From Marmoricola sp. (GTDB lineage Bacteria; Actinomycetota; Actinomycetes; Propionibacteriales; Nocardioidaceae), in NCBI GenBank assembly GCA_025965195.1, contig JAOPXK010000046.1, positions 1-36,068 of the forward strand: a DNA stretch of 36,068 nucleotides, read 5' to 3'. The translations under genes and the position numbers were made by a program. Of the stretch, positions 1 to 36,068 are shown piece after piece. Each line of letters opens with the position of its first letter. Position 1 is the stretch's first letter. Under the pieces are notes generated by a model. That model ran no database searches and was not told where the DNA came from. It worked only from the letters and a program-made list of their open reading frames with translations.

Positions 1-1
1 C

Positions 2-145
2 CCGCACGGATTCTGGTTCCTGGTCGACCACACCGGCACCCACCGGCTACCCGAACACCACGCCACCGCGATCCGCCCCCACCACGGCCCAGACTTCAGC
101 CCCCACGAACGCAACCTGACCCTCGCCATCATCCACACCACCTGA
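2..145 (+). CDS. C-terminal fragment of a probable DUF222/HNH endonuclease-type protein
   Basis: The first 47 codons in frame 2 read PHGFWFLVDHTGTHRLPEHH and onward, ending in TGA. The PHGxWFxVDxTGTH stretch resembles the extreme C-terminus of the DUF222 plus HNH nuclease proteins (13E12-repeat-like) that occur in many copies in Nocardioides-type actinobacteria. The N-terminus and both diagnostic domains lie outside the window, so the family call rests on the tail alone. It is followed by a GC-rich hairpin and then the SOS-controlled imuA promoter, which suggests it is a separate transcription unit. Confidence 0.55.
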   Translation, partial: PHGFWFLVDHTGTHRLPEHHATAIRPHHGPDFSPHERNLTLAIIHTT

Positions 146-156
146 GGCTCTCGACT

Positions 157-177
157 GCGCGTCGCCAACCGACGCGC
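157..177 (+). terminator. Terminator-like hairpin without U-tract
   Basis: A perfect 8-bp stem GCGCGTCG/CGACGCGC closes a 5-nt loop (CCAAC), 11 bases after the stop codon of the preceding gene. There is no T-run, which is common for actinobacterial terminators. Its left side also resembles the TCGACTGCGC variant of the scattered repeat family, so it could be a repeat relic doing the work of a terminator. Confidence 0.4.
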
Positions 178-212
178 TCAACCAAATCGGATGCCGCGAG
201 GACTTGCATCGT

Positions 213-228
213 TCGAACAAGTGTTCGA
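213..228 (+). promoter_or_regulatory. LexA SOS box of the imuA-imuB-dnaE2 operon
   Basis: The sequence TCGAAC-AAGT-GTTCGA is a perfect match to the mycobacterial/actinobacterial SOS box TCGAAC-N4-GTTCGA. It sits just upstream of imuA, as expected for a DNA-damage-inducible mutasome. An ATG at 191 lies upstream of the operator, so translation starting there would put the repressor site inside the gene. This argues for a start downstream of the box. Confidence 0.9.
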
Positions 229-238
229 TCATGGACAG

Positions 239-883
239 ATGTTGCTCTGCCCGCCCGAAAGCCTGCCCGCCGGTCCGGCAGTGGCTGTCGCCGACCTGCA
301 GAGCCTGATCCAGCGGCGCGAAGCGGCCGTGTCCACTCCGAAGGACACCTCGTCGTTGCCCGCGCACCCGGGCCTGGCCGCAGCGTTCCCGACCGGGCTT
401 CGAGCCGGTGTCGTCTACTCGCTGACGGGCTCGACCTCGATGGCCATGGCGATGCTGGCCGGGCCGTCGCGCAACGGCTCCTGGTGTGGCGTTGTCGGCC
501 TGCCCGACCTGGGGGTGGAAGCGGCTGTCGACTGGCAGGTGCGGCTCGACCGGCTGATCCTGGTGCCGGCGCCACCGCCGTTGCGCTGGATCACCGCAGT
601 GGCCGCGCTGGTCGAGATCGCCGACGTGGTGGTGGCGGCTCCGCCGAGCCGGCTGTCCGACGGCGATGCGGCCCGGCTGATGGCCAGGCTGCGCACCCGG
701 GGGGCGACCCTGGTCGTGACGGGGCCGTGGAAGCGGGCTGCCGCCGTCGTCCGCGCCACCACGACCGGCTGGGACGGCCTGGGTCAGGGCCACGGCTGCC
801 TGGTCCGGCAGCACCTCCGCCTCGACATCACCGAGCGACACCTGCAGCGCAGTGTCAGCCTCACCCTGCCGGGTGACCGATGA
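239..883 (+). CDS. imuA: ImuA-like mutasome accessory protein
   Basis: This 214-residue protein precedes imuB and dnaE2 and has the degenerate RecA-like layout of actinobacterial ImuA/ImuA': an N-terminal LQSLIQRRE helix, a hydrophobic strand-turn region (TSMAMAMLAGP, CGVVGLPDLGVEAA), then alternating hydrophobic strands. No intact Walker A motif is visible. In mycobacteria ImuA' is needed for DnaE2-dependent mutagenesis and binds ImuB. I place the start at ATG 239 because the reading frame extends upstream to ATG 191 but a perfect LexA box lies between the two. GTG codons at 281 and 329 are also possible. The stop overlaps the imuB start (ATGA), so translation is probably coupled. Confidence 0.75.
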   Translation: MLLCPPESLPAGPAVAVADLQSLIQRREAAVSTPKDTSSLPAHPGLAAAFPTGLRAGVVYSLTGSTSMAMAMLAGPSRNGSWCGVVGLPDLGVEAAVDWQVRLDRLILVPAPPPLRWITAVAALVEIADVVVAAPPSRLSDGDAARLMARLRTRGATLVVTGPWKRAAAVVRATTTGWDGLGQGHGCLVRQHLRLDITERHLQRSVSLTLPGDR

Positions 884-2526
884 GTGCGCCAGTGAGGTCT
901 CCAGCGAGGTCTCCAGTGAGGTTTCCGGTCCGGGTGCTGATGGTCTGGTGTCCAGGCTGGCCGATCCGTACGGCGCAGCTGGCCCAGGGCCAACCCGTCG
1001 ACGAGCCGCTGGCGCTGGTCAGCAAGGGGATCGTCGTCGCGTGCTCGGAGTCGGCGCTGAGCGAGGGCGTGACGATCGGGTTGCGAGTCCGGCAGGCCCA
1101 GCACCGCTGTCCCGACCTGACCGTGCTCCCGCACGACCCCGACCAGGAGGCGCGCGTCTTCGAGCCGGTGCTGCGGGCGATCGAGGACCGGGTTCCCGGG
1201 GTGCATCTCCTGCAACCCGGGCTGGCGGCGGTGCGGGCGAGTGGTGCCAGCCGGTTCTACGGCGGGGAGCAGATCGCCGTCGATGTACTGCTCGAGCACG
1301 TGCACGCACAGGGTGTGGCCGATGCACGGATCTCGGTGGCCGACGGGTTGTTCGCAGCCGAGCAGGCGGCGTACACAGCCTTGCCGGGGGAGTCGGTCAT
1401 CGTCCCGGTCGGTGAGTCGGCCCGGTTCCTCGCAGGGTTGTCGATCGACGTGTTCGAGGCGGGCGTCGACGCAGCCTTCTTCTCCGGGCGGATGCCAGGC
1501 CTGCTGCGCAAGCTGGGGATCCGCGACCTCGGCGCCCTCGCCGCGCTGCCCCGCGCGCAGGTGCACAACCGCTTCGGCGTGACCGGGCTCCGGGCTCATC
1601 AGCTCGCATCCGGTGAGGATGTGCCGACCCTGGTCGCACGGGCAGTGCCCAGGGAGCTGATCGCCCGCACCGTCTTCGAACCTTCCTGCGACCAGGTCGA
1701 GAACGTGATTGCCCTGTGCAGCAAGGAGATTGAGCAACTCGTCGGCACGCTCGTCGACTCGGCGCTGGTCTGCAACGAGATCCGTTGCCGGGTCCACGCC
1801 GACAGTGGTGCGATGCAGGAGCGGGTCTGGCGACACCCGTGGCAGTTCACCGCGGCCGACCTGCTGGACCGGATCCGCTGGCAGCTGCAGGACCTCGCCA
1901 TCCAGGGTCTCGACAAGCTCGACCACCGGGGGTGGTCTGACGACGAGTGCCTCAGCGATGGCGTCACCCTGGTCGAGGTCACGCCCGAATCGGTCGACGC
2001 GGCTGCCCACCATGCCGAAGGGCTCTGGGGTGACCGGCCAGATGAGCACGTCGTCCGCACGGTGACGCAACTGCAGCACCAGCTCGGCTACGACGGGGTG
2101 CTCACCTGCACGGTCGGCGGTGGCCGGCTGCTCAATGAGCGGAGGATCCTGCGGCCCTGGGGTGATGCGCTGCCCGATGCCAGGGAACGGCGCACCGAAC
2201 AGCCCTGGCCCGGAAGCCTGCCCGGCCCTGCCCCCGCGGCGGTCTTCACCCAGGCGCGGGTCATCGAGGTGCTCGCTGAGGCCGGTGAGCCCGTCACGGT
2301 CGGCAGTCGCGATGCCCTCTCCGGCACACCCACCTGGCTGTGCCTGAGCGGCACCCACCGCAGCCGGATCACTGCCTGGGCCGGACCCTGGCCGGTGCGG
2401 CAGCGCTGGTGGCGAACGGCAAAGCAGCAGCAGCTGAGCAGGTTCCAGCTCATCGACGAACAGACCCAGGCCTGGCTGGTGCTCACCGACGGCAGCCAGT
2501 GGTGGGCCGAGGCACGTTATGACTGA
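880..2526 (+). CDS. imuB: ImuB, Y-family polymerase-like mutasome scaffold
   Basis: This 548-residue protein has the UmuC/DinP-like fold seen in ImuB. The N-terminal strand (VLMVWCPGWP, about residues 18-27) replaces the acidic catalytic motif of active Y-family polymerases, so it should be non-catalytic. In mycobacteria ImuB links the beta clamp, ImuA' and DnaE2. I see no unambiguous clamp-binding QLxLF motif. The first 15 residues come from a 12-bp repeat (three copies), and residues about 343-350 (GLDKLDHR) come from an in-frame REP-like element. It is translationally coupled to imuA. The stop codon touches a second REP copy in the short gap before dnaE2. Confidence 0.85.
   Translation: MSAPVRSPARSPVRFPVRVLMVWCPGWPIRTAQLAQGQPVDEPLALVSKGIVVACSESALSEGVTIGLRVRQAQHRCPDLTVLPHDPDQEARVFEPVLRAIEDRVPGVHLLQPGLAAVRASGASRFYGGEQIAVDVLLEHVHAQGVADARISVADGLFAAEQAAYTALPGESVIVPVGESARFLAGLSIDVFEAGVDAAFFSGRMPGLLRKLGIRDLGALAALPRAQVHNRFGVTGLRAHQLASGEDVPTLVARAVPRELIARTVFEPSCDQVENVIALCSKEIEQLVGTLVDSALVCNEIRCRVHADSGAMQERVWRHPWQFTAADLLDRIRWQLQDLAIQGLDKLDHRGWSDDECLSDGVTLVEVTPESVDAAAHHAEGLWGDRPDEHVVRTVTQLQHQLGYDGVLTCTVGGGRLLNERRILRPWGDALPDARERRTEQPWPGSLPGPAPAAVFTQARVIEVLAEAGEPVTVGSRDALSGTPTWLCLSGTHRSRITAWAGPWPVRQRWWRTAKQQQLSRFQLIDEQTQAWLVLTDGSQWWAEARYD
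889..924 (+). repeat. 12-bp tandem repeat, three copies, at the start of imuB
   Basis: The unit CCAGTGAGGTCT occurs three times in a row: copy 2 differs at one base and copy 3 at one base. The period is a multiple of three, so the repeat adds four residues per copy (RSPA, RSPV, RFPV) before the conserved ImuB core, and copy number can change without a frameshift. Confidence 0.85.
1906..1929 (+). repeat. REP-like element inside imuB
   Basis: The core CTCGACAAGCTCGACCACC is shared, in either orientation, with copies at 2525, 10383, 22855, 26132, 26154 and 28855. Here it is read in frame as GLDKLDHRG between two conserved parts of ImuB, so the protein tolerates it as a surface insertion. Confidence 0.8.
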
Positions 2527-2548
2527 TCTCGACAAGCTCGATCACCGG
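2525..2548 (+). repeat. REP-like element in the imuB-dnaE2 gap
   Basis: The core CTCGACAAGCTCGATCACCGG differs from the imuB-internal copy by one base. It fills most of the 30-nt gap between imuB and dnaE2 and overlaps the imuB stop codon. It may affect mRNA folding between two genes that are otherwise tightly coupled. Confidence 0.8.
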
Positions 2549-2556
2549 AGTCTCTG

Positions 2557-5500
2557 ATGGGCTGGGACAACCCGCCGATCCCGTGGTCCCAGCTGGAGCA
2601 GGCGCTGTCGCGCGGCGTACGCCCAACCGTCCGGACCCAGCCCGCCGACGGCGGTGACGGGCCGGCCTTCTCCCGCAAGCGCGGGGCCTTTGTTCCGAGG
2701 GCATTGGATCAGCTTCAAACCGGTCAGGGCCCGGTGGTGCCCTACGCCGAGCTGCATGCCCACTCCCATTACAGCTTCCTCGACGGCGCCTCCTCGCCCG
2801 AGGACCTGGTCACCGAGGCGGTCCGGCAACGCCTGCACGGGATCGCGCTGACCGACCACGACGGGTTGTACGGCGTGGTGCGACTGGCCGAAGCCGCAGA
2901 GGGGTACTCAGCCGGGAGCAGGGGGATCACCACCTGTTTCGGCGCGGAGCTCTCTCTCGGGCTGAGCGCCCCACAGAACGGCATCGCCGACCCCGAGGGC
3001 AGCCACCTGCTGGTGCTCGCTCGCAAGCAGGAGGGTTATCGGCGACTGGCGAGTGCCCTCACCGAGGGCCATCTGGCTGCTGGCGCCGAGAAGGGTCGGC
3101 CGGTCTACGACCTCGGCATGTTGTCCGACCTCGCCGACGGTCACTGGCTGGTGCTCACCGGTTGCCGCAAGGGCAGCGTCCGGCAGGCGCTGGCCGCCGG
3201 CGGGGAACAGGCGGCCGTGCGTGAGGTGGAGCGACTCAAGGAGCTGTTCGGCCGCACCAATGTGCTGGTCGAGCTCACCGACCACGGCGACCCGGGGGAC
3301 AGTGCCCGCAACGACCTGCTTGCCCGGGTGGCCGTGACGGCCGGGGTGCCGCTGGTCGCGACCAACGCTGCCCACTACGCGCGACCCGAGCAGTTCCCGC
3401 TGGCGACCGCGCTGGCCGCCGTACGCTCCCGGCGGAGCCTGGAAGAGCTCGACGGCTGGCTGCCCGGCACCGACGGCGCCCACATCCGCAGCGGAGCCGA
3501 GATGGCGGCCAGGTTCGCCCGGTTCCCCGGTGCCGTCGAGCGCACCGTGGAGTACGCCGATGACCTCGGGTTCCCGCTGCGCTCGGCCACCCCGAAGCTG
3601 CCGAAGCAGGAGGTTCCGGAGGGCTACACCCCGATGACCTGGCTGCGGGAGCTGACCTGGGTGGGCGCGGAGACGCTCTATCCCGACCTGGATGACGACA
3701 CCAGGGCCCGGCTCGAGAAGGAGCTCAAGGTCATCGAGGCGAAGGACTTCCCGGGCTACTTCCTGATCGTGCACGACATCGTCCGGTTCGCCCGCGAACA
3801 AGGAATCCTCTGCCAGGGCAGGGGATCCGCTGCTGCATCTGCGGTCTGCTACGTCCTCGGGATCACCGTGATCGACCCGATCCACTACGGGCTGCCGTTC
3901 GAGCGGTTCCTCTCCGAGCTGCGCGAGGAGGCCCCCGACATCGACGTCGACTTCGACTCGGGCCGGCGCGAGGAGGTCATCCAGTACGTCTATGGCCGCT
4001 ACGGCCGGCGCAACGCTGCCCAGGTCGCGAACGTCGTCACCTATCGCCCGAAGAACGCCATCCGTGACATGGCGAAGGCGCTCGGTCACAGCCAGGGCCA
4101 GCAGGATGCCTGGTCACGACAGGTCGAGCGCTGGGGTGCCGACATCAGCAGCCAGGACCACGACATCCCGGCCGCCGTGACCGGGTTGGCGCAGCAGGTG
4201 CTGAGCTTCCCGCGCCATCTCGGCATCCACTCCGGCGGGATGGTGCTCACCGAGCGACCCGTCGGCGAGGTCTGCCCGATCGAGCACGCCCGGATGGAGG
4301 ACCGCACCGTCCTGCAATGGGACAAGGACGACTGTGCCTGGATGGGGCTGGTGAAGTTCGACCTGCTGGGGCTGGGGATGCTCGCCGCGCTGCAGCACAC
4401 CTTCGACCTGGTCGACCGGCATCTGGGCGAGACCTGGCGGATCGAGTCGGTTCCGCGCAGCGAACGCGGCGTCTACGACATGTTGTGCCGTGCGGACTCG
4501 ATCGGGGTCTTCCAGGTCGAGAGCCGGGCCCAGATTGGCACCCTGCCGCGGCTGCAGCCACGCAACTTCTACGACCTCGCAGTCGAGATCGCGCTGATCC
4601 GGCCGGGCCCGATCCAGGGCGGGGCGGTGCATCCCTACATCCGGCGGCGCACCGGCAAGGACGAGATCACCTACCCGCATCCGCTGCTCAAGCCGGTGCT
4701 GGAGCGGACCCTCGGCGTACCCCTCTTCCAGGAGCAGCTGATGCAGATGGCGACCAGTGTCGGCAACTGCACGACTGCCGACGCCGACCTGCTGCGCCGG
4801 GCGATGGGATCCAAGCGTGGGGTGGAGAAGATCGAGCGGCTCCGCTCGAAGCTGTACGCCGGCATGGAAGCCAACGGGATCGAGCCCGAGGTGTGCGACG
4901 AGATCTACAACAAGATCGAGGCGTTCGCGAACTTCGGCTTCGCGGAGTCACATGCGCTGAGCTTCGCCGTACTCGTCTATGCCAGCTCGTGGCTCAAGCT
5001 CCACTACCCGGCAGCGTTTCTCGCATCGTTGCTGCGCGCCCAGCCGATGGGCTTCTACTCACCGCAGACGCTGACCGGCGATGCCCGGCGCCATGGGGTG
5101 AAGGTGTTGCCGCCCGACATCCGGCTCTCCAACGTGTACGCCGACCTGGAGGGCGACCCTGAACGGAGTGGGATGGAGTCGTGCCTGCGCCACCATGCCG
5201 AGGAGACGACCGGGCTGTTCGACCCGTCGCTTCCGGCCGACTGGTCCAGGCATCGACGTGACGGCGGGCTCGCCGTACGCCTCGGGCTGGCGGACATCAA
5301 CAAGCTCGGTGAGACGGCCGCCGAGCGGATCATCGGTCAACGACAGACTGCCGGCCCCTATGAGGACCTGACCGATCTGGCGAGGCGGGCCGAGCTGGAC
5401 ACCGAGCAGATGGAGGCACTCTCGCTGTCGGGAGCGCTCGACAGTCTGGTCGGCTCGCGCCGCAACGCGTTGTGGCAGTCGGCGGTGGCGACGACTGCCC

Positions 5501-5970
5501 GGCCGACCCAGCTGGACGTGCGGGTGTCCTACCAGCCGCCGCTGCTGCCGTTCCTCAGCGCCGGTGAGGTGCTGATGCATGACCTGGTCGCGACCGGGAT
5601 CAGTCCGGACGACCACCCGATGCAACATTGCCGCGCAGAGCTGGAGGCCCTCGGCGTCCTCCGCATCGACCAGCTCGCCACTGTCGAGTCCGGGCGCCGG
5701 ATCCAGGTGGGCGGCGTGGTCACTCACCGGCAACGCCCGGCGACGGCCGGGGGAGTCACGTTCGTCAACCTCGAGGACGAGACCGGGATCCTCAACGTGA
5801 TCGCGACCCGCGGGATGTGGCACCGCTACCGGCGGATTGCCCGGACGTCACCGGCCCTGGTGGTCCGGGGCATCCTCGAGCGCTCGGAGGAAGGTGTCAC
5901 GAACCTTCTCGCCGACCGGTTCGAGCACCTCGCCATCGGCGTGGAGGTGACCTCGCGCGACTTCAAGTAG
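2557..5970 (+). CDS. dnaE2: DnaE2, error-prone DNA polymerase III alpha subunit
   Basis: This C-family polymerase of 1137 residues has the usual DnaE2 length. An N-terminal PHP domain starts at YAELHAHSHYSFLDGA (about residue 66) and continues with ALTDHDGLYG. The palm shows GRGSAAASAVCYVLG followed by the catalytic acidic motif PDIDVDFDS (residues about 460-468). The fingers contain VPLFQEQLMQMA and NFGFAESHALSFA, and a C-terminal OB-fold segment includes TFVNLEDETGILNVI. It carries out damage-induced translesion synthesis with ImuA and ImuB and is the last gene of the SOS operon. It converges with hsd4B across a short tandem repeat. Confidence 0.97.
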   Translation: MGWDNPPIPWSQLEQALSRGVRPTVRTQPADGGDGPAFSRKRGAFVPRALDQLQTGQGPVVPYAELHAHSHYSFLDGASSPEDLVTEAVRQRLHGIALTDHDGLYGVVRLAEAAEGYSAGSRGITTCFGAELSLGLSAPQNGIADPEGSHLLVLARKQEGYRRLASALTEGHLAAGAEKGRPVYDLGMLSDLADGHWLVLTGCRKGSVRQALAAGGEQAAVREVERLKELFGRTNVLVELTDHGDPGDSARNDLLARVAVTAGVPLVATNAAHYARPEQFPLATALAAVRSRRSLEELDGWLPGTDGAHIRSGAEMAARFARFPGAVERTVEYADDLGFPLRSATPKLPKQEVPEGYTPMTWLRELTWVGAETLYPDLDDDTRARLEKELKVIEAKDFPGYFLIVHDIVRFAREQGILCQGRGSAAASAVCYVLGITVIDPIHYGLPFERFLSELREEAPDIDVDFDSGRREEVIQYVYGRYGRRNAAQVANVVTYRPKNAIRDMAKALGHSQGQQDAWSRQVERWGADISSQDHDIPAAVTGLAQQVLSFPRHLGIHSGGMVLTERPVGEVCPIEHARMEDRTVLQWDKDDCAWMGLVKFDLLGLGMLAALQHTFDLVDRHLGETWRIESVPRSERGVYDMLCRADSIGVFQVESRAQIGTLPRLQPRNFYDLAVEIALIRPGPIQGGAVHPYIRRRTGKDEITYPHPLLKPVLERTLGVPLFQEQLMQMATSVGNCTTADADLLRRAMGSKRGVEKIERLRSKLYAGMEANGIEPEVCDEIYNKIEAFANFGFAESHALSFAVLVYASSWLKLHYPAAFLASLLRAQPMGFYSPQTLTGDARRHGVKVLPPDIRLSNVYADLEGDPERSGMESCLRHHAEETTGLFDPSLPADWSRHRRDGGLAVRLGLADINKLGETAAERIIGQRQTAGPYEDLTDLARRAELDTEQMEALSLSGALDSLVGSRRNALWQSAVATTARPTQLDVRVSYQPPLLPFLSAGEVLMHDLVATGISPDDHPMQHCRAELEALGVLRIDQLATVESGRRIQVGGVVTHRQRPATAGGVTFVNLEDETGILNVIATRGMWHRYRRIARTSPALVVRGILERSEEGVTNLLADRFEHLAIGVEVTSRDFK

Positions 5971-5973
5971 CAC

Positions 5974-5998
5974 TCAGGCCAGTCAGGCCAGTCAGGCC
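5974..5998 (+). repeat. 9-bp tandem repeat between convergent dnaE2 and hsd4B
   Basis: The unit TCAGGCCAG is present 2.8 times (5974, 5983, 5992) in the 21-bp gap after dnaE2. The last partial copy supplies the stop codon and final codons of hsd4B on the other strand. No strong hairpin terminator is visible here. Confidence 0.8.
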
Positions 5999-6873
5999 TT
6001 GGTCAGCACGCAGTCCGCGAGCACGGCCGCACCGTCGCGCTCACCCTCACCGGAGATGGTCGCCGACACCACGATCTGCTCACCGATGTCCCAGGCCCGC
6101 GTGCGGATCGTCTCGCCGGGGAAGATCACCCCGGCGAAGCGTGCCGAGAACCCGGCGACCTTGCCGGCATCGGAGTCGAGCAGCGCATCGGTGACCTCGC
6201 GCAGCACGATGCCGTAGGAGCAGAGTCCGTGCAGGATCGGCGCGGGAAAACCAGCAGTCTTCGCGAACGCCGGGTCGGCATGGAGCGGGTTCCGGTCGCC
6301 GCACAGCCGGTAGAGCATCGCCTGCTGCGGGGTGACGTCGTACGTCGTGTCGGCATCCGGCTCGCGATCGGGGATCTCGACGCTCGTAGAGGAGCCACGA
6401 TCACCACCCCAGCCGCCCTCACCCCTGACGAAGATCGACGAACGCGTCGTCCAGAGCGGTGTCCCGGACGGAGAGGTGGCGACACCTTCCTGCCAGATGA
6501 CCGCGGCCCGGGTCTTGTCCCAGACGTCGCTGATCCGGGTCTTCACGATCGCCTCGCCGCTGGTCGGCAGCGGACCGTGCACGACGATCTCCTGGCTGCC
6601 ATGGACGACCTGGCTCAGGTCGATGTCACAGCCCGGCAGGTCGAGTGGTGGGGGATCGGTCTCGTGGAAGGTCGGCGCGACGATGCCGAACGACGGCAAC
6701 ACCTGCAGGTCGGCGCCCTCGAGAGTATAGCGCAGCGCCTGCGGGTCGAGGTTCTCACCCTTCCTGGAGCCGGCGCCGAGGGCCAGGTGATAGAGCAGTA
6801 CGTCGCTCGAGGTCCAGGTGAACGACCGGTCGGGGAGCTCCGCCCCGATCGCCACGGACGGGTCGATCGGCAT
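5992..6873 (-). CDS. hsd4B: MaoC-type enoyl-CoA hydratase of steroid degradation (Hsd4B/Rv3538-like)
   Basis: This 293-residue double hot-dog protein matches Rv3538 (Hsd4B) from the N-terminus (MPIDPSVAIGAELP) to the C-terminus. The C-terminal hot-dog carries the hydratase-2 motif GDRNPLHADPAF followed by GFPAPILHGLCSYG, which supplies the Asp and His catalytic dyad. The N-terminal half is the CoA-binding, non-catalytic repeat. In mycobacteria this enzyme hydrates the enoyl-CoA of the sterol side chain. Its ATG overlaps the kstD stop (TGATG), so the two are co-transcribed from the KstR-controlled promoter upstream of kstD. The same pair (kstD-hsd4B) is adjacent in M. tuberculosis. Confidence 0.9.
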   Translation of the reverse strand: MPIDPSVAIGAELPDRSFTWTSSDVLLYHLALGAGSRKGENLDPQALRYTLEGADLQVLPSFGIVAPTFHETDPPPLDLPGCDIDLSQVVHGSQEIVVHGPLPTSGEAIVKTRISDVWDKTRAAVIWQEGVATSPSGTPLWTTRSSIFVRGEGGWGGDRGSSTSVEIPDREPDADTTYDVTPQQAMLYRLCGDRNPLHADPAFAKTAGFPAPILHGLCSYGIVLREVTDALLDSDAGKVAGFSARFAGVIFPGETIRTRAWDIGEQIVVSATISGEGERDGAAVLADCVLTKA

Positions 6874-8582
6874 CAGGCACTCTCCTGCTGGTGGGTCTGG
6901 ACTGCGCTCGACCGCCCGGAATCGCTCGACGCCGAGGCGGCGATGTGCTCGGCCGCGAGATACCCGAAGACGAGCGCCGGTCCGATGGTCGCGCCGGGTC
7001 CGGCGTAGGTCCGGCCCATCACTGCCGCGGACGCATTGCCCGCTGCATACAGGCCCTCGATCACCGAGCCGTCGGGACGGATCACCCGGGCATGTTCGTC
7101 GGTGAGCAGTCCACCCTTGGTGCCGAGGTCGCCGGGGACGATCTTGACGGCGTAGAACGGCCCGTGGTCCACGGCACCGACCGACGGGTTCGGCTTCACG
7201 GTCGGGTCGCCGTAGTAGCGGTCATAGGCGCTCTCGCCGCGGTGAAAGTCCTCGTCGACACCGGTGGCGGCGAAGCTGTTGAAGCGGGCGACGCTGGCTG
7301 CCAGCGCATCGGCCGGTACGTCGATCTCGGCCGCGAGGGCAGCGAGGCTGTCGGCCTTGTGGACGGCACCGTTCTGGTACCACTTGCCGGGGATCGGCTG
7401 GCGCGGACCGAGGCCGACGAACAGATAGCGGTTCCGATAGCGCTGGTCGACGATCATCCAGGCCGGCACGTGGGAGACCCCGGTCGCCTCACCCTGGTAG
7501 ATCTCATGGACCGCCTCGACATAGGGCAACGCTTCGTTCATGAAGCGCTTCCCGGCGCTGTTCACGATCATCGAACCCGGCAGGTTGCGCTCTGCCAGCG
7601 CGAACCAGGGCCCGCGGGCAAGCGGAATCGTTGGACCCCACCAGGCGTCGTCCATCAGGGCGATGTCCGCGCCGGCTGCGATGCCGGCCTCGATGCCGCC
7701 GCCGGTGTTGCTCGGCGCACCCGTGGTCCAGTCGGTGCCGATCGGCGCCTGCTGATACTTCTTCCGCATCTCCAGGTTGTGCTCGAAGCCGCCGCTGCCG
7801 AGGATCACGCCCCGACGGGCCCGGATCACCTCTTCCGAGCCGTCGTGCTGGACCTTGACACCGGTGACCCGGCCGTCCTCGATCAGCAGGCCGGTGAGCT
7901 CGGCGCCGTAGCGCACCGGGACTCCGGCATCCATCAGGCCCTTGCGCAGGCCGATCGCCAGCGCGTTGCCCATCGCATACATCTTGCGCTTGCGCAGGAT
8001 CGCGATGATCCGCTTGAGCGCGACGCCGAGGGCGACCCGCGGGCCCTTGAAGGTGCGCATGCCGAGGCTGAGCCAGCGGTAGTTCGCCTGGGTGACGATC
8101 AGGTTCGCGGGCGCCTTGCTGTACGGCGGATGCAGCCGGTCGAGCTCCGCGCCGAGGAAGCGGGCGTCCAGCGGCACCGGCTCGACGCTGCGGCCGGCGG
8201 GACGACCTCCCGGCGACTCGGGCAGGTAGTCGGAGTAGTCGGTGACCCAGGCGAAGCGCAGCGGGGTGTGGTCGCGGACGAAGTCCATCACCTCGGGACC
8301 ACGATCGATGAAGGTGTCACGCCGGATCTTGCTGGCGTGCTCGCCGACGATCGCGTCGAGGTAGGTCTTCGCCGCTTCCGGGGTGTCCTGCTGACGAGCC
8401 GCCTTGAGCGCATAGTTACCGGGGATCCAGACGCCGCCACCCGAGCGCGCGGTCGACCCACCGAAGTACTCGCTCTTCTCGATCAGCAGGGTGTCGAGAC
8501 CCTGGTGGGAAGCAGCGAGAGCGGCCGTCATCCCGGCGCCACCGGCACCCACGACGATCACATCGACAACGGTCGGATCCAA
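6873..8582 (-). CDS. kstD: 3-ketosteroid delta1-dehydrogenase
   Basis: This FAD flavoprotein of 569 residues introduces the C1-C2 double bond into 3-ketosteroid ring A, which leads to ring B opening. The N-terminal dinucleotide fold reads DVIVVGAGGAGM and ends LLIEKSEYFGGSTARSGGGVW. The C-terminal FAD/substrate block has GDLGTKGGL and GRTYAGPGATIGPALVFGYLA. I choose TTG 8582 as start because GGAGGA lies 4 nt upstream and the FAD motif then begins at residue 8, as in characterised KstDs. An upstream TTG at 8645 would abut the operator and has no ribosome binding site. The last residues (about GRSSAVQTHQQESA) derive partly from a REP-like element. Confidence 0.95.
   Translation of the reverse strand: MDPTVVDVIVVGAGGAGMTAALAASHQGLDTLLIEKSEYFGGSTARSGGGVWIPGNYALKAARQQDTPEAAKTYLDAIVGEHASKIRRDTFIDRGPEVMDFVRDHTPLRFAWVTDYSDYLPESPGGRPAGRSVEPVPLDARFLGAELDRLHPPYSKAPANLIVTQANYRWLSLGMRTFKGPRVALGVALKRIIAILRKRKMYAMGNALAIGLRKGLMDAGVPVRYGAELTGLLIEDGRVTGVKVQHDGSEEVIRARRGVILGSGGFEHNLEMRKKYQQAPIGTDWTTGAPSNTGGGIEAGIAAGADIALMDDAWWGPTIPLARGPWFALAERNLPGSMIVNSAGKRFMNEALPYVEAVHEIYQGEATGVSHVPAWMIVDQRYRNRYLFVGLGPRQPIPGKWYQNGAVHKADSLAALAAEIDVPADALAASVARFNSFAATGVDEDFHRGESAYDRYYGDPTVKPNPSVGAVDHGPFYAVKIVPGDLGTKGGLLTDEHARVIRPDGSVIEGLYAAGNASAAVMGRTYAGPGATIGPALVFGYLAAEHIAASASSDSGRSSAVQTHQQESA
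6894..6913 (-). repeat. REP-like element forming the kstD C-terminus
   Basis: The plus-strand sequence GGTCTGGACTGCGCTCGACC is a variant of the scattered repeat in which the central CTTGT/ACAAG is replaced by a GCGCAGTC/GACTGCGC core. It lies in frame in the last codons of kstD, after the conserved FAD block. Confidence 0.6.
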
Positions 8583-8586
8583 GACG

Positions 8587-8592
8587 TCCTCC
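8587..8592 (-). promoter_or_regulatory. Shine-Dalgarno GGAGGA that fixes the kstD start at TTG 8582
   Basis: On the minus strand GGAGGA is followed by CGTC and then TTG. It is the only strong ribosome binding site between the operator and the conserved FAD motif. Confidence 0.8.
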
Positions 8593-8648
8593 GGGCAGGC
8601 TGGATGCTCGATTTCACGCCCAAGCGGTGGGCCGTGCTTTCGCAAAAC

Positions 8649-8662
8649 TGTAACAGGTTATA
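8649..8662. promoter_or_regulatory. KstR-type operator between divergent kstD and hsaE
   Basis: TGTAACAGGTTATA fits the published KstR motif TNNAACNNGTTNNA at every fixed position. It sits in the 91-bp divergent region, 11 nt upstream of the hsaE start codon and 66 nt upstream of kstD, so one repressor site can silence both directions. The same arrangement (kstD diverging from hsaE-hsaG-hsaF) is under KstR in mycobacteria. The kstR gene itself is not in this window. Confidence 0.85.
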
Positions 8663-8666
8663 GATT
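8661..8666 (+). promoter_or_regulatory. Putative -10 element (TAGATT) of a leaderless hsaE promoter
   Basis: TAGATT fits the actinobacterial TANNNT -10 pattern and ends 7 nt before the hsaE ATG, the spacing at which transcription would start at the start codon. It overlaps the right end of the KstR operator, so repressor binding would block RNA polymerase directly. Confidence 0.55.
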
Positions 8667-8673
8667 TGCGGCC

Positions 8674-9462
8674 ATGCTCTCCGAAGCCGTCCGTGGCCAG
8701 ATCGCCGGTGCCCTCGCGTCCGCGGAACGTGACCGTGCGCCGATCCCGCCGCTGCGCGAGACCTGGCCCGACCTCGACGTGGTCGACGCCTACGAGATCC
8801 AGCTCCGCAACATCGACGCCCGGCTGCAGGACGGCGCGACGATCCGGGGCCACAAGGTCGGCCTCAGCTCGCACGCGATGCAGCAGATGATGGGCGTCGA
8901 CGAGCCGGACTACGGTCATCTGCTCTCCGACATGGAGTGCTTCGACACGAAGCCGGTCTCCGCGGGCCGGTTCTGCTACCCCCGGGTCGAGGTCGAGGTC
9001 GCGTTCATTCTCGGCGCCACGCTGCCCGGGGAGGGCTGCACCGAGGCGGACGTCCTCGCGGCCACCGAGTACGTCGCACCCTCGATCGAGCTCATCGACA
9101 GCCGGATCACCGACTGGAACATCAAGATCGCCGACACCATCGCCGACAACGCGTCCTCGGCCGGCTTCGTGCTCGGGCCGGAACGAGTCAGGCCGGGCGA
9201 CCTTGATCTGCTGGGCATCAACGCGGTGTTGCACTGCAACGGCGAGGAGGTCGCGTCCGGACGATCCGACGCCGTCCTGGGCAACCCGGTCACCGCGGTC
9301 GCCTGGCTCGCCAACAAGGTTGCGCGTTTCGGTGTCACCCTCGAAGCGGGTCATGTCATCCTGCCCGGGTCGGTGCACCGCGCGATCGACGTGCATGCTG
9401 GCGATGACTTCGTCGCCGTCTTTGACGGGCTGGGCTCCGTCCACCTGAACTTCACCGACTGA
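8674..9462 (+). CDS. hsaE: 2-hydroxypenta/hexa-2,4-dienoate hydratase
   Basis: HsaE adds water to 2-hydroxyhexa-2,4-dienoate, released by HsaD from rings A/B, giving 4-hydroxy-2-oxohexanoate. The 262-residue protein has the fumarylacetoacetase-like hydratase fold with IRGHKVGLSS near residue 65 and the metal-binding acidic stretch YPRVEVEVAFILG near residue 103, and ends in a catechol-hydratase type tail (DDFVAVFDGLGSV). Length equals the family norm. The ATG at 8674 has no Shine-Dalgarno and lies 7 nt after a -10-like hexamer, so the mRNA is probably leaderless. First gene of hsaE-hsaG-hsaF. Confidence 0.95.
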   Translation: MLSEAVRGQIAGALASAERDRAPIPPLRETWPDLDVVDAYEIQLRNIDARLQDGATIRGHKVGLSSHAMQQMMGVDEPDYGHLLSDMECFDTKPVSAGRFCYPRVEVEVAFILGATLPGEGCTEADVLAATEYVAPSIELIDSRITDWNIKIADTIADNASSAGFVLGPERVRPGDLDLLGINAVLHCNGEEVASGRSDAVLGNPVTAVAWLANKVARFGVTLEAGHVILPGSVHRAIDVHAGDDFVAVFDGLGSVHLNFTD

Positions 9463-9471
9463 CCCTTGGCC

Positions 9472-9489
9472 GGGCGCAGTCGAGACCAC
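9472..9489 (+). repeat. REP-like variant in the hsaE-hsaG gap
   Basis: GGGCGCAGTCGAGACCAC carries the GCGCAGTCGAGACC variant of the repeat family. It lies in the 39-nt gap just before the hsaG ribosome binding site (GGAGG). Confidence 0.5.
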
Positions 9490-9501
9490 ACTGGAGGATT
9501 C

Positions 9502-10425
9502 ATGACCAAGCTGACCGCAGCGATCGTCGGGCCGGGCAACATCGGCACCGACCTGATGTACAAGCTGCTCCGTTCCGAGAGCATCGAGCCGCGCTGGATG
9601 ATCGGCGTCGATCCCGACAGCCCGGGGCTGGGGCGCGCTCGAGACAACGGCCTGGTCGCCAGCCATGAGGGCGTCGACTGGCTGCTCAAGCAGGACGAGC
9701 TCCCCGACCTGATCTTCGAGGCGACCAGCGCCTACATCCACCGTGAGTACGCCCCCCGCTACCAGGAGGCCGGCATCCGCGCCGTCGACCTGACGCCGGC
9801 GGCCGTGGGTCCCGCGGTCATCCCGGCGGTCAACGGCAACGAACATGCCGGTGCGGTGAACGTCAACATGATCACCTGCGGCGGTCAGGCAACGATCCCG
9901 ATGGTGGCCGCGGTCTCGCGCGTCACGCCGGTGTCGTACGCCGAGATCGTTGCGTCGGTTGCCTCGTTGAGCGCCGGACCCGGTACCCGGCAGAACATCG
10001 ACGAGTTCACCCGCACCACCTCGCGCGGCGTGGAGACGATCGGTGGCGCCGAGCGCGGCAAGGCGATCATCATCCTGAACCCCGCCGACCCGCCGATGAT
10101 CATGCGCGACACGATCTTCTGCGCCGTTGCGCCCGATCTCTACGACACGGGCCAGGACGCGATCACCGAGTCGATTCATCAGATGGTCGCGGCCGTTCAG
10201 TCCTATGTGCCCGGCTATCGGCTGCTGCAGGATCCCCAGTTCGACCCGCCGTCAGCGGCGACGCTGGGCAATACGAAGGTGTCGATCTTCGTCGAGGTCG
10301 AGGGCGCGGGCGACTTCCTGCCGCCGTACGCCGGGAACCTCGACATCATGACCGCTGCGGCGACGCGCGCGGGCGAAGGGATGGCCTCGACAAGCTCGAC
10401 CTCCGGTAAGGGAGAAGCGAAGTGA
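9502..10425 (+). CDS. hsaG: Acylating acetaldehyde/propanal dehydrogenase
   Basis: HsaG oxidises propanal (or acetaldehyde) made by HsaF to the acyl-CoA with NAD+ and CoA, and works in a channelling complex with HsaF. The N-terminal Rossmann motif is [18 protein letters not shown]. The catalytic cysteine lies in [12 protein letters not shown] (about residue 127). The protein is 307 residues long. The start at ATG 9502 is fixed by GGAGGATTC immediately upstream. The C-terminus after the conserved part ([12 protein letters not shown]) is encoded by a REP-like element. The stop overlaps the GTG of hsaF by 4 nt. Confidence 0.95.
10383..10406 (+). repeat. REP-like element forming the hsaG C-terminus
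   Basis: The core CCTCGACAAGCTCGACCTCCGG matches the 1906 and 2525 copies with few differences. It is translated as STSSTSG at the end of HsaG, just before the hsaF ribosome binding site (GGGAGAAG). Confidence 0.75.
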
Positions 10426-11477
10426 ACGACCTCAACGCCTTGACCCGGACCTGGTCTGCCGACCTCGACATCCGGCTCACCGACACCTGCCTGCGTGACG
10501 GCTCGCACCACAAGCGCCACCAGTTCACCACCGAAGAGGTCCGCTCGATCATCGCGGCGCTCGACGAGGCCGGCGTGCCGGTCCTCGAAGTGACGCACGG
10601 CGACGGACTTGGCGGCTCCAGCTTCAACTACGGGTTCTCCAAGACGCCCGAGCAGGAGCTCATCAAGATCGCTGCCGAGACGGCCCGGAACGCCAAGATC
10701 GCCTTCCTGATGCTGCCCGGCGTGGGTGTGAAGGACGACATCCTCGCCGCCCAGGGCAACGGCGGGTCGATCTGCCGGATCGCCACCCACTGCACCGAGG
10801 CCGACACCGCCGAGCAGCACTTCAAGCTCGCTCGCGAACGCGGCCTGGAGACCGTCGGCTTCCTGATGATGTCGCACACCCAGCCGCCGGAGGTGCTCGC
10901 CAAGCAGGCCCGGATCATGGTGGACTCCGGCTGCCAGTGCGTCTACGTCGTCGACTCCGCCGGCGCGCTGATCCTCGAAGGTGTCTCGGACCGGGTGTCG
11001 GCGCTGGTCGCCGAGATCGGCCACGAGGCAACCGTCGGCTTCCACGGCCACGAGAACCTCGATCTCGGCGCCGCCAACACCGTGATGGCGGTGCGCGCGG
11101 GCGCGACCCAGATCGACGGGTCCGTACGCCGGTTCGGCGCTGGCGCGGGCAACACCCCCCTCGATGCGTTCGTCGGCATCTGCGACAAGCTCGGCTGGAG
11201 GACCGGCGTGGACTTCATGAAGATCATCGACGCGTCCGAGGACGTCGTACGCCCTGCCATGCCGGAGGAGTGCCGCCTGGACCGGATGACGATGATGATG
11301 GGCTACGCCGGCGTCTACTCGTCGTTCCTCAAGCACGCCGGCAACGCGGCCGAGCGGTACGGCGTCTCCGGCGCCCGGATCCTGCAGCGGGCAGGGCAGC
11401 GCAAGCTCATCGGCGGCCAGGAGGACCAGCTCATCGACATCGCGCTCGAGCTCAAGCGCGAGGCCGAGTCCGCCTGA
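10422..11477 (+). CDS. hsaF: 4-hydroxy-2-oxovalerate/oxohexanoate aldolase
   Basis: HsaF cleaves 4-hydroxy-2-oxohexanoate to pyruvate and propanal, and the aldehyde is passed to HsaG. The 351-residue DRE-TIM aldolase begins with the metal and catalytic motif [15 protein letters not shown] (about residues 21-35). The metal-binding histidines lie in [13 protein letters not shown] (about residues 204-216). A C-terminal helical communication domain follows ([13 protein letters not shown]). It starts with GTG inside the hsaG stop (GTGA overlap), so equal expression of the two subunits is expected. The block ends here, and the next promoter is the KstR site before hsaA. Confidence 0.96.
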
Positions 11478-11523
11478 TCGGCATTCCGAGACCGAAAGAT
11501 GGGCAGGGGTCTTGGCCGAAAAC

Positions 11524-11537
11524 GAGAACGTGTTCTA
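11524..11537 (+). promoter_or_regulatory. KstR-type operator with -10 element upstream of hsaA
   Basis: GAGAACGTGTTCTA holds the palindrome AGAACGTGTTCT with the AACNNGTT core of KstR sites. Only the outermost T of the TNNAACNNGTTNNA consensus is replaced (by G). TAGTAT (11536-11541), a TANNNT -10 candidate, overlaps its right end, and the hsaA ribosome binding site (GAGGAG) and ATG follow about 25-30 nt downstream. The only gene downstream of the 96-bp gap is hsaA, so the site most likely controls hsaADCB. Confidence 0.85.
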
Positions 11538-11573
11538 GTATTGCCCCATAGTCCAGACACTGAGGAGTGGTCG

Positions 11574-12740
11574 ATGAGCCAAGCCGTTCTCGACGGGGTA
11601 CGTGATCTTCTGCCGACGCTGCGGGAGCGTGCTGACGAAGCCGAGCGGCTGCGTGTCATCCCCGACGCTTCCATCAAGGAGCTCGAGGAAACCGGTTTCT
11701 TCCGTCTCCTTCAGCCCAAGCGGTTCGACGGGTTCGAGTCCGACCCGATCGACTTCTACAAGGCGGTCCGTGACATTGCCAGCGCGTGCGGCTCGACGGG
11801 CTGGGTCTCCAGTGTCATCGGTGTGCACCCGTGGCAGGTCGCGCTCTTCCCTGACGAGGCCCAGCAAGCGGTCTGGGGCGAGGACACCAGTACCCGGTTG
11901 AGCTCGTCGTACGCCCCGACCGGCAAGGCCTCGCTGACCGATGGCGGCTACCAGCTCAGCGGCAAGTGGAGCTTCTCCTCGGGCTGCGACCACGCCCAGT
12001 GGGTGCTGCTCGGCGGGCTCGTCTTCAACGACGAGGGCCAGGTCGTCGACTTCAAGACGTTCATGGTGCCGCGGGAGAGCTACCAGATCCTCGATGTCTG
12101 GAACGTGGTCGGACTGCGTGGCACCGGCTCCAACGACATCGTCGTCGATGACGTGTTCATCCCCGAGGCGTTCACGCTGTCGATGAGCGACACGGGTCGA
12201 TGCTTCGGGCCGGGTCAGCAGCAGAACCCGTCCAACCTCTACAAGCTGCCGTTCCACTCGATCTTCACCAGCACGATCACCACGCCGATCATTGGCATCG
12301 CCACCGGTGCGTACGCCGAGCACGTCGAGATGCAGCAGAAGCGCGTCAGGGCGGCGTACCTCGGCGAGAAGGCAGCGCTCGACCCGTTCGCCGCGGTTCG
12401 GATCGCCCGCGCCAGCTCGGAGATCGATGCGGCCTGGGCGCTGCTGATGAACAACATCCGTGAGGAGCAGGCACTCGTGGAGAAGGGCGAGAAGATCCCG
12501 CTCTCGCTCCGGCTCAAGGTACGTCGTGACCAGGTCCTCGGCACCGCCCGTGCGATCGAGGCGATCGACTCGCTGTTCGAGGCGTCCGGAGGTCGCGCGC
12601 TCGCCGAGGGGACCTACCTGCAGCGGGCCTGGCGGGACGCTCACGCTGGCCGGGTGCACGCCGCCAACGACCCCGAGCGCGCCCTGCAGATGTACGGCGC
12701 CTCGGAGTTCGGCCACAAGATCGACCCGGGGATGTACTGA
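11574..12740 (+). CDS. hsaA: 3-HSA hydroxylase, oxygenase component
   Basis: HsaA is the flavin-dependent monooxygenase that ortho-hydroxylates 3-HSA to the catechol 3,4-DHSA, using reduced flavin from HsaB. The 388-residue protein has the acyl-CoA dehydrogenase-like fold of group D monooxygenases: an N-terminal helical domain, a central beta domain (GGYQLSGKWSFSSGCDHAQW, about residues 124-143, and VVGLRGTGSNDIVVDDVFIP), and a C-terminal helical domain ending GHKIDPGMY. The ATG at 11574 follows GAGGAG, and the frame continues upstream through the operator without a credible start. Its stop abuts the GTG of hsaD with no gap. Gene order hsaA-D-C-B is as in mycobacteria. Confidence 0.96.
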   Translation: MSQAVLDGVRDLLPTLRERADEAERLRVIPDASIKELEETGFFRLLQPKRFDGFESDPIDFYKAVRDIASACGSTGWVSSVIGVHPWQVALFPDEAQQAVWGEDTSTRLSSSYAPTGKASLTDGGYQLSGKWSFSSGCDHAQWVLLGGLVFNDEGQVVDFKTFMVPRESYQILDVWNVVGLRGTGSNDIVVDDVFIPEAFTLSMSDTGRCFGPGQQQNPSNLYKLPFHSIFTSTITTPIIGIATGAYAEHVEMQQKRVRAAYLGEKAALDPFAAVRIARASSEIDAAWALLMNNIREEQALVEKGEKIPLSLRLKVRRDQVLGTARAIEAIDSLFEASGGRALAEGTYLQRAWRDAHAGRVHAANDPERALQMYGASEFGHKIDPGMY

Positions 12741-13622
12741 GTGCCAGAGCTGACGAAGGAGTCGACCCGCCGGTCCGTGAAGGCCGGTGAGCTGACGCTG
12801 AACTACTACGAGGCCGGGGCCGCGGCCGATGGCGGTCTCCCGCTCGTGATGCTGCACGGCGGTGGCCCGGGTGCGAGCGCGTGGAGCAACTTCGCCAGGT
12901 CGCTGCCGCTGTTTGCGCAGCAGTTCCGCACGCTGCTGGTCGACCAGCCCGGCTTCGGTGACTCCGACAAGCCGGAGATCACCGGCAACTTCTACGAGTT
13001 CGCCGCGGACGCGGTCGTGGCGATGCTCGACGAGCTCGGCATCGAGAAGGTGCACCTGCTCGGCAACAGCCTGGGCGGCGGCACCGCCGTACGCCTGGCG
13101 CTGAAGTACCCCAAGCGGGTCGGCAGGCTGATCCTGATGGGCCCCGGCGGCCTGTCCCTGAACCTCTTCCACGCCGACCCGACCGAGGGCATCAAGCGGC
13201 TCTACGACTTCGCCGCCAACCCGTCGGCCGAGGCCATGCGGGCGTTCATCTCGGTGATGGTCGTCAACCAGGACCTCGTGACCGACGAGCTCGTCGCGGA
13301 GCGACTGGCCGACGCGACCAAGCCCGGAGCCCGTGAGGCGATGGCCTCGATGGGTGCGTCGTTCATGAAGCCGGACACCTACGAGGACGCCTTCCTCTGG
13401 CGCGAGGCCTACAAGATCCGGCACCACACGTTGCTGACCTGGGGCCGCGAGGACCGGGTCAACCCGATCGACGGCGCGCTGGTCGGCCTCAAGCTGATCC
13501 CGAAGGCATCCCTGCACGTGTTCCCGAACTGCGGGCACTGGGCACAGATCGAGGCTGCGGAGGAGTTCTTCACGGTCGCTTCGAACTATCTGGCGCTGCA
13601 CAAGGAGCGTGTTCCCAAGTGA
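12741..13622 (+). CDS. hsaD: 4,5:9,10-diseco steroid (DSHA) hydrolase
   Basis: HsaD is a C-C bond hydrolase that splits the HsaC ring-fission product into HIP and 2-hydroxyhexa-2,4-dienoate. It is a 293-residue alpha/beta hydrolase with the oxyanion motif HGGGPGASAWSNF, the nucleophile elbow GNSLGGG (Ser110), Asp238 (GREDRVNP) and His266 (NCGHWAQIE). These match the S114/D241/H269 triad of the M. tuberculosis enzyme with a 3-4 residue offset. It starts with GTG directly after the hsaA stop and its own stop overlaps the hsaC GTG by 4 nt, so the operon is tightly coupled. Confidence 0.96.
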   Translation: MPELTKESTRRSVKAGELTLNYYEAGAAADGGLPLVMLHGGGPGASAWSNFARSLPLFAQQFRTLLVDQPGFGDSDKPEITGNFYEFAADAVVAMLDELGIEKVHLLGNSLGGGTAVRLALKYPKRVGRLILMGPGGLSLNLFHADPTEGIKRLYDFAANPSAEAMRAFISVMVVNQDLVTDELVAERLADATKPGAREAMASMGASFMKPDTYEDAFLWREAYKIRHHTLLTWGREDRVNPIDGALVGLKLIPKASLHVFPNCGHWAQIEAAEEFFTVASNYLALHKERVPK

Positions 13623-14515
13623 CGATCGAAATCAAGAGCATGGGCTACGTACGCGTGGCCAGCACCGACCTGGACCAGTGGCGCACGTTTGCCGGCAAGG
13701 TCCTCGGGCTTGCCGAGGGGCGCGGCCCGACCGACGGCAACCTCTACTACCGCATCGACGAGGTCTCTGCTCGGCTCGTCGTCTTTCCGTCCGATGTCGA
13801 CCAGCTGGCCGCGACCGGGTGGGAGCTCGCCGACCACCAGGCCATCCAGGACGCGCGTGAGCACCTGACCAAGGCCGGCGTCGAGTTCGAGGAGGGCACT
13901 GCCGAGGAGCTCGCCGAGCGCCGGGTGCAGGAGCTGGTCCGGTTCACGGACCCGTTCGGCAACGTCTTCGAGCTGTTCCACGGCATCAGCTACGAGTCGC
14001 GTCCGGTCGTCACGCCGTACGCCGCGAAGTTCGTCACCGGAGACCAGGGGATGGGCCACATCGTCGTCCCCGTCGACGATGACGTGGAGGCGCTGCGGTT
14101 CTACACCGAGGTGCTCGGCTTCCGGCTGCGCGACTCGATGAGCATGCCGGGGGAGTTCGTCGGCAAGGAGCCCGGATCGAAGGTCTGGTTGCGCTTCCTG
14201 GGCGTGAACCCGCGGCACCACAGCCTCGCGTTCCTGCCGATGCCGAACCCGTCGCGCTGCGTGCACATCATGCTCGAGGTCGACGAGCTCGACCATGTCG
14301 GCCGTGCGCTCGAGCGGGTCAAGAAGCACAAGGCGCCTCTGTCGGCGACGCTGGGCCGGCACATGAACGACCAGATGGTCTCGTTCTACGTCCGCTCGCC
14401 CGGGGGCTTCGACATCGAGGTCGGCACCGAGGGCCTGCAGGTCGACGACGCGCGCTGGGTTGCCCGCGAGTCGACCGCGGTCTCCTACTGGGGTCACGCC
14501 TTCGGCGGTCAGTGA
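13619..14515 (+). CDS. hsaC: Extradiol dioxygenase for 3,4-DHSA
   Basis: HsaC performs Fe(II)-dependent meta-cleavage of the ring A catechol 3,4-DHSA to DSHA. The 298-residue protein contains two vicinal-oxygen-chelate modules. The iron ligands can be assigned as His147 (GMGHIVVP), His216 (CVHIMLEV) and Glu267 (FDIEVGTEG), in register with H145/H215/E266 of M. tuberculosis HsaC. The catalytic His200 or His201 lies in PRHHSLAFLP. The start is a GTG overlapping the hsaD stop. Confidence 0.97.
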   Translation: MTIEIKSMGYVRVASTDLDQWRTFAGKVLGLAEGRGPTDGNLYYRIDEVSARLVVFPSDVDQLAATGWELADHQAIQDAREHLTKAGVEFEEGTAEELAERRVQELVRFTDPFGNVFELFHGISYESRPVVTPYAAKFVTGDQGMGHIVVPVDDDVEALRFYTEVLGFRLRDSMSMPGEFVGKEPGSKVWLRFLGVNPRHHSLAFLPMPNPSRCVHIMLEVDELDHVGRALERVKKHKAPLSATLGRHMNDQMVSFYVRSPGGFDIEVGTEGLQVDDARWVARESTAVSYWGHAFGGQ

Positions 14516-14522
14516 GCCTGAT

Positions 14523-15152
14523 ATGAAGGCGGACATGTCGCACGAGATCCCGGAGGGGATGAACCCGGACGCCCAGGAGACCTGGCCGAGCAAGGAGCTG
14601 ATCAGCTCGTTCCTGGGTGACTTCGACTTCGAGTTCCGTCCCGGCGAGGACTCGTTCATTCCGGGCGACGAGGCGGCGATGGCGGCGGCTCGCCAGTTCC
14701 GCGACGTACTCGGCAGATTCGCTTCCGGTGTCACTGTCGTGACCGCGATGAGTGCCGGGCAGCCGATCGGGATGACCTGTCAGTCGTTCTCGTCGGTCTC
14801 GCTCTCGCCTCCGCTCGTGCTCTTCATCCCGGCGAAGACCTCGCGGGCCTGGCCGCTGATCCAGCGAGCCGGAAAGTTCTGCGTGAACCTGCTCGCGTTC
14901 GAACAGGCCGCGATCTCGAATGTGATGGCCACCAAGGGGATCGACAAGTTCGAGTCGCTCCCGTGGAAGCCCACGGAGTCCACCGGGTCGCCGCTCCTCG
15001 AAGGTGTCCTCGGCTGGATCGACTGCACGGTGCACTCGGTGCACGAGGCCGGCGACCACTACGTCGTCATCGGACGGGTCCAGGAGATGGGCTCGACCGA
15101 TGCGAAGGACCCGCTGCTGTTCTTCGAAGGCAGCTACCGCCGTCCCGAGTAG
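14523..15152 (+). CDS. hsaB: Flavin reductase component of 3-HSA hydroxylase
   Basis: HsaB supplies reduced flavin to HsaA. The 209-residue protein has the HpaC/flavin reductase split-barrel domain from about residue 60: FRDVLGRFASGVTVVTA, IGMTCQSFSSVSLSPPLVLF, then AGKFCVNLLA and DHYVVIGRVQEM. Before it lies an N-terminal extension of about 55 residues rich in acidic residues. ATG 14523 is 7 nt after the hsaC stop. ATG 14535, with AAGG upstream, is a possible alternative. It is the last gene of hsaADCB and converges with a DJ-1/PfpI gene after 12 nt. Confidence 0.94.
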   Translation: MKADMSHEIPEGMNPDAQETWPSKELISSFLGDFDFEFRPGEDSFIPGDEAAMAAARQFRDVLGRFASGVTVVTAMSAGQPIGMTCQSFSSVSLSPPLVLFIPAKTSRAWPLIQRAGKFCVNLLAFEQAAISNVMATKGIDKFESLPWKPTESTGSPLLEGVLGWIDCTVHSVHEAGDHYVVIGRVQEMGSTDAKDPLLFFEGSYRRPE

Positions 15153-15164
15153 GGCGGCGAGCTT

Positions 15165-15761
15165 CTAGACCGGCGGCTCCGGGTCGTACTGGATCCCGCG
15201 GCGCACCTCGCGCGCACGATCCTCACCGGCAAGGCGTACGACGAGATGCAGTGCCATGTCGATCCCTGCCGAGACGCCGGCCGAGGTGATCACGTCGCCG
15301 TCGTCGACGTACCTCGCGTCGGCATCCACCTTGATCGTCGGGTCAGCTGCGGAGAGCTCGGCGAGCGAGCCGTGGTGGGTCGTCGCCGGGCGGTCGCGGA
15401 GCAGCCCCGCGGCGGCGTAGACGAGCGACCCGGTGCACACGCTGGTCATCAACGAGGCCCTGGTCTGCCGGTCGCGCACCCAGTCGAGCATCGCGTCATC
15501 ACGCATCAGCGGGCGGGTGCCGCGACCGCCGGGAAAGAGCACGATGTCGAGCTCGGGGACCTCGGCGAACGTGTGCTGGGGGAGCAGCTGCATTCCCTTC
15601 GCCGCGGTGACGGGTCCGGGTTCCCGGGCCAGGGTCGTCACGCCGTAGCCGTCCTCGGGATGCTGCTGCGTCCACCAGGCCAGCACCTCCCAGGGGCCGA
15701 CGGCATCGAGCTCCTCGAACCCGTCGAACAGCACGATTCCGATCCAGCGTGGCTCAGTCAT
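15165..15761 (-). CDS. DJ-1/PfpI family protein (isonitrile hydratase-like)
   Basis: This 198-residue class I glutamine-amidotransferase-like domain has the acidic strand LFDGFEELDAVGPWEV, the strand-turn VLFPGGRGTRPL and the nucleophile elbow SVCTGSLVYAAAG with Cys109. An Asp/His-containing turn (THHGSLAEL) follows. This pattern fits the isonitrile hydratase/ThiJ-like branch rather than chaperone-type Hsp31. There is no AraC-type helix-turn-helix, so it is not a transcription factor of the GATase1-AraC class. It lies between hsaB (convergent) and the arsenic cassette (52-bp gap to arsI, same strand), and could be co-transcribed with arsI. The substrate is unknown. Confidence 0.8.
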   Translation of the reverse strand: MTEPRWIGIVLFDGFEELDAVGPWEVLAWWTQQHPEDGYGVTTLAREPGPVTAAKGMQLLPQHTFAEVPELDIVLFPGGRGTRPLMRDDAMLDWVRDRQTRASLMTSVCTGSLVYAAAGLLRDRPATTHHGSLAELSAADPTIKVDADARYVDDGDVITSAGVSAGIDMALHLVVRLAGEDRAREVRRGIQYDPEPPV

Positions 15762-15813
15762 GGCGCCAGACTAGGGATGGTTCTCTGCCACCGCGATCAA
15801 CTTTCTGCCGGGT

Positions 15814-16266
15814 TCAGCAGCAGCCGGCCGCAGTGGCGTTCTCGGCGACCTCGGTGCCGCAGCAGGTCTCGCCCTCTGTCGTCGACTCGCTGAAGGTCGC
15901 GCTGTCGGCGAGGACCGTGTAGATCTCCCAGCGTTCGCCGTTCGGCGATCCTTCGACCCAGAACTTGTCCTGCTTGGCGTAGCAACAGGTGGTGCCTCGC
16001 TCATCGACCGTGGCGAGTCCGTGTTCCGCGAGACGGGCCTGTTCGGAGTCGACCACCTCGACGTCCTCGACCTCGACACCGAGGTGGTTCACGGAGCCGC
16101 CCTGGCCCGGGTTCTCGATCAGGACGAGCTTGAGGGGAGGCTCGGTCACCGCGAAGTTGGCGTAGCCGGGGCGGATCTTGGCCGGCTCGGTGCCGAAAAG
16201 CCTTGTGTAGAAGGTGATTGCCTCGTCGAGATCGTTGACGTTGAGGGCGAGCTGCAGTCGGGACAT
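15814..16266 (-). CDS. arsI: ArsI/CadI-type VOC protein (C-As lyase-like)
   Basis: This 150-residue vicinal-oxygen-chelate protein begins MSRLQLALNVNDLDEAITFY. It has the putative metal His61 (NHLGVEVED), a vicinal cysteine pair Cys94-Cys95 in TTCCYAKQDKFWVEG, and the Glu of RWEIY. This is the ArsI/CadI pattern: ArsI enzymes cleave the carbon-arsenic bond of trivalent organoarsenicals, binding the metalloid through the Cys pair. The C-terminus has further cysteines (ETCCGTE and a terminal CC), as in ArsI tails that can bind As(III). AAGGAG precedes the ATG. It is divergent from arsR across two operator-like palindromes. Confidence 0.85.
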   Translation of the reverse strand: MSRLQLALNVNDLDEAITFYTRLFGTEPAKIRPGYANFAVTEPPLKLVLIENPGQGGSVNHLGVEVEDVEVVDSEQARLAEHGLATVDERGTTCCYAKQDKFWVEGSPNGERWEIYTVLADSATFSESTTEGETCCGTEVAENATAAGCC

Positions 16267-16278
16267 GACTTCTCCTTG

Positions 16279-16302
16279 AATATCGACATCTGTGAATGTC
16301 TT
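16279..16302. promoter_or_regulatory. ArsR/SmtB-type operator 1 (arsI-proximal)
   Basis: AATATCGACAT-CTGTGA-ATGTC is an inverted repeat (GACAT/ATGTC, spacer 6) preceded by an ATAT half-site. Metalloregulators of this family typically bind such imperfect 12-2-12-like A/T-rich repeats. It lies 13 nt upstream of the arsI start codon. Confidence 0.6.
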
Positions 16303-16322
16303 GAGTCGTCAGGTTGCACCTA

Positions 16323-16344
16323 GACATAGGGATCTGTCAATATA
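16323..16344. promoter_or_regulatory. ArsR/SmtB-type operator 2 (arsR-proximal)
   Basis: GACATAGGGATCTGTCAATATA contains GACA/TGTC arms with an 8-nt spacer and then AATATA, the mirror image of the half-site in operator 1. It ends 5 nt before the arsR ATG, so it should mediate autoregulation of arsR-aqpS-arsC. The two sites together would couple both directions to arsenite. Confidence 0.6.
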
Positions 16345-16349
16345 GATGC

Positions 16350-16709
16350 ATGTCGAAGTCTCTGATCGAGCTCACCCCGACCCAGACGGTCGCCTGCTGC
16401 TCCCCGCTGATGCGCGAGCCGCTGTCCGCCGTACAGGCCGAACGCGTTGCCCCGCTGCTGAAGGCTCTCGCGGACCCGGTGCGGCTGCGGTTGCTGTCCC
16501 TGGTCGCGTCGCACGCCGACGGCGAGGCCTGTGTCTGCGACCTGAACGACGCGTTCGACCTCTCGCAGCCGACGATCAGCCATCACCTGAAGGTGCTGCA
16601 CGACGCGGGGTTGCTGGACCGTTCGAAGCGCGGAGTCTGGGTCTACTACCGGGCTCGCAACGAGGCACTCTCCGACCTGGCCGCGATGATCGGCGGAGCG
16701 GGCGCGTGA
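16350..16709 (+). CDS. arsR: ArsR-family arsenic-responsive repressor
   Basis: This 119-residue winged-helix repressor has the core ERVAPLLKALADPVRLRLLSLV, a beta/HTH region DGEACVCDLNDAFDLSQPT followed by ISHHLKVLHDAGLL, and a wing (SKRGVWVYYR). Cysteines that could bind As(III) are present at the N-terminus (VACCSP, residues 16-17) and at the start of the DNA-binding helix (ACVCDL). The N-terminal CC plus CVC arrangement suggests a site like those of actinobacterial ArsR proteins rather than the E. coli type. ATG 16350 is the first start after operator 2. The stop overlaps the aqpS GTG by 4 nt. Confidence 0.92.
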   Translation: MSKSLIELTPTQTVACCSPLMREPLSAVQAERVAPLLKALADPVRLRLLSLVASHADGEACVCDLNDAFDLSQPTISHHLKVLHDAGLLDRSKRGVWVYYRARNEALSDLAAMIGGAGA

Positions 16710-17389
16710 CCGCAACGCTGGGTCGCCGCTGTGTTGCCGAGTACGTCGGGACGGCGTTCCTGGTCGCCGCGGTCATCGGCTCAGGCATCGCCGCCTCACG
16801 GCTGTCACCCGGCGACACCGGCCTCCAGCTGCTCGAGAACAGCATCGCGACAGGCGCAGTCCTGGTGGCGCTGATCCTTGCGCTTCAGTCCGTCGCTGCT
16901 GCGTTCAATCCCGTCGTGACCCTGGTCGAAGCCGCTCTGGGCGACAGGGACTGGCGCGACGTGCCGGCGCTGGTGGTCGCGCAGGTTGCCGGCGCAGTGA
17001 CGGGTGCGGTGCTGGCCAACCTGATGTTCGACCTGGATGCCATCTCGATCAGCACCAAGGATCGCTCGGCCGGTGGGCTCTGGCTGGGTGAGGTGGTGGC
17101 GACCCTCGGCCTGGCCCTGGTGATCTTCGGCGTGGTCAGGTCCGGACGCGGCGAGACGGTCGCCTATGCCGTCGGCGGCTACATCGCGGCGGCCTACTGG
17201 TTCACGAGTTCGACGAGTTTCGCCAACCCCGCGGTGGCTTTCGCCCGGATGTTCTCCAACACGTTCGCCGGCATCGCGCCCTCATCCGTGCCGATGTTCG
17301 TCCTGATGCAGCTGATCGGCGGCGGGCTCGGGGTCGTCCTCATCCGGTTCCTGTATCCCGCCCCGGCTGCCGCGATGGAGATCCTGTGA
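16706..17389 (+). CDS. aqpS: Aquaporin/aquaglyceroporin (AqpS-like arsenite channel)
   Basis: This 227-residue MIP-family membrane protein has about six hydrophobic segments and two half-helix motifs, NPV at residues 68-70 and NPA at 174-176. The selectivity-filter arginine that normally follows the second NPA is Val177 (NPAVAFARMF). That change widens and neutralises the pore in principle, and from memory the Sinorhizobium AqpS of an arsR-aqpS-arsC-arsH operon has the same substitution. Between arsR and arsC it most likely lets As(OH)3 produced by ArsC leave the cell down its gradient. GTG start and 4-nt overlaps on both sides indicate one operon. No ArsB, Acr3 or ArsA gene is present. Confidence 0.88.
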   Translation: MTATLGRRCVAEYVGTAFLVAAVIGSGIAASRLSPGDTGLQLLENSIATGAVLVALILALQSVAAAFNPVVTLVEAALGDRDWRDVPALVVAQVAGAVTGAVLANLMFDLDAISISTKDRSAGGLWLGEVVATLGLALVIFGVVRSGRGETVAYAVGGYIAAAYWFTSSTSFANPAVAFARMFSNTFAGIAPSSVPMFVLMQLIGGGLGVVLIRFLYPAPAAAMEIL

Positions 17390-17787
17390 AGGAGAAACCG
17401 TCCGTGCTGTTCGTCTGCGTGCACAACGCCGGACGCTCGCAGATGGCCGCTGGCTTCCTGATGCACCTTGCGGGCGACCGGATCAACGTTCTGTCCGCCG
17501 GCTCTGAGCCGGCCGCTGAGGTGAATCAGGTCGCCGTACGGGCCATGGCCGAGGAGGGCATCGACATCACCGCCTCGACGCCGAAGATCCTGACGACAGA
17601 GGCCGTGAAGGACTCCGATGTGGTGATCACGATGGGCTGTGGCGACGCCTGCCCGTTCTTCCCCGGCAAGCGCTACGAGGACTGGAAGCTCGATGACCCG
17701 GCCGGACAGGGGCTCGAGGCAGTTCGTCCGATCCGGGACGAGATCCGCCGCCGGGTCGAGGTGCTGATCAGCGAGGTTGCGCACTGA
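17386..17787 (+). CDS. arsC: Arsenate reductase, low-molecular-weight phosphatase type
   Basis: This 133-residue protein of the LMW tyrosine phosphatase fold reduces As(V) to As(III). The P-loop CX5R is Cys11-Arg17 (FVCVHNAGRSQMAAGF). The second conserved region reads VITMGCGDACPFFPGKRYEDW, with cysteines near residues 85 and 89, and the general acid region is LDDPAGQGLE. In actinobacteria such enzymes usually use mycothiol/mycoredoxin or thioredoxin, and the sequence alone does not decide which. The GTG start overlaps the aqpS stop. It ends the arsenic operon. Confidence 0.93.
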   Translation: MKEKPSVLFVCVHNAGRSQMAAGFLMHLAGDRINVLSAGSEPAAEVNQVAVRAMAEEGIDITASTPKILTTEAVKDSDVVITMGCGDACPFFPGKRYEDWKLDDPAGQGLEAVRPIRDEIRRRVEVLISEVAH

Positions 17788-17848
17788 CCGAAGCGGGCCC
17801 TGTGGATGACGAACGACGCTGTTCGCCGATCTGCGTCACGCTCGTGCG

Positions 17849-18763
17849 ATGCAGATCGATGACTCGGCACCGACACTCCCACTGAGCCCGCTCGACCCGC
17901 GGCTCCCGCTGGGGATGCCGTTCACTCCCGCAATGGCGCGTGCCGTCGGCATCCCCAGATCGGCTCTCGACCGGATGCTTCGGGACGGACTGCTGCGGCG
18001 TGTCCTCCGCGGGGTGTACGTCGACGCGACGGTCCTCGACGATCCGGAGACAAGGGCGCGGTCGGTCGCTCTGGTGCTGCCGCGAGGAGCAGTCGTGGTC
18101 GATCGGACCGCGGCGTGGTTGCACGGTGTCGAGGTGCTTCGGGCGCGGTCCGACCTGCTGCCACCACTCGAGGTGCTCGGTCGGTCCGCAGCGGGCCGAC
18201 CACGTCACTTCGGAGCCGAGCGGACGCTGATCTCAGAGGATGTCGAGACGCCCTACGGAGTTCCGGTGACCACGCCGCTGCGGACCGCGCTGGATCTCGG
18301 TCGGCTGCTCGCTCCCGACCGCGCCCTGGCCTCGATGGATGCACTGCTGCGGACGCGCCGGTTCACCCATCGTGAGCTGCTGCTGCAGGTCGAGCGGTTT
18401 CGGCACCAGAAGGGCGTCGTCCAGCTGCGGAGGCTCGCGCCGATCGTGGATGCCCGTGCGAGCTGCCCGGCAGAGTCGATCCTGCGAGTGCGCTGGCTGG
18501 AGGCCAGCCTGCCGACGCCGATCCCTCGGCTTCGCGCGTCGACCGGAGCCGGCTGGCTCGAGCTCGCCCTGGGCCTGGAGGTGCAGCGCTTCGCCGCCGT
18601 GCTCGCAGGCCAGCTCTCCGGTGAGGAACGCGAGCAGCTCACCTCGAGCGGCTGGCGGATCGTCGTGCTCACCGAGGAACGCGTGATTCGGTCCGATCCG
18701 TATCTCGTGATGCGCCACCTCGAACGTGAGTTCCACCAGCAGCTGCTCCGTCAGGTCAGCTGA
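17849..18763 (+). CDS. AbiEi-like winged-helix protein with a degenerate nuclease-like C-terminus
   Basis: This 304-residue protein begins with an HTH segment (FTPAMARAVGIPRSALDRMLRDGLLRRVLRGVYV, residues about 25-58 in two runs) typical of type IV antitoxin AbiEi-like proteins, followed by the AbiEi C-domain pattern (VVDRTAAWLHGV, TTPLRTALDLGRLL). In actinobacterial homologues the C-terminus is a DUF559/Vsr-like nuclease domain with an acidic EYDG-type motif. Here the corresponding stretch reads LALGLEVQRFAAVLAGQLS, so the catalytic acids appear lost, while the following GWRIVVLTEE strand is kept. No AbiEii-type partner is adjacent. It overlaps the convergent lyase gene by 8 nt. Function unknown. 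Confidence 0.65.
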   Translation: MQIDDSAPTLPLSPLDPRLPLGMPFTPAMARAVGIPRSALDRMLRDGLLRRVLRGVYVDATVLDDPETRARSVALVLPRGAVVVDRTAAWLHGVEVLRARSDLLPPLEVLGRSAAGRPRHFGAERTLISEDVETPYGVPVTTPLRTALDLGRLLAPDRALASMDALLRTRRFTHRELLLQVERFRHQKGVVQLRRLAPIVDARASCPAESILRVRWLEASLPTPIPRLRASTGAGWLELALGLEVQRFAAVLAGQLSGEEREQLTSSGWRIVVLTEERVIRSDPYLVMRHLEREFHQQLLRQVS

Positions 18764-19631
18764 GCGCCTTGATCGCCTGGTGGATCTGCAAGGTGCGCTG
18801 GGCGGACTCGACGTGCAGGTTCTCGATCATCCGGCCGTTGTAGGTGACCACGCCGGACCCCTTGCCGTCCTCCCAGGCCTGCAGGATGCCCTCCGCGTCG
18901 GAGACGGCCTGCTCGGACGGGGCGAAGGCGGCATTGGCGCCCTCGACCTGGCTCGGGTGGATCAGCGTCTTGCCGTCGAAGCCCAGCTCTCGGCCCTGCT
19001 GGCACTCGGCGAGGAAGCCGTCGTTGTCCTTCACGTCGTTGTAGACGCCGTCGAGGATCACCTTGCCCGTGGCACGCGCGGCAAGCAGAGCAAGGGACAG
19101 CCCGGTGAGGAGGGGCTGACGACCGGGGACGTGCTCGGCGTACAGCTCCTTGGCGAGGTCGTTGGTGCCCATCACCAGGACGGTGAGCCGGTCGGACGCG
19201 GCAGCGATCTCCTCGGCGTGCAGCATGGCGTACGGCGTCTCGACCATCGCCCAGAGCTTCGTCCTCTCGGGAGCACCCGCGCCGACCATCGACTCGACGA
19301 GCTCGAGGACCGCATCGGCAGAGCTCACCTTGGGTACGACGATCGCGTCAGGTCCGGCCACACACGCGACCCGGATGTCCTCCTTGTGCCACTCGGTGTC
19401 CATCCCGTTGATCCGGATGGTCAGCTCGCGGGCGCCGTACTCACCCGAGCGCACGGCAGCCGCAGCGGACTCGCGGGCGGCCGGCTTCGCGTCCGGAGCG
19501 ACGGCGTCCTCGAGGTCAAGGATCAGTCCGTCACAGGGGATGGCCTTGGCCTTCTCCAGTGCACGTTCGTTGGACGAGGGCATGTAGAGGACCGACCTGC
19601 GCGGGCGGAACATCGAAGGTGCAGCGTCCAT
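18756..19631 (-). CDS. CitE-like HpcH/HpaI family CoA-ester lyase
   Basis: This 291-residue TIM-barrel lyase of the CitE/malyl-CoA lyase superfamily shows SVLYMPSSNERALEKA, the metal and catalytic stretch DGLILDLEDAVAPDAK, an Arg-containing strand (ELTIRINGMDTEWH), the metal-binding glutamate in AMVETPYAMLHAEEI and the Asp in VLVMGTNDLAKEL. A C-terminal lid follows (KTLIHPSQVEGANAAF). Family members cleave or condense malyl-, citramalyl- or methylmalyl-CoA-type esters. It starts 1 nt after the stop of the upstream paralogue, so the two are probably co-expressed, perhaps as partners. The substrate cannot be read from sequence, and a link to the propionyl-CoA or acyl-CoA pools of steroid catabolism is only inferred. 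Confidence 0.85.
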   Translation of the reverse strand: MDAAPSMFRPRRSVLYMPSSNERALEKAKAIPCDGLILDLEDAVAPDAKPAARESAAAAVRSGEYGARELTIRINGMDTEWHKEDIRVACVAGPDAIVVPKVSSADAVLELVESMVGAGAPERTKLWAMVETPYAMLHAEEIAAASDRLTVLVMGTNDLAKELYAEHVPGRQPLLTGLSLALLAARATGKVILDGVYNDVKDNDGFLAECQQGRELGFDGKTLIHPSQVEGANAAFAPSEQAVSDAEGILQAWEDGKGSGVVTYNGRMIENLHVESAQRTLQIHQAIKALS

Positions 19632-19632
19632 G

Positions 19633-20727
19633 TCAGTTGTCCAGCTCGATCGCGTCGTAGGTGGCCTTGAGCTCGGGGTCGATCGCAGCGAGCTGCTCGG
19701 CGAGCCTGACCAGCACGAGGCACTGCTTGAGGGAGGCGTCATCCTCCATCTTGCCGTCGAGCATGACCGCACCGGTGCCGTCGCCCATCGCTGCGACCAC
19801 GAGGCGCGCGTGCCGGATGTCCTCGACCGACGGGCTGAAGACCCGGTTGGCGATCGCGATCTGCTTCGGGTGCAGCGACCAGGTGCCGACACAGCCGAGC
19901 AGGAACGCGTTGCGGAACTGGTCCTCGCACGCGACGACGTCGGCGATGTCCCCGAACGGGCCGTAGTACGGGTAGATCCCGTTCGCGGCGCACGCGTCGA
20001 CCATCCGGGAGATCGTGTAGTGCCAGAGGTCCTGCTGGTAGATCGCGCGCGAAGCATCGATCTGACTGACGCCGAGCGCGTCCTTCGGCGGGTCCTGTCG
20101 GACCAGGTAGCCGGGGTGTCCGCCACCGACTCGGGTGGTCTTCATCCGACGGTCAGCAGCGAGGTCGGCCGGGCCGAGGGAGAGGCCCTGCATGCGCGGA
20201 GACGCGGCACAGATCTCCTCGATGTTGTTGACGCCGCGGGCTGTCTCGAGGATTGCGTGCACGAGGATCGGGCGGGTGATGCCCGCCTTCGCCTCCAGCT
20301 GGGCCAGGATCCGGTCGATGTAGTGGATGTCCTCGGCGCCCTGCACCTTCGGCACCATGATCACGTCGAGCTTGTCGCCGATCGCAGGAACGAGAGCGGT
20401 GAGGTCGTCGAGCACCCACGGGCTGTCGAGTGAGTTGATCCGGGTCCACAGCTGGGTCGTCCCGCTGTCTCCACCGAGGTTGGCCGTCTCCTGCCCGATC
20501 CTGATCAGGCCCTCGCGGGCAGCGACCTTGTTGTCGGCCTTCACCGCATCCTCGAGGTTGCCGAGGAGTACGTCGACAGTCCCGACCATCTGCGGGATCT
20601 TGGCGGCCATCTTCTCGTTGCTCGGGTCGAAGAAGTGGATCGCCCGGCTCGGCCGGGCCGGAATCTCCCGGACGGGAGCCGGGGCTCCGACCGCGAGGGG
20701 AACGAAGAAGTCCTTGGCGCTACGCAA
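19633..20727 (-). CDS. Malyl-CoA/beta-methylmalyl-CoA lyase-like protein
   Basis: This 364-residue HpcH/HpaI family protein is longer than its downstream paralogue. Features are RAIHFFDPSNEKMAAKIP, LLGNLEDAVKADNK (catalytic Glu/Asp strand), LWTRINSLDSPWV (Arg), HAILETARGVNNIEEI (metal Glu), LSLGPADLAADRRMKT (metal Asp), and a lid region with GTWSLHPKQIAIANRVF. The length and the GxHPGYLVRQDP insertion fit the Mcl branch more than CitE. It starts with TTG, supported by AGGAGA 7 nt upstream (20735-20740). No steroid-type operator is visible in the 104-bp upstream gap. Confidence 0.82.
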   Translation of the reverse strand: MRSAKDFFVPLAVGAPAPVREIPARPSRAIHFFDPSNEKMAAKIPQMVGTVDVLLGNLEDAVKADNKVAAREGLIRIGQETANLGGDSGTTQLWTRINSLDSPWVLDDLTALVPAIGDKLDVIMVPKVQGAEDIHYIDRILAQLEAKAGITRPILVHAILETARGVNNIEEICAASPRMQGLSLGPADLAADRRMKTTRVGGGHPGYLVRQDPPKDALGVSQIDASRAIYQQDLWHYTISRMVDACAANGIYPYYGPFGDIADVVACEDQFRNAFLLGCVGTWSLHPKQIAIANRVFSPSVEDIRHARLVVAAMGDGTGAVMLDGKMEDDASLKQCLVLVRLAEQLAAIDPELKATYDAIELDN

Positions 20728-20734
20728 CTTGATG

Positions 20735-20740
20735 TCTCCT
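20735..20740 (-). promoter_or_regulatory. Shine-Dalgarno AGGAGA supporting a TTG start at 20727
   Basis: On the minus strand AGGAGA is 7 nt before TTG, and no ATG or GTG in frame lies closer. It decides the unusual TTG start of the Mcl-like gene. Confidence 0.7.
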
Positions 20741-20831
20741 AATCGGGCGGGCCCAGCTAGCCGCGACGCTAGCAGCGGGTTCGAGCGCGCGGTATGACCA
20801 ACGCCACGCTCGTGATGACTACGCTGCCGCC

Positions 20832-21416
20832 ATGCGGACCAGTCGGCTCGAGGCGTTCAGTGACGGCGTACTCGCCATCATCATCACGATCATGGTGCTC
20901 GAGCTGCACACGCCCGAGGCGCCGACCTGGAGTGCGCTGGGCGATTCGGCGAACGGCCTGCTGACCTACCTGCTGAGTTTCGTCTACGTCGGCATCTATT
21001 GGTCCAACCACCACCACATGTTCCAGCTCACCGAGCGCGTGACCGGGACGGTGCTCTGGGCGAACCTGCACCTGCTCTTCTGGCTGTCGCTCTATCCGTT
21101 CACGACCTCCTGGATGGACGAGCACTTCGCCCGGATCCCGGTGCTGGTCTACGGGGTCAACCTGTTGATGGCGGCGATCGCGTACTACCTGCTGCAGCTG
21201 TCGATCATCCGCGCCGAGGGCGACAGCTCCCTCCTCAAGCAGGCGGTGGGTCGAGACGTGAAGGGCCGGATCTCGCCGGTGATCTATCTGCTCGGCATCG
21301 GGGGAGCGTTCCTCAGCCCGTGGATCAGCATCGTGCTGTTCACCGCCGTCGCAGTCATGTGGCTGGTGCCGGACACGCGGCTGGAGCGTTTCGTCATCGA
21401 CCAGCAAGGTCGCTGA
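20832..21416 (+). CDS. TMEM175-family (DUF1211) membrane protein
   Basis: This 194-residue membrane protein has the signature RLEAFSDGVLAIIITIMVLE at residues 5-24, with the RxxxFSD motif of bacterial TMEM175 potassium channels (Arg5, Phe9-Ser10-Asp11), followed by YLLSFVYVGIYWSNHHHMF, FWLSLYPFTTSWM and further hydrophobic helices, about six in total. Bacterial members form tetrameric K+ channels in which the first helix lines the pore. The gene converges with fadE33 and their coding ends overlap by 23 bp. It has no visible relation to steroid or arsenic metabolism. Confidence 0.88.
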   Translation: MRTSRLEAFSDGVLAIIITIMVLELHTPEAPTWSALGDSANGLLTYLLSFVYVGIYWSNHHHMFQLTERVTGTVLWANLHLLFWLSLYPFTTSWMDEHFARIPVLVYGVNLLMAAIAYYLLQLSIIRAEGDSSLLKQAVGRDVKGRISPVIYLLGIGGAFLSPWISIVLFTAVAVMWLVPDTRLERFVIDQQGR

Positions 21417-22383
21417 CTCGGCGGCGGTGCTGGTGGGCCTGTCCGAAGAGCTGGCTCAGGGCGTGAGCGCGCTTGAGGATGAGCTGGGCATCGTGCTCCC
21501 ACGTGATGGCGATGCCGCCGTGCAGCTGCACGGTCTCGGACGCGATGTGGTCGAGGGCATCGGAGCAGTAGGCCTTCGCGGTGGCAGCCCGCCTGGCGAG
21601 GTTGTCGAGATTGGCCGCGTCCGGTTCCTGGAGGTACGCCGCGGCAGCAGTCGTCGCGGCCCAGCTCGCCGAGCGCGACGCCTCGACGAGCACGAGCATG
21701 TCCGCCATCCGGTGCTTGAGCGCCTGGAAGGACCCGATCGGCCGTCCGAACTGGACGCGTTCCTTGCTGTAGGCGACCGTCATGTCCAGGCCACGTTGGG
21801 CAGTGCCCACCTGGACGGCAGTGAGTAGCGCGGCGGCGATGTCGGACAGGGGGCTGGGCGCGGGCCGTTCCACCTCGACGCTCGCGAACCGCATCGTCTG
21901 GTCGAGGGCCGGCTTGCTGGTGGTGGTGGCCCCGGTCAGCTCCCTGAGCCCGTCCGTGGTCGAGGTCAGCACGATCGTGGCCGCTGCCGCGTCCAGGACC
22001 ACGTCCGGATCCAGCACGAGGGTGGCGATCTCGCCCGCGGCGATGCGCGGAAGAAGCGTTGCCTGCTGCTCCGCGGTGCCCCGGGCCACGAGGGCCGCCG
22101 TCGCGATCGCCGTTGCCAGCAAGGGGCTGGGGGTCAGCGCGTAGCCGATCTCCTCGAGCACGATCGCGGTCTCGATCAGCGATGCGCCAGCGCCGTCGTG
22201 CTCCTCCGGAATCGGAAGCGCGGCGACACCGATCTGTTCGCAGAGGGTCTGCCAGAGCGGTTCGTCGTACCCCACCTCGGTCTGGACCGCGGCGCGGACG
22301 GCGGCACTGTCGGAGCGCTTGGCGAGCAGCGAGCGGATGGTCGAAGCGAGCTCGTCCTGTTCCTCGGTGCGGGCGAAGTGCAT
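21394..22383 (-). CDS. fadE33: Acyl-CoA dehydrogenase, FadE33-like subunit
   Basis: This short acyl-CoA dehydrogenase of 329 residues is the fourth gene of fadD3-fadE31-fadE32-fadE33, the position of FadE33 (Rv3564). It has the N-terminal helical domain (MHFARTEEQDELASTIRSLL), the middle region reduced relative to full ACADs, and the C-terminal helices with KERVQFGRPIGSFQALKHRMADM and SETVQLHGGIAITWEHDAQL. Steroid-type ACADs of this size pair with a second subunit to form alpha2beta2 enzymes. The natural partner is probably the FadE31-like protein encoded upstream. The ATG overlaps the fadE32 stop (TGATG). Confidence 0.88.
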   Translation of the reverse strand: MHFARTEEQDELASTIRSLLAKRSDSAAVRAAVQTEVGYDEPLWQTLCEQIGVAALPIPEEHDGAGASLIETAIVLEEIGYALTPSPLLATAIATAALVARGTAEQQATLLPRIAAGEIATLVLDPDVVLDAAAATIVLTSTTDGLRELTGATTTSKPALDQTMRFASVEVERPAPSPLSDIAAALLTAVQVGTAQRGLDMTVAYSKERVQFGRPIGSFQALKHRMADMLVLVEASRSASWAATTAAAAYLQEPDAANLDNLARRAATAKAYCSDALDHIASETVQLHGGIAITWEHDAQLILKRAHALSQLFGQAHQHRRRVSDLAGR

Positions 22384-23363
22384 CAGCGCTCTCCGGTCAG
22401 GGCGGCGAGGACTCGGCCGCGGTGGTACGCCGGGGTGCCCCATGCCGCGACCAGTGCCCGGACCTTGGTGATCCAGAGGCTCAGGTCGAACTCGGCGGTG
22501 TAGCCGATCGCACCATGCACCTGGAGACCGGTCCGAGCTGCGAGGTACGCCGCTTCGGCGACCGCGACCTTGGCAGCCGAGACGTCGCGCGCACGGTCCG
22601 GCGAGTCGATGGTCAGCGCCGCACCCTGGATCAGCGGGCGCGCGAAGTCCAGCGCGATCCGTACGTCGGCAAGGTGATGCTTGATCGCCTGGTAGGACCC
22701 GATCTCGCGACCGAACTGCTTGCGCTGCTTGACGTAGCTGACCGAGTCCGCGAGAAGCCGTTCGCCACAGCCGAGGAGCTGGGCCGATGTGGCCAGCACC
22801 GCCAGGTCGAACGCCCGGTCGGTGGTCGGCTGCCCCCCGGTGGTCGGCTGCCCCCCGGTGGTCGAGCTTGTCGAGACCACTTCGAACAGACGCCGGGTCG
22901 GGTCCACCGAGCGGTGCCGAGCTCCCGTTGTCGCTCCTCGCATGACACCGTCAACGACGACGTACACCTGCTCCGCGACGTCTGCGTCGAGCGCGTAGGG
23001 AACGTGCGGGGGAGCACAGACCGTCCCGATCCCGCCCGCGGCGAGGGCGCCGACGGCCTCGTCGGACCCGAGCGCGACCGGCAGGAAGACCGCGGACTCG
23101 ACCCAGGGGCCGGGCACAGCGTGACGACCCAGCTGCTCGAACCCGACGACCATGTCGATCGGCTCGGCGCCCGCGCCGCCCTGGGCCTCCTCGGTGAGCA
23201 AGGCGTTGACGCCGAGGCCGGCAAGCTGCTTCCACAGCGCGAGTCCCGGACCGGTGTCGTCGACGGACCAGGCTCGCGCGACGGCCGAAGCATCGGAGGA
23301 GGAGAGGAGCTTGTCGATCGCGGCCGCGAAGCCGGTCTGCTCGTCGGTCAGCTCGAACCTCAT
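22383..23363 (-). CDS. fadE32: Acyl-CoA dehydrogenase, FadE32-like subunit
   Basis: This 326-residue short ACAD begins MRFELTDEQTGFAAAIDKLL and continues with the conserved C-terminal helices (VKQRKQFGREIGSYQAIKHH; GLQVHGAIGYTAEFDLSLWI). It occupies the position of FadE32 (Rv3563). Residues about 162-181 (STSSTT then GGQPTT twice) are not family sequence: they are encoded by a REP-like element plus an 18-bp tandem duplication between the middle and C-terminal domains. The insertion is in frame and lies in a linker, so activity is probably kept. It is coupled by short overlaps to both neighbours. Confidence 0.88.
   Translation of the reverse strand: MRFELTDEQTGFAAAIDKLLSSSDASAVARAWSVDDTGPGLALWKQLAGLGVNALLTEEAQGGAGAEPIDMVVGFEQLGRHAVPGPWVESAVFLPVALGSDEAVGALAAGGIGTVCAPPHVPYALDADVAEQVYVVVDGVMRGATTGARHRSVDPTRRLFEVVSTSSTTGGQPTTGGQPTTDRAFDLAVLATSAQLLGCGERLLADSVSYVKQRKQFGREIGSYQAIKHHLADVRIALDFARPLIQGAALTIDSPDRARDVSAAKVAVAEAAYLAARTGLQVHGAIGYTAEFDLSLWITKVRALVAAWGTPAYHRGRVLAALTGER
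22821..22856 (-). repeat. 18-bp tandem duplication inside fadE32
   Basis: Two perfect copies of GGTGGTCGGCTGCCCCCC lie directly next to the REP-like element. The GGTGGTCG start of each copy equals the left end of the REP, so the duplication probably arose by slippage from it. The period of 18 keeps the frame. Confidence 0.9.
22855..22878 (-). repeat. REP-like element inside fadE32
   Basis: The sequence CCGGTGGTCGAGCTTGTCGAG with a trailing ACC is the reverse complement of the imuB-type copy. On the minus strand it reads VSTSSTTG, the same peptide as in the fadD3 N-terminus. Confidence 0.85.
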
Positions 23364-24526
23364 CGCTGCACCATCTTCTGGACCACCTTCGGCTCGCGGG
23401 GGAGTCCGAGGATCCGCTCGGCGACGATGTTGCGCTGGATCTCGTTGGTGCCGGCGTAGATCGGGCCGGCCAGCGAGAAGAGATAGCCGTCGGTCCAGGT
23501 CGACTCGACCTCGGACTCCGGTCCGAGCAGGTCGAGCGCGGTCTCGTGCAAGGAGATGTCGAGCTCGGACCAGAACACCTTGTTGACGGAGCCGGCCGCA
23601 CCCATCTCGCCGCCATCGGCGAGTCGGGTGACCGTGCCCCAGGTGTAGAGCCGGTAGGCCTGGGCCTTCACCCACGCGTCGACGACACCGTCCCACGACT
23701 CGGGATGGTCGGCGCCGCGCTCCTTCCAGAGCTCGACGAGCCGGTCGGCGGCCGCGCAGAAGCGGCCCGGGGAGCGAAGTGACAGGCCGCGCTCGTTGCC
23801 CGCCGTACTCATTGCGACGCGCCAGCCGTCACCCGGCGCTCCGAGGACGTCGGCGTCGGGAACGAAGACGTCCTCGAAGAAGATCTCGGCGAAGCCGGCC
23901 TCGCCGTCGAGCTGCGCGATCGGCCGGACGGTGATGCCGGCGGAATCCAGCGGGAACAGGAAGTAGGTCAGGCCGTTGTGTCGCTCGGCCGAGGGGTCGG
24001 AACGGAAGAGCCCGAAGCCGCAGTGCGCGAAGGTGGCTCGCGATGACCAGGTCTTCTGGCCGTTGAGCAGCCAGCCACCGCGTTCGTCGTCGCGCGTCGC
24101 GGTTGACCGGATCGAGGCAAGGTCGCTGCCGGCTTCCGGCTCGGACCAGGCCTGCGCCCAGATCTTCTCGCCGCTCGCCATCGTCGGCAGGTACCGGTCC
24201 TGCTGCTCCCTGGTGCCATGCTCGAAGATGATCGGCGCGAGCAGGAAGATGCCGTTCTGGCTGACCCGCCCGGGCGCGCCGGCGCGGTAGTACTCCTCCT
24301 CGAAGATCACCCATTCGATCAGGGAGGCGCCGCGGCCGTGGTACTCCTCGGGCCAGCTGACGACCGAGTAGCGGGCGTCGGTGAGCCGGGCTTCCCAGTC
24401 CTGGTGAGCCCGGAAGCCGACGGCGGTGTCCATCGAGGGCAGCGGCTCGGCCGGCACGTTTGCCTTGAGCCAGTTGCGCGCCTGGGTCTGGAAGGCCAGC
24501 TCCGCTTCGGAGAAGTCGAGGTTCAT
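23360..24526 (-). CDS. fadE31: Acyl-CoA dehydrogenase, FadE31-like subunit
   Basis: This full-length ACAD of 388 residues follows fadD3 and fits FadE31 (Rv3562). It shows the FAD-binding middle domain (WAQAWSEPEAGSDLASIRST; GGWLLNGQKTWSSRA) and the C-terminal FAD/dimer motif GPIYAGTNEIQRNIVAERIL with LGLPREP. In mycobacteria FadE31 forms heteromeric dehydrogenases with the shorter FadE32 and FadE33, acting late in C/D ring degradation. The start ATG overlaps the fadD3 stop (ATGA), and the stop overlaps the fadE32 ATG. Confidence 0.9.
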   Translation of the reverse strand: MNLDFSEAELAFQTQARNWLKANVPAEPLPSMDTAVGFRAHQDWEARLTDARYSVVSWPEEYHGRGASLIEWVIFEEEYYRAGAPGRVSQNGIFLLAPIIFEHGTREQQDRYLPTMASGEKIWAQAWSEPEAGSDLASIRSTATRDDERGGWLLNGQKTWSSRATFAHCGFGLFRSDPSAERHNGLTYFLFPLDSAGITVRPIAQLDGEAGFAEIFFEDVFVPDADVLGAPGDGWRVAMSTAGNERGLSLRSPGRFCAAADRLVELWKERGADHPESWDGVVDAWVKAQAYRLYTWGTVTRLADGGEMGAAGSVNKVFWSELDISLHETALDLLGPESEVESTWTDGYLFSLAGPIYAGTNEIQRNIVAERILGLPREPKVVQKMVQR

Positions 24527-26178
24527 TCCGCAGACTCCGGTTCCTGAGCTTGTCGAAGGGCAGTCTTGAGCACCTTGCCGGAAAGATTCCGGGGGAGTAC
24601 GTCGACGAAGGCGATCTCGCGGGGCACCTTGAAGTTCGCCAGCCGTTCCTTGCAGAACGCGATCACGTCCGCCGCGGTCAGGCTTCCCGGCGTCGCGACC
24701 ACGACGTACGCCTTGCCGACCTCGCCCATCCGGTCATCGGGCACGCCGATGACCGCGCACTCGACGACACCGTCGAGCCGGGCGATCGTCTGCTCCACCT
24801 CGGCGGGATAGACGTTGAAGCCGCCCGAGATGTACATGTCCTTGAGCCGGTCGGTGATGGCCAGGTTGCCACCGGCGTCCAGCGTGCCGATGTCACCGGT
24901 GTGCAGCCAGCCGTCGCTGTCGATCGCCTCGGCGGTGGCGGCCTCGTCGTCGAGGTAGCCGAGCATGACGAACTCGCCGCGGAGCAGCAGCTCGCCTTCC
25001 TCCCCGGCAGCGAGCGCGGCGTTGGTCCCGGGCGCTGCGATCCGTGCCTCCATGCCCGGAATCGCGCGGCCACAGGTGGTGGCGACGAGCTCGGCGGCGT
25101 CCCCGGGACGGCACATCGTCGCGACCACCGCCTCGGTCATCCCGAAGGCCGTGACCACGTTGTCGATCTGGAGGTCGTCCCGCATCCGCTCGATGAGGAC
25201 GACAGGCACCACGGCCGCGCCCGTCACGGCAAGCCGCAGCGAGGACAGGTCCCGTGCGGAACGGCCAGGAGCGGCCAGCAGGGACTGGTAGATCGTCGGC
25301 GCACCCGGAAGCACACTGATCCGCTCGGCCTCGATCAGCGTCATCGTCGCGTCGAGGTCGAAGGTCGCGAGCGGGTAGAGCGTGGCGCCGGTCAGCAGCC
25401 CGACGACGATGCCGGCCTTGTAGCCGAACGAGTGGAAGAACGGGTTGACCACCAGGTAGCGGTCGGCACTCGTGAGGCCACCGAGGCTTCCCCAGGCAGC
25501 GGCAACGCCGACGGTCTGCCGGTGCGCGCTCATCGCGCCCTTGGACCGGCCGGTCGTCCCCGAGGTGAACAGGATGTCGGCGACGTCATCGGCGCAGACG
25601 GCGTCTGCACGAGCCTCGACCTCGGCCTCGCTGACCCCCGTCCCCAGCTCTCCGAAGTCGATAGTCCGAGACGTTCTGGCCCCGGAATCGGCACTCTGAG
25701 GGCCAGAACGTCTCGGACTATCCGGGCTGGAGAGTCGGATCAGGGCTTGCACGGAGGGGAGGGTGGAGGCGGCGGTCAGGTCGGCAATCTGGGTGCGGCC
25801 GAGGAAGCCGTCGTCGACGACGACCACGGTGGCGCGGGTGCGGTCCACGATGTCCGCGACCTCGTGGCCCGTGTAGCGGCTGTTGACGGGCACCAGGACG
25901 GCGCCGGCGTAGGACACGGCGAGGCCTGCGATCACCCAGTCGATGCTGTTGGGCGCCCAGACCACGACCCGGTCGCCGGGGGAGACGCCAATGCCGGCGT
26001 AGGCCTGGGCGGTACGGCGCACCTGGGTCAGCAGCTCGTTGAAGGACAGCGCGCGGCCACCTTCGACGTACGCCGGATGGTCGCCGAAGCGAGCGGCCGC
26101 AGCCCGGAGGACGCCCGGCAGCGTCCGCGCCCCGGTGGTCGAGCTTGTCGCTTCGGTGGTCGAGCTTGTCGAGACCAA
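24523..26178 (-). CDS. fadD3: HIP-CoA synthetase
   Basis: FadD3 activates HIP, the C/D-ring remnant of steroids, to HIP-CoA, which is also the inducer that releases KstR2. This ANL-family ligase of 551 residues has VADILFTSGTTGRSKGAM (P-loop A3), NPFFHSFGYKAGI, GWLHTGDIG (A7), RLKDMYISGGFNVYPAEVE (A8) and the C-terminal lysine LPRNLSGKVLKTALR. It is clearly closer to Rv3561 than to generic FadDs. Three parts are repeat-derived: the N-terminus (VSTSSTTEATSSTTGA), residues about 153-173 from a perfect inverted repeat, and the C-terminal QAQEPESAE. I place the start at TTG 26178 with GGAG 5 nt upstream. The frame extends to TTG 26202, which would overlap the operator. Confidence 0.92.
   Translation of the reverse strand: MVSTSSTTEATSSTTGARTLPGVLRAAAARFGDHPAYVEGGRALSFNELLTQVRRTAQAYAGIGVSPGDRVVVWAPNSIDWVIAGLAVSYAGAVLVPVNSRYTGHEVADIVDRTRATVVVVDDGFLGRTQIADLTAASTLPSVQALIRLSSPDSPRRSGPQSADSGARTSRTIDFGELGTGVSEAEVEARADAVCADDVADILFTSGTTGRSKGAMSAHRQTVGVAAAWGSLGGLTSADRYLVVNPFFHSFGYKAGIVVGLLTGATLYPLATFDLDATMTLIEAERISVLPGAPTIYQSLLAAPGRSARDLSSLRLAVTGAAVVPVVLIERMRDDLQIDNVVTAFGMTEAVVATMCRPGDAAELVATTCGRAIPGMEARIAAPGTNAALAAGEEGELLLRGEFVMLGYLDDEAATAEAIDSDGWLHTGDIGTLDAGGNLAITDRLKDMYISGGFNVYPAEVEQTIARLDGVVECAVIGVPDDRMGEVGKAYVVVATPGSLTAADVIAFCKERLANFKVPREIAFVDVLPRNLSGKVLKTALRQAQEPESAE
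24543..24560 (-). repeat. REP-like half element at the fadD3 C-terminus
   Basis: CCTGAGCTTGTCGAAGGG is the shorter relative of the repeat family (GAGCTTGTCGA core). It encodes the last residues of FadD3 after the conserved lysine motif. Confidence 0.65.
25660..25722. repeat. Perfect 23-bp inverted repeat inside fadD3
   Basis: The left arm (25660-25682, beginning GATAGTCCGAGACGTTCTGG) and the right arm (25700-25722) are exact reverse complements, separated by a 17-nt loop. The 63-bp unit is exactly 21 codons and adds residues rich in Ser, Arg and Gly to a variable loop of the ligase N-domain. It is unrelated in sequence to the GAGCTTGTCGA repeats. The form suggests a small mobile palindromic element. 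Confidence 0.95.
26132..26150 (-). repeat. REP-like element, first of a pair at the fadD3 N-terminus
   Basis: CCGGTGGTCGAGCTTGTCG is followed 3 nt later by a second copy at 26154. The two are direct repeats with a 21-23 nt spacing. On the minus strand they encode ATSSTTG. Confidence 0.8.
26154..26176 (-). repeat. REP-like element, second of a pair, next to the fadD3 start codon
   Basis: CGGTGGTCGAGCTTGTCGAG with a trailing ACC ends at the proposed TTG start codon. It is read VSTSSTTE in FadD3. Its position between promoter and coding core means that the start codon itself may have been re-created after insertion. Confidence 0.8.
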
Positions 26179-26201
26179 AACCACTCCGTCCAGTGAAACC
26201 A

Positions 26202-26215
26202 AACAAGTGCTTGGT
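26202..26215. promoter_or_regulatory. KstR2-type operator between fadD3 and fadE30
   Basis: AACAAGTGCTTGGT matches the KstR2 motif ANCAAGNNCTTGNT at every fixed position. It lies in the divergent region between fadD3 and fadE30, the place of the main KstR2 site in mycobacteria. TAGGCT (26215-26220), a TANNNT -10 candidate for fadE30, adjoins it, giving an estimated leader of about 48 nt with GAAGGAG before the fadE30 ATG. The kstR2 gene is in the rightward operon, so the site also provides autoregulation. Confidence 0.92.
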
Positions 26216-26274
26216 AGGCTACCTTAACCGGTGGTTGACGAGCCCTGGAATCCCCGAGTGGAAGGAGCCACACG

Positions 26275-27453
26275 ATGGACCTGACCTACTCCACCGAGGA
26301 CGAAGCCTTCCGCAGCGAGGTCCGCACCTGGCTCGAGGACAGCCTGTCCGGCGAGTTCGCGCCACTGCGTGGCCGTGGCGGACCGGGCCGGGAGCACGAG
26401 GCCCACGACGAACGCCTCGAGTGGGACCGCCACCTCGCCAGGCACGGCTGGACCTGCATCGGCTGGCCGACGGAGTACGGCGGCCGCGGGCTGCCGCTCT
26501 TCCGGCAGGTGATCTTTCACGAGGAGTACGCCCGCGCCAACGCGCCGGGCCGCGTCAACCACCTGGGCGAAGAGCTGCTCGGCCCCACCCTGATCGCATT
26601 CGGCAGCGAGGCGCAGAAACAGCGGTTCCTGCCCAGGATCGTCGCCGTTGAGGAGCTGTGGTGCCAGGGGTACTCCGAGCCGGGTGCCGGCTCCGACCTC
26701 GCGAACGTGCAGACCAGGGGCCGGCTCGAGGGTGACCAGTGGGTCGTCGACGGACAGAAGGTCTGGACCTCGCTGGCCCATCACGCCGACTGGTGCTTCG
26801 TGGTGGCGAGGACCGAGCCGGGTTCGCAGCGCCACAGCGGCCTCTCCTACCTGCTCGTCCCGATGCACCAGGACGGTGTCGACGTACGTCCGATCCAGCA
26901 GCTGACCGCCACCTCGGAGTTCAACGAGGTCTTCTTCACCGGCGCCCGCACCGATGCGGACCTGGTCGTCGGTGAGCCCGGCAACGGCTGGGCCGTCGCG
27001 ATGGGCACGCTCGGCTTCGAACGCGGGATCTCGACGGTCGGCCAACAGGTCGGCTTCCAGCGCGAGCTCGCCACCCTGGTCGAGGTGGCCCGGGCCAACG
27101 GGACCTACGACGACCCGGTGATCCGTGACCGGATCGGCAAGGCGACCGTCGACCTCGAGGTGATCCGGCTGAATGCACTCCGGACGCTGTCCGAGGCCCA
27201 GGCGCCCCGGCAGGCGAGCATCTCGAAGCTGCTCTGGGCGAACTGGCACCGGTCGCTGGGCGAGCTCGCCATGCAGATCCGCGGCACCGCATCCCTGACG
27301 GCCGGCGAGGGCTACGACCTCGACGACTGGCAGCGGCTCTTCCTGTTCAGCCGGGCCGACACGATCTACGGCGGCTCCGACGAGATCCAGCGCAACATCC
27401 TTGCCGAGCGCGTGCTCGGCCTTCCCAGAGAAGTCAACAGGGAGCTCCGATGA
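26275..27453 (+). CDS. fadE30: Acyl-CoA dehydrogenase FadE30
   Basis: This 392-residue ACAD starts the rightward KstR2 operon opposite fadD3, the position of FadE30 (Rv3560c). Domains are the N-terminal helices (MDLTYSTEDEAFRSEVRTWL), the FAD-binding beta domain (LWCQGYSEPGAGSDLANVQT; WVVDGQKVWTSLAHHADW), and the C-terminal domain with TIYGGSDEIQRNILAERVL then GLPRE. In mycobacteria FadE30 acts early on the HIP-CoA side chain, making the unsaturated acyl-CoA. GAAGGAG precedes the ATG. The stop overlaps the ipdF ATG by 4 nt. Confidence 0.92.
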   Translation: MDLTYSTEDEAFRSEVRTWLEDSLSGEFAPLRGRGGPGREHEAHDERLEWDRHLARHGWTCIGWPTEYGGRGLPLFRQVIFHEEYARANAPGRVNHLGEELLGPTLIAFGSEAQKQRFLPRIVAVEELWCQGYSEPGAGSDLANVQTRGRLEGDQWVVDGQKVWTSLAHHADWCFVVARTEPGSQRHSGLSYLLVPMHQDGVDVRPIQQLTATSEFNEVFFTGARTDADLVVGEPGNGWAVAMGTLGFERGISTVGQQVGFQRELATLVEVARANGTYDDPVIRDRIGKATVDLEVIRLNALRTLSEAQAPRQASISKLLWANWHRSLGELAMQIRGTASLTAGEGYDLDDWQRLFLFSRADTIYGGSDEIQRNILAERVLGLPREVNRELR

Positions 27454-28253
27454 CCGCAGTACGTCCCGAACAGCCCACGCCGGGGTACGTCGCACCGCAC
27501 GACCTCCTCAACGGGAAGGTTGTCGTCGTGACCGCCGCCGCCGGGGCGGGCATCGGCGCCGCGGTCGCGCGCCGGGTGCTCGAGGAGGGTGCCAAGGCGG
27601 TCGTGCTCGGTGACACCCACGAGCGCCGGCTCCACGAGGCCGAGACTGCGCTGGCTGAGGAGTTCGGCCAGGACCGCGTCGCCAGTGTGGTCTGCGACGT
27701 CACCGTCGAGGACCACATCACCGCACTGCTCGACGCGGCCGACCAGTTCGGCGGCGTCGACATCATGATCAACAACGCCGGTCTGGGTGGCACCGCGAGC
27801 ATCCTGGAGATGACCGACGACCAGTGGGGCAAGGTCCTCGACATCACCCTGACCGGGACGTTCCGCTGCATCCGCGCCGCTTCGAACCGGATGATCGCGC
27901 AGGGCAAGAAGGGCGTGATCGTCAACAACGCCTCGGTGATCGGCTGGCGCGCCCAGGAGGGTCAGGCGCACTACGCGGCTGCGAAGGCGGGCGTGATGGC
28001 GCTGACTCGATGCGCCGCTCTCGACGTCGCGCCGCACGGCATTCGCATCAACGCGGTCTCGCCGAGCCTGGCGATGCATCCGTTCCTCGCGAAGGTCACC
28101 AGCAACGAGCTGCTCCACGAGCTCAAGCAACGTGAGGCCTTCGGTCGGGCAGCAGAGCCGTGGGAGGTGGCGAACGTGATGGTCTTCCTGGCCAGCGACT
28201 ACTCGTCGTACCTCACCGGCGAGGTGATCTCGGTGAGCAGCCAGCATGCCTGA
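27450..28253 (+). CDS. ipdF: Short-chain dehydrogenase IpdF
   Basis: This 267-residue SDR sits between fadE30 and kstR2 exactly as Rv3559c (IpdF). The cofactor motif is VVVTAAAGAGIGAAVARRVL, with a TAAxGxGIG variant of TGxxxGIG. The NNAG motif is present in MINNAGLGG, and the catalytic Ser and YxxxK lie in NNASVIG and HYAAAKAG. IpdF has been assigned to interconversion of the 5-hydroxy and 5-oxo groups of HIP-CoA derivatives, although I cannot verify the substrate here. An N-terminal extension of about 20 residues precedes the Rossmann fold. It overlaps kstR2 by 8 nt. Confidence 0.9.
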   Translation: MTAVRPEQPTPGYVAPHDLLNGKVVVVTAAAGAGIGAAVARRVLEEGAKAVVLGDTHERRLHEAETALAEEFGQDRVASVVCDVTVEDHITALLDAADQFGGVDIMINNAGLGGTASILEMTDDQWGKVLDITLTGTFRCIRAASNRMIAQGKKGVIVNNASVIGWRAQEGQAHYAAAKAGVMALTRCAALDVAPHGIRINAVSPSLAMHPFLAKVTSNELLHELKQREAFGRAAEPWEVANVMVFLASDYSSYLTGEVISVSSQHA

Positions 28254-28851
28254 CGCCTCGACCACCAGTGGAACGGGAGCTGCCACCCGGCGCGACGAGC
28301 TCCTTGCCATCGCGGCAGAGCTGTTTGCCGAGCGTGGCTTCAAGAACACCACCGTGCGCGACATCGCAGACGCGGCCGGGATCCTGTCGGGCTCGCTCTA
28401 CCACCACTTCGACTCCAAGGAGTCGATGGTCGACGAGATCCTCTCGACCTTCCAGGCCGCGCTGTTCGCGTCGTACGAGGAGGTGCTCGTCAGCGACTCC
28501 GATGCCCGGGCCAAGGTCGAGCGGATGGTCCGGCTGTCGTTCGAGGCGATCGACCAGCACCATTCCGCGGTCGCGATCTTCCAGAACGACGCCGGCTATC
28601 TCTCGGCGTACCCCAGGTTCGGCTACCTGCGTGATCGCAGCACCCAGTTCCGGGAGGTCTGGATGACGTTGTTGTCCCAGGGCGTCAAGGAAGGCGTACT
28701 GCGCAAGGACCTCGACGCGACCCTCGTCTACCGGTTCATCCGCGACACCGTGTGGGTGGCCGTGCGGTGGTACCGACCCGGCGGCACGCTCAGCGCCGAC
28801 GAAGTGGCAAACCAGTACCTCTCGATCCTGCTCGACGGGATCGCCAGCTGA
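28246..28851 (+). CDS. kstR2: TetR-family repressor KstR2
   Basis: This 201-residue TetR regulator has an N-terminal HTH (FAERGFKNTTVRDIADAAG, then LSGSLYHHFDSKESMVDEIL) and a ligand domain with FQNDAGYLSAYPRFGYLRDR, typical of KstR2. In mycobacteria KstR2 represses the HIP genes and is released by HIP-CoA, the product of FadD3. Its place after ipdF and before fadA6, and the perfect KstR2 motif at 26202, agree with autoregulation. Other TetR proteins are not ruled out by the HTH alone, but context and C-domain make this firm. Confidence 0.93.
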   Translation: MPDASTTSGTGAATRRDELLAIAAELFAERGFKNTTVRDIADAAGILSGSLYHHFDSKESMVDEILSTFQAALFASYEEVLVSDSDARAKVERMVRLSFEAIDQHHSAVAIFQNDAGYLSAYPRFGYLRDRSTQFREVWMTLLSQGVKEGVLRKDLDATLVYRFIRDTVWVAVRWYRPGGTLSADEVANQYLSILLDGIAS

Positions 28852-28854
28852 CGT

Positions 28855-28874
28855 TGGTTGAGCTTGTCGAAACC
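28855..28874 (+). repeat. REP-like element in the kstR2-fadA6 gap
   Basis: TGGTTGAGCTTGTCGAAACC is an imperfect palindrome of the same family (TTGAGCTTGTCGAA core) that occupies the 42-nt gap, after the kstR2 stop and before the fadA6 ribosome binding site (CAGGAG). It could form a small hairpin in the polycistronic mRNA. Confidence 0.75.
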
Positions 28875-28893
28875 CCCTGACCCAGGAGAATCA

Positions 28894-30051
28894 ATGTCTC
28901 ATCCCTCTCAGGCCTACATCATCGACGCGGTCCGGACGCCGGTCGGCAAGCGCGGCGGCTCACTCGCCGCCATGCACTCCGCCGACCTCGGCGCGCATGT
29001 GCTGTCCGCACTGATGCGCCGCACCGGCATCGACCCGGGCGCGGTCGACGACGTGATCATGGGCTGCTGCGACACGATCGGCTCGCAGGCCGGGGACGTG
29101 GCCCGTACGTCGTGGTTGGTGGCCGGGCTTCCCGACCACGTTCCCGGGGTGACGATCGACCGCCAGTGCGGGTCATCGCAGCAGGCAGTTCACTTCGCGG
29201 CCCAGGGCGTCATGTCCGGGACCCAGGACCTCGTCGTCGCCGGCGGCCTGCAGAACATGTCCGCGATCCCGATCTCCGCGGCCATGCTCGTCGCGCAGCA
29301 GTACGGCTTCTCCACGCCGTTCGCCGAGTCACCCGGCTGGCTCAAGAGGTACGGCGAGCAGGAGGTCAGCCAGTTCAAGAGCGCGGAGATGATCGCGGAG
29401 AAGTGGGACATCAGCCGCGAGCAGATGGAGGAGTTCGCCCTCGCCAGCCACCAGCGTGCGCACGCGGCGATCGCCGAAGGCCGCTTCAGGGCCGAGATCG
29501 AGCCGGTCGGCGCGTTTGACACCGACGAGTGCCCGCGTGACACCTCCCTGGAGAAGATGGCCGGCCTCGAGCCGCTCGCACCGGGCGGCCGGATCACCGC
29601 TGCTGTCGCCTCGCAGATCTGTGACGCCTCCAGCGCGATGCTGATCGCCTCGGAGCAGGCGGTCAAGGACCACGGCCTCACGCCGCGCGCCCGGATCCAC
29701 CACCTGTCCGTCCGCGGTGACGACCCGATCTGGATGCTGACCGGCCCGATCCGGGCGACGAAGCACGCGCTGGAGAAGACCGGCATGAGCATCGATGACA
29801 TCGACCTGTTCGAGTGCAACGAGGCGTTTGCCTCGGTCGTTCTCGCCTGGGCGAAGGAGACCGGTGCCGACCTCGACAAGGTCAACGTCAACGGCGGCGG
29901 CATCGCGCTGGGTCACCCGATCGGTGCGACCGGCACCCGGCTGATGAGCACCCTGCTCAACGAGCTCGAGCGCACCGGCGGCCGCTACGGCCTCCAGACG
30001 ATGTGCGAGGGCGGCGGTCAGGCCAACGTGACGATCATCGAAAGGCTCTAA
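28894..30051 (+). CDS. fadA6: Thiolase FadA6
   Basis: This 385-residue thiolase catalyses CoA-dependent cleavage of a beta-keto acyl-CoA late in C/D-ring breakdown. The catalytic residues are Cys92 (DRQCGSSQQAV), His341 (IALGHPIGATG) and Cys371 (MCEGGGQAN). The N-terminus is YIIDAVRTPVGKRGGSLA. It follows kstR2, as Rv3556c does. The ATG 28894 has CAGGAG upstream, separated from kstR2 by a REP-like element. It converges with a small membrane protein gene with a 4-nt overlap, so this operon ends here. Confidence 0.93.
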   Translation: MSHPSQAYIIDAVRTPVGKRGGSLAAMHSADLGAHVLSALMRRTGIDPGAVDDVIMGCCDTIGSQAGDVARTSWLVAGLPDHVPGVTIDRQCGSSQQAVHFAAQGVMSGTQDLVVAGGLQNMSAIPISAAMLVAQQYGFSTPFAESPGWLKRYGEQEVSQFKSAEMIAEKWDISREQMEEFALASHQRAHAAIAEGRFRAEIEPVGAFDTDECPRDTSLEKMAGLEPLAPGGRITAAVASQICDASSAMLIASEQAVKDHGLTPRARIHHLSVRGDDPIWMLTGPIRATKHALEKTGMSIDDIDLFECNEAFASVVLAWAKETGADLDKVNVNGGGIALGHPIGATGTRLMSTLLNELERTGGRYGLQTMCEGGGQANVTIIERL

Positions 30052-30422
30052 GTACCGTCGTTCTCCCGGTCCCGGCGGCGCTGGCGCTCGACCTCGCGCT
30101 GGGCCTCGGCGCGTTCGCGGACCTTCTTGAGGAAGTCCTCGTCGGCCTTCGGGTCCTGGGCGGCCGCCCGGCCCGGACGGTCGTACTCCGGGAACGCCGA
30201 AGCGGAGCGCTCGTACGCCGACCGCGTCCGGACGTGCTTCTCGGGCTTGCCGGCCGCCAGCCAGGCGATGGAGCCGACCAGCGGGAACAGCAGTACGACG
30301 AAGATCCAGGCGGCCTTGGGCAGGTTCCGGGCGGCGCCGTCGGGGGTCATGATCGCATCGAGGATGCAGTACAGCCACAGGATGGTGATGAGAGGCACCA
30401 TCACCTCTTCGAGTCGAAACAT
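30048..30422 (-). CDS. Small membrane protein with cardiolipin-synthase N-terminal (PLDc_N) domain
   Basis: This 124-residue protein starts with a short leader, then two hydrophobic helices (VPLITILWLYCILDAIM and AAWIFVVLLFPLVGSIAWLA, residues about 8-55), matching the stand-alone PLDc_N domain. The C-terminal half is charged and helical (DEDFLKKVRERAEAQREVER), likely cytosolic. ATG 30422 is preceded by GGGGGA. A second in-frame ATG at 30401 is possible. No phospholipase catalytic HKD motif is present. Actinobacteria carry many such proteins of unknown role. Confidence 0.78.
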   Translation of the reverse strand: MFRLEEVMVPLITILWLYCILDAIMTPDGAARNLPKAAWIFVVLLFPLVGSIAWLAAGKPEKHVRTRSAYERSASAFPEYDRPGRAAAQDPKADEDFLKKVRERAEAQREVERQRRRDRENDGT

Positions 30423-30528
30423 CTGTCCCCCAGGCGCGTCGTGATGTGGCCGGAGCCTAGACGAGAACACCACCTCGCGCACCCATAAAGAGGATGCGGT
30501 CGTCGAGGCGAGGGAGCAGGCTGACGGA

Positions 30529-31572
30529 ATGCGACTCACCGAGTTCTTCGCCGACGACGCGGCCGCGATCGACGCATTCGTCGCGCTCGAGAACGCCGTG
30601 CAGGACGCGGATGCGCCATGGGAGTACCCGTCGACGACGTACCGCCTCGAGATGCGGATGCGGCACGGCTGGGACGGCGAGCTCAGCCGCTGGTTCCTCG
30701 CGTACGTCGAGGACGGTGATCCGGTTGGCTCCGTGATCATCCATGCCGGCGACTACGACAACCTCGACTCGTGCTGGCTCTCGATCTCGGTCCATCCCGA
30801 CCGGCGTCGACGCGGCCACGGACGGGCCGTCCTCGAGCTCGTGCTCGAGCTCTGCCGTGAGATGAACCGCCCGCTGGTCGGCATCGACGGCTGGGACAGC
30901 GAGGCCACCCATGGGTTCGCAGCCGCTGGTGGGTTCGAGAAGAAGTCGCAGGCGATCAGCCGGAGGATGACCCTGGCTGACGTGCCGGTGGAAACCGTCC
31001 AGGCGCTCTACGACGAGGCCGCCGGTCGCGCGTCGGACTACGAGCTGGTCAGGATCAAGGGCTACTCGCCCGACGACCTGCTGGAGGCGCTGGCCGAGAG
31101 CACGGCAGCAATCAACGACGCACCCCTCGACGACCTCGAGATGGAGGACGAGGTCTTCACCGCCGACCGGATCAGGTGCTACGAGGCGGCGCAGATCGAA
31201 GGTGGCCACCGGTTCTACCGCCTCATCGCCCGGCACAGGGAGAGCGGTGAGATCGGTGGTCTGACCGTGGTCAGCGTCGACGTCGAGCAGCCCGCCGATG
31301 GCGAACAGCACGACACGTCCGTCGTACGAGCCCATCGCGGGCACCGGCTCGGCCTGCTCCTGAAGGCCGACATGGTCCGCTGGCTGGCAACCGAGGAGCC
31401 CGGGTTACGCACCATCGACACCTGGAACGCGGAGTCCAACGACTTCATGATCTCGGTCAACGAACGCCTCGGGTACCTGATCCTGGGTCGCGATGTGCAG
31501 TTCCAGCGCCGGCTCGAGACCAGTGCGCAACCGCCCGAAAGGACTCTGGTTGCCGATCCCGGCCGCCGATAG
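30529..31572 (+). CDS. Double-GNAT-domain acetyltransferase
   Basis: This 347-residue protein has two GNAT folds. The first has the acetyl-CoA loop in ISVHPDRRRRGHGRAVLELV (about residues 85-104), a good RRGxG motif. The second has VVRAHRGHRLGLLLKADMVR (about residues 265-284), a variant RGHRLG loop, followed by DTWNAESNDFMISVNERLGY. Tandem GNATs of this type are common in actinobacteria (mycothiol synthase-like or Eis-unrelated). The conserved WNAxxNxxMxxxNxxLGF ending suggests an N-acetyltransferase for a small molecule. It stands alone, with no operon partner, and its upstream 106 bp show no recognisable operator. Confidence 0.8.
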   Translation: MRLTEFFADDAAAIDAFVALENAVQDADAPWEYPSTTYRLEMRMRHGWDGELSRWFLAYVEDGDPVGSVIIHAGDYDNLDSCWLSISVHPDRRRRGHGRAVLELVLELCREMNRPLVGIDGWDSEATHGFAAAGGFEKKSQAISRRMTLADVPVETVQALYDEAAGRASDYELVRIKGYSPDDLLEALAESTAAINDAPLDDLEMEDEVFTADRIRCYEAAQIEGGHRFYRLIARHRESGEIGGLTVVSVDVEQPADGEQHDTSVVRAHRGHRLGLLLKADMVRWLATEEPGLRTIDTWNAESNDFMISVNERLGYLILGRDVQFQRRLETSAQPPERTLVADPGRR

Positions 31573-31623
31573 GTTGCAGGTGCGCCGGAGCGCAGGCTCC
31601 GGGCCGACAGGACAGGGGATCTG

Positions 31624-31959
31624 ATGCGTAACAAGATGTGTGCGGCTCTTGCGATCGTGTTGTTGCTGGGAACAGCAGCGTGTGGTGGTGGAAGCGGCAG
31701 CAGACCGTCCACCGACGACATCTCCAAGGCACTGCAGAAGGGCACCAGCAGCGGCGACCTCGGCGGCATTCCGAAGCTGGACAAGAAGGCGGCGGACTGC
31801 ATCGCGAAGAGCTTCGCGGACTCCAAGCTCTCCGACAAGGCGCTCAATGCGCTGGTCAGCGGGGACAGCAAGTTCAAGCCGAGTGCGTCCGACACGAAGG
31901 CACTGACGGGCATCATTCCCGCCATGGCGAAGTGCGCGCCGGCGCTCGCTGGTCAGTAG
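31624..31959 (+). CDS. Small secreted lipoprotein, unknown function
   Basis: This 111-residue protein has a lipoprotein signal: a positive N-end (MRNK), hydrophobic core (ALAIVLLLG) and lipobox TAAC with Cys20, followed by a Gly/Ser linker. The mature part is a small helical domain of about 85 residues with two cysteines (Cys at CIAKSFADSK and at MAKCAPALAG), which may form a disulfide. I do not recognise a named family. It ends in front of a strong hairpin shared with the convergent flavin reductase. Confidence 0.75.
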   Translation: MRNKMCAALAIVLLLGTAACGGGSGSRPSTDDISKALQKGTSSGDLGGIPKLDKKAADCIAKSFADSKLSDKALNALVSGDSKFKPSASDTKALTGIIPAMAKCAPALAGQ

Positions 31960-31977
31960 CAGTTCGCCGGTCCGGCG

Positions 31978-32000
31978 CCCGCGGTCACGACGACCGCGGG
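31978..32000. terminator. Bidirectional terminator hairpin
   Basis: A perfect 9-bp stem CCCGCGGTC/GACCGCGGG with a 5-nt loop (ACGAC) lies 18 nt after the lipoprotein stop and overlaps the last codons of the convergent flavin reductase. It has no U-tract, and its position between convergent genes favours termination of both. Confidence 0.65.
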
Positions 32001-32470
32001 TGTCCGGGCTCGATGTCCATCGCGTCCCGAAGGCCGAGTGGCACGGCGTCGTCGAGGATCTCGACGTCCAGCGGTTCGAGCACGAAGCCGACGTGGTCCC
32101 CGAGCGGGATCCGGTCCAGCACCCGACCGACGAGCCGGCGCGGCACCCCGTCCAGCAGCACGACGCCGTCGCGGTCATCCCGGACCGGGAGGCCGGCGAA
32201 CTTGTCGACGGTGTCCCCGGTCTCCGCGCCGAACCGCTCGGCCAGGTCGTGCTGGCCCGACCCGAGCAGGTGTACGCCGAGCAGCTCAGCCTGCCGGGCG
32301 ACGTCGTAGGTGTTGTTGAGGGTCGACAGGCAGACCAGCAGCCGAGGCGGGTCGATGCTGACCTGGCTCGAGAAGCCCACCAGACAGCCCGCCCGTACGT
32401 CGCCATGGCTGGCCGTGACGACCAGGACGGGCGTGTCGATGCCTTCGACGAAACGATCGAAACGGGTCAT
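31985..32470 (-). CDS. HpaC-type flavin reductase domain protein
   Basis: This 161-residue split-barrel flavin-binding protein has TPVLVVTASHGDVRAGCLVG, FSSQVSIDPPRLLVCLS, NTYDVARQAELLGVHLL and a C-terminal strand (DHVGFVLEPLDVEI). It is shorter than HsaB and lacks its N-terminal extension. It is 32 nt downstream of ipdC on the same strand, so it may belong to the echA20-ipdA-ipdB-ipdC operon and supply reduced flavin to an enzyme of that pathway. That role is inference. Confidence 0.8.
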   Translation of the reverse strand: MTRFDRFVEGIDTPVLVVTASHGDVRAGCLVGFSSQVSIDPPRLLVCLSTLNNTYDVARQAELLGVHLLGSGQHDLAERFGAETGDTVDKFAGLPVRDDRDGVVLLDGVPRRLVGRVLDRIPLGDHVGFVLEPLDVEILDDAVPLGLRDAMDIEPGHPRSS

Positions 32471-32502
32471 CCGCCGATCGTGCCACTGCCGTCGGATCAG
32501 CG

Positions 32503-33570
32503 TCAGATCAGGTAGGTCTGCGCTCGCTTGAGCTCAACAGCAGCCTGGGTGACCACCCGGTCGATGAGTGCCTCGCAGGTCGGCAGGTCGTCGATCACGC
32601 CGACGACCTGGCCACTTGCGAGCACACCTGCGGAGGCGTCGCCTTCGACGAGGCCGGCCTTGAGCATCATCGGGGTGTTCGCGGCGAGCACCATCGACGT
32701 CCAGGAGCGGTCCTGGCCGTGCTTCATCGCGCGGCCGTCCTTGACCAGCTCGCGCCAGCTCATCCCGCTCATCTTCTTGAAACCCAGCGTGCGCTTCATC
32801 GTCGGCGCCAGTCGCCGGACCGCATTGGACTCCTCGAGCTCGCTGACGAGCTCGGTGCGGAGCATCCGGTGCGGCATCCCGTCGACCTTGGTCGTGACGG
32901 TGGTGCCGTTCAGGTCTGCCTCGAGATAGCGCTGCTTGACCGGGTCGGGCACGGTGGAGTCCTGGGTCAGCAGGAAGCGGGTGCCCATCCCGATGCCGGC
33001 GGCGCCGTAGGAAAGTGCAGCCGCGAGTCCGCGGCCGTCGAAGAAGCCACCAGCCGCGATCACCGGGATGTCGACGGCGTCGAGGACAGTGGGCAGCAGC
33101 AGCGTGGTGGGCACGCTGCCGGTGTGGCCACCGCCCTCGCCACCCTGGATCATCACTGCGTCCGCGCCCCAGCCGGCCACCTTCTCCGCATGCCGCGGAG
33201 CGCCGACACTCGGGATCACCACGATGCCGTGGTCCTTGAGCTTCTTGATCAGCTCCGCCTTGGGAGCAAGGGCGAACGAGGCAACCTTCACGCCGTGCTT
33301 GATCAGCAGGTCGCAGCGCTCCTGGGCATCGCCCGCGTCGGCGCGGAGGTTCACCCCGAACGGCTTGTCGGTGCGTCCCTTGACCTCGATGATCGCGTGC
33401 TCGAGCTCCTCGTACGTCATGGTGGCGGAGGCCAGGATGCCGAGGCCGCCCGCGTTCGCCGTACCGCTGACCAGGCGTGGGCCGGCGACCCAGCCCATGC
33501 CCGTCTGCACGACTGGATGGCGGACGCCGGCCAGCTCGGTCAGGGGTGTCTTCAGCAGCTGGTCGATCAT
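32503..33570 (-). CDS. ipdC: IpdC, nitronate-monooxygenase-fold flavoenzyme
   Basis: This 355-residue TIM-barrel FMN protein of the NPD/NMO family has VRHPVVQTGMGWVAGPRLVS at the N-terminus, DAVMIQGGEGGGHTGSVPT (phosphate and FMN loop, about residues 138-156) and VIAAGGFFDGRGLAAALSYG, then IGMGTRFLLTQDS. This matches Rv3553 (IpdC), which acts on HIP-CoA catabolites rather than on nitronates. Its ATG overlaps the ipdB stop by 4 nt, the same order as in mycobacteria. It ends 32 nt before the flavin reductase gene. Confidence 0.9.
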   Translation of the reverse strand: MIDQLLKTPLTELAGVRHPVVQTGMGWVAGPRLVSGTANAGGLGILASATMTYEELEHAIIEVKGRTDKPFGVNLRADAGDAQERCDLLIKHGVKVASFALAPKAELIKKLKDHGIVVIPSVGAPRHAEKVAGWGADAVMIQGGEGGGHTGSVPTTLLLPTVLDAVDIPVIAAGGFFDGRGLAAALSYGAAGIGMGTRFLLTQDSTVPDPVKQRYLEADLNGTTVTTKVDGMPHRMLRTELVSELEESNAVRRLAPTMKRTLGFKKMSGMSWRELVKDGRAMKHGQDRSWTSMVLAANTPMMLKAGLVEGDASAGVLASGQVVGVIDDLPTCEALIDRVVTQAAVELKRAQTYLI

Positions 33571-34337
33571 CCGGTCACCACCGGGGGGACTTCACGATCA
33601 CGCAGCAGCCTCGGATCGAGCATCTCCCGGATCAGGATGAGCTCCTCCGTCGTCGGCTGGCGGGTCTCGGGGACCTCGGCAGGCGCGTGGATCTCGAATC
33701 CCGACGCAGCCTGTACGTCGGCCACCGTGACGCCCGGGTGCACGGAGAGGAACTGCATCGTGTTGCCGGGGCCGTTGAAGTCGAAGACGCCGAGATCGGT
33801 GACGACCCGGTGCACGTCGTGGAACTTCGTCGCGGCCGGACCGGCTGCTTCGGCGCGGGTGCGACCGACACCGGAGACGATGTCGACCTGCTCCACGAAG
33901 ACCCGGGTCGAGTGCTTGGGTACCCAGTAGGACGTCCGGTTGTTCACGGTGTTGCCAGGCGCGCCCCGAACGCCGAGGAGCTGGCGATCCGGTTTCGCCC
34001 ACGGGCCGATCGCGGAGATGTTCTGGTTGCCCTCGCGGTCGATCTGGGTGGCGCCCATCATCACGTGGCGCTTGCCGTAGGGCACGGTCGACTCGAGGAC
34101 CAGCCGGAACGGCATCCAGCCCTCGACGATCTCCGTCGACGAGCCGAGCGGGGGGACTCCGGCCAGGATCCTGGCCTCACCGTCGGTGAGCATCAGGTCG
34201 GGGTTGCTGGTCAGCTTGGCCAGCCGGGCGCCGAGCTGGGGCAGCAGTCCCATCGGGCTGCCCATGATCTCGCCGTCCTCGGCGAAGCAGTCGGCGATCG
34301 CAATGGCGCAGATCTCGGCGCGGGTCACGTCGGTCAT
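33567..34337 (-). CDS. ipdB: IpdB, beta subunit of ring C-opening CoA transferase-like hydrolase
   Basis: This 256-residue protein of the CoA-transferase class I fold is the partner of IpdA. The heterotetramer hydrolyses the cyclic beta-diketone COCHEA-CoA, opening ring C. It has TRAEICAIAIADCFAEDGE, LTDGEARIL, MMGATQIDREGNQNISAIG and the product-type tail FDFNGPGNTMQFLSVHPG. Conserved position and length fit Rv3552. It is translationally coupled by 4-nt overlaps on both sides. Confidence 0.92.
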   Translation of the reverse strand: MTDVTRAEICAIAIADCFAEDGEIMGSPMGLLPQLGARLAKLTSNPDLMLTDGEARILAGVPPLGSSTEIVEGWMPFRLVLESTVPYGKRHVMMGATQIDREGNQNISAIGPWAKPDRQLLGVRGAPGNTVNNRTSYWVPKHSTRVFVEQVDIVSGVGRTRAEAAGPAATKFHDVHRVVTDLGVFDFNGPGNTMQFLSVHPGVTVADVQAASGFEIHAPAEVPETRQPTTEELILIREMLDPRLLRDREVPPVVTG

Positions 34338-35218
34338 GCGATCTCCTCGGCGAAGGCGCGGACGGCAGCTTGATAGGTCGACTCGTCGCCGGACAGGAAG
34401 CGCGTCTCGAACGCTGTCCAGGCCTCGTCGTCCTTGGCGGCGGTTGCGTAGGCCTTCTGGAACTTCTCGTCGCGCGCGTACGTCGGCGTGCAGTCGGTGA
34501 AGTGCGCCCCATTGGGCGTCTCGACGACGCCCGTGACCATCGTCCGGTTGAGCAGGAGGGTCTGCAGCGCCGCGTCGATCGTGAGGCCTGCGGTGTCGAT
34601 GATCTGCTCGCAGCTGACGAACGCCTTGTCGGCGGCCATGCAGAACAGGTCGTCGAAGTACGGGTCCGGACCGAGGTACTGGCCGCTGCCGTGCTCGTCG
34701 GCCCGGTTCATGTGCACCAGGGCAACGTCCAGCTTCAAGGCAGGCACCGCGACCAGGACCGGGTAGTCGCCGGGACCGTCGGCGTACGGGCTGGTCACGG
34801 TCTTCAGGCTCGGGTCGTTCTCGAGTACGGCGGACCCGAGGCCCGCGCGCATCGGCAGGAACGGTACCCGTTGGGCGGCCGCCCGCAGGCCGGTCTGGAA
34901 CATCCCCTCGTCCCACTCGGTGAACTCGGCGGTCGCGCCCTGGCGGGCCTTCTGGAAGAGCGGCTCGAGCGGGATCGAGTCCAGCGTGCAGAACGCGAAG
35001 ACGAGTCGTTTCGCCTTGCCTGCTTGGAGAAGCAGACCGACGTCGGGTCCGGCGTACGACACGATGGTGAGGTCCTTCAGGTCGCTGCGCAGGATCGCCC
35101 GCACCAGCGCCATCGGCTTGCGCCGAGAGCCCCAGCCGCCGATCCCGACGGTCATGCCGTCCTCGATCTGGGCGATGACGTCGTCGATGGACATCACCTT
35201 GTCGCGCATCTTCTTCAC
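34334..35218 (-). CDS. ipdA: IpdA, alpha subunit of ring C-opening CoA transferase-like hydrolase
   Basis: This 294-residue protein of the CoA-transferase class I fold has MSIDDVIAQIEDGMTVGIGG with WGSRRKPMALVRAIL, SYAGPDVGLLL and ATAEFTEWDEGMFQTGLRAA. The catalytic glutamate of IpdA (Glu105 in Rhodococcus) should be one of the glutamates at about residues 101-104 of the EWDEGMF segment. The start is GTG 35218, overlapping the echA20 stop (GTGA). Met at 35209 is a possible alternative. Order echA20-ipdA-ipdB-ipdC equals Rv3550-Rv3553. Confidence 0.93.
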   Translation of the reverse strand: MKKMRDKVMSIDDVIAQIEDGMTVGIGGWGSRRKPMALVRAILRSDLKDLTIVSYAGPDVGLLLQAGKAKRLVFAFCTLDSIPLEPLFQKARQGATAEFTEWDEGMFQTGLRAAAQRVPFLPMRAGLGSAVLENDPSLKTVTSPYADGPGDYPVLVAVPALKLDVALVHMNRADEHGSGQYLGPDPYFDDLFCMAADKAFVSCEQIIDTAGLTIDAALQTLLLNRTMVTGVVETPNGAHFTDCTPTYARDEKFQKAYATAAKDDEAWTAFETRFLSGDESTYQAAVRAFAEEIA

Positions 35219-35976
35219 TGGCTCTTGCCCGCCTTGTCGGTTCCCGCAAACGCATCCCGGTGTTCGTCGGCCACTCCGGCGAGGTTGAGCTCCATCGTGA
35301 AGCCCTGCTCGAACCGGTAGCTCTTGTTCACGTCGATCGGGTCGATGCCGTTGATGGCTTCCTTGGCAGCACGGATCACCCGGGTGTCCTTGCGCGCGAT
35401 CTCGGCGGCGACCTTGAGTGCGGCGTCGTCGAGCTGGTCGCGGGGGACGACCTCGAGGACGCTCCCGTGCTGGACCAGGTCTGTGGCAGCGATGTTGCGG
35501 CCGGTGAAGTAGAGCGTGCGCATCAGGTGCGGCGGGACCATCCGGGCGAGGTGGGTCGCGGCGCCGAGGGCACCCCGGTCGACCTCGGGTACGCCGAAGA
35601 ACGCGTCGTCGCTCGCCACGATGCAGTCGGCGTTGCCCACCAGCCCGACCCCGCCGCCGAGACAGAACCCGTTGACCGCAGCGATCACCGGGACCGCGCA
35701 TTCGTAGACCGCCTTGAAGGCGGCGAAGCAGCCCTTGTTGGCGCCGAGCAGGGCGTCGAACCCCTCGGTGTGCTGCATCTCCTTGATGTCGACGCCGGCG
35801 TTGAAGCCCTTGCCCTCCGCCCGGAGGACCACGACCTTCGTCGCCAGGTCGGCGGCGGCCTCGTCGAGCGCCGCGGCCACGTCGAACCAGCCCTGGACCG
35901 TCAGCGCGTTGACGGGTGGAGCGTCCATGGTCACGACGCGGATCCCGTCGGGTCTCAGCTCACTGGTGACCGCCAC
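35215..35976 (-). CDS. echA20: EchA20, ring D-hydrolysing crotonase
   Basis: This 253-residue crotonase-fold protein has the oxyanion segments KGFNAGVDIKEM and VNGFCLGGGVGLVGNADCIV, and FFGVPEVDRGALG near the active site. EchA20 (Rv3550) hydrolyses ring D of the HIEC-CoA intermediate, producing COCHEA-CoA for IpdAB. I choose GTG 35976, with AGGAG about 6 nt upstream (GAGAGGAGCGCCG), because the frame further upstream runs through the KstR2-like palindrome and has no better start. It is first in its operon. Confidence 0.92.
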   Translation of the reverse strand: MAVTSELRPDGIRVVTMDAPPVNALTVQGWFDVAAALDEAAADLATKVVVLRAEGKGFNAGVDIKEMQHTEGFDALLGANKGCFAAFKAVYECAVPVIAAVNGFCLGGGVGLVGNADCIVASDDAFFGVPEVDRGALGAATHLARMVPPHLMRTLYFTGRNIAATDLVQHGSVLEVVPRDQLDDAALKVAAEIARKDTRVIRAAKEAINGIDPIDVNKSYRFEQGFTMELNLAGVADEHRDAFAGTDKAGKSQ

Positions 35977-35996
35977 CGGCGCTCCTCTCGGACCAA

Positions 35997-36014
35997 ACCA
36001 AGCATTTGCTTGGT
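35997..36014. promoter_or_regulatory. KstR2-like palindrome upstream of echA20 and the divergent gene
   Basis: ACCAAGCATTTGCTTGGT has perfect 8-bp arms around a central TT. The right half fits a KstR2 half-site (CTTGNT). The left CAAG is 4 nt further out than in the ANCAAGNNCTTGNT site at 26202, so the spacing is 6 instead of 2. It lies 21 nt from the echA20 start and 12 nt from the divergent ATG. The mycobacterial echA20 operon is in the KstR2 regulon, which supports the assignment. Confidence 0.7.
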
Positions 36015-36019
36015 AGGGT
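36014..36019 (+). promoter_or_regulatory. Putative -10 (TAGGGT) of a leaderless promoter
   Basis: TAGGGT fits TANNNT and ends 6 nt before the ATG at 36026, and no Shine-Dalgarno lies in between. The hexamer overlaps the last base of the KstR2-like palindrome. Confidence 0.55.
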
Positions 36020-36025
36020 AGCAGC

Positions 36026-36068
36026 ATGACCCTGTGGATCGACCTCAACGACGAGGTCGCGCTGGTCA
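36026..36068 (+). CDS. N-terminal 14 codons of a divergent gene, possibly a short-chain dehydrogenase
   Basis: Only MTLWIDLNDEVALV is visible before the window ends. The DLNDEVALV start resembles the first strand of SDR proteins (L-x-x-K-VALVTG), and in M. tuberculosis an SDR gene (Rv3549c) is divergent to echA20. The reading is provisional because the TGxxxGIG motif would lie just beyond the edge. Confidence 0.45.
   Translation, partial: MTLWIDLNDEVALV

Follow-up and report, generated by a model that had tools for sequence, protein, structure and literature searches.

Small palindromic elements dispersed in Marmoricola and its relatives and their association with genes for a putatively AbiEi-like protein

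REP and REPIN repeats are explained by RAYT (TnpAREP) proteins, which are thought to nick or cut REPs, leading to occasional copying to new sites; for other palindromic families, we know of no partner. REPtrons with TnpAREP show inverted arms, a diverse spacer, dispersed copies and a stable locus, all of which recur in the elements reported here (PMC6006769, PMC8049555; see also PMC3733652). In the same accounts, the gene is flanked by its own repeat type and each paralogue has a repeat family of its own. REPs usually number more than 100 copies (PMC2817692), compared to 30 in our genome.

The target of AbiEi is a pair of 23-bp inverted repeats with 3 bp between them, and that of Rv2827c a similar pair with a spacing of 13 bp (PMC7319586). 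Our system likewise brings together a gene with a putative AbiEi-like region and paired 23-bp inverted repeats beside it, the arms here lying 17 bp apart; this likeness is taken as a lead. Unlike AbiEi and Rv2827c, our protein has a putative extra nuclease-like domain, and the palindrome is also found downstream of the gene and genome-wide.

Rickettsia palindromic elements share with ours the translation of palindromes in frame within unrelated genes, and CGTC-tagged REPs share the lack of a known dedicated transposase (PMC10969869, PMC3733652). The former are about 150 bp long versus 63–64 bp here, a comparison made by description and not by sequence, and both groups belong to other phyla, the main text of PMC3733652 containing neither the word “actinobacteria” nor any of five actinobacterial name stems. 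Like a classical MITE, the element is short, non-autonomous and equipped with inverted arms, but the associated gene has a complete palindrome on either side, where a MITE would have a single terminal repeat, and no parent insertion sequence was noticed, the systematic search having covered Y1 only. Our search of the open-access literature, with subscription journals mostly outside its scope, turned up no paper that describes palindromes of this kind from Nocardioides or that links AbiEi-DUF559 proteins to palindromes.

The palindrome in fadD3 and its family

The window, i.e., the whole analysed stretch of 36,068 nucleotides from Marmoricola sp., carries at 25660..25722 a palindromic element of 63 bp, here named type A, which, like its loop, has no strand assignment. 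The exact 23-bp inverted repeat described by the first-pass annotation was confirmed, with arms 100% complementary and 17 nt between them. The left arm (25660..25682, plus strand) comprises an outer stem of 14 nt (25660-25673), a box of 3 nt (25674-25676) and an inner stem of 6 nt (25677-25682), followed by the loop of 17 nt (25683..25699), which is not common to other copies, and by the right arm (25700..25722, minus strand) with its inner stem (25700-25705), box (25706-25708) and outer stem (25709-25722). Nine 15-nt inverted seeds (loop up to 100) were counted in the window, the yield expected from one 23-nt arm pair, versus 0 in each of 20 dinucleotide shuffles. The 63-bp unit had been said to have no kinship with the other repeats of the window, and indeed no second match to its arms was found there at 0 or 1 mismatch. 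One such other repeat, GGTCGAGCTTGTCGAGACC, occurs at six places with up to two mismatches, three of them exact, versus 0 expected (1906-1924, 10383-10401, 22860-22878, 26158-26176 and two weaker places).

The host gene, fadD3 (24523..26202, minus strand), encodes an acyl-CoA ligase of 559 aa that scored above the NCBIfam cut-off for the FadD3 family (696 vs 657 bits). As had been claimed, the repeat is translated in frame, its 21 codons forming residues 161-181. In an alignment with 15 homologues from 14 genomes of the genus (61–71% identical, loci below 61% being left out), a check that the annotation had proposed, the 21-residue peptide was absent from all 15; over our residues 150-215, every homologue is 7–25 residues shorter, eight of them by 18–21. 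The stretch is a length-variable linker immediately ahead of the conserved DDVADILFTSG motif, and because its length varies across the FadD3 family, an exact empty site is unreadable; judged by this alignment, the copy is likely an insertion. One FadD3 homologue (L124) has a palindrome by a loose criterion somewhere within its ORF. The very stable RNA fold anticipated for the element was borne out by prediction (-53.1 kcal/mol, z -8.0). A known Rfam RNA was ruled out, since a search of 25400-26300 gave no match at gathering score and five sub-threshold ones, the best with 31.5 vs 94 bits.

Searching the source genome for the unit, as the annotation had suggested, revealed 30 elements of the same general form, 16 of type A, including the fadD3 copy, and 14 of type B, found by a looser exact pattern (reversed-pattern control 0), so that a unique coding palindrome, whose single occurrence the annotation had named as part of its refuting case, was ruled out. 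With the fadD3 element as query, 16 places were found. These are the type A copies, and each contains both ATAGTCCGAGACG and the complementary sequence with zero mismatch, followed by a 3-nt box and the inner stem TGGCCC/GGGCCA with few departures, and a loop of 18 nt, or 17 nt in five copies, giving elements of 63–64 bp. The exact 13-mer of the type A arm occurs 32 times in the genome, always within the 16 elements, and hence, unlike in REPs, no lone exact arm exists; five places have one mismatch (control 3), of which three belong to type B elements as their arms and two stand alone. The box is usually non-complementary and pairs in 33% of cells, the type A structure overall pairs less than all 500 shuffles, and the fadD3 copy, with its perfect 23-bp repeat, is the only one of the 16 with a fully symmetric stem. 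Type B arms read CCGCCACG, in a few cases CCGACACG, and their inner parts are non-complementary in some copies. A self-folding REP hairpin in each arm was considered by eye and rejected, being true of some arms only. The exact type A arm pattern had no match in a collection of genome contigs from which records near the window were possibly excluded.

Context was read for 29 of our 30 elements (C168:15933 was left out of this count and of the arm-match count) and for 70 in relatives, by means of a home-made simple gene caller checked on the window. Ours are convergent in 13 cases, tandem in ten, divergent in one, inside ORFs in four and at a contig edge in one. A gene 3' end lies within 20 nt of 21 of our 24 intergenic elements, seven of which supply the TAG stop, and a start within 20 nt of none; for the 59 intergenic elements of relatives, the corresponding numbers are 41, 15 and five. 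The four genes with an in-frame element are fadD3 and the CoxE-like, AllC-like and XdhC-like genes, in line with the earlier suggestion of a small palindromic unit that can enter genes without breaking them. All three frames are used by the in-frame copies, and those in which the TAG would act as a stop have TAC in its place.

At several loci, the flanking genes are common to different species, in a comparison that left out eight retrieved loci with no element by the pattern used, and elements within ORFs recur at identical or almost identical codon positions: in XdhC of our genome and G011, in the CoxE-like gene of our genome, G009 and G011, in the CofGH linker of G016 and G001 (four codons off in G009), and in one more gene of G009 and G013, with arms of the species' own type at these shared codons. 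Judged by eye, AllC of G011 may retain a degraded trace of an element where ours is inserted. The exactness of the arms had been read as a sign of recent insertion, which our data do not support: all 16 type A copies share invariant 14-nt outer arms while their loops differ, and several elements occupy orthologous positions elsewhere, so exact arms are no sign of recency. Related loops were found for 11 of 45 pairs of copies in G013 and for six of 91 in G003 (shuffle means 0), indicating copying in these two genomes, and for no pair in G009, G016, G017, G006 and G050. In our own genome, hardly any loops are related to each other (2 of 325 pairs versus a shuffle mean of 0.05); the family therefore looks old, with arms under selection. 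Among the genomes compared, no movement was seen, neither as a clean empty site nor as a target duplication or strain polymorphism, and since several elements are old and fixed, movement must be rare.

A covariance model of our 16 copies matched at least 21 of 98 related genomes, all of the same bacterial family, when the best 50 candidates per genome were scored, and the element pattern matched 14 of the 98; some genomes of the genus, e.g., G002, G007, G012 and G015, have no elements. Stem sequence varies by species with pairing kept: when 22 elements of other loci were taken in both orientations and aligned to the covariance model, 161 cells were changed on both sides of a pair, versus 44 in shuffles. 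In G014, nine of the 13 dispersed elements have two mismatches between the outer arms.

A protein family bracketed by the palindromes

No Y1 transposase (PF01797) was detected in our genome, and the five of 98 relatives with a match are all element-negative, by pattern and by model. A RAYT-driven REPIN was therefore rejected, as no element-bearing genome has a Y1/RAYT transposase. Comparison of 461 proteins encoded near elements disclosed one family, here called geneX, that recurs beside elements in six genomes (7/7 adjacent). Our genome has two members, both outside the window: X1 (contig C90:8522-9514), flanked by two type A elements, and X2 (contig C88:17161-18069), which adjoins a type B element.

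As geneX was first noticed through recurring beside elements, the scans of 23 and 69 loci are the real test, although the latter set shares at least the records L255, L260 and L272 with the discovery set. The first revealed palindromes on both sides of geneX in six loci, on one side in five and none near in 12. Among the 69 loci, from Nocardioides, Marmoricola and relatives, palindromes within 400 bp stand on both sides in 37, on one side in 16 and on neither in 16, similar to the flanking of a REPtron gene by its own repeats (PMC6006769, PMC8049555), with another protein as partner here. Near geneX, their density is 1.70/kb (91 in 53,430 bp, of which about 4 are expected as background) versus 0.077/kb elsewhere in the same loci, i.e., 22-fold higher. 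In 42 of 43 loci, 7–141 nt separate the end of the upstream palindrome from the start codon, and a downstream one is present in 43 of the 65 loci with an ORF. Upstream and downstream arms agree at 19.3 of 21 positions within a locus and at 11.4 across loci, and the best partner of an arm comes from the same locus in 33 of 37 cases. More distant homologues mostly lack brackets: of 20 further ones (26–46% identical), two have palindromes within 400 bp on both sides and three on one side; five such distant homologues belong to our genome, none with both sides and one with one side occupied.

Several loci deserve mention in their own right. In five species (L157, L165, L184, L200 and L212), geneX occupies one conserved place between pstB-like ABC and phosphate-transporter-like genes, where it evolves much faster than its neighbours (51–62% vs about 90% identity). 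The geneX locus of G050 (L324) has two near-identical tandem palindromes upstream with almost the same loop, looking like a local duplication. The closest geneX matches in G008 (L252/L318) and G014 (L253/L317), genomes with 13 dispersed elements each, consist of two pieces, as if broken. The geneX-like genes of other genera (L333, L343, L334, L328 and L339) have bracketing palindromes with quite different arms. In a phage set, geneX was found in 0 records, and in plasmids as one weak match.

Two PADLOC models of AbiEi matched the geneX proteins at E ≤ 0.1, PDLC02249 in 43 of 55 (best 1.3e-12) and PDLC02228 in 39 of 55 (best 5.8e-15); our X2 matches an AbiEi model with 2.3e-6, and X1 has no AbiEi match at this threshold. 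Pfam gave weak matches to DUF559 in three of 55 (best 0.0013) and to MTES_1575 in one, and E220, D254, H271 and D280 are each kept in 54. From these sequences, together with motifs that we take to be those of such nucleases, the protein appears to combine an AbiEi-like region with a C-terminus weakly resembling DUF559/PD-(D/E)XK nucleases. A sequence search of solved structures yielded no close match (one at E 0.17). Unlike in AbiE, no AbiEii toxin was matched in the eight neighbour proteins scanned from four geneX loci.

Dispersed elements of ten genomes best match the geneX arms of their own genome in 82.5 of 101 cases (chance 10.1), a value reached by 0 of 5000 permutations, the best of which gave 72.5; matching required the start TA[GC]TC and at most three mismatches in 12, and similar arms were favoured because many loci had been chosen among the highest-scoring matches to a model of our own copies. 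The fit was poorest for G003 (6.5 of 14), whose elements were confused with those of G009, and next for G011 (14 of 21). In our genome, where 26 of the 27 non-bracket elements were covered, type A goes with X1 (13/13) and type B with X2 (13/13), like the paralogue-specific repeat families of REPtrons (PMC6006769, PMC8049555). Arm distance tracks geneX distance (Mantel r 0.39–0.57, 48 loci, 0 of 2000 permutations), most strongly for residues 113-212 (partial r 0.31); these correlations still contain phylogeny, and the domain borders are of our own drawing.

Co-occurrence across genomes is mixed. One same-genus pair supports it (G050 with 25 elements and geneX at 3e-132, G028 with 0 and 8e-13), another contradicts it (G035 with 0 elements and geneX at 4e-87, G056 with two and 1e-53), and the comparison of G041 with G058 speaks for neither side. 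G046, G040 and G045 have good geneX matches and no TAGTC-type element, and in G002, G012, G015 and G020 geneX-like genes are present and elements absent. The prediction that the geneX palindrome of G020 would have dispersed copies, and that its arm pattern would turn up in further element-free genomes, failed, the pattern occurring at one place only in 15 genomes.

Possible explanations and their meaning

The element family itself and its association with geneX are strongly established, and the two together point to a small repeat system of a kind not described before. The reading we favour, with a probability of roughly 58%, is a system that resembles a REPtron but has an unrelated protein as partner: the fadD3 repeat would belong to a dispersed set of two-arm elements, with geneX as their partner. 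It would work like a REPtron yet not be one, because the defining transposase is absent from element-bearing genomes; the putative partner appears AbiEi-like and weakly DUF559-like, and is no Y1 HUH protein. By analogy with AbiEi, the geneX protein would bind the two inverted arms of about 23 bp, and its nuclease-like part would, by analogy with TnpAREP, nick or cut the palindrome, leading to occasional copying to new sites. A copy that lies at the 3' end of a gene, or in a loop of a protein that is variable anyway, would be tolerated, and the arms would stay exact because recognition is still needed, whereas loops drift; the fadD3 copy would then be a lineage-specific insertion in a length-variable linker. 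More tentatively, and with the odds somewhat against it, short palindromes may be both recognised and copied by a DNA-binding nuclease of AbiEi descent in place of an HUH transposase, with arms and protein changing in concert, and a given codon of a given gene would then carry different arms in different species.

A regulatory network, in which geneX would be an AbiEi-type autoregulator and no mobiliser, the palindromes being binding sites whose dispersed copies are kept for an effect of binding such as a transcription stop or DNA folding, seems to us rather unlikely, though it is the likeliest of the alternatives. The promoters of AbiEi and Rv2827c contain paired 23-bp inverted repeats to which these proteins themselves bind (PMC7319586), and the upstream palindrome nearly always ends shortly before the geneX start; arms conserved at fixed positions with drifting loops would fit as well. 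This reading sits poorly with the second palindrome 3' of geneX in two-thirds of the loci, with dispersed copies that mostly lie at 3' ends and not in promoters, and with the related loops in G013 and G003, which suggest copying.

We consider it improbable that the elements serve only to end transcription or to form hairpins at mRNA 3' ends, with selection acting on structure and geneX being incidental. The nearness of 3' ends in our own and other genomes, the predicted RNA hairpin and the compensated stem changes would all suit such a role, but structure alone does not require exact genome-specific arms or their match to the geneX bracket, and the inner arms are non-complementary in some type B elements. 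A shade more improbable still is that some other transposase moves the elements, which would then be ordinary MITEs or palindromic elements of the Rickettsia kind, with geneX as cargo or bystander; this would account for in-frame copies in genes and for repeat dispersal, but not for the 22-fold density of palindromes at geneX, nor for arms that match geneX by genome and by paralogue.

Proteins of the AbiEi/DUF559 type are common in actinobacteria and, to our knowledge, lack an explanation there. Should geneX prove to be the partner of these elements, such proteins would gain a testable role, and coevolution of arms and protein could be tested in species with two or three geneX paralogues. Repeat systems of REPtron shape would then have arisen with an unrelated protein.
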